Source: Polytrichum commune
Taxonomy: Eukaryota; Streptophyta; Polytrichopsida; Polytrichales; Polytrichaceae
Length of the DNA: 64,000 nucleotides
Assembly (NCBI GenBank): GCA_950295325.1
Contig: OX485806.1
Span: forward strand, 6,760,001-6,824,000
Direction of reading: 5' to 3'
How positions within the stretch are numbered: the stretch's first letter is position 1; each line of letters opens with the position of its first letter. The notes under the pieces were generated by a model. That model ran no database searches. It saw only the letters and a program-made list of their open reading frames with translations, and was not told the DNA's origin. A program made the position numbers and the translations under genes. Shown here one piece after another: positions 1-64,000 of this stretch.

Positions 1-2590
1 AGTTTAAATGAGCTGTGAAACATAGTATGAAACTTGTAATTTCTTCAAGTTGGAGAGATAAATAAACTGTTTTCTTTTGTTCTCGATTCCTGTTCATTCT
101 GATGAAATGTAGGTTTCAAACTTCTCTGACAACGGAGAAAATGTGACGCGTAAAACAAGACAGACTTCTCAATGAATGTACTCAAAGAACAAGAAAAGCA
201 CATGCTGCCACTGGCCAGAAGCTCAATGACCTTCCATTCCAATTTCCCAATCTGTGCTCAGTCGCTGGTATTGACGGATGATATTGCTCATGAAATTTAT
301 TAGACAAGCTATTAGCTGCGACTATTTATACCTTCCTTGCACTTAAAACACAATTGTACTAGTAGGAGGTAAGTGTGTGTGTGATTTAGTAATTTAATTC
401 CCCATCAAACGATGGGCAAACTATTGATAAGAATCATATTATACCTCACAAAACACCTGAGTGACCCCGAGCTGGGGTTGAGAAAGGGGTAAGGAGAAAG
501 ACATTAGCAAGAAAATCAAGAAGTTCCCCACAGCAGTCTTGAGGCACAAAATGGTCATAGTCACAGTAATAAATAACACTATCCAACTAAGAACCTCATC
601 ACTTAACCGTCCCCTTCACTACCCAATCGGGTCTCGACGACCAAGTGACTTTATCACTTGTCCTATGGCACATAATTCCACCGCGTACCACATCATTCAT
701 CAAATTGTTTGGAGAAATTAAACCACCCAGCCACCATTAGGAGAAATTAATTAACCTCCTACTTTGGGAGGTTGATTAATTTGTTGGGATATCCTCCAGT
801 TCCCACCCTCCAATTTCCACTCTTCGCAATGCAATCAGCATTGAATTAATCGGAAGATAACCCATAACCCTAAAACCACCGCAACATCACTTCGATTCAT
901 TTTCACGCCGTGAGAGCCATTAGATTTTCGTCTTTAAGGAGCTGCAGCCTCTAGGAAGCCAGGAATACCGAAAGTGGGAGAGGGCAATGACCACTACTAA
1001 GTTATATCACGCAATTCTTCGACCATCAATAAGGATCCAAACTCAGAGCACCGACTAGTCTTCTCGAAGTAGTAAGTCAAAGACAAAGAATTTAATCAAA
1101 CTTGCCACAAGTGGAATTAAACTAGGAGTTTAAGTTCTGCACCACAGACAAGGTTGAAAAATCAACAGGTAAGGAAGAAATGATCAACGTGACTCTCTGA
1201 AGAGGAAGAAGTATTCAAGTATCCTTTCTGGTCTGGTGAAGAAGATGACATTGTCGCTGCAACTTGAAACCTGGGAAGACCTGGTCAATCCGCCCTTGTG
1301 CGAAAACTTTGAGAACTGTGCATCGCAGACCAGGATCAAACTTCGATGCAAGGAGGTTTTGAAGAAGTCAAAAGTGAATAGGTGACCGTTATGAGACAAT
1401 TTTGTAATCCGGAAGAACTTGTAGCCAGAAATTGTGTTACTTTGACTGCGACAAAAGGCAATCATCGACTTAAATTGCAAATTGAAAGAGTTAAGACTAG
1501 CTGACCTCCAGGGGCATCTAAAACCCTTCTTCTGGAATCACATTCGAAGGAGATTTAATTTCAAGAATTGTTAAGTCTATGAAATCTTGCTTGGAAAAAT
1601 GTCACAAGCAAAAGGGACGTCAAGCGATTTCAGTTCTATGATTCATTGATCATTTAGTTTCTGATCATGGAAAATCTTGAAAGTGATGGCTCATCACAAC
1701 TTCAAACTAAGTTGAACTAAGTCAATGCACTCGTAACGACTGGAGGGATTAAGAGTAAAATTACGTCGTTCAATTCACTCAACCTTCAATTTGAAGTCTA
1801 TGAGCCTACAAAAATGTGATTACATTCCAAGTATCCTTAAAAGAGAACTCCACAACGGAGCAGTGCGAAATTAACTTGTACAAGTAAGATACGTTTCAAG
1901 CTTAAAGTCACTTGGAACACACTAAAAAAATGCTCAGAGCCTCAAATTGATGACACTGGAAGCAGCTATAACATACATCTCGAGAATCCATTCGGCGTAA
2001 ATATGAATTAGTAACTGTCCGCAGAGTCGCAATGTGCGCAACGGCACTTATATCTTCAACTCACATTACACACGGATAGATTGAGACGGTGGCTGAAGAA
2101 GCATGTGCTTCTTCAATAATGGATCATTTATGTCGGAACCACTTTCTTCTTGACAAATGTTTTCTCCCTTCGTAACCTAAAAAAATCTCGTTCGAAATGG
2201 GGGAAGATTCGTATATCTACTGATGCAAATGGACGCAACGTGACGGACGTCAGACGTGCAATCCTGTGCAATACCTGTACTGACGTGTGCTCACTAATTT
2301 ATCACTCTTCTGTCTAAAGTCCCTTCGATGTTGATTGTATATAGTGATTGTAGTAAGAAATAGAGCTGCCAGGAAGTTCATTAAAGGAGAAGATTCCTTT
2401 CCCTTCCATGATGACTTCTGCCACAGAAAATCATCACCCGGAAGGCGCTGTAAACGCACTGAGTCATCATGCGGGAAAGTCAATCTCTGTCAATGAGGGG
2501 CCAATTGCGTGAATTCTGATGATTGATCAAGCCGAACTTCGAACCCCCAGTAAGTAATCAAGAAAAGGGATACCAATTCTAGTATGATAA
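1..2590. other. unassigned flank, no gene recognised
   Basis: No reading frame longer than about 100 codons and no recognisable protein family was seen on either strand. The part next to 2590 probably includes the 3' untranslated region of the minus-strand VQ gene. A frame near 1184-1480 is open on the minus strand, but its translation matches nothing I know and looks compositional. I saw no mobile-element terminus. The stretch could hold exons too short to recognise by eye. Confidence 0.4.
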
Positions 2591-3163
2591 TCATGCAGCT
2601 GAATGAAGAGGTAGCTGTCGGCCTCCGGTCCTGGACGTATCTAAAGACCTCGGTGAAGCTAGCAGTGGCATGAAATTTATAGTGACCAACCTCGGCGAAG
2701 GGCGAGCTGCAGCAAGAGTCAGCCGAGTGCTCAATGGAGCAGCATCACTCATCTCACTATCTTCAAATTCCTTGCTATCTTCATATCTGTAACCACGTTG
2801 ATATGCATCATTTGAACTTCTCAGAGGATGATGCTGCCGAGACGGATGAATATCGTCCAACGGCGCGGGCCACTGATCCGCATCGGATGAAGAAGACGTC
2901 GACTCATGAGTGTCGAACGAAAACCTTGTCACAGTTTCTTCAGAAACTGATCGCCGGCCTGTCAATTTTTGCACTACGTGAAGAAACTCCTCCGGTTCAA
3001 TTTTGTAGATTTTCGGAGAGTAGGTGTGGATGATGCGTGGCGGCTTCGCACACCCGACCCCGGTCTTGCTCACTTTCAATCCTGTTGCGGTTACTCTCCG
3101 TGCAGCGGAGGAGTAAACCGGAGGCGTAGAATTATGCACTCCAAACGCCTCGCTCGTTGCCAT
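2591..3163 (-). CDS. VQ-motif-containing protein (190 aa, single exon)
   Basis: This intronless frame encodes a 190-residue protein with the plant VQ motif FxxxVQxLTG, read as EEFLHVVQKLTGR with F60, V64, Q65, L67, T68 and G69. VQ proteins are small nuclear (sometimes plastid) cofactors that bind WRKY transcription factors and modulate defence, growth and stress responses; that role is family knowledge, not shown here. A basic, proline-containing stretch precedes the motif (KPPRIIHTYSPKIYKIEP), as in many members. A serine-rich and acidic region follows at about residues 85-140. Near the C terminus is SPRLVTINFMPLL, shared almost exactly with the second VQ gene at 33965-34441, so the two are paralogues. 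The start is the ATG at 3163-3161; the upstream sequence holds a GGTCAA (W-box on the minus strand) near 3577. The short single-exon structure is usual for the family. Confidence 0.88.
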   Translation of the reverse strand: MATSEAFGVHNSTPPVYSSAARRVTATGLKVSKTGVGCAKPPRIIHTYSPKIYKIEPEEFLHVVQKLTGRRSVSEETVTRFSFDTHESTSSSSDADQWPAPLDDIHPSRQHHPLRSSNDAYQRGYRYEDSKEFEDSEMSDAAPLSTRLTLAAARPSPRLVTINFMPLLASPRSLDTSRTGGRQLPLHSAA

Positions 3164-3394
3164 TGAATAACTCGTCCACGGCGGGAGCCAGCAAAAACCA
3201 CACCGATACGTAGTATCCTAGAACTTCCCTGTCGGCAGGATGAAACGCACACACATGTCAAGCGACTCGAAATTAATGATAATCTCGATCAAGAAACTCG
3301 ACTCGACGGCACTAGAAACCTGCTAAGTTCTAACTTACTACCACAGCGCCTACACCACCGCCTCGCCTCACGCTACAAATTCACAATCACTTCT

Positions 3395-3424
3395 CTGTCT
3401 GTCTGTCTGTCTGTCCGTCCGTCC
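3395..3424. repeat. (CTGT)n / (CCGT)n microsatellite
   Basis: About seven tetranucleotide units, CTGT drifting into CCGT, lie some 230 bases upstream of the minus-strand VQ start codon and so probably in its 5' untranslated region or promoter. Length variation here could be polymorphic. Confidence 0.85.
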
Positions 3425-3576
3425 TTGCAAACCTGTCCGAACTTGAGATTCTTGCAATCATTAAACACAAATTCATCCGTTGTACACAGCCCCGTACTTC
3501 GCACACACACAATTTATACCTGCGGTTGTGCCACGAGCTCACAAGGCACTTTCCTGCCTCCCCTCTTATGTATCAC

Positions 3577-3582
3577 GGTCAA
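3577..3582 (-). promoter_or_regulatory. candidate W-box upstream of VQ gene
   Basis: GGTCAA on the plus strand reads TTGACC on the minus strand, the W-box core bound by WRKY factors. It lies about 415 bases upstream of the VQ start codon. A six-base match can occur by chance; the interest is that VQ proteins are WRKY partners. Confidence 0.3.
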
Positions 3583-3699
3583 AGCAATCAGTGTCTTCGG
3601 AATATCGACACGCTAGAGGCCAAGACTCATTACAAACAATCACAGACCACTCCCTTACGATGATCATTCAAGATTATTCAAGTACCTATTCCCTATGAT

Positions 3700-5500
3700 G
3701 AATCTTAGTACCAGCAAGGTGAGAGCAATGAGCATCCCCTTCCTTTGCCCTGCCCCCGACGAAGTATTCCTCCCCGAAACCCGCCCTTGGCTACCTAAAT
3801 CTGCACCTATCTAATGATAGCAGTTACCAGCTTATTACCGACGTAGGCTGGTACGACTGTCGCCAACTGTTCCGCCGCAGGGATGCACCATTCAGCAGCA
3901 AATTCATTTGTACATATCGTTGTATCCGAGCATGTTCCGAACGTCCACAAAAGCAAACCAATCCGAAGAACACCAAGGCCTCTGAAGCTCGGCGGCTATG
4001 GCGACAGCCTTACCAGCCCCGCCACTGGCTTCACAGATTCTCATCCGACGGCCCAGATTCCCTAGCGACCATGACCAACGGCCCAGATCGTCCGATCCCC
4101 CATCGAAGGCGTATGTTTCCTCTCCAGGCCGCCCACCGCCCCCGTCGTCGCCAGCCTTGCCACCGGTTGCACAGGATCCCATCCAACGGTCCCGAACTAC
4201 TCGGTGGATAGATCGACGGCCCACTTACGCTTCCCGGCCGCCCATGTGAGGGTGCTCATCTCGATGCCACAACGGCTTGGGCAACCGTATGTCTCTATTT
4301 TGGGTATAAATACGTTGCAACGTGGACAGGCCCCGGCTTCAACGGCATCGTATACTCTCCGTATATACATAGTAACGTATATATACGGATAAAACCCTAT
4401 TAACAATAGGGAAATACTCCTCCCTCTTTGCCACCCCAAGACTCCGGAAGAGTCCCGGTAACTTTATAAGGTGTTGGGGAGCACCCGCACCTTCCAATTG
4501 CGATATGCGGATCGGTTTAGTTATATAGACTCATAGCCGACGTTGGTGTTGAAGATTTGGCCCACATCTTCAAGTGTTACCCTAAATATGATGTTTATTG
4601 TTACATAGTGCTCTATCTTCTCATTATCGATGTAACATTTTATCCAGTAAATTTTGTTAATGCTTTGTAATGTTGAAACAACCAATTTGACATTTGTCAG
4701 TGAAATATATGAGATATACAATAAACAAACAGATTTGGGCGAGCCAACCCATACATTCGTTGCTTGTTGGATGCCAAGGAACTAGTGTACGGGTTGTTTC
4801 GCCCCAACCAAAGAAACGTAGCATTGCATGATTCCAAATAATAAGTGACGACACTAAATGCAGTAATTTAGTGCAGCTATCTAATGTTTGCCATCCTTCA
4901 TCAAGTTGTTTAGTATTTTGAACTCTACTAGTGGTCTTATAGAAGTTAATGTACATGTGTTTCTTTGAATCTTATATTAGTTTGGGTAACTACAGTGGAG
5001 ATGATCATATTTAGTGTGGATTGGTGAAGAGTCGTTAAAATAGTGGTTGTTGAGATCGAAAATTTTAAGGGGCCTGGAAGTCCAAACCGTGATGGGAAAT
5101 TCAAGCGCAAATTGTGGGGGGGTGGGGAGCACGGAGACTTTCCGTTGCAATTGATGCCCACAATGGAGTAAACTAAACTTTCATCCGATCTCCTTGAAGC
5201 TTCAAATGACATCTTCAAGCATCATCTCGCTATTTCTTATAGTGGGTATTACTCCTTGGTGTGTAGTACACTACATTGTTTACTATATTTAGTGTGGGTT
5301 GGTGGAAAAAAATTACAATCATGTGGAAGTCATTTCAAAGGTTGTGTTGATTTATTAAGTGCATGTGACCACGGGGAGTTGAGGAGCACCATCACCTTCC
5401 TTGCGATCAACACCTCGGTGGAGTAAAATAAACTTCGAGCTGCTGTTGTTGAGGCTTCACATATAATTTTATTTTGCAGAGTCGCTTCCTTGAAAGAGTT
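3700..5500. other. intergenic block with short dispersed repeats
   Basis: The part at 3880-4260 is GC-richer, with repeated short phrases of the type CAACGGCCCAGAT. A TATAAAT at 4303-4309 could be a promoter or the TATA box of an old element. A phrase of the type GGGGAGCACC..CACCTTCC followed by TTGCGAT recurs near 4475, 5127 and 5375, which marks three related repeat fragments. Proline-rich frames at 3998-4249 look compositional rather than genic. Confidence 0.35.
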
Positions 5501-5544
5501 CACCAGTTGTTTCCCTCGATAATTTTGAAAATCTCAAAGTATGT

Positions 5545-5914
5545 TACCACACTAATTATTGTACTTAGTGTCATATGGTAGTTTATGTCACTGTGACTGC
5601 AATTTTCTTATGACACTCTTATGAATATGTTTACAAGCATTGTCATCCCAGCTTATGTTTAGTTTATCCAAATGTCAGTTATTGGAACAAGTTTGGTGCA
5701 TCTTGACATTTATGTAATGAAACATTGTCACGGATGGTTGAAAAATGACTTATTGAGTGACCATAATTGCAACATTGTTAATGCATAATGCCCAAAGGAG
5801 TGACAAAGAATGTTAGGTTTACAATCAGTGTTGGTGACACTACATGGGTGGTTTAGAAGTAGTAATGAGCAAGACAACTAGAATTGGTGACATAGAACAC
5901 AATATTTAGTGTAG
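5545..5914 (+). mobile_element. family B MITE, copy 1 (CACTAAAT termini)
   Basis: This ~370-bp copy belongs to a family whose ends carry CACTAAAT / ATTTAGTG inverted repeats. Internal landmarks shared with copies near 6428, 43692, 59137 and 59509 include GTCACTATGGTGAC-like sequence near the left end, GGATGATTGAAATTTGGA, TAATTGCAACATTGTTAAT, and GAGCAAGACAATTAGAATTGG just before the right end. There is no coding capacity. The CACTA ends suggest the CACTA superfamily, but a TA flank recurs, so a mariner-type origin is also possible. Confidence 0.7.
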
Positions 5915-6427
5915 TAAACATCGTATTGAGCGATGTACATGTTGTAAATTAGTCGAGTAGTTTTATTGATGTAATACGCTTCACATTTGCTTATATATGC
6001 CGTCATCCGTCACTTTACACCAATTGATGTGGTCATCATCTCATAGCTTCTTGTTCAAAGAATTAGTTGGAAACAACATTTTCAAACACAATACTAAACG
6101 TATTGCACACGGAAAATCTCCTATGCACGCTTTAGAGTCCAATGGGTCAATGCAAAAGAAAAAGAAAAAGAACGTAAACCAATTGTAGATGGCTTGCTTG
6201 TCTCAGTGGTGTAAGAGAGCTAGAAAGACGACACTTCTTGTTTCTTCTCTCTACTTATATAGGTGAAAGTCAAACTTCTAGCTCTTGGAACCCTCACACA
6301 TTCAACTCAGCATTCCCAAACATTTGGCCCCTTCTTTGACGTATTCTATGTCCACTATGTAAACTTTCAAAGGAGGGACTCAAGGAGGATTGTTTCCTTA
6401 TCATTACATGGGTTTGGTCCTTACTAA

Positions 6428-6826
6428 AACTAAACATTGTATTTAGTTTCATATGGTATGGTATGTCACTATGGTGACTTCTTTTTAATGACGTTGCTTA
6501 TGAATGAGTTTATAAGTATTATCATCCCAACGTATTTTAGTTCATTCAAATGCGAATTATTGGAACAAAGCTTGGTATATTTTGCATCGAAAACATTTCT
6601 ATAATGGACTGCTTTCATGGATGACAGGAATTCGGATGGAAAATCACTTGGTAAGTGACAATAATTGCAACATTGTTAATCTATAATGCCCAATTTTTCT
6701 ACACGGAATGATGAATAATGTTAGGTTCACATTTAGTGTTGGTGACATTACATGGGTGGTTTACAAATTAGTGTTGAGGAAGACAAATAAAATTGGTGAC
6801 ACCAAATACAATATTAAGCGTACTAA
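6428..6826 (+). mobile_element. family B MITE, copy 2
   Basis: A second copy in the same orientation, about 500 bases after copy 1. It shares GGTGTCACTATGG-type left sequence, CTTGGTAAGTGACAATAATTG in the middle and AATTGGTGACAC near the right end. Its termini are more eroded (TAAACATTGTATTTAG; CAATATTAAGCGTAC). It is noncoding. Confidence 0.65.
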
Positions 6827-7812
6827 CATGGACTCGTGTGATTTGGAACTAGGAATTAAACTCATTTTGGGATGTTTAGGTCATTGAGGCTATTTTTTTT
6901 CCTCCTACAGAAGTCCCTGAGGCATTTTACTCCAAGAAAAACCCAAAATACATCTCCTTGTCATGAGGCCAAGTGGCACCCTTGTTGAATTTTACACTCC
7001 TTTAAGTTCCAACGCTAGATTTGAACATGAAGGTTTCATGTGATTTGACTTTGAAAAGTGAAGAGGATGATCTTATGATATGTGGTTGGTCTAACATGGA
7101 GGAGGCCACTAAGGGTTGAGGGTGGAGGCAACTTGCTTGCCCGTGATCATTGATTGTCATAACAATGTCTATTTTAAGAGTATGGGGCAACATCTCAAAT
7201 TGAACACGCCCCAAACATGGCACTCAAACCCAACAAGTGAGACACCCACAACCCGGTCAATGAACTTTGACCCTCTCTAGAAGAGGAACATGAAGTCCAC
7301 ATTTACAAGAATAAATTAAACACAGTGCGCCTTTCAATTCACAACAACTATAATCATTCTTTAGCATTAAAATACCAAACCCATCATCCAATAGTAGAAC
7401 AACCTCATTAATGGTAGTTCCATACTTCTAAATTTACGACCATTCGTTCTTCTCAAATTTCATTAAATGTATGAAATTGTGTTTCTCATAGATGTGTAGT
7501 GAAATCAACTACAACGTGTGAGTGGCCAATCAAAAATGCTATGGTAGCAAGTGGGATGAAAAGTCCTCAACGTCCATGATGATCTAAAATCTAGAAACTT
7601 CTTCAATGAAGTGCACCCTAAGAGAGAGAAAAAAGAGAGTTATGGGCAAGGCTTTGATAAACAAATGATAGGTAATTTCATTTGTAGCAGATTGTTCCTT
7701 CATACCGCTAGACGAACATGGCATATGAAACATTGTTAGCTTAGAAATATATAGTTCAAATAATGACCTTTGTATTGCATAATGACTCCCTAGAGTACTA
7801 AAGATACTACGC

Positions 7813-8790
7813 GTGGAACTCTACGTTCTATTCATTGGCCTCAACGCCACAAAAGATCAATTGCAAAACACACACATATTTATTGACATCCTCAACAACA
7901 TATATCTCATTGACAATCACATCCGCTACCCCCCATCCCACAACCACCCCAACAAACTACTTATCTCAACCATAGTCCACCAAATTCTTTGGACCATACA
8001 CAACATAACAATACAAAAAGTCAGAGCACACACCAAAATCTCAGGCAACGAGATCACAAACCAACTAGCAAATGAAGGAACCACCTACAACAAACCAACC
8101 TCCACACCCCACATACACATCGCACACTCCATACCTTATTGGCTCAACGGAATCCCAACAAGCGAACATCACAGAGAAATCCACAACCTCCAAACATACA
8201 TAAACAAATACCACCGAGAAGAAAAATTGCGAATTGCAAAATCCAAATTTACATATGTTGACAAATGGGTGTCTAAACGAGCAAATCAATAAAAAAGCTC
8301 TCAAACCACTTTTGGAAAGCATCAAGCATATTTGATACACAAAATATATAACCTTAAAATTCCAATACGCCCAATACATAGGAAACCACCGAAAGAACAC
8401 ATTATGGCCCCTAACAAATCCCAACCCCAACTACACACTTTGCCCAAACCACGAAATTGGCACGTGGCCATACCTACTCTCCACTTGCACCCACCCACAC
8501 ATAAAAGGCCTTCGCATAGCCCGACACAACAAAGCAATGCACCAAATAACCCACACACTCCAATCCAACAAACACATAAGTTGCTAGACCCTAGTAAATG
8601 CTGGGAACTAACACAACCAACCTCAAGACATCACAATCCCATCATGGTTAATACAATGCACATGCATGGCCCGGCTAAAACCCGACATATTGTGATATTA
8701 GGACCCTCATAGATAGCCATACATCCATCCCCCCAAACCCATCAAACACCATAGAATTCACCTATTGCCATGATATATTCCCAAAATCTG
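7813..8790 (+). pseudogene. LINE fragment: RNase H and C-terminal zinc-knuckle region
   Basis: The frame at 7813-8292 encodes the RNase H domain of a plant non-LTR retrotransposon. Diagnostic stretches are HIFIDILNNIYLI (catalytic-Asp strand) and KVRAHTKISGNEITNQLANEG (the GNExxDxLA-like end, with the Asp replaced). After a frameshift, translation continues near 8429 with CPNHEIGTWPYLLSTCTHPH, a Cys/His zinc-binding pattern, and then near 8640 with IPSWLIQCTC. The same order of segments appears in the minus-strand copy at 28560-32420. Frameshifts and stops show that this copy is dead. The 5' part (endonuclease and reverse transcriptase) is missing, as expected of a 5'-truncated LINE. Confidence 0.75.
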
Positions 8791-8835
8791 TCATAAGAGG
8801 GGGGGGGAACCAATATATATATAAAATAATAACAA

Positions 8836-8873
<38 letters not shown>
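8836..8873 (+). repeat. (CAA)n microsatellite
   Basis: About twelve CAA units follow the LINE fragment by some 45 bases. It may be a simple-sequence tail of the LINE or of an insertion within it. Confidence 0.9.
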
Positions 8874-8875
<2 letters not shown>

Positions 8876-8879
8876 ATAT

Positions 8880-11600
8880 GACCCCCTCATTTAGACATTA
8901 AAACTTGTGGGATGGAATGTTAATCCCCTTATTACCATCACAATAGGGGAATTATGAGGCATACACAAACAATCACTCAAAGCTCTAGAGAAGCTCAAAA
9001 TACCTCGGGGGGATCACACCCCCTTACATTTTGTAACCACGTGCGATAATGGGGTATTTAATGGGGGGATATTTATGCAACTCTCAATATTTTTTCCCTC
9101 CCTATTTGTAGATATAAAGCTACTTTGACATTTTTTTTAGCCCCCTACATTTATTTGTAATTATTTAGAGAGGCTATTTTTTTGCAGCATTTTTTTTTTA
9201 ATAAATTGTACAAGTACCAAATAGTGGACAAAATATTATAGCATTGCAAAATCGACTATGTGAGCAACAAACGTTCCACACCATCCATGTCATTCAATCG
9301 GTTTTAATTAGTTATACCAATGCTAAACCATTCAAAGTCCCATTCAAAACAAAATCAATAACACTTGGATACTAATTAAAAGGTTACCAATAAACATGGA
9401 GATAACAAAATTACCAAGCTAACATAGACAAGTTGTAAACACATATAGAACAAAACAAAAAATACAATCAATTATCACAAACCACATACTCTAAAAACAA
9501 AAAATTGCATTTAAATGAAAAAAAACTAAATATAAAAATTGAAAATGTTTACTTTAATTGTGTTCACAAATACATTCAACCTTGTACCAACTAATTACAA
9601 TGTGAAGGGTTGGGATATAACTATGCATCCTCCATTATATGTCAAGGTACATGTCAATATCTTCTACAATGTCGTGATAAGACTAAAAAATTTAGAGAGA
9701 TTTAACACCAATGATGACGGATAACGAAAACTAATTATTGGCATGAGGCGGGCAACCTTCAAAGTCTCCAACCACTCCATCACGTCTTCCTTCAAGGCAA
9801 AGCGTAATCTTTCAAGTCTACCACGGTGAGGTTGCCAAATGTTGTAGGACACCATCAATCATCTACAAAAGGTTGTTGTAACAGAAGGGCAGTCAATAGA
9901 ATGTTGGCATATCGGACACTACTAATTAGACAAGTAAGAGCCACAACAAAAACTGATGAAAAATGAACCACAAGCCAACCTTAATTCTCATAATTTTATG
10001 GCTTGAAAACTAGGTTTTTTTATTTAGAGAATTGAACATGCTCATTCAAAAATCTATTCAAGACCAAACAACGAGAAAATGTGCAAATTCAAGGTTTAGG
10101 AAAACATAGTACCTAACTTCTTCCGAATTTGGATTGAAAGTTAACTCATCATCTTCATGCATTTGAAAAGTCGAATACATGCTTATCATTTCAACCATCC
10201 AATGTTCATTAATAAATGACATCTTTGAATGAAGCAAGAGAATTTCATAGATTAAATAACACCTACTAACTTAGAAAATCTTTTCTATAACAATCATTCA
10301 TAATTGGTACACTAAAAAGTGAAAATGGGTTATTTTGTGGTATGGGTATGGAGTCACAACCAATATCCTACATGGCTATCGATTTCATATAGATTTTTCA
10401 ACAAACTCATTCAAAGAGTTCTCACCAACCGGATCAAACTCAAAGACATCCCTCTCTACATCAAATGACACAATCATTGTGCAAATTATGTTATCTACAT
10501 CAACCCAAATAGAATTTGACTGGTCATATTCGAAGTTGAAGTGTCCAGGGACTATTCTAAACTAATAAAGATAGACCATAAAACCGGTTCTGACAATATT
10601 TTTTTGTTTATCTTTGTTCATCTTCTGATTGGGACGGTCAATGGGATGCCTGCAACTTCCCCACGTTGTACCTACCTTCCGTCTCATTTTTTGACCTCGT
10701 CATATACACCACGTGCCCCGGTCAATTCCATTGAGGACACATGTAGGTTGCAAATTTTTGGAAGGTGTTCCCCTAGTCCTCCTAACAATTGATTTAACTA
10801 TAGATGAGATAGTTGTCGTACTTCTCTGCATAAAATACACTCCACAATCCATCCTAAGACCCAACAATATTCTTTTTGTAGAAGATGAAACATTAATGTA
10901 ATCATCAACATCTCATCTTTCTACGCTCACATTCAGGTCTTGTAACTTTTCATCTTTCTACATCTCAGATTCAGGAGAGTGTCGGAAATCAATAGTATGT
11001 TGTCGAAAACGAACAGTGGAAGGGGAAAATCAAAGAGTTGGAGTTTGAAATCAACTCTTACCGCATGAGAGAGGAACAAGCCGAATCTTCGGCGCTCATG
11101 AAACACCATGTGTGAATGCTATGGAGCAAGAAAAAAACTCCAAAAAATGTGTCTTACCTACCGCCTTTGCGCTACGCTTCACCGCTTCACACTTCACAAA
11201 CGTAAGACCTCCTACCTGAACGCATCACCGCCTTCATGCCACTATGCTTGCCCAAACCCTAAGCAAGCCCAAGGGCCGTTGAGAAGTCACAACATTCCTT
11301 CCCCAAAAAAATCCACAACATTTTCCTCCATATTAACGCGTTTCGTTCAAATTTGAACAAAATTTAAACAATATTCATCCAAGTAGCAAACACATAATTA
11401 TTTTATTGATCCTACTACACACATTTGGGGGGATCCAATATCTATGACCCTATTTTTTTTACTAATTACTAAAATGAAGGAATTATTCACCACCTTATTT
11501 TACATATAATCATGTAGGGGACATATTTCCAATGCTATGGTAGATCTAACGAATTTATAAAATTTACCCTCAATGAATTAAATTGACCCTATGTTTTATC
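8880..11600. other. AT-rich stretch without a gene, possibly an insertion in a LINE
   Basis: Only short frames without recognisable products are present. The two LINE pieces on either side (7813-8790 and 11605-11860) are consecutive parts of one element in the order seen in the copy at 28560-32420, so this ~2.8 kb may have been inserted between them. I could not find target-site duplications or paired termini. Confidence 0.35.
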
Positions 11601-11604
11601 CCAC

Positions 11605-11860
11605 GTGGTTTCTAAAATTCCAATAGTTACCTCCCCGAGCAAAATACTCCTTCAAGAAGTCAAAAAACTCATTAAACACATACATCAAATAGCCATAAAA
11701 TACCTCACATACCTTGTCCTTAATAATAATAATAATAAAAACTCAACAACAACCAAGCCCCAATCAACCTACCCCCATGAACCCAAACACCCACACCTAA
11801 TTCACCAAAACCTCACAACCAGCACACACACACACACACACCCCCCCCCTTCCTAAAAAA
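11605..11860 (+). pseudogene. LINE fragment: extreme C-terminal segment
   Basis: The translation contains KHIHQIAIKYLTYLVLN, which matches KIIHQIAIKDLTYLVLN read from the minus strand near 28690-28750 in another copy of the family. The rest is low-complexity (AAT and CA runs). It has no independent coding value and probably belongs to the same original insertion as 7813-8790. Confidence 0.6.
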
Positions 11861-12135
11861 ACTATGATTTATAGAAGTCCACCTCGCTGAAGGTAGGAAG
11901 TACGCCTACCCTATCACCTCGTAAAACGGGATCAGGGTAAGGAAGAACATGCTCCCATTCACGTCATTGCAAATAAAAAAACACCAATATTTTTAGTTTT
12001 CATTTTATTATTATTTCATTTGTAAGAAACGGTAATTAAATTCACTCAATTCAAAAGATATGCATGCCATTCCTTTGATTTTTGTAGATCTTTTCATTTA
12101 GTTTGTATTTTCATTACTCATTATGCAACTACTGG

Positions 12136-12356
12136 TACACTGATTATCCCAATCAATGCATGTTATTATTTGGAGTTACACAATGCACTAATGTCTTACT
12201 CAAAAGTTCAATTTTTATTAATATAAAGTTCAATAGGTTGTTCAGGCATTATAAAACATAAACAACTTTGTGGGTAAAATATTACTTTCTCATTATATAG
12301 TTATTGCACTCCGTAACTCTGAATAGTAACACACACTAATTGGGATAATCAATGTA
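12136..12356. mobile_element. family C foldback MITE, copy 1
   Basis: A ~221-bp element whose two ~50-base halves are inverted copies of each other. The left end reads TACACTGATTATCCCAAT and the reverse complement of the right end reads TACATTGATTATCCCAAT. Both arms continue into a GTTAC..GGAGTTAC-like phrase. TA at each border fits a TA target duplication. It is noncoding and would fold into a long hairpin. A second copy lies at 42968-43170 and half copies near 13020 and 59440. Confidence 0.72.
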
Positions 12357-13080
12357 GTTACATAAGACAAACTCTAAAATTATTGGCGCACTTATGTATT
12401 AGACTCCCGACAACCTCTATACTTGAGGACCTAAGGGTTGTTTAACACTACATAACTATGACCAAGGGTTGTGAGAAAATTTGACTTACGATTTCTCGTG
12501 GTCAGAGTTGGAGGTCCAAAGCCACAACCACATTAAATCCTACATCATTTTTTTTCTCTTATTAACATGGTTACAACACATAGTGTGAAACAAACTTAGA
12601 CCGGGACGTGGTATTTTTCATGAATATAAAAATTCATCTAAAATAGATGATGCTTCATTTTTTGTTAAAACAACTTATTTGGTTCGTTCATCGTAAAGTC
12701 CAAGTGACCATCGAATATCATTCATTTCTAGACATGTAGGATTTCATGTCACTTTTTCATCCATATTTTGACATGGTCATTCTTATTCTTTGATGACCAT
12801 TTGTAGAACAGAGTGGGACCACCATTATTTTCTAAACCAATGAGACAATTTAGAAAGCAGTGGTCATGGTCCATGGGCACTACATCTTTTATAGTATGTA
12901 TTGTCACTTACTAGTTGTGATTACGCAATGCTATAGTTATTCACTATAGATGTCATTTTCTACCAACCGAGTTCAAATTAGTTGTTTGGACATAATAAAA
13001 CATATTATCTTTACTTGGTCAATACTTGCATAATCAATAAGAGATTATAGCATTGTGTAACCTTGACTATCCCAATTATA

Positions 13081-13104
13081 GTATTTAGTGATATCACTAA
13101 ATAC
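13081..13104. repeat. 24-bp perfect palindrome
   Basis: GTATTTAGTGATATCACTAAATAC equals its own reverse complement. It is made of two CACTAAATAC termini of family B joined head to head, next to a half copy of family C. It may be a collapsed MITE that has lost its interior. Confidence 0.75.
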
Positions 13105-15111
13105 CATAAAAAATGAAGCGTGAATAGGCCCTAAATATGTATAGTATGATATTGCTTTCATAGAACATAGTTTGGACCCATGCCATCTTGGCTCATTGCA
13201 CCCGTGCATGTGCATTACGAATTACTTTAATGCGGTCCCCTGCAATCCAAGCTTGCATGTTGCCAATTCTGTCCACTACTCTCCAAAATGACTAGAAATG
13301 GTGGGACGACAACCTCACCACAACCACCACATTGTCCATTGTATAGTAGAGTTTGTGGGATGATCTATGTAGAGTCTAAGTTCTAAAGATAAGTTAACCC
13401 CTAATAAATACCTAAGAAGCCCAGTCTCCAACCAAAACTAACGTTTTTGAGCTACATACTTCCATTTTTAGTTGATCATGTCAAAAGTGACCCTACCTAA
13501 AAATTCCAACTTTATTCTTCAAGTGCACTATGTGAACAAGTTACACTTTTTCCTATCATTGAAGATTTAGGTTCCAAATATGCAGCCCGGGTGCTTGGAT
13601 TCAAAAACATGATATTGTACTTTGGTCATAAGACAAAGTATACAATAAGATTGTAAACACATAAATATACGTGATACGGTAATTTATGAACTTGGTGAAG
13701 CCCGTATAAATTGTGTATATGACGGTAGCTATGTTCGGGGAAAACCAACGGCTAGTTCATTATCAGCCAATGGATTTCCCCTCATGGCCGGTCCAAATTT
13801 CCAACCATCGGATGGCAATCTGACTGTAATTTCAATCCTCCAGCAATTAGCCAATGGACTAGAAAATGTCCCGGAAATGTAGCCGATTCTTCTTGTGAGT
13901 TACTGGATTTCAGCCGGAAGCATCCAGAACGCTATTTGTCTGGGGCATCTGATGATGCACTTGAGGAAGTACCCTAAACCTCAAACTTTTTTAATTATGC
14001 AACCTTTCCATGACCAAATCCAATTGCTTCTATGAAGAATTGGGGGACCCTTGGCCTTCAAGCGGCAAAGGCATTGCTAGGTTCAATTCTTGCCAAGGAT
14101 ATTAACTCTTCAAATTTAAAGTTTTGAACATGCCTTTCTTTTCACTTATTCAAGATTTTGTACTAAGAAATGATTTCTAATAACTTTTCATACATTTTTT
14201 AAACAATTAGTGCCAATATGAATTCCATTTAATCGGATATTGGCGAATGAAAATATGAAAATATAGGCAATTGGCCGATTGATTTTACAAAAGACCGGCT
14301 CTTGCCGATGTAAATTGGAATAAATCCGACCCTTCGTAACAACTACCGGCAATTAGCCACTAGGGCTTCAAAAACTTCCCAAACTCTGGACGGTAGATAT
14401 ATATATCGAGACCCACGTGCTTCTTTAAGGGTTAACTGCATGAAGGTTGAACACGCACACATGTTTTGGAACCACTCCGAAACTTTAGTACACTGCAAAG
14501 TCAACGGTATAGCATAGCGGGTTACCATATACATTAATTCCTCTTAAGTGGTTACGCAAAAGAAGTCAACCGTGAGCTTCACTTTTAACAAGCAGTTGAG
14601 GCGATGCTAAAATTATAATGTCCTCAAAGTCTTTGTTCGTATACCTAACTTCATTATTTACCACATGTCGGAAACATTGTGCATTAGATTGCCCATTTGG
14701 GCGAGTGGAGAGGAGATGTATATTATGTGATGGCCCGGCCCCTCCTTGACATTTTAACTTGCCGTGTCATTTGAATATGTGCATTCAATGTCATGCATGG
14801 GATGGCGTGATATTTTCTTTTCTAACGCACCCGTAACCAAAAAAAAAAAAATGACCGTATTGTGGTACGACGACTCTAAAAAAGTTGTTTCCAACAAAAG
14901 TTTATGCTTTCAAGTGGCCAATAGGTATATAAGTCAAATCTCAAAGAAAACTTTTTAGCATCTTGTGTAAAGTTGCAGATGTCGAGTATTGTGGAAGTTA
15001 TAAAGAAGGAACATGATCGTTTGTTGTTGGTATACTAGACATGCATAGACACATTAAGATTGTCTCTTCTTTTTGTATGCATCTATAGCAATGCTGTTCC
15101 GATCAAACTGA
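13105..15111. other. gene-free stretch
   Basis: No frame with a recognisable product. Near 13680-14350 several short phrases built on GCCGGCAATTAGCC and GACCGGC recur in both orientations, suggesting an old unclassified repeat. A poly-A run lies at 14839-14851. Confidence 0.35.
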
Positions 15112-15758
15112 GGGCCACTTCGCACACGAGACTGAGAGCCCATGACCATTGCACTTCAAGGACTCTCATTGGTGGAAAAGGCGGAGCCGGTCCAAGTTCG
15201 CTTCACACTACGGTTGAGGGACCAACGGAGTATGTGAATGCAAGATGGATGTAAAGTCTACATGGATCCATGTGTGACATCAAATGGATCATGTTTCATG
15301 GTCACTTGGATTATTTTCAAAGACCATCTCTTGGAGGTAGGTCTAACACAAAACTGGGAGACCATGGCACTCCGAACATAACATTATTCAAATCTATAAC
15401 AGTGTTTTGTGGGACTGATAGTATTTTCCGAAATATTCCTCACATTTAGATTGAATGTGGGGAATATTCTACATAATATTACAGTCCCGCATAACATTGT
15501 TATGGATCTGAATAATGTTATGAACGCTCACAACTGTTGTTTTGTTCTATTGTATCATGCGCGAGGACCCGCATGAATAGAAGTTCATTGAAATAGCATT
15601 TGGTTGAGGGCTTGGTCACATATGACTTCACACTACACTTGAGGGTCCGTGACCACACTACATGATTTTGGAGGTGTGTTGGGACATCCTTTGGACACTT
15701 TCTTTTGGGCTCTCATAATTTCATGGTCGCGGCTCTTAGCTCGTGTGTGAAGTGGCCC
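15112..15758 (+). mobile_element. family A Harbinger-like MITE, copy 1 (with nested insertion)
   Basis: The ends are long imperfect inverted repeats beginning GGGCCACTTC.CACACGAG and continuing for roughly 40 bases. The flanks are TGA on the left and TAA on the right; copy 2 has TAA on both sides. A 3-bp TWA duplication and GGGCC-type ends fit PIF/Harbinger MITEs. The copy would be ~500 bp but for the 146-bp element at 15377-15522 inserted in it. It has no transposase; the internal sequence is noncoding. Confidence 0.82.
15377..15522. mobile_element. foldback MITE nested in family A copy 1
   Basis: This 146-bp insert starts CATAACATTATTC and ends GAATAATGTTATG; its halves are near-complementary over about 65 bases, so it would fold into one hairpin. 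The empty site is visible in the other family A copies, where ACTCCGAA / ACGCTCAC is continuous (reverse strand near 20180). AA (or GAA) is present on both sides, giving a 2-3 bp target duplication. Confidence 0.82.
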
Positions 15759-15759
15759 T

Positions 15760-17590
15760 AAGTATACCCCTATGCCCACCTAAGGTTTCTCACAAGAAAA
15801 GTATACAAAACCATGATATATAAAAGGAAAAATCTAAATATACTTATGCTCCCCGAAACCTCGTATGTGCTAATTCAAAAGGCAATACTTGTAATCCCTT
15901 TGGATTATACTTCAATGACTTTGTCGATTCAAGTATACATCCAAGTGTGTCATGAGCATATATCCAAGTAATGTCAATTTATTTTCTAAATGCTTATATT
16001 ATGTAAACATAATCATGGCAATTCCTCTTTGTAGGGGTTCAAAATTTCCATATACATACATGAGATTTTGTAGTCTATAATTTGTATGTTTTGGTCTCCT
16101 TTTTGGTCATGAGAATTTTATTTGTAGGGGTTTGTAATAAGGAGCCCACACGCATGTGCCCCGATTTTCAAAGAAGATTGCCCCCTCTGGCGGTGGGCAT
16201 ACCCCATATGTAAGAGTTTTTCTTTGCCATTCTAAGGAAGACGTGCCCAAGTCCAACACCAAGATGGGCCAAAGCATGGTAAAGTGAACAACAAAAGTGG
16301 TATGCCTTGCAACCTGTGATACATTTTTCATATGTAAAAAAGTAGTTCAATGATTGAGAGAGACAAAAAGTCAGAGCTCAACATCATATCCTTTGGAGGG
16401 CCAAATGTAACATTCTTAATGATGCAATGAAATCTCCACTTTTATGGATCATTATTTTATCACTCCATGTTGAAATTTCTAACGCCAATTGCAATAACCT
16501 CCTCATGGACTTTCCATTACAAAAGGATGTGAAAGTTTTGAGCAAGTTCAGAGTCCCAAGTCCTCAACAACACTCAAAGTCCTCAAAATGTCCTCAAGAC
16601 CTCGCCAAACTTTGGTCCCAAGTTTGACTGTAATCTCTTGAGAACGTCCAAAATGAGCTTGGAAACTTCTTGGGAACCACAAGGTTGGTCCAATGGACAT
16701 GACGTGTCTAGGTCCAAAGTATTTTGTCGAAACCAAAGAGTCTCCGGCTAACACACCAAAAGACAACTTGATGCACCAATAAACACGAGATCATATGGCT
16801 CATGTCCTACTAGGGTTCACTTTGATGTGTGGGCTCTTAACATTTGAAAATAATAAAGAAACATGTGAAGGCTGCGCCGTCTTTTATTCAACAATAAAAG
16901 ACTAGGCGACTTTGCAACTAATCAAGGAGGGTGTTGTGGAACAAGCTTAAGAATTACCCTTCGAAGATTAACTCCTAATCACCGGAGTGACCAAAAATGG
17001 TCATCCCATTGCGGTGAATTGGTTTCACAAGTCTTTGACCATTAAGTGACATGCTCCAAACCGTCATTGCATAGATTCATCAAAATGGGATAAACAAAAA
17101 AAGAAAGTACTTGACTTTTGATGATTTTAAAGATGTTGGGTAAGTTGTTAGAAACAAGTGTTTTTTTTATTTTTTTATTTTTATTTTCCAGTTGAGACAT
17201 GCACATTGTAAAATAAATTTTTTTGGGGGAATTAAATTAAAAGAAAATGAAAAAACCCCAAACATATATATTTTAAGAAGCAATATGATCAAACAATTTT
17301 TCTACATATATATTTTTCACAAATATCACAATGTGCATGCAACTGACACATGATGCAATAGGAGATGCAATCCGCTTTTAGGATTAGTTAGTGTCATTTC
17401 TATCATAAGCTCCACTCATAAAAGTGTGCATATGAAACTTTTATTACGTTTAGATTGCATGTGTATTTTTAGATTTACTTAAAAAATACTTTAGAATAGA
17501 TACACTACGTACCAAATTTGTGTGACAACATAAAACAGATTAGTATGTGAAATGAGAGTGGCCTCCATAATTTGTCTTGTAAGCCCAAGT
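15760..17590. other. gene-free stretch
   Basis: Only short frames that match nothing I recognise were seen, some of them overlapping on opposite strands. A poly-T-rich block lies near 17160-17230. No element termini were identified. Confidence 0.35.
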
Positions 17591-18751
17591 GTCCCATATC
17601 ACGTTCTCATTGCCACCTGTGAGCCCAAAGCGGTGCCCACATTTAGTCTTAGCGTTAGAAAATATTAGTTGGTGTGCGTTGAAGTGGTGTATCACTTCAC
17701 AAAAATATAAAAAGAGTGAAATGTTAGCCTTAGAAGTACAATGTTGTAAGAGGCTAGCATGTGAGTGGTTATTGTATTTTTACCTTAGAAAAGGATTGGA
17801 GTGAAGTAGGGTAGATAGGAAAGGCTTAGATCAAATGGTTAGTGAGTAGGCTAGTACAATGGATGGAGACAACCAAGGTGACTCAAGAAGCAAGTGCATT
17901 CGAATTGGGATGAATGGAGGATCACATTGAGCGCACAAGTGGACCACCTTATCGTGGCCACTTAATGGGGAAGGTCCAAGGAAGAATGCAAGATGGAGGA
18001 TAAGCAAATTCTAAAAGCACCAATCAAATTACGATTTAAGCATCGTGGTTTGAATTAAAGTGGTGAGTGACAATTTGGGAAGGTAAGGGGAGAAAGTTAT
18101 GGCGGCGGAAAGTGGAGGAGGCTAAGTTTGGGTTGAGCACTCCCAAGGGGGTCCGAGGTAAGGTGGGGGATTGCTCTCATTCTCGCTCTCTCTTGTTGAT
18201 GTTAGGAAGTGAAGCTCTTAGAGCTCATGAGGAGGATGTGACTTAGTTAGTAGGGAAAACTCTTGTACTTAGAGGCAATGTGTGGGAAATTAGTGGGGTG
18301 AATTAGTGTAGTTAGTTAGTCTCTCTCTCTTGGCTCTCTTTTCTTCTTGCCCTCTTGGCACCTCATGTGGTGTGTGTGGGTGTGTGTGGAGCAAGAAGGG
18401 TGCACGTGTGGTGCAAGGTTCTAGGTAGAGAACCGAGGCAAACTAGTTTTTAGATTGGTTTTGCATTGCTTAGATATAGTATTTGACTTAAGGCATTTAG
18501 TGATAGTGTTTAGTTCATAGTGTTCACCTCATAGCATTTAGTTTATGGAGCTTAGTTTGAACCATTAAATTGGCGCACTCAGTTGGTATTAGATGATGGT
18601 ACTTATTTTGAATGGTTTAATATTTGGCCAAAGGCCTGAATTGTTGAAGAAGGAGCAGGACTTTTGGAGAAGGTGCTGGGAGTCCGAGACTGGGTAAGCT
18701 GTAAGCTGGGATTAGCTCTGCAGCTGGGCCTAGTTAGCTGCAGTTGCTGGT

Positions 18752-18800
18752 CAGGGCCACTTCACACATGAGCCAAGAGCCGTGACCTTGTAATGTTGAG
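18752..18800 (+). mobile_element. family A MITE, single truncated end
   Basis: GGGCCACTTCACACATGAGC and the following AAGAGCCGTGACC match the family A terminus. No partner end occurs within a plausible distance, so only one end is left. It lies inside the minisatellite block. Confidence 0.6.
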
Positions 18801-18925
18801 CCGAGACTGTTGGTGGCAACTGAAGCCGAGACTGGGAACTGCATTAATTAAATCAAGGGAGCTGCACTAACCAAGCTGAGATCAAAGGAATCACCAGACG
18901 GCAGCTAATTAGGGGAAGGTGGCTA

Positions 18926-18962
18926 TGATCGGGGAGAACCGGCAGTTGGTTACAAATTGTTT
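18926..18962 (-). mobile_element. family D MITE, terminal fragment
   Basis: TGATCGGGGAGAACCGGC followed by AGTTGGTTACA matches the outer 37 bases of the family D element at 63091-63301. The rest of the element is absent. Confidence 0.6.
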
Positions 18963-19948
18963 AAAGGACATCTAGGCCAATCATGAGCCATGCTAATTAG
19001 GAGATAGGCTAATTGCGAGTTGAGCTAACTAAGGAGCTGGCAAATAGAAGCCGGACTATTTGAAGTTAGGCCAGAGAGGAGCTAGCTACATAGGAGCTGG
19101 CTAATCAAGGCCAAGCAAATCAGGAGCTAGCTACAGTACTTAGGAGCAGCTTAATTAAGGGCCGAGCAAAGCAGGAGCTAGCTAATTCAAAGCTAGCCTA
19201 ACTAGAGGAGGGCTAACAAGGAGCTTGTCTCTGTCTGCGAGGAACAGGTGCCTCAAGGAAGAAAGTGACGGGCGATGACGGGCGGAACAATTGGAGAACA
19301 GCGCAAAATTACACCCGGAAATTTGAGACTGAGACCTCGGGAAGGGTCTTGTTGGAGACTGCCGGGGTTCTTCTATGGGGGAATCTACTCACCTTGAATG
19401 AAAAAAATGGAGGAAGATAGAAAAATGAGGATTTGGTGATTGTGATGGACCAAGAGCCACATTCCTAAGTTTTTGAGGTTGGGGTGGTTGTGTTTAAGTG
19501 ATTGGTAGGGTAGGAAGCTTGAGGAGTAGACTCGTTGGGCTTGATGCTTTGATTGTGAGACAATAAGCCTTGGAGAAAAGTATTTCTTAATACTATTCAC
19601 TTGGATTGTCAAATAAAGATTTGTGTGTTTGGATGCTTCCATACCATGCATGGTGTATTGAATTATTAAGTAGAGGTTAAAAAGTTGATCCTTGCACTAT
19701 GGACTCAACAACCAAACCTAGTGAGGAGCTCAAGGACCCTAAAGAAGTGAAGGTAACCATTGGTAAAAGGAAGAAGGGAATATCCGCTTGGGCTTGCGCG
19801 TACAAGGCAAGGAATTGGACACTTGAGTCATCAAAGGACACATCCAAGCCTAAGGCCAATGCCATGGAGGAATGTGAGCCCAAACCCACTACTCGGACTA
19901 CGAACGCTTAAGGGTGGGGGGTTTGGCCTCACACCACCAAGTGATTAA

Positions 19949-20448
19949 GGGCCACTTCACACACGAGCCAAGAACCGTGACCATGAAATTGTGAGAGCCC
20001 AAAAGAAAGTGTCCAAAGGTTGTCCCAACACACCTCCAAAATCATGTAGTGTGGTCATGGACCCTCAAGTGTAGTGTGAAGTCATATGTGACCAGACCCT
20101 CAACCAAATGTTGTTTCAATGGAATTTCTATTCATGTGGGTCCTCATGTATGATAAATTAGAATAAATCAACGGTTGTGAGCGTTCAGAATGCCATGGCC
20201 TCCTGATTTTGTGTTAGGCATACCTCCAAGAGGTGGTTTTTGAAAATAGTCCAAATCACTGTGAAACATGATCCATTGGATGCCATGTAGGAATCCATGT
20301 AGACTTTACATCCATCTTGCATTCACCCACTCCGTTGGTCCCTCAAGCATAGTGTGAAGCGAACTTGGATCGGTTCCGCCTTTTCCACCAATGAGAGTGC
20401 TTGAAGTGTAATGGTCACGGGCTCTCAATCTCTTGTGTGAAGTGGCCC
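19949..20448 (-). mobile_element. family A Harbinger-like MITE, copy 2
   Basis: This is the best-preserved copy: exactly 500 bp between GGGCCACTTCACACACGAGC and its inverted partner, with TAA directly repeated on both sides. It is inverted relative to copies 1 and 3. It lacks the 146-bp insert found in copy 1 and so gives the empty-site sequence. It is noncoding. Confidence 0.85.
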
Positions 20449-20504
20449 TAAGAATAGTATGGACGAAACTTAATAGCTTCTATAGTTTAGTGAAGGGGAG
20501 ACCA

Positions 20505-20526
20505 CATATATATATATATATATATA
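20505..20526. repeat. (TA)n microsatellite
   Basis: About eleven TA units directly precede the SINE at 20527 and probably formed its target or a boundary expansion. Confidence 0.9.
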
Positions 20527-20920
20527 GGGCACCACGGGCCTTGGCTTGGTGGTTAGGGCTCATGGCCCCCAATGAGGAGGTTGTGGGTTCTATTCCTCAT
20601 GCCGGCGTGGTGCTCACCACCTTAGTCCACCCAACTGTGGTGGGGGGTCCTTGGACCTTGTTGTATGGGTACCTCAAAGCCCTTTGGGGGGATACCATGT
20701 CCGGTATCTTCAAGGCACTAGTGGCTAGCTAGGAACTAGTATAGTGTGTCACTATAGTGTCCATCCTCGAAAGGGGAGAGTAGTATTGTCCCAATGTCCC
20801 CTTGTCCAGTGGGCATCGGGTCATTGGCATTACGAACGGACACTTTATTCACGCCGGCCCCTTGCTTGAAAGGGGTTGGAGTTTCTATCTATCATCTATC
20901 TATCTATCTATATATATGAA
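20527..20920 (+). mobile_element. tRNA-derived SINE-like element
   Basis: The 5' part resembles a tRNA gene with an RNA polymerase III A box (TGGCTTGGTGGTTAGGGC) and, about 35 bases later, a B box (GGTTCTATTCC, consensus GGTTCRANNCC). An unrelated body of ~300 bases follows, ending in an (ATCT)n tail, as in many SINEs. The intervening segment does not fold as a normal tRNA and there is no obvious anticodon arm. A 99-codon frame crossing the 5' half is incidental. No second copy is visible in this window. Confidence 0.6.
20884..20918 (+). repeat. (ATCT)n tail
   Basis: A tetranucleotide run ending in TATATATATG. It forms the 3' simple-sequence tail of the SINE-like element. Confidence 0.85.
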
Positions 20921-20999
20921 GTTTTGGAGACAAAGTTTGACAGTCAAGGTAAAAGAGTTTTGGCCTAAAAATGTACACAACTACGAGAAACTTTGCTCC

Positions 21000-22040
21000 A
21001 AGCTTGGACCTTTTTCTTTTTTTTGTTTAAATTTTTTTAGGGTAGGATTGTATGTTTTCAACTCTGATCGTTTGAAGTCTTCTATACATGTCATTTACGG
21101 TCAGAGTTCCACTCAAGACTCAAAAGACCAACCACGCGATAAAGGTCTTGAGGCCAAATTTTTCTTTTTACCTTGGCGACCAAACTCGTTTCCGACTTTC
21201 TCAAGTGCATGTGGCCTCCGCATGAACAAGTGATGTCCAACATTGGTGGCGATGACGTATATTGAACCTTTATTGTCTCCGGGTGCATTCCAATGAACTT
21301 GCAACTCTCATACTGTATCATCTAGGATGTTGGGAGCAGTTCAACTCATTATCGCCAACATATCTTATGGTCAACCATCTGTGTCTTGGAAACCAACTCC
21401 ATTACGAAGATATGGAAAGGTATAAAAAAGGGACAAAAGAAAGAAAAAAGAAACTCTTTGTTTGAACAAAATTTGAGAAGATCCAACAGTCACAAACTTG
21501 AATTGTCAAGTTGAGCAATTAGTGAAAATCATATTTTCTAAATTTGGATGGTGGGAAGACTCTTGATACAATGTAAGAAATTATATATATATATATATAT
21601 TTATTTATTTAGAATGCACATATACTATTCACAAATTCGGAGTTCATATGCTATTCTACGGGTGGTCAAAGTTCATTGATTAGTAATGAATGTCTCTCAC
21701 AATGAACTTGACTATCAGGTTTGAAACATGTTTGGCATGGGGTGTTGCCCGCACTACCAAAGATGGTTGATCCTTGCAATGGACAACACCCACGGGCAAA
21801 AAAAATCGCTTCCTCCTTCACGTAGTCATAACCTTCCATGAGCTTCAAAAACACTTTGGAGCATTGTTCTCTTTCAAATTATAATATTTTAAAATGAGAC
21901 TCACACCTTTCTATTCTTGAGACATCAAAGAATCTCCATACCAAATTTGGGGGGGGGGGGCTTGGAGGTGGATGAAGACATGATGTGTACCCATGGTGGC
22001 TTCTCTTTTTTAAGAGAAAGCATGTAAGTACGTGGGGTGG
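21000..22040. other. gene-free stretch with simple repeats
   Basis: The stretch holds an (AT)n run at 21581-21600, a run of ten Gs at 21951-21960 and short frames that resemble nothing known. Confidence 0.4.
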
Positions 22041-22047
22041 TATTTGG

Positions 22048-22390
22048 TTCATTTTTCATGTTCTCCAACTTCTACCAATTAGATTTACACAACAAAACTC
22101 GTGTTGCATTAGCGAATCTATAATGAAACATATATAAAACCATATTGAAAATTGGACCTCCCCTATTGGAAGTGCATGGTTGCTGATTTCTTACTTGAAT
22201 ACATAGGTCCTCCCAATTGTGGTTCATTATTGAGTGTAGAGTAGTTATTAATATTTAAAGACATAGTCCAATCTCTTTTGAACATGCTTCTTATGATGTT
22301 TGCTCTTGGATCCTCACCAAACCACATACCAATTGAATATAAGAGTTCAATTAAAATAGCAAGCCACTTAAGACCCACTACCGTAGGGTT
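22048..22390 (+). repeat. dispersed repeat G, copy 1
   Basis: This ~340-bp segment matches 47937-48300 in the same order and orientation. Shared phrases include TTTTCATGTTCTC.AACTTCTAC, GTTAGATTTACA.AACAAAA and CAATCTCTTTT.AACATG. No termini were recognised, so the element type is unknown. Confidence 0.6.
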
Positions 22391-22399
22391 GAGATTTAT

Positions 22400-24219
22400 T
22401 GCTTGCATCAACATGTGAATACGAACAAACTTAGAAAACTAATAACCCGAATGAATTCATAACTTTGGTTTAACTTCATATAGATACTATCACTATGGGA
22501 AAGCTAAACAGACATACTTCTCATCCTTGACCGTTTTATGGGTACAAAATCTACGAGTTTGAGGTTTAAAAATGTACCAAGGTTATAGATCATATTTAAA
22601 CCAACTATTGGCTTGGAACATCACATGCGGTAAGACCGCATGGTTCATATAAAGTACGATAAAGTTTGTGAGGCTTGCTTTTGTGGTCAATGACATGGCT
22701 TCAAATAAAAGGGTTTGGGTGGGGTTTTACGTGTGTCCATTGTCCATGTGAAGACTAGGGAGTCAACTCACAAAGACGATTAGTTGAAAGGGAGAAGATG
22801 CCAAGTTCTTCCAATGCATGTTGAAGGCTAAAAGGTCCCCACTTCCGGGGCATATTGTCCATGGTATTTTGGTCGAGGCATGCAAAGTCACATAAGGATC
22901 TCCATTTGAGTGCAACAATTAATACATAAGCGCTTTTGACTTTGTGGATTTTTCATTTTTTTACTAGTAGTGTGTCTCTCAAAGAACGAACAACCATTGT
23001 GACTAACATCTTGTGTCATGTTTTTTAACTATATCCGAATCATGAAGGAAAGGAAAAAAGAAAGAAAAAAGAACGTCATTGTTTGTTTTTCACTGACATG
23101 CGATGTTAGTTCACCGTATAACTAACATTGATTTTTATTTATTTCTTTATTTATTTCTTCCTTGTTTGTGTCCGTGTGGTCATCAAGGGCAGAGGTGGCT
23201 TAGTTCCTTTTTTTCCATGGGTGGACCGTCAAACCATAGAAGTCCAAGGGCCTATGATATGTATGTAGATTCTTACGTCCATTTGTGGACGTTGAATTGT
23301 TGTGTGTGACTGAACTGCTTACCAAAACCTAATCTAGATGTCCCAAGAGACATTTTCCCCCTTTTCGCAAGGTGCTCATTAGCTGACACTCGGGCATGGT
23401 CCAAAAATTTCAATTTTGGCACGTTTCAAATGATGTTTAAAATATGAGCTGAGAATATATTATTTCAATACCAACAATGTGAGTCCTCGGCAATTGTCTT
23501 TCATGACTAAAAAAACAAAAACAAAACGACATGTGGTAGATTTACTTATTCTTCAATTGCGCACGTCAATTACCCACGATTGATATGTTTGTAGTGTTTA
23601 GACTACATCTGTGCACATTGATTGTATAAATTTATGTGTGATTAGTAACCACATCACAAGTCTTATACCATATCATGATATATGCCTACAAAAAGTTGAC
23701 CCAAGTGGGGTGTGCTCTCCATTTGACATACCAAGATTAATACATGAAAATGCGTGTGAAAGTTAATCACTTGGAAACACCAACACTATCACAAGCGAGT
23801 GATAAGATTGCGAGTGACATCACCGAATGTTTATGCAATGTACGACTTTAGGTATGCATCTTGTGTAGAGAGACACTAATTAACCATTTGCATGAGATTG
23901 AATGTCTCCACGATTGTTCTTGGTTGCATGACGGGGCCCACCACCATAGCTTGTAGAGGTCAATGCTTTTAAAACATACAAATGTTTAGAGAAACCCTCA
24001 TAAGAACAACCAAAGTAGACGATTCTAGAATGAACTTTCTAGATTTCCACAATTGGCACTCTCTTAGCTTTTTTGCGACCTGGTAACATAGCTTTGAGGA
24101 CTTCACTTAGTCTAGAAAAATGAAGTTGGAATGAATGAACTTAGAAATTATGGGACCTATAGCCTTTGGATGGACCCCATTCTCCTCCACATGAATGCTA
24201 TGGAAATGGTCATTGCAAA
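22400..24219. other. gene-free stretch
   Basis: No frame with recognisable content and no paired termini. Short local similarities to other AT-rich parts of the window are present but not delimitable by eye. Confidence 0.35.
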
Positions 24220-24612
24220 GGCTAGTTTAGACTATGGTGAAGAAGTGCACTGGTCGGTTAAGAATTTCAAGGTAAGACAAGGTTGTTTGAGGCAACAATG
24301 GGTATGGTGGACAAGATGGAAAATTAAATAAATAAATGCCTCAAGTTGGAGTTCTCTGGAGGTAAAGTTCCTTATATGAGGGTTTGAAGTTGGCCAAGAA
24401 ACTTGACCTCTAGAGAACTCCCCCCTAGCGAAAAGTGTTGCCATGTTGGCATCCATGTCAATTTTTCATCCATGCTTGAAGTTCTCCATGGAGAAGTCTT
24501 GGCCATAGTGTACACCCTGGCCGTTGAAAAACCCATTTTGTAGCCAATCATATTGCTTCATTTCCCTAAAATCCTCGACATGTGCATTTCTTCACCGTAG
24601 TCTAAACTAGCC
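24220..24612. mobile_element. possible MITE related to family E
   Basis: GGCTAGTTTAGACTATGGTG at the left is inverted at the right end, with about 30 bases matching. The termini resemble those of the larger element at 44895-46018 (GGGCCAGTTTACACTATGG). A further internal inverted repeat (GGAGTTCTCTGGAGGT near 24351 and its partner near 24407) strengthens the foldback. No target duplication was found. Confidence 0.55.
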
Positions 24613-25264
24613 CCCAAAAAAAGTCCTAGCTATATTTGTTATAGGTTTTGCAACATCCATTCCCTTGATCATTCATGTACCCTAGTTGTGAAGGACCTTA
24701 ACTAGATGTCTAGAGGGCTCAAAGCGTCACATCCGCTAATTACCAATATGATACTATCCATCAACATAGGTAAATTCTCAAGTGAAAAAATCTTACATCA
24801 TGACATTTAATGTATCACGTTGGGATACTTGAGATGATATTTTTGAGTTTTAGTATGCAAGGGGAGATAATATTAAGCATACTAGTGGCAAGTGTCATGT
24901 AGTTGTTTTTTAGTATGCAAGAGGAAGATATTCTTGAGCAAACTACACCCTAACCTCGGTAATGTCACTCCCTCTCTTATACCCAAAACTCTAGGCAACA
25001 GATGTACTCAATTTAAATCTCCTTCCTTCTTGTCACATTTCCCTCTCATACATCACAAGTTTTGACATTAGAATAATCCACCAAAGAATTCAAACCACAC
25101 ACTTGCATGTATCACTTTGTCATCATTGTCATGATGGCAATGTTGACATAACGTATTATTCCATAACGTCACACGCTACACTAATTCTATGTTATCTTGC
25201 ATCCATGTTCACACTACAAACCTCCTTAATACCGTGTGCAAAGATCTTTGGGATTGAGAGTACA

Positions 25265-27505
25265 TCATGGTAGTTTCAAACCGGCTGATTCCCTACAATG
25301 GCGGAGTGCATTAGCCTCCAAGGGATAGAGGCTAATGTCAAAATGATGGTCCAATTGAGAGCAAGAATGGAGGCTCCCTACTACTACATTCTCAAATAGT
25401 GGTGGGAACTTATCTCTAATGGGATTATGTAGGGGACATTCCAACACAAAGTGCGCCTCGTGTTCAATTGCATTATAAGACCAAAAATGGCATAATCTAT
25501 TATCTCTATAGATAGGGATAGTTGACCAACATCCAATTTCAATGGCAAGCAATGACTTGAGGTGCAGTAAGTAGCAATGGTCTTGCTACTTGTGGTAGTG
25601 TCAATGGTTGCTTCAAGTACAATTCACATTTGTATTTGGAAAAATCCTTGAGGTGGAGGTAATTTAGTTCCTTTTTTCCCTAGAGATGGAAGAGTTCCAC
25701 TCTTTAGCAAGAATAGCCTCCTTGATATTCTCATATGAAATTTTAACATAGTTGGGTTGTCATGGGTGTCCAATGAAATAGATCCCAAAGATGCCTTCCA
25801 CATGGTTGTCGATTTGTGTCAGCTATTGAATCCTTGTTCGGCATGGTGTTAGGAAAGTGAGGATGCTTTACAAACTAACCAAGAGAAGGGTAGATGGACA
25901 AACCGTTGTTGAAAACCCATGGTGAGCTTACGAACATATAATTTATGGGAAGTTCTCCAAATTTGGCAAAAAAAATGATAGGTTGTTGAAGAACGCACTT
26001 TGACGTGAGTCATCATATGCATCTTTATTCCTTTCTCAAAAACCTTCCAATAAGAGCTTTTCAAGTTGCCTCCCCAAATTTCAATGCCATATCTGAAAGT
26101 TGGTAGCACCAAAGCCTTGAATATATTAGATTTGAGTTTCCCAACATATGACTCCAAATATTGTTAATTTCCTTGACCCTTAACTCCCAAAGCCTATAAG
26201 AGGGTTGTTTTGAAAGCATTTCACTTAATGTTGGTCGTGGAATCTTCATGGACAAGTTTTGAGGTTAAAATTGCATTTTTTCGTAGGATCTTGAAACATG
26301 AAAGATGAGTTATAGTGAGGGTGAAATTGGGCATGACAAACCCTTTGGTTTTTAGATTATAACAATTGAAGGAAGTGATGCACAAGAAAATGCCATGTTT
26401 TATCCCCCCAAAAGACCTTTGACCAATCAAATCTCAATCAAATTCACTAGCTGGAAACAACTCAATAGTTGAGCATCTTCATAATTTTTCATGCCAAAAT
26501 GTGCGAACCACAATAAGCTAGCCACCTTGCATGTGGAGTATGTAAACTGTCCCATATTTCTAACCGCCTATATGCAAAGAATTTCTTCAAAATTTGAGAG
26601 TGCCCAAATGTTGAACTGAACGGTTGATGTGAGCACAAAGACCATTCTTACATAAACATCAAAAAACAATTCAAATTTACCAAATTCAACATCTTTGATG
26701 TTCTTGCAATGATTGCATTGAAGTGGCAAATATTGATTGGAGTCATCACCCTCACATTAGCTCCCAACACAACAAAAACATGACCATTGCCCACTTTAAC
26801 ATATTTTTACACATTCTAATCATCTACAAATTATATTGCTCATGTGCCTATGGGTAGATATCCATGTTGGCTTGATGTTTATAATTATTTTGATTGCAGA
26901 TCAATGTGTTAGGCATGCTTAATGCAGGGAAGAAATTATCCAGCCACCAAAAATGGGGTGCTTTGGAAGTTAGGAGTTAAGGTGCCCATCAAGGCTTTTA
27001 CTCGATAATTGAGAGTAAGCATGTGAACATAATTCGATCCCAAGGGATTTGTATTCATGGATCATCTCAATTTGGCCCTAGTCTAGGTACAATGCTTCTT
27101 GAATTAATTTCCTTTTGTTGTGGCCAAAGATCATGACTTTAGTCTCAGATAAGTTGACTTCAAAGCTGGAAGGAGTGCAAAGCTCATATAGCTTGTTCAA
27201 AAATCTCTGTAGGCATGCTCCTAATTCAGAGAGCATAACAACACCCTTCGCATAGAGAAGAATGGCAACCAGCATGTCAAATACATATGGAGGATCCTCG
27301 TTAATCTTGTCCAAACATGTTCCAAGTTCATCAATGCACTGTACAAGCCGAACAGTGTGGGGAAAGGGGACCGTCCTTGTTTAACACCAATGTCGGACTT
27401 TACTTCATCATGTGTATTACTGTTTACTTGCACGATGGCTTGATCTATATATATAGGACATCGGTAAGTTTGTAACAAACTTTTAGACCTTTCAATAATG
27501 AACAC
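25265..27505 (-). pseudogene. LINE-type reverse transcriptase pseudogene (family 2)
   Basis: Broken minus-strand frames follow the order of a non-LTR reverse transcriptase. From 27505 comes CPIYIDQAIVQVNSNTHDEV, then SDIGVKQGRSPFPTLFGLY (the QGxPLSPxLF block), then near 27240 ILLYAKGVVMLSELGACLQR. There the catalytic YADD has become YAKG, so the active site is lost. IHEYKSLGIELCSHA follows near 27040. After a break, FKALVLPTFRYGIEIWGGN resumes at about 26130. The end near 25440 has HFVLECPLHNPIRDKF, a His/Cys zf-RVT-like tail. About 800 bases (roughly 26165-26965) between the two halves do not read as reverse transcriptase and may be an insertion. This family differs from the one at 7813 and 28560. 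Confidence 0.8.
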
Positions 27506-27509
27506 AGAT

Positions 27510-28560
27510 GGCTATATGAAATTGTTATATTATATAGCAACCAGGTGACTGACACTCCTTACATAGAATTCTGAATGCATCTACCATATTGAATCGGTTT
27601 CGGGGAATAGACTGTTGGTTATGCGTTGAAATTGTATAGAATCTTCCTCTCATGTTCCTCAAATGGTCAGTTTTTTTCTCCTCCCCTACTACATGAGGCT
27701 TAAGTTGTGGTTTGAGTTTTTATTTAAAAAAAATTAATTGATTTTTTTTCTTCATTTCAATGAATTACTCCCATTTGGCTAATAAGTCCTCCTCTAACGA
27801 GACCCTTCCCCCCCCCCCTGCTAGGAGGAGCTGGTTGAAATTATGTGCACACTTTGCCAACGCTCTTGGTGCCACATAGCCCCCCGTTATCCAAATACAA
27901 CCGAATCTCGATCGCTTTAGTCAAACACTCATCCGTATTATACAACCAATCCAAACACAACCATAGGGTTTGGGCAAAAGTCAAACACTTCCTAATAATC
28001 TTCACTTAAAGGGGAGGTTACTACTATATATATATGTGGTGGCCGCTTGATGTGTCGATTGCGGCGGTGGGTTGGAAGACATGCCGAAATCCATGCCCAC
28101 AAAAAGGCACTTTTTGACATGTTTGTTTATAGAGGGACTATGTAACGTAAACAACTCGTTCCCCAACTTTGTGAACCCACAAAAAACCATGGAATGAGCC
28201 TATCCAGAAAAACAACAACAATGAGTCCGTATGTCAACAATCTAAGGCCACAGCTATGTGGCCCTTATGTGCTCACTTTCTAAATCGAACACCCCATCAA
28301 ATATTATAACATTAGTCAGCACATACTTTTAGTTGGGTGGCCCAGAAAATCTTAGGAGTATAGTCACAACATCTTGCAAGTTTGTTGCACTCCACGTTAT
28401 AGTGTCAACTTGGTGGTATAGGAAGATCCTTACCTTGCTAAGTATTGTTATGATCGCTAAGCTCCACCTACAAAGAAAAGATAAAGAAAAACCAACATCG
28501 GGCATTCTGACGTGAATTTGAGCCTATTGGTCTACCTTGCTCAAGAGCCCCCTTGATGTA
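27510..28560. other. gene-free stretch
   Basis: AT-rich with homopolymer runs near 27720-27760 and 27808-27819. No recognisable coding or element ends. Confidence 0.4.
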
Positions 28561-31500
28561 GGGTGAGGGTTCACAGTCTACCATGTAGTAGATGGGCTCT
28601 TGTTTTGTAAAAGTTATGGTATTTTAATATCCATTTACTGTGTGAGGGGGTGGGGATTTACAGGTGCTTGTTTATTGTCAAGTTTACTCTAATTAAGTAC
28701 CAAGTATGTGAGATCTTTGATGGCTATTTGGTGGATAATTTTCATAGTGTTTTATATTTTTATATTTGATTAGTGATGTGGGGAGGGATTATGTAGGCTT
28801 TCGAGGAGTTCTATGTTTCTTGTGTGTATGGCTCCCTATACTCGTGTGGTAATAACTATGATGACCATGACTTTCCAGTTTTGTGCTCTTATTGCGTCTA
28901 TCAGTGGGTTGTACTTGTCTTCTTACATTTGTCTGGCTTGGTCAAGGAATCTATCATGTGTGAAGGTGATTTCAATGATTTGGATGATTAGGTCCGGTGT
29001 AGGTATTAGTGGGCCACTGTTCGTATGTGGCGCCTTGTATGTATACAATATCCGGTCTTAGTTTTGTGGGGCATCCACATTGTGTAGTGTTATGCAACAA
29101 CTTAGTATCCATGGTGGGATGGTGTTGTCTATGTGGTTGCCATGTTGGTTACTTGCATTAATGTGTGTGAGGTGTTTGTATTGTTGTGCAGTGGTTTGTT
29201 GGGTGTGCATAGCCTGCGCCATTCCATTGTGAGGAAAATGTGTTGCCTTGCACACCGAAGATGATATCTCTATATGTGGTGAGTTGTGTTTTTTAAACAA
29301 AAGTGGGCATGTGAGGAGCGATGAGTGGGTGAGTTGGAAGGTGGTTATCACGAGGGGTTGTGAGTGAGGGTGTATGGTTTGGTGTCCATTAATGAGTATG
29401 ATGCTTTTGAGTTTCTAGAGTAGTATGGTGATGCATCTATTGAGGAGCCATGCATTTTCAGTGGCAAAGTCATGTGGGGGAGGTTGTAAGGTGGCTAGTA
29501 AGTGGTTTGCTTTTGGTTTTCATGTGATGTTCCCATAGCCATTTGAGTCGTTCTAGGTGGATTGTAGAAATGTATGTTCCAGTGTGGTCAAATATTCCTA
29601 CTTCTTCTTCTTGTGGTTTGTGAAGCTATTATGTCTTTACATGGGTTACATTTTTGTATAGCAAGGGTGAGGCGTTGGGGTTTTAATTGGAGGACAAACA
29701 AAGTGGGAGTCTTTGGTTTGTGGGATGTGAAAATTATTGGGGTAGTAATGGAGTTTGTTGTTGTTGGACTTAAAGATAACTAGTGATAGGTTAGGTTCAT
29801 AGGTTAGGTTACCTATGTTTAGGATGTGTTGCCCAACAATCCAATTGTTTGCGGGTCTATATGATGGTATCTTTGATCGTATTGTGTGGGAAAATAGTCT
29901 TAGCTTGTTTAAGGGAGTCTTCTACTGTTTTGGGAGTGGCTTGTATTTTTATTTGAATTCTTCCTTGAAAATGATTGAGGTATTTTATGGATTTTTGTTG
30001 TTCTTCTTTAGGGAGAGAGGCATAGTGTGTGTTGGAGCGCCATTGTGTTTTGAGTGGAGTTTGTTGGATATTAGGGAAGGTTTTTATCTTGGGTGTTGAT
30101 GTGGAGTCAAATTCTCCTTCAAGAAGGAAGAGGGTTCAGGTTGTGGGGGATCTAGAGCATGCTTGGTATGTGGGTTTTGGTAGGTTGAGGGAGCCTCTAT
30201 ATTTGATTATGATGTATTTAATGAGTTGTTGGCATACTTTGGCTAGTGTCTTGGATTGTTGAGGGGTTGGATGAGTTGTTTACCTATGCATGTTAAGTAA
30301 TCTAGAAGTATAGACGTGGTGTTGATGCCAAAGTCCTCAATCCTTAGGTGAGTGAGTTTTCTTAGGATTTTGCATATTACTTTGGTGCTTGTGTTTGGTT
30401 TAGAGAAGGGTACTTTGTAGTATGCCATGGGATGTGCACTTAGTGTTAAAAATCAAGTTTAACGTGCATTGTCACCTCCAAATTAATACCCCTATATATG
30501 GTTTTTCTTTCATAAAAAAAAATATATACATACATATATATAACAAAAAAGAAGCCTAACATATGTATGCATATTCAAAGTTAATTAAAAAAACAAAAGC
30601 CTAACATACATGTACAATGAAAAACATGGTCCAAAAAATAGGCTTGAAATTTTTCCACTTTAAAAGTACTTATCTATCATTGATAAAATCATTGATAAAA
30701 TCATTTTTAAATCATAGGATGTAACTCATACAAGTTTTTTTCTACTACGAAAGTTGTTGTAGCTAGTGCAATAATAGTGTCTAAGCCTACCATGATATGA
30801 TTTGTCAATTCATAAGTCCATAGTGATCCATGATCTTTTTGGTACTAACACAATCCAATCTCCAAATGAGATGGTCAATCCAACAAATCAACTAGTTCTT
30901 CATATTCAACTCACCTATTAGCAATATTTCTACACAATTCTCTAAAGCCTTCCTAAGTACCAAGTTTTAGTGGTCAATGCGTATGATTTGCTTGGCCTTC
31001 CTTTTATATTTAATTTTTTTCAATTGTTGCCTCAGTGACAAAAGGCACAACACAATCACATCCCAAATTTAGACTGAAATCATTATCACCAACTCTTGAT
31101 ATATTTTTCTCAGGCTTGGTATATAACACACCTAACTTAATTCTAGTTGACCTATCCTTGGACAATGCAGGATTGCCATTTAATTGACTAACCAAGGTAC
31201 TTTTAAATTGAAATTTGTCAACATACTAATCTCACAACCATTACTCATTCACTTGAAGGCAAGTTGTTAGGAAGCCAACAACAAACAAGATTTAAAGCAC
31301 TTACTTTTCAAGCTTCTTGGGTTCTATGTCTTCAATGCTCACTCTCAAAAGTTGTTCCACATCTTGCACCAATAAGCATATATTTGCAAGCTGGAGCAAT
31401 CTAATTCATTCCAATACCCTAAACACTGATAACACCAACAGACTCAAACCTCAAGGATAAGTATCACAAGCTCCCACCATGGTGTGCTCCAACAAGCACC

Positions 31501-32420
31501 TCACAAGTCAAAACGCAACAACCCCACACTCACATAGAAAAAGCCTTTGCAAAATTAAATGTACAAGGAGGGTCGTGGCATCATACCCTAGCAGATATGA
31601 CGTTGGAGGCTTCAGAGAGAGCAAGCTCACAATAGTGCATTGGAAAGAAAGAGCGAGCTAGCACTGCAGATCGAAAGCCAAAGCAGACAACCTGCTGTGG
31701 AGGAATGACTCTCCAACAATCATGCACGTCTTACATGGGCGGGTGGGAGGTGTGTGGTAGCAAGGCATGTGGCTTGGGAATGGAAGTTGTGTGTTGTCTT
31801 TAGATTGGATTTGTGGGTTGATGATAATGGTTATTTATTTTTTAATATATTTTTTGGTTTTTTTTTTCAATGAAGAGGCCTAAGAGTTAACTCTTACCTA
31901 CATATATGTTATAAGGGAATGGCCCTATGTGTAAATTTACAATTCTTATCACATCATAAATGGGCTACGTATATTTATGAGGTTGATCAAAGTAATACCT
32001 TGAGCTCATGTATATTTTGTAATTCTACCCCACAATTAATACCTCTTTTGTTCATTCACATGATTTCATATGGGATATTGTATTGCACCCCCCAGGTAGT
32101 ATGCATATGTGAGACCTAGTTTCAACACACTATTGAGAAATTGTATTCTTTGCCGGATTGGAGTGGAGGAAGCTAAGAGAAGCTTACTTTGTTCTTTTGC
32201 TTTGTTCATGGTTAATATGTCTTTTTGTATTTGTCATTCTAGCCAAGGAATAAGTTGTATGCCTAGGTATGTATATGGTTTGCTTTGAGTTAGTATGGGG
32301 ACTTGATTTCCTTTGAATGTGTTTCTTTGTGCTTGTATGATTGCTTTAAGATAGTTGGATTAAGTTTGCGCATTTTGCTAGGTTTGCTCCACATGCAACT
32401 TATCCTATGCAAGGGAATAA
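28560..32420 (-). pseudogene. LINE pseudogene (family 1), interrupted by a 1.67-kb insertion
   Basis: Reading the minus strand from about 32420, stop-ridden translation gives LTQSKPYTYLGIQL-like sequence in two frames and then IRQRIQFLNSVLKLGLTYAYY near 32150-32100. The match stops and resumes at 30428 with AYYKVPFSKPNTSTKVICKI and DFGINTTSILLDYLTCIGKQ. Further down come TIPPWILSCCITLHN (29120), RPDIVYIQGATYEQWP (29040) and finally KIIHQIAIKDLTYLVLN (28750-28700). The same C-terminal landmarks occur in the plus-strand fragments at 7813-8790 and 11605-11860. The copy is inactive, with many stops and frameshifts. Its 5' half (endonuclease, RT fingers) is not recognisable. Confidence 0.72.
30426..32095. 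mobile_element. element inserted in LINE, 9-bp target duplication
   Basis: GTAGTATGC occurs at 30417-30425 and again at 32096-32104. In the LINE it encodes the tripeptide AYY, present once in an uninterrupted protein but here at the end of one LINE segment and the start of the next. The inserted DNA has short inverted ends (TGGGATGTGCA left; TGGGGGGTGCA as reverse complement at right). A 9-bp duplication fits Mutator-like and is close to hAT (8 bp) elements. Inside, a 61-codon minus-strand frame (31010-31195) and others are unrecognised; no transposase domain could be identified. Confidence 0.65.
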
Positions 32421-32529
32421 TTCAACAGAAGGTCAAAAATAAACTTGTTGTGATTCTTATGATACAACGACTTCAATATTGGTGTTGCACAAGGTCCCCA
32501 TGGAATATAAAAATCTCTTCCACTTAGAA

Positions 32530-33290
32530 TGGGCGAGGAAGCTTGAAGCTTATTGACGTTATGCTACATTTTAGTAGTATCCGGCAAAGTTCAAATTGTT
32601 ACAAATGAACACCAAGAAGATACATGTCATGATGAAATTGAGTACGCGTTCAAATTATAGATACCATTCTAAGTCCAATTTTATTAAAATGAAAAGGTAA
32701 GATTTTGAATTTGACCAAGAGAACGATGTATAAATTGAAGATCGTGAATTTTTTTTGAAAGCACCTGAAATTGTGCACTCAAAAGCTTGACAAACATGGA
32801 GTTCGAACTATATAGCCGTCTTTTGGCCAAAGTCAAACACCTCCCTTCAATTGAGAGTCTCGACACCACTTGAACACTCCTTAAACAACATAAAGTGTCA
32901 AAATGCGGCAAAACTCCTTACCAAAACATGACTCATGGAGCATTTGAAAGACTTTAAGGACAACATTACGTAATGCGCCAGGAGACTCATTTTTCGCCGC
33001 TGCCCGGACGAGGGGGTGGGAAATGTGTATACAGAAACCGTATCTGTAGCGAGAGCGTAGTCTACGCACCGCGTACGCCAGCGACTGCAGGTAGCAACAC
33101 TGTTCTCCAGCGCCACCGCTAAGCGAGGGAGGAATGTTGGCTAGACTTTATAATTAGAGCCCGCAGCCTGTGGATTCGTCGCGTTGAAACTGCGCAGTTG
33201 CGCGGGGTTTGGTGTTCAAATGACCTACCTAGGGATTTGGTTCAACCCTCCGCTTCGCCGGGAATGAGACAAAGGATGCTGCATCGGGAC
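32530..33290. other. transition from repeats to genic island
   Basis: 32640-32700 carries a fragment of dispersed repeat F (ACCATTCTAAGTCCAATT). From about 32980 the sequence becomes richer in CG, as expected of a promoter-proximal region, but I recognise no gene in it. Confidence 0.4.
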
Positions 33291-33510
33291 TAACTCAGGA
33301 GCTTGACGTCTTGGCGTTGGGCCGCGTGGACCAACGATTGCTTAAAGGCTGCTATTGCCATTCTCTGGTTCTCATCATTATCAGTGTGGGAAAGGACGTC
33401 CGTCGTTGGTCGGTATCTACAGCTCCTCTGGTTTGTTATTATTAGTATGAACTTACTGCTGAGCAAGCTCGTGTAGTACTGCCAGTTCGCAGGAAACATC
33501 CGGTTTACAG

Positions 33511-33516
33511 TTGACC
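33511..33516 (+). promoter_or_regulatory. W-box upstream of VQ gene 2
   Basis: TTGACC, the WRKY-binding core, lies about 80 bases upstream of the TATA-like sequence and 450 bases upstream of the VQ start codon. A further TTGAC within TTGACGTC lies near 33303. VQ genes are often WRKY targets as well as WRKY partners. Confidence 0.35.
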
Positions 33517-33592
33517 TATGTGTCGCCTGTTAGATCCTTGGATCCGGCTGAGGTTGCTGATTTGGGGTAGTGATGAGGTGTACTTGTGATGA

Positions 33593-33599
33593 TATAAAT
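33593..33599 (+). promoter_or_regulatory. candidate TATA box of VQ gene 2
   Basis: TATAAAT within GATGATATAAATCCGC is the best TATA match in the region. It would place transcription start near 33625, giving a 5' leader of roughly 340 bases before the ATG at 33965. Confidence 0.4.
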
Positions 33600-33964
33600 C
33601 CGCTGCTCTGTCTGTTTTGTGAAGAATTAATTCGTCTTTCGCTAGCCAGCTGGTTTGCAAGAGGCACGTGAGCGAATAGTACTCAAGTGCATTTGGTGTG
33701 AGTAAGTGATCTTCTTCTTGCGGCGTTACTGAGAGTGATCTCTGATAACGAGTGAGAGGATTACTGAGCTTCCTTTGAAGTAGTTACGAGGCTCTGATCC
33801 ACGGTCGAGTCTTCAACCTCCTGCTTCGTAAGGTATCGTTTGAATTGCTTAAACCAGTCTCTATCGATAATGAGCTTCGACCTTTCGTGAAAAGGTTACA
33901 GCAGGCCGCAAAGGGATCTTGCTTGTGTAATCAACCGTTGGCGTCGTCCGACTGAACTAAATTG

Positions 33965-34441
33965 ATGGCGAGGAAATCATCCCAATTACATGATCAGGCT
34001 ATCCGCTGCAGATCAACATCCTCCTGCACACATAAAGCAGCAGCAGGGCTGAAAATGAACAGGAGCGGAGTAGCAGGAGCCCGCAGCAAACCTGCACCAC
34101 GAATCTTCTACACGTTCTCTCCGAAAGTTTACAAAATTCAGCCCGAGGAGTTTCTGACTCTAGTCCAGAGACTGACGGGACAATCCCCGAAGAAAGAGAT
34201 CACTACTATAGACTTTGGAATTGAAACTTCATCCTCTTCATTTAACTCCAAGGAGATCTCGGCGGGAAATACGAGTTCAACCTACGATCCACCAACACAG
34301 GAAGATGATTATGAATTCGACAGTGCCTACTCTGCGGCGAAGAGCTGTACTGGCGAGATTGTTTCACCAATCGAGACTCGACTGCTTGCAGCCCTCCCTT
34401 CACCGCGTCTTGTTACTCTGAACTTCTTGCCTCTGTTGTGA
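33965..34441 (+). CDS. VQ-motif-containing protein (158 aa, single exon)
   Basis: The intronless frame encodes 158 residues with the VQ motif EEFLTLVQRLTGQ (F63, V67, Q68, L70, T71, G72). The family acts as nuclear cofactors of WRKY factors; the specific process controlled here cannot be read from sequence. The basic lead-in KPAPRIFYTFSPKVYKIQP and the C-terminal SPRLVTLNFLPLL closely match the minus-strand VQ gene at 2591-3163 (IIHTYSPKIYKIEP and SPRLVTINFMPLL). The linker between is serine- and acid-rich and poorly conserved. The protein is about 30 residues shorter, mostly because it ends right after the shared motif. I chose the ATG at 33965; the frame is open a few codons upstream without another ATG. 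It is probably a dispersed duplicate, since the copies lie 31 kb apart on opposite strands. Confidence 0.88.
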   Translation: MARKSSQLHDQAIRCRSTSSCTHKAAAGLKMNRSGVAGARSKPAPRIFYTFSPKVYKIQPEEFLTLVQRLTGQSPKKEITTIDFGIETSSSSFNSKEISAGNTSSTYDPPTQEDDYEFDSAYSAAKSCTGEIVSPIETRLLAALPSPRLVTLNFLPLL

Positions 34442-34449
34442 CGCAAATA

Positions 34450-36917
34450 AGTGCGCTCGACATGTGCCAGGTGATTAGAGGATTGACCTCCTTTCTTCGA
34501 ACTACACGGTGAGCCTCTCTGAATCAGCGATGAAGTGAAGCGATCCTTCACTTAGCCTTCAAGAGCACAGGAGCGTCAAGCGAAGTTGTAATGGAGGTGT
34601 TTGAAATTTCATTGTCAAGATACAATAAGCCGTATCGCTATGACTCCCACTAGGTGCATCGCATACTTAGTACGCAAAGAGTCTCGTTCTTGTCTTGGTG
34701 AGCCAAGTTCCATAATTAGCACATCTTCTATCCAAACATGTCCTTCCTTTCCTTTCAGTCACGAGGCACCGTTGCTAGAAGTACTACTACTGCTCTTGAA
34801 GTTCCAGAGGATCGACCTAGGATCGATCTTCAATCTTGATCAATCTTTAACCAAAAAGCTCAGGCAGGGATGGCTTGTGGACTTGCAATCAATACTAGAG
34901 TTCCGCCTCCCACTAGACATGCCATGAGTAGAGGACTACTATACTGGTCCTTGTACTATAAAGCACGCTCAATGTAACCACAATTACATGAGGAGAAAGA
35001 AGGCAAATATAGTTTACAACAGATCTTTAACATGAATTTTGTTTCTCTGGAGATTTAAGTTGATCTGGCAGTGCATCATTTAATCTACAATGCAGAAAGC
35101 AACGACATCATAATGATTTAGCTGTACGTTATGAAAGAGATACGTTCCTGATCTCCGGATTCCCGAAGAGGAGATACTGAAATGTTTTATGATATCTTTC
35201 CTGCTGTGCGTGTAAGTTTTTTTAGCATCTCTGATGGGGACAAAAATTGCCTTCTACCTTGCTCTTCGTGCGTTGGCTTTAATGCGTTAGAAAAGACTTA
35301 GTTCAAATTCCAAGGTTATCCAATTTGTTGACTTTCTTTCTGCGGCGGGCGGGCGGCCAAAAATTAACTTCCTATTCTTTCAACATCATCCTCGCTTCTA
35401 TGCACATGACCTATAATAGCTACGCTTAAATTCTTAGAGGTCTATACACTAGTCGGACACAACTTATGTGAATATCGAGTGCACTGTTGACTGGGAATAG
35501 TTCCGGTTGGGGTCCACTTGCAACTTCCGGTTTCATAAAATCTGTAATATATTGACATCGGCATTTTGTTATTTTCACATGTGGATGTGGCTGCACAGGA
35601 TCTGCATAATGATCGAATGCTGTGTTCCTCGCATTGAGTCCTCCACCTCCGAATATATCGAGCTCCGAGGACTTCATGAGACACGAAAGAATGCCACGAG
35701 TCAATGGGAATCCTTCGAATTTGTAATTGTTATTCGAGTCTTCAACTGGCTTAATTACTTTCGCAGTACTATTCCAGTGACACGACACAATATAACCCCA
35801 GGGCAATCTGATTGGATAGGAAATTTTTCTGTTCACCTCAATCTCGGCTTGGGTCAACCATCTTGCACCTGGACTTTTCTTTTTCCTTCAAGTTTTCACA
35901 AAAACTCCTTCCATCCTTACGAGACAAGAACAAAAGAGAGAATATAGGGCGGTGACCTCAATTCTGTTGTCCATGTTGATCTTGATCAGGTGCAATATCG
36001 CAGATTGCCTTCACGGTTCACGTTTGAGTTTTCTTAAGGTTTGTGAGCAGTTTCTGTCTACTTTAGTCAAGCTACGTAAAAGGACCGATGATCCAGAAAT
36101 CTGAAAGCCGTTTTTTTATTCAGATCTTGAGCATATTATAAACTTCAAAGCTCTCGCTAAAAATCTCAATATCTTCACTTCAGGTCCACCCCGGCCGTAG
36201 CCCGAATGGGAACAATGTGGTGTGTCGATCGGTCCTATTTTTATGATCAAACTTGGCAAATAGCAACGCTCTGGTCGTTGGACAGCAATAGCGTCGAACT
36301 ACTTGCAACAGCGTGTTCATCTTCAACCGGCTAGTTTATGGTGATGAAATTGTTCCTGCTGTGTACGGTGCCGATCAGGAACAAATCAACCAACCCAGGT
36401 ACAATTGTCTCGAAGTTACTTGAGGAGGGCTGTTTCATCCATAGTATCCCACTTTGATGAGGCTCTTGAATCTTGATCAGTCCTTCAGCCTCCAAATAGG
36501 TAATCATTGTCATTAACACTGTAATCAAAACAATACGCTGGAGTTAGGGTTGCATACTTTGTGCATAGCGTCATGATTAATACCTGCAACTTGGCTTTGA
36601 CAATGTTCAAGACTCGCGGGGGCATGGCATGACTTCTTCCGTATCTACTTCATCTTACATTGATTCAAGTGGCTAACCGGGCGTTCCACTAGAAAACGCG
36701 AGGCGTATAAAATATAGGTCTTATATGAAGTCTAAAGCAAAAATTACAAAAGTCTTAATAGATTTTGTAGGATATTGAACATTCATTTAGAAAACAGAAT
36801 AGATGTATTTCAAGAATATTCATAAATTTGTGAAATATCCGTGAATATGCACATCACTTCATTGCCCTGAAAGTACCCCTTTATCGCAGGTGGTCAATAC
36901 TCAAGGGGTTCATCCGT
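34450..36917. other. intergenic region between VQ gene 2 and the PI-PLC-like gene
   Basis: The first few hundred bases are probably 3' untranslated sequence of the VQ gene. Two long overlapping frames on opposite strands (minus 35426-35857, 143 codons; plus 35507-35947, 146 codons) match nothing I know. A minus-strand frame at 36331-36528 with a good splice-acceptor context (TTGTTTTGATTACAG before 36518) might be an alternative 3' exon of the PI-PLC-like gene. Confidence 0.35.
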
Positions 36918-39900
36918 CTACAAGGGAGGGACCCCGTGCACTGATGATTCGGGAGGGACACAGGGTTCCAAAATGATGAGGGCAATGTACGAATCGAGGA
37001 GAATCTGACATGGTGAGGCTGGCCAGCTTACCGAGCACGATTTTTGGGTGATGTCTTGGCAGCCGCACTGCAGCTCTCCGTTCAACTTATCGATTGCATG
37101 AAATGCTCCACCTCCTGTGCTCCTCTGTAGTAAATCAACCCAAGGAATTACACCTGCGTTAGGGTCTACTACTCTGTCTAGAGCGAAAGGTTGTTTGGAA
37201 TTGTCTTGTAATTTCTATACAATCCTAACATGACCTACTTGTGATGGATGCCAAGAAATTAGGTGTCTCATGATGAGGGCATCCTAATTCCTACCTTGTA
37301 GAAGTCCACAGCAATGTAGTTAGACCATCTATTCCCCCCTGCCGTATAGCATGTGCTCAACATGGTATACAGTTCATCCGAGTTGTCCACACATGCGTCG
37401 AGAGGGTTAGGGTTGGTGGGGAAGTAGTTCTGTACAATCAGAGCTCGGCTTTTGTCATTCAAAGCGGGCGACTCATTTCGCTTAGGGCACGAGCCAACGT
37501 GCATCCCGTCATCTCCGTCTGCGTTGGTCACAAAGAAACCAAATATCTTGATTCAATCAATTAGTTGATTCATTTATGAGGAATGAGAACTCTAACCATA
37601 TTTTTCTATACTTAGCATGTGAGCAGATGGTGACTGGAGTCGGACAAAATTAGAGAAAGAAATTTGTATAAGGTGCGTTAGATAACTCAAGAATGATTTC
37701 TCCCCATGGAAGATCTTTGTGTTGGAGTTAGACAACCTCCCAGCTGGAGCTAGAGAGCTTCGAATGTAAAGTCTTTATGTTGAAGTTGGGCAACTCCAAC
37801 GTGGAGTTAGAAAGCTCTCAATGGAAGATCTTTGTGACTGTTCAAGTTACTTAGACAACTCCAACTTGGAGTTGTTTAGGCTAACTCCAACGGTGTCCAA
37901 CCCAATTCTGATGTACCTTTTTGGCATCTTGAATCAATGAATTGCATCAAGATACCACTAAAAGAACTCTTAAAGATACCACTAAGGTACATTAAAAGAA
38001 CTCTAGCAAATTTAAGTCGTAAGGGGCATTTAATGAATTTATTTTACGAAAAGACAGAGGCAGTCACAGTAAACTTGCAAGTTCTAGAACATGTGATCAA
38101 CTCCAGGCTCGTCGATGGGTTCTCATCAACATATTTGGCTAATCCGAAGAAACAACAGTCATGCGCAGACGTAAGAACATAATGACAGATCTTGAAGCAT
38201 GATTGACCTCTAAGAAAATGTTCTGCAAGAATTGGTACAAGAAAATTTTCGTACATTGATTCTCAGTTGTGTAGCGCCATTGGTAAGCCACGCCCTCAGT
38301 TGCCTCCTTGGAGGAAACATCTGTGAAGACAATCAATCTCTGGTTCCGCTGAAGTATCTGTGCAAGGGTCGGCCAGTCGGCACCGTTCTGAGGCATGCTC
38401 GAAACTGGGTACCAGTACTTCATTAGGCCCGCGTTTGCAAACAGATTGGTGATCCCGTTTGTAGTTTTCACGTAGTCCTCTATGAAGATGGTGATAACCT
38501 CGGTCGGGTTTGCGTCCAAGAAAGTCTTTATTTCCGCTAATGTCTTGCTGGCCGGTCTCTGCATACAAACAATCCAGACCTAATTTGTTTGTATGCTTTC
38601 GTTTATCAGGTTCAACGCAGGATCTCTGAACATTCGTGTTAGTATAGGATTATTTCACCGCGAAGCACAAGATTTGCATTGTTCGTTCATCTTTATGCTG
38701 CAATTCAAGTAGTGGTGACGGTCACTTACAAATGCGGTGAAGTCGAAACATTCTCCATTGAAAGAATGGCAGAGCCAGATGTCGTTACGGAAATCGTACA
38801 TGTCGAGCATCAGTCCCCTCACTCCATTCTGCATTAAAAATCCATTCTCTCGACTATTAAAATTCAGAAAGAAAACGCAGCTATCTCGACTTCGGAGCTT
38901 TTTTTACAACCTTTTTATAATCACACTGAATTTTTTTCCCCTTTGGGAAAACAAACCCCAATGGTGCAACTTCTGTCCTGACTTTTTTTTTTAATCGTCA
39001 GGAAGCTTACGTTGAGCTGGGCAGTGACGCTGTCTTCTTGGTTGAAGAAAGTGATGATGGGACTCCCGGCTTCTGGTGGGGACCCAAAAATTGCATGAGA
39101 GTTGTGCGTTGTTAGCCATGCATACTTGTTGAATGGCAGCGCAGTATTCTGCATCGGGTTAAGAAATTCCAGATCATCACCAGGTCCAGAATGATTTTTT
39201 GTGTATTCTACTTCCTCTTCTGGTTCAGATGATGGCAACATCAAGGGTAAGAGGGAATACATATATATAATACATAAAGCTCTGTCACTATGGTTATTGT
39301 GAGTTACAACTTGATTTTTGTCTTCAAAGATTGGCTTTAGATGCGATAAACTGTTGCTCACTATTCACAAAATTGAGAGTCTATTCAAAGATTTGACACA
39401 CCGATAATCTGTAGAGTGCACTGGAGTTGAATGTGAGAGCACAAACCTTTGGGAAGATGGCAACATCAAGGGTAAGAGGGTGAGAGTCCACACATGATAC
39501 ATAAACCTTTATGTTATTACAGTCATTGCGAGTTGCAACTTGGTGTTTTGGTCTTCAAAGATTGGCTTTAGATGTGATAAGCTGTTGGTCACTTTTTCAC
39601 AAAATTAAGAGACTATTCAAATATTTGACAAAACTGATGATCTGTACCTTTGGGAAGATGGCAACATCTACGGTAAGAGGGTAAGAGTCTACACATTATA
39701 GATAAACCTCTATGTTATTACAGTTGTTGAGAGTTGCACTTGGTGTACTTGTGTTCAGAGATTGGCTTTAGATGCGATAAGCTGTTGCCCACTTTTTCAA
39801 AAAATTGAGAGTCTATTCAAAGAATTGGTACACTTAATTATGATCTGTACAGTGCACCAGAGTTGAATGTGAGAGCGCAAACCTTTGGAAAGGTGGAGGT

Positions 39901-40447
39901 CGGTGTGGCCAGGTCACGGGTGCACCTGGGTTGCCACTCGCTCACACCTCCCGCTAAACAAGCGAAGCAAGCGAAGCAATACAAACCAGTGGAGCAATCG
40001 GAGTTCCGTAAACAATAGCTTTGTTGCTGCCAAGAGCCAGTAACATTTTTCCAGTTGCTATCCATGACAGGCGCAACCCTCGACCTCTGTACCACAACCC
40101 AGAAAAAATTCATCCATTTCATCATCATAGATTGGCATTTTCTCGTTCTCTGCGATGTCAGAATCTGAGCGAGCACCTCGCTCGGCGTTGATGCGATTAA
40201 GCACTCAGACAACTCACATTCTATGGAATCAAGCTTTTTCTTTTGTAAAGATTTAGAGAATTCTACATTACATGATGAACTCCTTGACTTGAATTCCGTG
40301 AGCATGATAAGGTAGAGACCGAAGCTTTTAAAGAGGCCTGAAAAAAGAATTTCGTGGTTTCGCAGGACGTACAGCTTGGACATAGAAGAGGAAGTCCCCC
40401 AGGATGAAGAGCAGCAACAGAAGGTAGGATGCTCGTCTTGTCACCAT
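36918..40447 (-). CDS. secreted PI-PLC X-domain-containing protein (seven exons)
   Basis: Exons by splice sites and homology: 40447-40373, 40086-39883, 39148-39011, 38828-38730, 38558-38255, 37518-37295 and 37124 to about 36918. All junctions are GT-AG and keep frame, giving about 416 residues. Residues 1-25 are a signal peptide (MVTRRASYLLLLLFILGDF then FYVQA). A Cys-rich segment follows (SYCLRNSDCSTGLYCFACFA). The X domain carries the two histidines, H108 in WLTTHNSH and H160 in LCHSF, plus FNQEDSVTAQL, RGLMLDMYDF, EDYVKTTNGI, LIVFTDVSSKE and NRWSNYIAVDFYK. It matches plant proteins like Arabidopsis At5g67130, which lack the C2 and EF-hand domains of signalling PLCs and are expected at the cell surface. 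The enzymatic substrate is not established by sequence. The 3' end is uncertain: reading through gives a stop at 36918, while splicing at 37031 to 36518 would end it almost at once. Confidence 0.85.
37706..37890 (+). repeat. ~58-bp tandem repeat in PI-PLC-like intron
   Basis: Three diverged units start near 37708, 37766 and 37820, each beginning GGAAGATCTTTGTG (or a close variant) and containing AACTCCAACTTGGAGTT, itself a palindrome. The array lies within the intron between the exons ending at 38255 and starting at 37518. Each unit could fold into a small hairpin. Confidence 0.7.
39231..39890 (+). repeat. threefold ~200-230-bp tandem repeat spanning a splice donor
   Basis: Units 39231-39455, 39456-39656 and 39657-39890 share GATGGCAACATC.A.GGTAAGAG, AGATTGGCTTTAGATG.GATAA and GAGAGC.CAAACCTTTGG. 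They fill most of the intron after exon 2 of the PI-PLC-like gene. The last unit ends in the last bases of exon 2 and includes its 5' splice site, so the other units carry copies of that donor. The middle unit lacks ~34 bases near its end. Confidence 0.8.
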
Positions 40448-41759
40448 TTTGTTGCGGTGCCACCCGTTCCTTCTACCAATCCTTTAGCTTCCTGCAATGG
40501 AATTTCCAGAACTGCAATAAGAAGAATAACTGTGGCATTCTACATCAGGTCCATCTCATTGAGGATATTCATAGGTGATGGAACTGTCACCTTGCTCACG
40601 AAGCAATATGGAACTACGTGACTTCCTTACAGATGACTCATGGACTCGACACATGATGTGATATATTCGAAGCTTGAAGCTCGCTAACGCCGCAGCACAT
40701 GAACCCAATTCAGGGGCCAGGGCTAAACGCCACCTCTCTGAGCTGGGCCCCTACTACTATTACACTATCACCCAAGGTGAAATTGCAGGCAATTCTAGAA
40801 TAGCATGTAGGGTTTTTTTTGACAATTTCATCCCGTAATTAGCATCAGAGATCCTGGATTAGTCTTTTGGAACCCACATGACATGCATAAACCACAAACC
40901 TATGGGATCATCTTTTTACTATACCTTCTTTTACGTTGGTAATAGTGGTGGGGCCCAGATCAAATAACAGTGGGCAGTTTAGCCTGGCCCAAATCAGGTG
41001 AGCTGTTCTCTAAAACCGACCTTTCAAAGTCAAAACCTTTATATTATGTATTAGAGAATGGAAAAAATTATCCATGTGGGCGCTACACAAAGTGGCTGTT
41101 AATACGTTCTTGCCCTCTTCAGTATTATACCTCGCGTCCCATCAACTGCTATTCGCCAATTCCTCTTTCTTAGTGTTTCTGCTTATCCGAAGTAAAATTC
41201 CCAATAAACCTCACCGACCACCATCCATGCTTTTCATAAGTGAACTGAAATAGAGTCATCACAAGATCGCCACCGTTTAGTACATCGATACTGAACCAAA
41301 AACACATTCGTAGAAGCAACATTTGCAACGGCGCGAAATTAAACTAGACTGGTGCGGACACAGAGCGTGCCATATTCGATAGCGAACAATATTGTCCACC
41401 TTCAGTAAGTCATCACCAAGATTTTGAAGCTGAGACTCGGATTCTTCATGACAAAATGCTTGTGCGGACTAAATTAAAGAGCAACCTGCTGCGCTTGTAT
41501 ATATATGAGCTGCTGCTGAATGTGCTTCCACTACCTCCAACATGTCGGAAGCACCAAGCAACCGGCCACAGATTCGCACGTGTGGATAATGGACTCTGGG
41601 GATCATGAAGCTCCGAGTGTCTGTTTCATTGATGCTGTCTTTGTGGTGAAGGTTGCATCCAGGATAGAATGGTGACCAAAAGGGTCCACACCAGGGGATA
41701 CGTCACCCAAAAGGGCCATGTATACTGTAAGTAATATTGTGGTATGATCCTTTCACTTA

Positions 41760-42266
41760 GAGCCACTTCACACACGAAGACTGAGGGCCCGTGACCATTG
41801 CACTTCAAGCACTCTAATAGGTGGAAAAGGCGGAGCCGGTCCAAGTTGGCTTCACACTACGCTTGAGGGACCAACAAAGTAAGTGAATGCACGATGGATG
41901 TAGAGTCTACATGGATTCCTGCATGGCATCAATTGGATCATGTTCCATGGTCACTTGGATTATTTTCAAAAACCACCTCTTGGAGGTAGGTAGGCCAAAC
42001 ACAAAACCGGGAGACCATGGCACTCCAAAATCTCACATCCCGTTGATTTGTTATATTTTATCAAAGTGTGAGGACCCTGCATGAAGAGAAATTCATTGAA
42101 ATAGCATATGGTTGAGGGCCCGGTCACATATGACTTCACACAACACTTGAGGGCCTGTGACCATACCACATAATTTTGGAAGTGCCTTGGGACGGGCCTC
42201 TAGACACTTCTTTTGGGCTCTCCCAATTTCATGGTCATAGCTCTTGGCTCATGTGTGAAGTGGCCC
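41760..42266 (+). mobile_element. family A Harbinger-like MITE, copy 3
   Basis: 507 bp between GAGCCACTTCACACACGA (the first G of GGGCC has a neighbour changed) and the inverted partner TGTGTGAAGTGGCCC. It has the orientation of copy 1. Flanks are TTA and TTT, consistent with a decayed 3-bp duplication. Internal sequence parallels copies 1 and 2, without the 146-bp insert. Confidence 0.82.
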
Positions 42267-42657
42267 TTTTGTACTCATGAAACATCATAGTATTGCACGT
42301 GGGGCCAAATCTGCTTTTTTTCTTTTACCTGTCCTCCCTTGGTCCTCATGTCCTGACTCCCTTAAATCCTAAACCCTAACTTAAATTGCTTTGCTCGTGT
42401 TTCCCTGTAGTCCTATTTCCTCTCTTTGCTCCCAGCTTTTCTTGAGTATTATAACCTCCTGTATGACCATCCAAGCCTGCTGTGATCTCATCAATGATCA
42501 TGTTCTGGGCAAATTTTTCAAGTATTCAAGGGAGTCCACTTAATTCAAAGCTTCTCCTTTTAATTAATATGTAGCTACTTTACTTACATGCTAATAATAA
42601 TTCACTCTGTTTCAGTGTCCATGGAGTTTTTTGGGCCATAATTGGTCAAAATCTTAG

Positions 42658-42788
42658 TCAACACTTAGTGTTTGTTCAATGGGCTCTCGGAATGTAACAG
42701 TTGGATGCTCGAAAAGATGAGCAACTCATCTTTTCGAGCATCCAACTGTTACATTCCGAGAGCCCATTGAACAAACACTAAGTGTTGA
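42658..42788. repeat. perfect inverted repeat: 64-bp arms, 3-base spacer
   Basis: Bases 42658-42721 are the exact reverse complement of 42725-42788, with only CAA between. The arm starts TCAACACTTAGTGTTTGTTC and ends GCTCGAAAAGATGAG. No arm mismatches were found. It sits inside a family D MITE. Transcription would yield a near-ideal 64-bp RNA hairpin; in DNA it could extrude a cruciform. It may be a very recent rearrangement, a small-RNA source or an assembly or template-switch artefact. Confidence 0.92.
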
Positions 42789-42967
42789 GTAATATTATGG
42801 TGTTTCCAAGTCCAACCAGTTACATGTTGCAATCTGTTGGTTGATCTTTAGTAATTTGAGGTGTATTTCATGGATTCCTCTAAAATGATCGGTTATTTTC
42901 CTAAAGTCTTGAACTTCGACCAGTTATTTTTCAAACTCAACCAGTTCCTTTGTAACTACATTTTTTT

Positions 42968-43170
42968 TTGTCCAATTAGTTTGGGTTACCATTTGGAGTT
43001 ACACATTGCTATAACATATCACTAAGAGTATCATTATTTAACCAAATAACATAAATAGTTTGTGTACACACTAAAGACTATGATATAACTTGGCTTGTAA
43101 GAAACGATGTTGTCCGTGAAAAGTTATAGCAACACGTAACTCTGAATGGTAACCCACACTAATTAGACAA
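42968..43170. mobile_element. family C foldback MITE, copy 2
   Basis: Left TTGTCCAATTAG.TTGGGTTACCATT and right end reverse complement TTGTCTAATTAGTGTGGGTTACCATT pair over ~50 bases. It is inserted in family D copy 1 just after GTAACTA, interrupting the phrase GTAACTA..GCCGGTTCTCCCC seen whole in other copies. The likely target duplication is TA or CTA. Confidence 0.75.
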
Positions 43171-43289
43171 TTTGGTGTAGGAGTCGGTTCTCCCCATTCA
43201 TGGCTATGTTTCATTTTGAGCCCAAATGGATGAGTGGGTGGTATACATGAATACGCAGTGGGAGTCTCTGTCAACACTCCTGGATCAAG

Positions 43290-43533
43290 GGCCGGGGATT
43301 CGTGGCACTCACTAAAAATCATCCGTGCGGATGAAAAAAACACAGGAATCATCTAAATGGCTATTTTTGGGCAATTTGATTCCGGAAATAGAGTCAAAGG
43401 CCCCGAATTAGTCTAGTGACGTCACATTTGAATGAATCGGCCCTCAACCCCATAGGGGGGCTTTTTTTATTGGAGCCACTTCATCCACGATATCTTGGAT
43501 GGATGATTTTTAGTGAGTGCCACGAATCCCCAG
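43290..43533. mobile_element. Mutator-like MITE with 11-bp target duplication
   Basis: A ~244-bp element has ~34-bp terminal inverted repeats (left GGCCGGGGATTCGTGGCACT, continuing to ATCATCC; right inverted, with one or two changes). CCTGGATCAAG is present on both sides, at 43279-43289 and 43534-43544. A 9-11 bp duplication is typical of Mutator-like elements. The interior is noncoding. The near-identity of the ends and of the duplication suggests a fairly recent insertion. Confidence 0.85.
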
Positions 43534-43691
43534 CCTGGATCAAGTACACCATACAGGTGCGTTTTCTAAATTCATAGCTAAAATCTTGTATGTTCCAATA
43601 AGAACTAATTGCAAAACAAATTGGTGGAGCGGAAGAGGCTATAACAGCAGAGCGGCTGGTTCCCTAAACAGATGACTAAAGAGGTGATAAC

Positions 43692-44050
43692 TACACTAAA
43701 TACGATAGTTAGTGTCACTATGGTAACTTTTCGGATGACACTTCTTATGAATAAGTGAACAAATATTGTCATGGATGATGGACGAGTTCATTCATTGGCC
43801 AAAACCCTATCCCTTGTTACCAACTTGTGACAAAATATGTTCAGGGATGATTGAAATTTGGAAGAAAAATCAATTTGTAAGTGACAGTAATTGTAACACT
43901 GTAAATCTATAACCCCCCCCCCATTTTTACAAGGAATGACAATTAATGTTGGGTTAACATCTAGTGTTGGTGACACTACACTGTGGTTTACAATTAGTAT
44001 TGAGCAAGACAATTAGAATTGGTGACCACTAAATATCATATTTAGTGTAC
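43692..44050 (+). mobile_element. family B MITE, copy 3
   Basis: The best-kept family B copy, ~360 bp. Left end TACACTAAATACGATAGTTA; the reverse complement of the right end is TACACTAAATATGATATTTA. Internal landmarks are as in copy 1. Each terminus is itself partly palindromic. The interior holds a run of nine Cs. Confidence 0.78.
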
Positions 44051-44471
44051 ATTTTTTTTCTTCCTGCGATGGTGACAAGATGGAGGTGTCAATGGAATCA
44101 CCCTCCATTTCAATCCAGAAATTTAAGTATTAAATAAGAAAATGAAAAGATGGAGGTCAGAAACCCCTCTGACAAGTCTTCCTGATGAAGCAGATGATGT
44201 AGCAATTTCCATGGAGAGTTCAAAATATTCTTGCACAATTGCTCACTCACTGTTGTCATTAATCAGCCTCACATTTATGCTTGATCAAAATATGTACCTT
44301 ACTCTTTGTGAAAACCTTGACTTGATGCCCAATTCGATCACCATCTCTAGGTGGGTCAGTTCCGCAATTCGTATTATCCTCTCAGCTTGCACAATAAATA
44401 ATGAACTGCTCTGTTCTCAATGGAATCTGCAAAAACAATTAGAATTGAAAAGAAATTGTCCAGAACAGTAC

Positions 44472-44692
44472 CCGGGAAGTTTTTGGGCATAGTCAGTCAA
44501 GATCCTAGTGATTCTAAATCCAGCCGGTTACATGTTGACATCTTCCAGTTTTGCTTTCATTCATTTGAGGTATATTCTATAGATTCCTCTAAATTGATCG
44601 GTAATTCTCCTAAAGTCTCCAACTTCAACCAATTATTTCTCAAACTCAACCAGCTCATCTGTAACTAACCGCTGGTTCTTCCCGGACATAGG
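44472..44692 (+). mobile_element. family D MITE, copy 2
   Basis: Runs from GGGAAGTTTTTGGGCATA to GCTGGTTCTTCCCGG and aligns along its whole length with the reverse of 63091-63301. One AGCCGGTTA remains near 44523 while other AACCGGTT sites have changed. Confidence 0.7.
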
Positions 44693-44894
44693 TCCAGAAA
44701 TCGAATGAACTTAGTCATGGCCCATTTTGTGTCACTGACAAGCAAGCTTGAAGTGTATTGTTCTCCCCCTGTAATATGACGTGTTTGATCATGCAAGAAA
44801 GTGTTGTATTATCCAAATGTCATATTTTGAGACAGAACCCATTCCCTCGACAGAAAATGCGTCATATAATCATGGTGTCGTATTATCGGGGTTA

Positions 44895-46018
44895 GGGCCA
44901 GTTTACACTATGGACCATGAAGTCGGACCATGGAAGATGGCCTTTTGTCAATGGTCTGAGTTCATGGTCTAACTTCCATGGTCCGACCTCATAAAAAAAT
45001 AGTTTTGAGAGCCTTGGGCCCTTCACTAGGTGTAAACCAAATGTGGACCAAGAAGAATGACCACACACCAAAAAGTGACGGTGCTGATTTTTTTAATACA
45101 TGCCCAAAAAGGGCAATTTTGAAAAAAAAATAAGTTTGATCATTCCTTGTCTTCTCTTGGGCTTCACTTGTCTTCACTTCTTGTTAAATGTGTCGAAGAT
45201 GTGGCTTGCAAATCTTCTCACAACTAATTTTTTTAAATAAAATAAAATGAGCAATTTAATTTGTACATGCTCAATGTAATTTACATGTGACATGTACCTT
45301 GTGTTGTCACTACACTAAATAGGATATTTAGTGTTTGATTATATTTAATGTTGTTACCACCCTACCTTGCTCAACACTAATTTTCAATTCTTTGATAATT
45401 AATGTTAGAAGGTTTCCCATTGCACTTCTTTTGACTACCCTGATCTACAGTCACTAAACCACTACATTTTTTTCTTTTTTCTTTTTTAACTACATTTTGT
45501 AAGCATATTGGGGTGTGTAATATACCGTTGGAAATGTATTTTCAAGACCTTTCCAACGGTATATTACAAGCCCCAAAATTCCAATCATTGCATTTGGTAG
45601 ACCAAAAAACAAATTTGTACTTGAATTCTTGAGTTCTAGATGTCCCACGTTGTTTGGTGAAACACGTGTGAGCCGGTTTAAGGGGTAGGGCAAGGTAGTG
45701 CTGGTATGTCTCATGGGTTATGGTATAATTAAGACACATAAAAGGTAGATTCCTTAAATGTTTATGAAAATGGTATTTCTCTGACATGGGCCCTTGCCTT
45801 TTCCTACCAGACCACCTCTCTCACCGCAAAACCCATTGGACCATGTCAATGCATTTATTAGGCCTTAAAAATTATATTTTGGGGACCTCGACCTCCATGG
45901 TCCCTCTGCCATTTTTTCCTTAGTGTAAACCGAAGTTGTCCCGGGAGAACTTCAACAGCCAATCAGCTGCCTTACAAAGCCCTGGTCCAACTGCATGGTC
46001 CATAGTGTAAACCGGCCC
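44895..46018. mobile_element. family E element (Harbinger-like), 1.12 kb
   Basis: 25-bp terminal inverted repeats start GGGCCAGTTTACACTATGGA with one mismatch between ends, and TTA is directly repeated at both borders. A subterminal inverted repeat (GTCGGACCATGGAAG and its partner near 44978) adds a hairpin. The interior has no transposase-like frame. It contains a partial family B end (CACTAAATAGGATATTTAGTG near 45313) and a separate inverted repeat at 45516-45568. It is classed as Harbinger-like on the TTA duplication and GGGCC ends. Confidence 0.8.
45516..45568. repeat. inverted repeat inside family E element
   Basis: TGTAATATACCGTTGGAAA at 45516-45534 is perfectly inverted at 45550-45568 around a 15-base loop, and the pairing continues imperfectly outward (TTGGGG against CCCCAA). 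Confidence 0.85.
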
Positions 46019-46019
46019 T

Positions 46020-47936
46020 TAGACTGTACATATGCTTAACAGAGATGTGCAACAGGAGAATATCCATTGAAAAGCTGGGAAAGTGTTGCCTTTCCATCAA
46101 TCCCATGCAGGTGTGTGCAAAGATTGACCCACCTGTAGCAAACATCGTTACATCAAGCATGTCTATTTAGTGGTATGTGCTGTACTTTGAATTACCTTGC
46201 TGCTGTTGTGAAGTGCAAGATAAGCTCCGTACGTCTTCCTTAGGTCTAACTTAAGACGGGATTCCAGATCCTTTTCTTGCAAGTTCTGCACTCACGTATA
46301 CAGTGTAATTCCAGCTGGAGGTGAGAGGAGTGTCAAGTTTCATCATCATTTTCTTTTTATAGCATGTACCCTTAAAGAGACGATCTAACCTCTTTCCTTT
46401 AAGAATGCACATATTAAATTTTATCTATTTTTGTCATCTAGAAGGTATAACTGGTGGTGAGCTCTCCAATGCTATTTCTGGAGGTGAACAAGCGGAAGAA
46501 AGTAATTTAAGCGTTGTGATATCAAATCTACTCTTTCAAAGTGTTATGTTTATAGGTGTTACATTTTTCATGTTCCCTTGACGAATACACTATTTAGTGT
46601 TATTTGTTTCTTTGTTACAAAAAATGTATTCCTCTCTGGGTTGATTTACATTGTAGAATCGTTCCTTGCACCAAAATCCATGAAAGATATAATAATTCAA
46701 TGATGTGAATTTGTGATCACTATTGGAAGTGACAATGTTGGAGGATGGAGAGTGAGCCTCACTAGTTTGATTACACAAACCAACTCACATGTAAGCTTGT
46801 CGTTAGAGTGGTGAGGAGTTATATTGTTGAGACTTAGGTTTTTTTGAAATCTAAGAATATGTTTGATGTTGAGTCATTGGTATATCTATCAAAGTCTATT
46901 TCTTACCTGACTTTTTCTTCTTGTAACTTTCGTTCTTTTGATTGCACATGTGTCAAGTGCTATTCACTTGGTTTGTTGTATGCTCCAATCAAGTATTGCA
47001 AATGCAAGTTACCACTAATATCTTTTGTAGGCCTTGATTTTGCTGTGAAATCAAATCTTTTAGAAAAATCCATCCCTCCTTCCCGTAGACCCTTATTTTG
47101 GTCACTAAATAGGTGTAATTTTATTTTATTTATAATAAATGTGACAAAAATTCATAAGTGTCACTAATGACTCTAACTTTACCACACAATTGTTAACACA
47201 TACAAGTGTTATTGTTTGAATTGCCCACTATCTGTAACTGCTGCTATGTTAGAATTCCATAAGTGCTACAAATTATATACTCTGGAAAAGTAAGTTACAC
47301 CGATAGAGGGTAGACTTTATTTATTGCATTTTCAGCACAGGTGTGATTGGTGGGGGGTCCAACTTAAACAGCAAGGCATCTAAGCTACGCTTGAGATCCC
47401 AAACTCACCTCTGTAGTCACTGTCTGCAACCCTGCCCTCACCCAATTCCTCACAAAAGACACTATCCCTAGCTGCCCCGTGAAGCTTTCCATTGCAAACT
47501 GCCAAATCACTCAAAACACCTAGTCTGCCACACCATCACTTATTAAGTGACAGAGACATGCGACATGCCTTCACACTTTCAACGTCCAAAGAAATCCGCT
47601 ACACCTATTCAAAGTTGTAGGGATGTAACTTTCAAGGTCATCATTCCGAGTTCCTTGCAACTGGCATGACATGACAAAAGTTGCGACGGTTTTGTGACAG
47701 ATGCCATCAGGATATACTCATGCACTATCTTCCCCAATGCTCAATATCTGAAAGGCAAGACTAGAGCCTCAAAGGGGCTAACTCATTTTGCAGAATATAA
47801 ACTTGCACTTTTGTGTGAAACTGGAGTACCAGTTTGAGTGTTAATTCGCATTCCTGTCATGCTATAATGTGACTCACCTAAAACATGCAATCCATTTTGC
47901 AAAGTGAGTAACCGACCTACAGAATGTGGGTTTTAT
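46020..47936. other. gene-free stretch
   Basis: Frames up to 107 codons (46844-47167) are AT-rich and match nothing recognisable. 47330-47800 is slightly richer in C but shows no frame or element end. Confidence 0.35.
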
Positions 47937-48300
47937 GCGGTTCAATTTTCATGTTCTCTAACTTCTACTGGTTAGATTTACAGAACAAAAACCTTTGCGG
48001 AGTTAGCAAATCTACAATGAAGCATCAATGAAAATGAGATTGAAAATCATATCTCCTCTAATACAGTTATGATTATCGTGAGTGCATATTTGTTGATTCC
48101 TTAATTAAAGAGATGGGTCCTTCCAATTGTGTTCACTATGGGTTGTGAAATAGTTTATATAAATTGAGGATGTCTTTATGGTATATGTTTATACAATCTC
48201 TTTTAAACATGTGTCTTTATGGTATTTGTTACTTGATCTTCACCAAACCACAAACCAATCAAATATAGGTGTCCAATTGAGAAAACTAACTGACTAACAC
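47937..48300 (+). repeat. dispersed repeat G, copy 2
   Basis: Direct-orientation match to 22048-22390, with shared phrases such as TTCATGTTCTCTAACTTCTA, CACCAAACCACA.ACCAAT and CCTTCCAATTGTG. This copy contains a small internal duplication of GTCTTTATGGTAT.TGTT. Confidence 0.6.
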
Positions 48301-49500
48301 CCGCATACCTTAGGTGCTTTGCACTTCGGAATAAATCCAGAGAAGGGCATGCTCAAGCCTTTTTGTACTTACAGGAGCAGATTTTCTCCTTCAGTCTTTT
48401 GGTAAATAAATTCACGCTTGATGGAAATTATTCATTACATGAAAGCACCTCTCAACTTTTATCAAATTAATTCGGGTAAGTGTTTAGTGGACCTCACGTG
48501 TACTATTAAAAGAAAAATCCTTATCAAAAGACCAGAAGCAAGGAACAATCTATCCCGAATCCAAGGATCCCAGAGCACAATGCCGTGGATGTGTGAAGAG
48601 CAAGCTATCTGGAATCACAAGTTACCTCGTTGTACTGTTCCAAGCAACAGCTGACAGAGGCATTTATCACCCATCTGCAAAGATATCAATACGGGACAAA
48701 GTATATGCTCTACAAGACTGCCGACCTCCAAGGATATACTCAACATGGAAATTCCAGTGTTCAAGACACTTGATTTTCAATGATTTCCGTACCTTGAAGC
48801 AAAGGCAATGCGGCAGCAGAAAGAGGTGGATTCAATATCCATGTGTAAATCCTAAGACATCTCCGTCACTGTGCACAAGACTATATATAAAATTGTCAGT
48901 TGTGACCTAACTTGTATGTTGACCCAGTTGTCACTGATAAGGCCTACCCTCATTAGGTACCCAAATGATGTTATCGTCTGGTTCAGTACTAATCGAAAGC
49001 AGTTGAGCTGGCCTTTGATTTACTGCATGATTAACTATTCATGTGCAAACATTAGGTATGTGACTGCTTAGTGACGAACTTAGGCAATAAGCCCAATCTC
49101 TCCAATCTACAATGAACATGGAAGTTAACTTGAAGATACACTAATACAGGAAGAAGGTTCATCATTATATTGGAATCGACTTACTGCATCAAATTTCATG
49201 TGCAGACAATATGTGACTACACAATGGAACTTGGGCCACAAGCTCAAACTCTGGAACCTATAATAAAGATGGAAGTTGCTTCAAATTACTCCAATACAGC
49301 AAGAAAGTTTATAAATACATTGGAATCTCATAGCCTCACAGAAAAAGAGTGCAAGGTTAAGTTTGAAAGTACTCTTCTTTTGCACTCCCAGTCATATTGA
49401 AGCTTCCCTTCCGTTTTGCCTCATGAGACGTTTACCTCTGATTGCACCACACAGAGTTAAAGATTGTTCAGTATGCTGTCTAAATTCCCAGTCTTACTTA
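48301..49500. other. unassigned, with a diverged ~165-bp tandem duplication
   Basis: Segments about 49015-49180 and 49181-49345 align in order (ACTGCAT.A...TTCATGTGCA.ACA, then TATGTGACT, CTCAAACTCTGGA-like sequence, ATGGAAGTT and TTGGAATC), so this is a tandem duplication. Plus-strand frames at 48418-48910 were not recognised. Confidence 0.4.
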
Positions 49501-49694
49501 ACTACACTAAACATCTGATTTAGTGCGGCCCGCAATATTCATCAATGACCCACATTGATTGTCTTGCAAACACTGGGCAACTAAAGAGCGTGTCACATGA
49601 CACTTAGTGCTACATGACAAGTCACCAAGGCCCACTAATTAACATGGCACACTAATTTTAGTGCCACTCAAGATCAGATGTTTAGTGTAGTCTT
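49501..49694. mobile_element. small MITE with family B-like ends
   Basis: ACTACACTAAACATCTGA at the left is perfectly inverted at the right (TCAGATGTTTAGTGTAGT). The ~190-bp interior is unrelated to family B apart from more CACTAA-type motifs. No coding capacity. Confidence 0.75.
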
Positions 49695-49976
49695 GAGTTG
49701 GTGGACCTCAACCAATGAATGCATTTGAAGGCGAGCTTGATGTTTTCCACTATGGCACATATTTTGCACCTTCCTAAAAACCAGAAAATGTACTGGTCAT
49801 TGAAACCTTGTCATCGTACATGGTCCTATGAGTTGTTGATGGTGTGATGGGAAAATGTGGTACTCCTAGACCTTTCCTGTATGTACAACCTTGCTGAGCT
49901 GACTAATCATGCATTCAGTGTACTTGGCTCACGATTTGACACAACAATTCCTGGGAATATTTTTGGTGCTGAAGGA

Positions 49977-52900
49977 TCACCATACATCACCAGCAGCAAT
50001 AACTTCAAATATTCGTCGAACTGCAAAAGAATTGCAGAACACACAAAATTACATAAGGGGGACCCTTCAGTATAAAGAAGCCAGCAAACCTATGATTTAG
50101 GTTTACAGACAAGCACAAATTCAAAGTCAAAAGCTTAAAGGACCTACATACAGGCAGTTATTAACAGCTCTATAAATAATTAACAGATTCCAGAAAAGGT
50201 AAAAATAAGGGATGGTTGGAGAAATAGAGTTTGATAAAAGGTTGGCATGTCCTGCCCAATGCAGTATAAGGGACTCTAAAAACGAAAACCCTCCTTTTTA
50301 TAGGTCATGGTAGCTATTCTAGATAAAATTGCTTTACATTGTGTATGGCGTTAAGTGCCTGCTGTTGATGTCTTTGAGAATTTCATCCAATTTATATATA
50401 CCACAGAGCTTGGTCCAGTCTTGAAACTTACATCACATGAAATCAGCTTATTTTATGAATTGATATGAAAAGCATAGGAGTCCCATTACCATCAGAAGAA
50501 TGAGTAAAAAAAGTGTGCAGGAGGAACATCTGTAAGCACATGCAAAGAAGAGTGCATGGGGGCGGTGCAAATTGAACCTTCGTTAGGTGGCAAATTTGGT
50601 TGATCAGCAAGTACTGATTGCAGAGCGGACACATCCTCACCCCTGAAAATTCATCACGGCCTATTGTTAGAGAGATTTGGTTGCATGAAATAACCAACAG
50701 ACTTCCCATCTTACACCCGAAAGCTTGGAGAAAACTTACGCATTCTTGGCAGACAATATCCCAATTCTGTAAACAGTTAATGTAATGTGCTTGATTCACC
50801 ATAAATGAGCTGTGTTGTTGTCCCCACTAGATTGGACCATTGAGATCACTCACTAAGACCTGACTTCTAAGTCTCTTCTAGCATGAAGAACAGCTCCTAG
50901 TGTACCACAAGAAATAGTCCATTTCCTCAATTTAGGGGTCCATTCAATTTAAAACCCTGCCTCCAATCAAAAAAGGACCAACTCCCATAGAAAAGTCCCA
51001 TTGAGTTAAAGGATAACTCTAATATACAACTTGAAGCACTTAAGATTAAAGGTGTGAATCTTACCTAGACTCGTACGAGAGAGATCGAATTATAGCAACC
51101 TTCAAATTATGCCTGTGCAGCACAGTTGCACTACTTAGTAATGTCTGGGAAAAACCTTTTCAGCAGATGCTCAACTCTGCATTGCAAAGTTCCTCCACCC
51201 AAATGCTTCTCAACCAGTGTTCAGGGAGATTTTCGGACTTAATTGCTCAAAATCCCAGTGTTCCCAAGTCCAACCAGTTACATGTTGTGATTTCCAGTAT
51301 TGCTTTAATAATTTGAGGTACATTCCACAGACTCCTTTGAAATGATCAGTCATTTTCCTGAAGTCTTGAACTTCAACCGGTTATTTCTCAAACTTAACTA
51401 TTTCATCTGTAACTAGCAGCCGGTTCTCCCTGTTCATTGGTCTCAACTTGAACAGTACAAATGTCAGCATTGCTATTAGGTTCAACCTACAAGTGATACA
51501 GATCAAGATGAGGTAAATTAAAGGAGTGCTTACTCATCTCGATGCATTATGTACAAATTTTGTAGGCCCTCCACACAGTCATTAAGACTTGGCCTTGGTC
51601 CAACCCGTTGCTCTGCTTGCTTCACTGTGGCCTTCTCCGCTTTCAATAGCTGGAAACCATCACGGGAAAGCTTTTCAAACTGCTTGACGATTTTTTCCAT
51701 CTCAGCCCTGCATCACACAAATTCATCAATTGGCTTCCTTTTGCTTGCTGAATTCAGCAGGAGAGCTCTATAATTCATGGGCTCTGAATTTAAATGACTA
51801 TGACCTCACTCTTTGCCTCATCATTTCTTGCTCATGGTTGGTAGATGTAATCCAGAGGCAAAAATGGAAGTAAATGAGCATGCAGCCTAAACCCTATTCC
51901 TAAGCCCTTGCTAGGTTCAAATTGCTCAATTGTTTGTCTGACTGGTTCAGTGTGTACAAGAAAACTGACAGAAGTAGACGAAGTAGATTTCCTTACAAAG
52001 TTGAATGCATTGAGCGCAATATGGATTCCAGTTGCTCAATTTGCATAGCTGGCAAGGCACGGGTCATGGACTTCACGTCTCCCAGGATTCCATAGTTTTT
52101 CACATCACACAGCACCTGCGAAAAAAAGTCTCGTTAGCTTCTTTAGTTTAATCCCCCCAAAAAACACCATAACCATCGTAGGGTATGTGAGCCTTATGTG
52201 GTCACTCTTGTTAACTCATTGCACACCTACATTCTAATGGTACCTGACACAACATACTGTTAAGAATGGGCACTAAATACACACTTCTTACAATAAGATT
52301 AGACTATGCATTCAAAATGTAGACACCATTATGGGTTCAATAGCTAACACAATTGTGAATCTCTATGTGATCATTTCAAGAGAACGAGAATCCTCGCTTT
52401 GACCTGTTATAACTTCATATCTCAACTTTGATTTTGGAACTTGAAAATACAGTCTTCGTGATTCACAATTGCTACCCGGACCAGAAGAGACAGTTCCCAA
52501 TCCAATCCAACTACCAGAATTGTATGTGGAATCCATGCACGGGGCCACATATCTTAATCCTCAGACACCAATTATTGTGCAGAGGGAGACTAAGGTATGC
52601 AGGCCTTACTCGGTTACATTTCTTAATCAGACACTTGTATTTAAATGGTGAGTGGTTAGATGTGGATGTAAGAACAGATACCGAAAGACATGTGTTTAAA
52701 GAATTTGAACTACAAGCTCAAAATTTACTAACCATTCTAGGCTTAATAGTCAACATAATTGGGGGGACTTATATGACCATTCAATGAGCACAAAATCATC
52801 ACTTTGACAATGAATAAGATATCCATATGGGCTCCAAAACCTATAAGGAAAATGACAACAGCCACGATTTGGATTTGTCCGTCATCTCGCGCTGATTGCG

Positions 52901-53193
52901 TGTTTCACATCCTACGAGAAGTGAGTGCAGAGCTAAAAGTGTCTGTTTAAGGGCCGCTTACCTTAACAAGCTTCACTAGAATAAAAACCCTAATACACAC
53001 CGATATTGGAAACACGACATTAACATGAAACGATTTTTTTGGAGTGGAAGAATGTGCTTACCGGCAATCTGTCGAGGATGGCAGTGGCATTGCCGAACTG
53101 CTTGAGTAGTCTAGACTGTAATTCCTCCCAAGAATTGTGATGATCGAGAGCTCGTCGAAACCGCTGCTCGAATTTCTTCACCAAGCGTTCCAT
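49977..53193 (-). CDS. conserved protein, At5g43822-like (193 aa, six exons)
   Basis: Exons 53193-53062, 52115-51997, 51707-51534, 51112-51065, 50642-50578 and 50020-49977 join in frame through GT-AG introns into 193 residues ending in TGA. The protein begins MERLVKKFEQRFRRALDHHN, contains WEELQSRLLKQFGNATAILD, DVKNYGILGDVKSM, MEKIVKQFEKLSRDGFQLLK, RVGPRPSLNDCVEGLQNLY and ALQSVLADQPNLPPNE, and is mostly helical with likely coiled coil. This order matches the Arabidopsis protein At5g43822, of unknown function. I believe it is related to the human C1orf109/AIRIM family (ribosome maturation), but that link is from memory. The ATG at 53193 fits homologues; the frame is open further upstream. Intron 1 carries repeat F and intron 3 a family D MITE, so the gene tolerates insertions. 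Confidence 0.82.
51219..51442 (+). mobile_element. family D MITE, copy 3 (intronic)
   Basis: Runs from TCAGGGAGATTTTCGGACTT to AGCCGGTTCTCCCTG and lies entirely within the intron between exons 51707-51534 and 51112-51065 of the At5g43822-like gene. It holds one intact AACCGGTT near 51376. Confidence 0.75.
52590..52925 (+). repeat. dispersed repeat F, copy 1 (intronic)
   Basis: Aligns in the same orientation with 54065-54515. Shared phrases include GACATGTG.TTAAA, GAGCTCAAAAT-like, CAACATAAT.GG, CACTTTGACAATGAATA, GGAAAATGACAAC and CCTA.GAGAAGTG. It lies in intron 1 of the At5g43822-like gene. A third fragment is near 32640-32700. Confidence 0.6.
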
Positions 53194-54064
53194 CTCGTAC
53201 ACCAGAATCCACTCATTTCTCTCCCGCTTCCTTCTCTTGCGAATTCCCAAGAGCTACGTCAAAATCGTTAGGGTTTCGTTGACCGTTGGACGAAGTTTAT
53301 CAATTTTCGTGGAATAGGGGATGATAGGTTCTCGTCAAGACAAGACATGGACGGCCAAAGAACATGGTATCTCTTGAAGGGGGTCCTAATGATGTGAGAT
53401 GTTTTGTTTTTTTAAATACATCAAAAAAGTAAGATGGGAATGCTAAGGTGTGTGGCCCTATTGTGGGCGATTCCAACTCCACTAACAATTTTGAGCGTTG
53501 GATAGGTTTGCAAATTGTCTCATCTAGTTAGCAACTGCGAATCACAAAGTTTGTGATTTTAAGTTTCAAAAATTGGAGTTGATGCAAAGGTCATATGAGG
53601 GCAAAGTGCGAATTTTCTTTCTTTTAAAACTGGTCACCTGAACCCTTTCACTTGCGTTAACAAGTGCTCAGAGAAGATGGTTGAATTACTCATTAAAAGT
53701 TTATCATTTGAGTAATGTACAAAACATAGTATCAACTTATGTACCCACTTTCGATGCAAAAAAACCTAGATTTACATAAAATCATTTCAAATTTTGATCC
53801 CTTACAAGTGCCTACAATTGTAGATGTTTATCTCAAGTTTGGTTCCTTGTTAATCCTTGCTTCTCCTAGATTAATATCAAAGTTCAAGCCCAAAGTTGAA
53901 CTTGTAGAATTTCCACCTCCAATGGATACAACATCAAGTTTGGGGTTGAGCTTGAAAGCCAATCCGAAATAAGGAGTAATCAACCTAAGCTCAACCATTT
54001 TAGTCCTGTATAAAGGTCCAAATTCTTTCACCTTAGCTGACGAAACTTGCAAACTTGAATTTGA

Positions 54065-54515
54065 AACAAGGTATGTGCCTAGTTTTGTTACTTATCTTAA
54101 ATCAGACACCAAGATTTAAGTGGTATGTGGTTTGGTGTGACTCCAAGAATGGATACCAAAAAGACATGTGCTTAAAAGAGATTAAAATGTGAGCTCAAAA
54201 TATGATAATCATTCTAAGTTCAATTATCAACATAATCGGTCCCCACGTCAGCCTTTCCTATGAGATTTATTTCACATTTTTTGTTACTTTGGCAAGAGAA
54301 AAGCATGTAGAGGTTGGTTTGCACAAGCAGTGGAGCGTGTGGGCTTAATTCGATACAACGCAAAATGACAATTTGATGAGCATGAGAATTTTCACTTTGA
54401 CAATGAATAGATATTCGTATGAGCTCCAAAAATCATGTGGAAAATGACAACGGTTATTATTCAAATTTGTCAATCATCTTGCACTAATCGCGTGCATCAT
54501 GTCCTAGGAGAAGTG
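54065..54515 (+). repeat. dispersed repeat F, copy 2
   Basis: Second copy, about 900 bases upstream of the At5g43822-like start codon. It is longer than copy 1 by an internal segment at about 54245-54360. No inverted termini or coding frame were seen. Confidence 0.6.
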
Positions 54516-54740
54516 TGCTAATTAGAAAAAGAAGAAAAGTAGCCAATTAAGACCCATCTACCTTAAAGCTACATGTGAGTGGGCCTTCAACAATCCTTGA
54601 ACTTCCTTTCTTTGAAGGCCATCATCACTATCCAATGCAAACCCTCCACGTTTGGCTTTCTCTTGCATTCAATGTGATGTCCTTTTGCACTGCATCAAGA
54701 ACTTTAAAGCTTGCTTATCAAATTGCCAATGCTCACATTA

Positions 54741-55200
54741 ATGCCATGCCCACGCCAAGGCCAATTGCTACTCCTTGGCAGTTGGAGGAGTCCCTCTCTA
54801 TAGGGAAAATTCATCTTTTTTTGAAAATTATTGTTAATAGTAAGGATTTTTCATCCTACTCACAGTTCATTGGATGTAATGTTCTTCATTTTCACTCATT
54901 CACTTCATTACATACAAGATATAAACTCCCATCGAGATGGAAATTGTCCCACCAATGTGGGTCAATTGTTGGTCCTAGTGTGGGCATGCTATAATGCCAT
55001 GCCCACACTAGGGCCAATCGTTGCTTGTTGAAAATAGGTGGAGTCACACTTGATAGGGAAGTTCATCTCTTTCCAAAATCTTCTCCTAACAATAAGGGAT
55101 TTTCGTCCTACCTTCACTAAATATAATGTATTGTGATTTTGCTTGTTCACTTCACTATGTACAAGACAACAACTCTTATTAGGATGGAAATTGTCGCAAC
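54741..55200. mobile_element. two MITE-like units in tandem
   Basis: 54741-54993 and 54994-55200 are diverged copies in the same orientation, each starting ATGCCATGCCCAC. Their junction contains inverted ends: GGTCCTAGTGTGGGCAT at 54971-54987 pairs with 54999-55015 (16 of 17). This fits two elements with TIRs of the type ATGCCATGCCCACACTAGGG sitting side by side. Confidence 0.6.
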
Positions 55201-57999
55201 CCTTGCTAGCTCCCCTTAACTATCTTGGCCATTTTTCAATACTAGCAAGGGTCACGAGTGCTAACCCTTCACACTCCACCCATGCAAATGGTTAGCCCCC
55301 CATTCCATGGACCTCTTAAGCTCATAGGTGGGTGGCCAACCTTCTTACACTTGTATTAAGGACTCTCCCTTTAGTTGGTAGCCAATGGTTAGATGTAGAC
55401 TTTCATCCATGAAAGTCCCATCTTTAGTTGATCCTCGCGTTGCCAAAGCAACACTACAACAACCCAAACCATACTAGGCAACTATGCCCCCACGTTGGGC
55501 CAATGCCCGTTGTGAGCCCAATTGTAGGCCCACACTGGTGTTTAAGCTGTTAAAACAGTTAAAGCTAAGCTTAGATTTTGCATCAATTACTTTAAAATAT
55601 AAAAAGAGTGGGAATTGATTTGTATTGCAGTTTTAAGCTTTAGGCTAGAATGTTGGTTTGATATTAGGAGGAAGGGAGAAATTAGGTTGCAATTAGTTTA
55701 TTAGTTAATATCCTTGGGGCACTTAGGCCTTGAGGAAGAAGTAGGTCCTTGCTCAACCGTGTTAGGCTCTGTTAATGTTCGTTATGGGGAGGGGTCTACT
55801 ATTTCCCTAGAAAATTCCAGGGTTGAGGAAAGGGGGCCTAGCCGTTGTTCGGTTGGCTCTATTCTGTTACACTCTCTCTGGTTCGAAGGTGCATGTGGCT
55901 ACGGCGGCAGCAGGGAAGTGGCGAAAGGCTCGTTGAAAACGGAAAAGGTTGTGGCAACCGGCTAAGGGTCATGCCGGCTGTATGCCGAGCCGACTGAGTA
56001 AGGGATCCAGCAGTCACTCCCAACCAGGATGGGTACTCCACCTACAGGCAGAAGGGAGGTGAAAAGGCGGCGGCATTAGCTTAGCTGCAACACCAAGATG
56101 GGAGGTGACTAGGCTCTGAAATGCAGAGAGGGGGAAGGAGAAGAATGAGACTGCGCTCGAAGGGGTTGCGCTAATCTCGTAGTGGAATGTAGAAGGGCCA
56201 TAGCGAAAGGGTAAACCCACACGGCATGAGCAGCAAGGGTGAATGGCAGAATTCGGCATTGGATGGCCTGGAGCACAGAATGAGGGAGGTGTAAGCACAT
56301 GAACTGAAGGGTGACCTTCCCCTGGAAGCCTCTCACAGAACCTTCAAAGGCGAAAAACTTGTATCTCAGTGACGCTAGTATTCTCTGAGGTGGAAATTGG
56401 ATTGAATTCTAATGTTCTTCATGCCCAGTTCGGTGGTTCAGGCTGGACACTGCAAGGGGATCCAGGGTTGATCGGGGAAACCAGTCGCACACTGACATGG
56501 CTGAGGGGAGCTTGCTGGATCTACGGATTCGCACTGCAGCTCAGAGTTCGGTGTTTGGGCAGGAGTGCGCTGTGACACAATGTGAAGCTGCTAGGAGTTG
56601 GTTGCAGCCTCAGAGGCAAAGTGAGAAGGTGGATGTCCACCTGGACAGTGTGAGGATGGTTGGGCAGCCTAGCTAACTGAAGGAGGAGCACCTAGGAACC
56701 GGTTGGGGGGCATATAGCCGAGATAGGGAGGACCAGTAGGCACTCTGTGGCAGTAAAGGAGATGGTACCAACTACCAGCCGAAGACAGTAAGGGTAGGAA
56801 CCCATTTGACGGGCTGTGACGGGCGTCAGCCGGAGGGTAACAACGTAGAATCCTGGGAGGACATTTGGCACTAAGGCCCAATATTAAGGATTTCTAGGAT
56901 CTCGGCACTAAGGGGCAGCAGCTGGTGTGATTTGTTTTGGAATTAGACTAGGGCAAGTAGTTTAGGGGATAGGAGTTAGAGAATTATCTAGAGAGGAATG
57001 GTGGCATCAATCCATACATGCATCACGCATAGTTAGGCTTAGGGGAAAGGATAGGATTGGCTTTGGTAGGCCAAGGATTAAAAGTGTGAGGGGACATATC
57101 TATGTTAAGAAAGAGCGTTCCTCAACGCTTGTAACTTGGGCAATGAAATGAAGTTGTGATTTCATGTGATAAGTGGTCAAGAGTTTACACACACGGACGG
57201 AAAGGCAGACATTGAATAGCGAATGTGAGCCATAGGCTCTCACCCGGACTACGACGCACAAGGGTGGGGGTTTGTGGCTGACACCCGTGGAGGCCGTGCC
57301 GTTTGGCCTCGGGTGGTTTTGGTCTGCCACGCCGCCTCACCCATATAAGCCTCTAAGACTTTGGGCATGGCCCCTACCCCACTATCAAGAAACCTTTTGT
57401 CTCTCTCCTAAGGGTTGGGGCCAAGTAGACATTTTCGTTTAGCCGTTGGGGCTAGAAATCCCCAGCATCTTTAGACCATCAGAATTTCTTCCTATGATAT
57501 TTGATGCTATTAAAGCGACCACTCTATCGACATCTGTTTTTTGCATAGATGCCGATACACCCCTCACTTGCCTCATTCGAAGAAGTATTGAGGAAGTTAT
57601 GCCTGTTCAAACCTAGGCAGTCCCGTTCGCCACTCCTAGGTCACTGCTATCCCAAGGCGTTGTCCCTAGACAACACCCCATTCAAATTGCCATATCTCCT
57701 AGCTCACACGTCCGATTGAGGTGTTCTTGAGCATTCTACAATCCGAATGGCATAAGCTACTCATAGCTCATGGCCTTACCCTCGTGACTCCTAATCTCTG
57801 TGGGTGGGAGGCGTTCTCAACGCCTGACGCCCTCACTCACACTAGGATCACTTGGGCCATCTCACCAATGGCGCCACAAAGTCATGGGTGTCACTCCGGG
57901 GTCCCCCTTGTGCCCATGGTGTTGCGGCCACTCCTCATGGAGAGGTGTGCGACTGAAACTCTCCCATTGGTGTGGGCTAGTTGTTGGTCTTATAGGCCC
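55200..57999. other. GC-richer repeat-derived block, no gene recognised
   Basis: 55550-57350 resembles 17690-19930 in composition and in matching phrases. Both begin near an ATATAAAAAGAGTG motif and end with CGGACTACGA.CGC..AAGGGTGGGG. Frames here are short and unrecognised. It may be a degenerate large retroelement; no LTR pair, primer-binding site or protease, reverse transcriptase or integrase motif was seen. Confidence 0.35.
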
Positions 58000-58067
58000 C
58001 CCACACATACTGGTGGGCGGCGGCAGTGAACAGGCGAACATCGTTCGCTGCCACCAGTATGTGTGGG
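58000..58067. repeat. inverted repeat
   Basis: CCCACACATACTGGTGG at 58000-58016 pairs perfectly with 58051-58067, and an inner GCAGTGAAC pairs with GTTCGCTGC with one mismatch. Related CCCACA.ATG.TGGTGGG phrases occur near 60260, so this is probably a MITE end or foldback. Confidence 0.75.
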
Positions 58068-58513
58068 CATGTCTTCGTTTCTCAAAATATTACGGATTCC
58101 TGTTGCTACATAAAACTTGGAGGATTTAGAAAGATTTTATGTAGTGACAATTTCGAGATCTCCTTGTGAGCTTTTTTCCTTGTAGGTCAACGGTTTAATT
58201 GTTTCTACCCATGTACTTCTATGCAGTGCTAAAGCATGGTGTTTTATGTTTGTTTTATTTGCGAATGCAAGAAATCGTGATCGTCTTATGTTGATATAAG
58301 ACTTCCAACTCTATTGGAGATTTTACACCTTCGTTTGAAATGTAAATTCTGTAAATTCCTTTTTCGACTGTAGAAAATTGTAGTGGTTATGTTGTAAAAG
58401 GCTTGTTACTTGTATTTATTTACCACCATTTCTTTGGTGGTATATAATAGACGTCCTTGCAAGTTGTGCCATGGACATAATAAAAGTATTAAACGTACTG
58501 GGCCTGCAAAAAC

Positions 58514-58660
58514 CCCGAAGGCTGAAGAATCCTAGTGTTTGCAAGTCCAACTGGTTACATGTTGACATCCTCCGGTTTTCCTTTATTAAGTTGGGGTATA
58601 TTCTATAAATTCCTCTAACATGCTCAGTAATTTTCCTGCATTCTTGAACTTCCACATATT
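58514..58660 (+). mobile_element. family D MITE, copy 4 (3'-truncated)
   Basis: Matches copy 5 closely over its first ~150 bases (CCTCC.GTTTTCCTTTATTAA, GGGGTATATTCTATAAATTC) and then stops after TTGAACTTCCAC, where unrelated AT-rich sequence begins. Confidence 0.7.
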
Positions 58661-59136
58661 TTGTTTTTAAAATTTTATAATTAAAACATTCATATTTTAT
58701 CATTGAAATGTTTCATGAATAATATCATGATGGCCAAATAATAGACAATATGATTTCAACAACAATATTAGTTTACATTGCTTTATATACATAAGTGTGA
58801 ACCTTACTTTTGAAAATTTTAAATTTAAATTTAAAAGATAAAAAAATCATGAATTATATATATATATATATGTCTATATAATAAAAGTAAAGATAAAACA
58901 AACTTGTAAACAAACTAAAAGTCATGTATCAAAAATACAACTTTTACGTAGTGCCTAATTTGTAATATTTAGGGTATCCATAACCATAAGGTTAGTTTAT
59001 AACAATGCATTCACATGTACTGCATGACATTTTTCTCAAAACATTACACTTGAACGATAACAACTTACCAAAATAATGGATCTTAATATTCGCAGCTTTC
59101 ACAATGACAATGAAGTGTTTCCGATATTATACATAA
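58661..59136. other. AT-rich gene-free stretch
   Basis: Contains a TA-rich run at 58856-58872 and no frame of note. Confidence 0.4.
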
Positions 59137-59412
59137 TTGTCATGGATGATGGATGAGTTCATCCATTTGCCAAAACCCTACCTTCTCTTATGATGAAATA
59201 TTGTCTTGGATGATTGAAATTTGGATGACAAATCACTTGGTAAGTGAGAGTAATTGCAACACTATGAATCTATATTCCCCTATAAAAATAACAAGGAATG
59301 ACAAATAATGTTGGGTTGACATATAGTGTTGGTGACACTACACCACGGTTTACAACTAGTATTGAGCAAGACAATTAGAATTGGTGATACTAAATAACAT
59401 GTTTAGTGTACT
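59137..59412 (+). mobile_element. family B MITE, copy 4 (5'-truncated)
   Basis: Starts inside the element at TGTCATGGATGATGGATGAG and ends at the family terminus AACATGTTTAGTGTA. It is very similar to copy 3 over this part. Confidence 0.7.
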
Positions 59413-59439
59413 TATAATATTTGGGTAAAAAATGATACT

Positions 59440-59512
59440 CTTAGTTAAATGTTGTAGCAATATGTAACTCCAAATGGTAACCCACACATATTAGACAAAA
59501 TAGTGTAATTGT
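59440..59512. mobile_element. family C half element
   Basis: GCAATATGTAACTCCAAATGGTAACCC.. to TTAGACAAAATAGTGTA matches one arm of the family C foldback. The second arm is missing. It lies between two family B copies. Confidence 0.6.
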
Positions 59513-59835
59513 AAACAACCCATGTAGTTTCACCGACACTAAGTGTAAACCAAACATCGTTTGTTATTCCTTCTAAAAAAGGAAATTAGACATTATAGGT
59601 TTACATTGTTGCAATTATTATCACTTATTAGGTGAATTTTCATCCAAATTTCAATCATCCATGACGACATTTCATAACATGAATTTTAGGGTGCAGAATA
59701 TACCAAAAGTGGTTGAACTAAAAGTAGCTTGTGGTGGTGATATTTGCACTAAACTTATTCATACGAAGTGTCAATAAAAAATTTACCACATGTGACATAA
59801 AATACCATATGATACTAAAATAAAATATTTAATAG
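59513..59835 (-). mobile_element. family B MITE, copy 5
   Basis: Family B in reverse orientation: GTTTACATTGTTGCAATTAT, TCCAAATTTCAATCATCCAT and, near the end, ACATAAAATACCATATGATA. The outer CACTAAAT ends are eroded. Confidence 0.6.
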
Positions 59836-59925
59836 TAGTTGAGATATACTTTTAGTTTTAAACTGTCACTTCATTTTAGGAAAAATGAACCAAGTTTGTT
59901 TCATTGTCAAAAATAGACAAGATAA

Positions 59926-60105
59926 TACGGGCCAACCAGTTACATGTTGACATCCTCCAATTTTCCTTTATTAAGTTGGGGTATATTCTATAAATTCCTC
60001 TAACATGCTCGGTAATTTTCCTGCAGTCTTGAACTTCCACCGGTTATGTCTCAAAATCATCCGGTAGTTTTGTAACTAACTGCCGGTTCTCCCCAATTGT
60101 AGTTC
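59926..60105 (+). mobile_element. family D MITE, copy 5
   Basis: Runs from GGGCCAACCAGTTACATGTT to GCCGGTTCTCCCC. It retains CACCGGTTATG and ATCCGGTAG variants of the internal CCGG motifs. The outer left ~30 bases are missing. Confidence 0.7.
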
Positions 60106-61600
60106 ACGAAACCCTAATAGTCCAGAAAATTTTATTGTGTGCTAGGTCGGCTTTAACAGTGAATGGGCAAGTTGGGCGTTTGTTGCGCCCAGTCGCTACC
60201 ATTACTGAGAATTATCCGAAAAGTGGCCCCCTGCTGGTGGGAGCCTACGACTGGCCCTCCCACCAACATGTGTGGGTGGCCTATTAGTGTGTGCATGCTA
60301 CAACAATTTATACTAGTGTAACCCAATTTATACTTGGGGCCGGATTGAGGACCGGATTGAGGGCCAACATGAATTCTAAAAAAAATTGGTGCAATAGGAT
60401 CACTTGGATTCATCAAATCTGGCCCAAGGGCTTAATATTAGGGTTGGGCTTGAACACTCACTCATCCCATGTGGTGTCCTAGGTGACACAATTTTGGTGC
60501 CAAACCTTTGGACTGGCTTGAAGAAATCGAGATGAGTTTTCCATCAGTCCAAACTCTCAACATGGGTTGGATTGGACTCATCTGTTGAATATTAAACATC
60601 TCTACCATCGGTCCATAAAAGGTTAATTCTCCTCACTACGCTTTCCCATGTCACACCGTGTCACTGAGGCGTTGTGAATGAGGCCTCTTGATTTCGCGAA
60701 CATGGTGCATCCGGACCGTTGATCCACCAAGGCCCATCCAAGGGCCTCAATGATCCTAGGTGGCGGGGTGGGGGTGGTGCTTGCCACCAAGGTAGGTGGG
60801 GGCGGGGGTGGGGCCGCCCTAACATTACCCAACCCAATGGTGTTTAATGTTGTGATGAAATCAAGGCATGGCAGTGGGTCAACCCCTCGGGGGTCAGGTC
60901 CTAGCCTGCCTGCAGCATAGCCTCTGCTGGCCCGGACCGTAACGACACCGTGGCACGCCAAGCTGCCCGTGCCCAACTTCATATCACATCACCTTCCATC
61001 ATGGCATCCCCATGCCATGAGGACCATGTGGTGTTCCTAACCTAATCACCCTCGAGGATAGTGTTTTGGGGTTCCTCTTTGAAAGACCTCCATCCAGCCA
61101 TGGCTGCTGAATCATTGTAACCTGCACACTCCGGATTTCTACCGCAATGGACTGTCTTGCATCAAGTGATGCGATTGCAACAATGATGCGCTGAAGGGAT
61201 CAGAGGCGATCAGCGTTTGGAGCGTTTCTTCCCAAGCACGTTGGAACCATGCCTCTCATTGATTGTAACCTAGGCATTTAGCAAAAAATGTAGATTTCCG
61301 CCATAATGGACTATCTTCTATCTAGTGAAGTGATTGCAACATCCAAGCACTGAAGTTATACAGGAAAAACATTGTGTCGTGCGCTCAGTGCACAGACAGT
61401 GGTTACAATCATCCTCATTGACTGTGTTTTAGGGTTTATTTCCAAATCTGGATTCTAGCATCGCTTCTGATTGATGGCATGTACTCATTTAGGGTTTACT
61501 TCGCATTTAAGCCGCAGTCCACTGTCTTCCATAGAGCTACAAAGAGCTAAAAACGGATCTAAGGACCTTTTGTCGCTTGTATGTGGATGTTGTCACTAGA
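60106..61600. other. gene-free stretch, partly GC-rich
   Basis: 60760-60815 is G-rich with several runs of four to five Gs. From 61100 to 61530 a phrase like GATTTC.RCCR.AATGGACT.TCTT followed by GTGA.G.GATTGCAAC occurs two to three times, a diverged tandem repeat. Confidence 0.4.
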
Positions 61601-61602
61601 GA

Positions 61603-61995
61603 TTGAGGTCTTCAATGGGTGATTGTGTTACTCACGCCATTGTTAAGTCATGTGTTGCATTGCACAACAACGTACACCTTCTTGCAGATGGACATCCTAC
61701 CTCCAACCAAGCACATCGCACATTGCATGGCCTGCAGCCCTCCTATGAGTCTACATATCATGAGGTACACAAGGCAGACTTTGAGCGGCTCCGCAGTTTA
61801 GTTCAGACACCCTGCACCATACACTTTCATATACATGGATCTGACGTGGGCAACCCAGATCCGTGCCAAAGGGAGGAGGGACAGTCCAGGACTCATGCTC
61901 TAGTTTCAATAGTGTACATACCATGGGTAAGAGTGCATGATTTTGTGAAAGGTGAGGAAACTCGTACTAATGGTCCCTGCAAGTTTGTTTGCTAG
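61603..61995 (+). CDS. unrecognised open reading frame (130 aa)
   Basis: This is among the longest frames without an assigned family. The translation is His- and Cys-containing and ends with YIPWVRVHDFVKGEETRTNG followed by PCKFVC. No signal peptide or membrane segment is evident. I do not recognise the family; it could be an exon of a degraded transposon gene or chance. Neighbouring sequence shows neither clear splice sites nor a promoter. Confidence 0.2.
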   Translation: MRSSMGDCVTHAIVKSCVALHNNVHLLADGHPTSNQAHRTLHGLQPSYESTYHEVHKADFERLRSLVQTPCTIHFHIHGSDVGNPDPCQREEGQSRTHALVSIVYIPWVRVHDFVKGEETRTNGPCKFVC

Positions 61996-62138
61996 GGCAC
62001 TCCATCAAACCAATAGGGGAAACTCACGTTCCCCCATTGGAATAGCTATTCCGCCATCATGAGGTGTGTTTGCAACCAGTAATCTGAATTCCATTGTGCA
62101 TGCTGTCATGTTACACATTTCAAAAATAAACGTTCCTA

Positions 62139-62162
62139 GATATATATATATATATATATATT
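62139..62162. repeat. (TA)n microsatellite
   Basis: About eleven TA units in otherwise unique AT-rich sequence. Confidence 0.9.
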
Positions 62163-63090
62163 TATGACTTGCACATGTTACAAACAATAACATGGCGTAC
62201 AACCACTGCACGTACCACCATATTTCACATGCTAGCAACTGAAAGTACGTTTTAAAGTAATCATCATAGGACCGGAGGCAATATTTCAAATGGAAGTGCA
62301 ATTCAAGTAGGCAAACATGCGGTTTGCATCTACTTAATTAGTAGACAACAACTAAGTAGCCAGCGTTTCAAAGTATGAAAAACTTGCAGAATTCCTCGCA
62401 TGGAAACTCTTTCAGTTGATAAACACTCAAGCAATGGCATTCTTACGTAATGTTTTGATGTAGCTTTGAAGTACAATCAGAGCTGAATTTCTAGCAGTCT
62501 ATGGAGGAATTTTTTTCAAGTTAATCATCAGAAGCAACTCTTATAATTAGAAACCTCGAATTTTTGAGACAATTATAAATTGAAGAAAGAACAAGGCTGG
62601 ATATTCTACAGTATTCAATCAGCCATTGCCCATGGGAAGATAGAGAACAACCAGACATCGCAAGCCAATGCCAATTGGAAGCAAGAAGCCAAATCAATTA
62701 AACTTACACAGAGGGACACAATAACAATAGTAGTTATAACATTGGACCAAAACAATATATAAACTTAATACTTGGAATTCCAGAATCTCATAAAGTTGAA
62801 GACCGTAACTAGATTGAACAGATCATCCTAAAATTGAAGAGTGCAATCTCATGTCGAGATTTTCTGGTAAGAAATTAAGACTTTCTACAATTTAATTTAC
62901 TCATTGAAGGGGCTGCTTAGGCAACCTCTAAATTATGCTCGCTTTCAAAAATCTACACATAGCCATACCAAGAACAAAGAAGCCGATCAAAATTTTGCAC
63001 CCACTTTAAGGATAGGGTTGATCTGGTCAATGTGACCTGTTAAAACCCTAATACGTCAATGCTTGCACAGCCTGGGCGTGCCTGGCGCTA

Positions 63091-63301
63091 TGATCGAAGA
63101 GAACCGGCAATTAGTTACAGATGAACCGGTTAAGAAACCCTAAACAACCGGTTGAAGTTCAAGATTGCAGGAAAATTACCGATCATTTTAGAGGAATTTG
63201 TAGAATACAGTAAAGGAGAATCGGAGGACCTCAACCTATAACCGGTTGGACTTGCAAACACTTTGATCTCAACCGGTTATGCCCAAAAATCTCCCCGATC
63301 A
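63091..63301 (-). mobile_element. family D MITE, copy 6 (best preserved)
   Basis: 211 bp with 12-bp inverted ends, TGATCGAAGAGA and TGATCGGGGAGA. Four perfect AACCGGTT octamers lie at 63124, 63146, 63240 and 63271, plus AACCGGCA near the end at 63102. Other copies mostly have AACCAGTT or similar, as expected after deamination of methylated CpG, so this is probably the youngest copy. No target duplication could be fixed; short CCTGGCG phrases occur on both sides. Confidence 0.75.
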
Positions 63302-64000
63302 CTGGCCTGGCGTACCTGAGGGGAGGAGTTGTAACATGCTATTCGGCAGCTAAATGCCTGGCGTCACCGACGTGCCTGGCGTCTCGGACCACCCTGCCCA
63401 GCAGTTTCTCCTGCTGAATTTGATCCGAAAGAAGTCTTGCACTGGCAGAGCTCTGCGACATGGCAACACAACTTTGTTACATAGAAGACATTCCATTCTG
63501 GCAACAATCTACAGTCGAACTACAATACCACTTGCAAAGGTTGCACATCAGATTCGTGAGGAAATTAGACCTCTAGTAAAGATCTCACACTTGCAATTTT
63601 CAGGAGTTTGATACTTGAATTGAGGTAAAATTCACCTAATGCTACAACTATTGTGATCTCATGACCAACTTCCCTCAGGCTCTCAATAACAATTTTTTCT
63701 TCTGAAAGCTCTCAGCAATTTGAGCAAATGTAAAGTGCCAATATCAGAAGTGAGACATCAATGGGGAGTGGTACTAAACAAAGGTCTAGCATTATTGACA
63801 AGCCGAAGAATACTTAAATCTCCCCAATGGCATGGAACCCACAAGACGAAAGCTCAATCTGTCGAAGTGTGAAGAGAGGTTGCAATTCCGGGAGTTCGGT
63901 AATTAGATTAGACAAGCTTTCATCCACATCTCAAACTATTGATAGCCTCAGTAGTCCTCAAACTCTCAAAGTTTCTGAGGCTCCCTAGTTTGAATGAGTG
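63302..64000. other. unassigned right edge
   Basis: GTGCCTGGCGT-like phrases recur at 63079, 63306, 63353 and 63379. An 85-codon frame at 63354-63611 starts within them and is unrecognised. The rest shows no gene. Confidence 0.35.

What the first reader, a model, noticed from the sequence alone, without database searches (positions are those of the whole stretch)
42658..42788. Perfect 64-bp inverted repeat with a 3-base spacer inside a MITE
Every other foldback in the window has diverged arms, but this one has no arm mismatch. It is absent from the other family D copies at the same position, so it was added later. It could be a fresh template-switch event, the seed of a hairpin small RNA, or an assembly artefact.
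Basis: seen in the sequence. Interest (0 to 1): 0.72.

Follow-up and report, generated by a model that had tools for sequence, protein, structure and literature searches.

The report
Hairpin transposon with re-matched arms
A short, long-silent jumping-gene fragment shaped like a hairpin seems to have had one of its two worn arms rewritten as an exact mirror copy of the other, a known kind of DNA-copying slip seen here at unusual length.

Summary
In detail: 42658-42721 and 42725-42788 are perfectly complementary over 64 bp around a CAA spacer. But the hairpin is not a novelty grown inside a family D MITE. It is itself a MITE of a separate 157-bp palindromic family (89 other copies read; ends CATAACATTACTCA; 2-bp target duplication), inserted into a family D repeat. 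In 74 main-family copies the arms have diverged independently: arm identity inside a copy (0.778) equals that between copies (0.774; 602 of 5000 shuffles as high). The window copy has as many derived sites as the rest (7 of 60 per arm; others mean 7.6), yet all 7 are mirrored in both arms. None of 86 usable copies has a perfect run over 30 bp. Perfect arms therefore do not mean a young insertion. One arm was most likely rewritten from the other by a fold-back template switch (quasipalindrome-to-palindrome conversion), late in the family's history. A 12-bp loss at the left end, between TCA repeats, could be the return point of the same event. A 12-copy subfamily with mirrored changes suggests re-matching also happened in a source element. 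Small-RNA function is untested; an assembly artefact is unlikely but not excluded.

The parts
42613..42658 (+). left part of the family D host repeat, ending with the left copy of the inferred 2-bp target duplication (GT, 42657-42658; the junction is ambiguous by the TCA repeat)
   Evidence: matches 51215-51254 and lines up with uninterrupted copies at 44.5, 51.2, 58.5 and 63.2 kb
42659..42799 (+). hairpin MITE copy W, 141 bp left of a 157-bp family element; its first 12 bp are missing and its centre is 4 bp shorter
   Evidence: alignment to other copies; nhmmer hits on both strands
42658..42721 (+). left arm of the perfect palindrome
   Evidence: 64 of 64 pairs
42722..42724 (.). spacer CAA; 7 nt (CANGAGA) in the family, so 4 nt shorter here
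42725..42788 (+). right arm of the perfect palindrome
   Evidence: 64 of 64 pairs
42788..42799 (+). intact right terminus of the MITE, AGTAATATTATG (reverse complement CATAATATTACT); its left counterpart is missing
   Evidence: family termini
42800..42958 (+). right part of the family D host repeat, beginning with the right GT of the inferred target duplication
   Evidence: 80.6% to 51258-51415 and 80% to 44508-44667

Best explanation
The feature is an old copy of a 157-bp palindromic (hairpin) MITE that inserted long ago into a family D repeat and decayed at the family's normal rate. Later its worn, imperfect hairpin caused a fold-back template switch during DNA synthesis. The nascent strand copied one arm, folded back at the loop, copied that arm again as its reverse complement in place of the other arm, then returned to the template. 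The mismatches vanished at once, so substitutions of the template arm now appear in both arms. Returning at the second of two TCA (TGA on the other strand) repeats would also explain the 12 bp lost at the left end, which would make the right arm the template. Shown: MITE membership, typical divergence, mirrored changes, perfect arms, absence of the 12 bp. Inferred: that the arms were unmatched here before, polymerase fold-back as the agent, one single event, direction of copying. The 4-nt shorter loop is not explained in detail.
For: Main-family copies: arm identity inside a copy 0.778, between copies 0.774, 602 of 5000 shuffles as high, n = 74. Longest perfect run: W 61 consensus-aligned positions (64 pairs by direct count), others at most 30 in 86 loci, cross-locus pairs at most 36 in 7310. 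W has 7 derived sites of 60 in each arm and all 7 are mirrored; in the 74 main copies 17.5% of left-arm derived sites are mirrored, at most 5 in one copy. Chance that 60 pairs all match with independent arms: log10 = -8.4. W's divergence is ordinary: by derived arm sites 31 of 71 copies are as close or closer to consensus, by identity over sites 13-157 20 of 71. Nearest full-length relatives are 80-82% identical; a 40-mer of the arm with up to 3 mismatches is found only in W's own two arms; the arm alone finds at most 87-88% over 57 bases or more, or 92% over 50. Zero differences in 64 pairs puts the event within about 2.3% divergence per arm (95% bound), while the least diverged of 71 other copies is 7% from consensus and the best consensus hit in the genome search was 92%. 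So the event looks younger than the last transposition seen and would have happened in place.
Against: No pre-event sequence of this locus was seen: the search found no duplicate of the locus and no related genome is held. The template arm cannot be told from arm-specific sites (log10 likelihood -10.6 left-type, -11.4 right-type). The 4-nt shorter loop is not a direct prediction of a simple fold-back. Three of W's seven derived states are common variants in the family (sites 19, 33, 56), and cross-locus arm pairs can also reach 7 mirrored states (the maximum), so the count of 7 alone is not unique. Other copies give no sign of arm re-matching once compared with nearest neighbours, so this is one case, not a rate.
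Confidence: 0.7

Rival explanations
1. Arm re-matching happened in a source element, which then transposed once to this place. The perfect hairpin was inserted ready-made and the source is lost or not assembled.
For: It seems to have happened in a source at least once: a 12-copy subfamily carries the same block of changes, in both arms in 8 copies (table 8/1/3/74 over 86 copies, Fisher p = 2.7e-8).
Against: No relative of W above about 82% full length, none but W itself within 3 mismatches of a 40-mer. Of 71 copies none is closer than 7% to consensus, so the family looks silent in the time allowed for the event. Each search scored only about 40 candidates, and gaps or withheld stretches were not seen.
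Confidence: 0.17
2. Arms were equalised by mismatch repair of an extruded cruciform or hairpin, or by gene conversion between arms, rather than by polymerase template switching.
For: Gives the same mirrored product. W carries the state commoner in right arms at site 20 and the state commoner in left arms at site 66, in both arms, as a mosaic repair might leave.
Against: The arm-specific sites are too weak to show a mosaic. It does not predict the 12-bp loss at the arm's edge.
Confidence: 0.08
3. A genuinely young insertion of a perfect master hairpin.
For: Perfect arms are what a fresh palindromic MITE would show.
Against: W has as many derived sites as other copies (7 of 60 per arm against means of 7.57 and 7.61) and no near-identical sibling was found.
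Confidence: 0.02
4. Assembly or polishing artefact.
For: Palindromes are error-prone and no reads could be checked.
Against: The palindrome is in register with the MITE family in both arms and keeps the right terminus and a fitting GT duplication; an inverted read chimera would not be expected to do that.
Confidence: 0.03

Closest known systems
Quasipalindrome-to-palindrome conversion by template switching (yeast: PMC3820800 and PMC8604942, passages seen; bacteria: PMC7202029, start of abstract in a listing only)
   Same: An imperfect inverted repeat becomes perfect, several clustered changes at once, short spacer, fold-back or sister-strand template.
   Different: Events described in the passages I saw make perfect arms of 5-8 bp (PMC3820800) and 8-16 bp (PMC8604942); here 64 bp, inside a transposon of a probable plant genome, inferred from family statistics rather than from parent and child strains.
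Template switching that creates and maintains RNA hairpin stems (PMC8794818; passages and the Discussion section seen)
   Same: Explains perfect stems and mirrored compensatory changes by one copying event.
   Different: There ribosomal RNA and microRNA genes; their largest pattern, up to 59 bp, failed their quality control. Here a MITE with no known RNA role.
Long perfect inverted repeats in Nematomorpha mitochondrial genes (PMC6649704, passages seen)
   Same: Long perfect arms (up to 142 bp); template switching is offered there as one possible mechanism.
   Different: Mitochondrial coding sequence, 110 repeats in four genomes; here a single nuclear MITE copy.
Hairpin (foldback) MITEs of plants (recalled)
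   Same: Short, near-palindromic, many copies, terminal inverted repeats, short target duplication.
   Different: Duplication of 2 bp of varied sequence, unlike the TA of Stowaway and the 3 bp of Tourist (recalled); I could not name the family; one copy has perfect arms despite ordinary divergence.

Membership tests
Hairpin MITE family (157-bp consensus, CATAACATTACTCA ends) | many dispersed copies with the same termini | tested here: met
   89 other copies read, 86 usable for arm comparison; 452-576 first-look candidates, about 40 scored; W keeps the right terminus
Hairpin MITE family (157-bp consensus, CATAACATTACTCA ends) | 2-bp target-site duplication | tested here: met
   37 of the 48 copies that align to both consensus termini (71 examined) have identical 2-bp flanks, about 3 expected by chance; in W inferred as GT from empty sites, given the 12-bp loss
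Hairpin MITE family (157-bp consensus, CATAACATTACTCA ends) | mobilised by a transposase encoded elsewhere | not tested
   no search for an autonomous partner was made
Stowaway or Tourist MITE | TA or 3-bp (TWA) target duplication (recalled) | tested here: not met
   family level: 2-bp duplications of 11 different dinucleotides, TA in 5 of 37; 3-bp identity in 1 of 48
Quasipalindrome-to-palindrome template switch | imperfect inverted repeat before the event | tested here: inconclusive
   all 86 usable relatives have imperfect arms, mean identity 0.782, highest 0.903; the earlier state of this locus itself is inferred
Quasipalindrome-to-palindrome template switch | changes in one arm copied from the other | tested here: met
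   7 of 7 derived sites mirrored, no unmirrored site in 60 pairs; that it happened all at once is inferred
Quasipalindrome-to-palindrome template switch | parent and child sequences of the same locus | not testable with these tools
   no related genome is held for G000
MIRNA or hairpin small-RNA gene | precise small RNAs from the stem | not testable with these tools
   no expression data; the Rfam scan of the window gave 0 matches at gathering thresholds

The most novel reading that the evidence does not exclude
Long fold-back template switches now and then restore hairpin MITEs to perfection, both in silent copies (this one) and in source elements (the 12-copy mirrored subfamily). Palindromy of such families would then be renewed by replication errors rather than kept only by the needs of the transposase, and old MITEs could suddenly become perfect small-RNA-grade hairpins.
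Probability: 0.3. Interest if true: 0.6.

Novelty: new member of a known kind. Interest (0 to 1): 0.36.

Why it matters
It separates two things easily read as one: perfect arms and recent insertion. Arm identity is a tempting clock for hairpin elements; this copy indicates that it can be reset. It also offers a long natural example of arm re-matching in a probable plant genome, and a general test (arm identity inside copies against between copies) that can be run on any hairpin MITE family to estimate how often this happens and how perfect hairpins for small RNAs arise.

Tried and rejected
Recent insertion of a perfect master: disfavoured, because W has as many derived sites as other copies and no near-identical sibling was found.

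General arm re-matching across the family: not supported. Long perfect runs in other copies looked in excess against random cross-pairs (11 of 71 at 20 or more, 4.2 expected), but are about as frequent between nearest-neighbour copies. The inside-copy excess of arm identity was 402 of 2000 shuffles in the first 39 copies, 142 of 5000 in 71 (147 of 5000 for mirrored sites), 0 of 5000 in 86. The last set had been enriched by a search with a subfamily copy. Without the 12 subfamily copies it is 602 of 5000 in 74. Inside the subfamily it is 44 of 5000 in 12 copies, which may be nested structure or short re-matching; not resolved.

Locus pairs with near-identical elements as before/after cases: L002/L028 (665 alignment columns, flanks included, 94.3%) differ at 7 element sites: one mirrored C-to-T pair (2 sites), 3 sites where the change matches the other arm, 2 sites where it does not; suggestive only. 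L057/L060 and L012/L040 show no mirrored pair.

Which arm was the template: not resolved. A covariance model was built (its predicted structure had only 25 pairs) and not used for a search. Pfam on 9 of the 13 ORFs found only two VQ-motif proteins. A paper search for the terminal sequence gave nothing relevant by title. No paper on arm re-matching in MITEs showed up by title in the listings (one search showed 30 of 33); that does not show absence from print.

Rows dropped: L095, L107, L108 (fewer than 50 pairs) from the counts; L033 left out of the consensus alignment for its length.

Full report
WHAT IS THERE. The two arms 42658-42721 and 42725-42788 are reverse complements over 64 of 64 positions with spacer CAA; beyond that the match continues weakly to 75 nt. 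As single-stranded DNA the stretch folds at -83.6 kcal/mol against -14.4 (sd 2.85) for 200 shuffles. In 264 kb scanned (the window and 20 pieces of 10 kb that I placed over seven chromosome-sized contigs) nothing comes near it; the next longest perfect arm run is 26.

IT IS A MITE OF ITS OWN FAMILY. Searching the genome with 42600-42850 returned about 40 places, nearly all of them matching in both orientations, that is, other palindromes. Further searches and one copy met by chance in the sampled pieces (L078) brought the copies read to 89 besides W. Only about 40 candidates were scored per search, of up to 576, so the family is larger. The consensus is 157 bp, begins and ends with CATAACATTACTCA, and has a 7-nt centre CANGAGA. 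Of 48 copies that align to both termini (71 examined), 37 have identical 2-bp flanks, 3 expected; the dinucleotide varies. So this is a terminal-inverted-repeat MITE with a 2-bp target duplication. A sibling family with the same end CATAACATTA and an AA duplication lies at 15377-15522 of the window.

THE INSERTION. The copy sits in a family D repeat whose other copies near 44508, 51258, 58535 and 63261 (reverse) run through the site without it; a fifth copy, at 59932, cannot be aligned on the left. Host sequence reads ...ATCTTAGT before and GTGTTTCC after the element, and ...CTAGTGTTT... or the like in empty copies, which fits a GT duplication with loss of the first 12 bp of the element between TCA repeats. 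The host 12-mer beside the junction matches the lost end at 9 of 12 positions, a level reached by 57 of 63,988 window 12-mers. That explains the weak continuation of the palindrome to 75 nt and may have helped the loss.

THE ANOMALY. In an old palindromic family each arm should pick up its own mutations. That is what the other copies show. In the first 39 copies arm identity inside a copy was 0.774 and between copies 0.770, 402 of 2000 shuffles as high. In the 74 main-family copies the figures are 0.778 and 0.774, 602 of 5000. Copy W breaks this rule. It differs from both arm consensuses at 7 of 60 sites in each arm, like the rest (means 7.57 and 7.61), and all 7 are the same in both arms; elsewhere 17.5% of left-arm derived sites are mirrored and no main copy has more than 5. 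Four of the seven states are rare in the family (sites 22, 39, 48, 71: 7 of 141, 14 of 142, 12 of 142 and 3 of 140 arms; my sums of counts); three (sites 19, 33, 56) are common variants. With independent arms the chance that 60 pairs all match is about 10 to the -8.4. The longest perfect run in 86 other copies is 30, and in 7310 cross-locus pairs 36; W has 61 consensus-aligned positions, 64 by direct count. Against: random cross-locus arm pairs can reach 7 mirrored states, so the number 7 alone is not unique; what sets W apart is that it has no unmirrored site in those 60 pairs.

TIMING. Zero differences in 64 pairs bounds the divergence per arm since the event at about 2.3% (95%). The least diverged of 71 other copies is 7% from consensus and the median is 14%. 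W itself is ordinary: 31 of 71 copies are as close or closer by derived arm sites, 20 of 71 by identity over sites 13-157. W has no close sibling among the places scored: nearest full-length relatives 80-82%, a 40-mer with up to 3 mismatches only in its own two arms, arm alone at most 87-88% over 57 or more bases or 92% over 50. The simplest order is: family burst, decay, silence, and then re-matching of this one copy in place. The bound assumes equal rates for all copies and an unbiased consensus; the consensus came from copies found by likeness to W and included W as a row.

MECHANISM. Published work shows or infers that polymerases turn imperfect inverted repeats into perfect ones by switching template to the other arm: PMC3820800 (passages seen; perfect repeats of 5-8 bp), PMC8604942 (passages seen; arms of 8-16 bp), PMC8794818 (passages and Discussion seen; patterns up to 59 bp, the longest failing their quality control), PMC7954356 (passages seen; suggests that some great-ape events are hairpin-mediated quasipalindrome-to-palindrome conversions). 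The same kind of event fits here: prime at the loop, copy one arm onto the other, return at the edge. If the return used the second TGA of the other strand, the 12-bp loss falls out of the same event and the right arm was the template. The arm-specific sites neither support nor oppose this (log10 likelihood -10.6 left-type against -11.4 right-type). The 4-nt shorter loop remains without a specific explanation. Mismatch repair in an extruded cruciform would give a similar product.

A SECOND, OLDER CASE. Twelve copies form a subfamily in which a block of changes (consensus CTCACTTCTC in place of CCCATTGTTT or CCTACTGTTT) is present in both arms (8 copies in both arms, 4 in one, 74 in neither; Fisher p = 2.7e-8; the set was enriched by a search with a subfamily copy). 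Its two arm consensuses also agree at three sites (20, 22, 66) where the main family's two arms differ, but still differ at sites 28, 42 and 71. This points to arm re-matching, perhaps partial, in the source element of that subfamily. Other routes, such as selection on both ends, are not excluded.

RESULTS AGAINST A BROADER CLAIM. Apart from W and the subfamily I found no copy that needs re-matching; apparent long runs in other copies are about as frequent between nearest-neighbour copies. Inside the subfamily arms of one copy are more alike than arms of different copies (0.808 against 0.785, 44 of 5000 shuffles, n = 12), which I could not resolve. So the rate is low, or most events are short and invisible here.

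CONTEXT. No Rfam family matches the window at gathering thresholds. Whether the hairpin is transcribed is unknown.

VERDICT. A real feature, correctly seen, partly misread: a hairpin MITE copy of ordinary divergence whose arms were re-matched by what is most likely one fold-back template switch. The kind of event is known; this is a long example in an old transposon copy.

Noticed in passing
window 15377-15522: A second hairpin element with the same terminal CATAACATTA and a 2-bp AA duplication: a sibling MITE family; a similar element at L086:9843-9998.
   Followed up: partly
L036, L064, L070, L098-L102 (both arms); L078, L097, L103, L104 (one arm): A subfamily of the hairpin MITE with a mirrored block of changes, pointing to arm re-matching in its source element.
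   Followed up: partly
L002 (C5:7.26 Mb) and L028 (C5:7.20 Mb): Two loci of 94.3% identity, flanks included; of 7 element sites that differ, two form a mirrored pair and three match the other arm: a possible small re-matching event.
   Followed up: partly
window 43290-43324 and 43501-43535: A 35-nt inverted repeat, 97% complementary, 176 nt apart, close to the hairpin: possible ends of another transposon.
   Followed up: no
window 2591-3163 (-) and 33962-34441 (+): Two ORFs with VQ motifs (Pfam PF05678), perhaps paralogues.
   Followed up: no
G000 C2:34770801-34771739: Two hairpin MITE arm matches and one full copy (L041) within 1 kb: a local cluster or array.
   Followed up: no
window 42968-43170: A further foldback (73-nt arms, 77%) follows directly beside the family D copy; a better preserved palindrome with a similar arm start lies at L078:3231-3413 (65-nt arms, 94%).
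   Followed up: no
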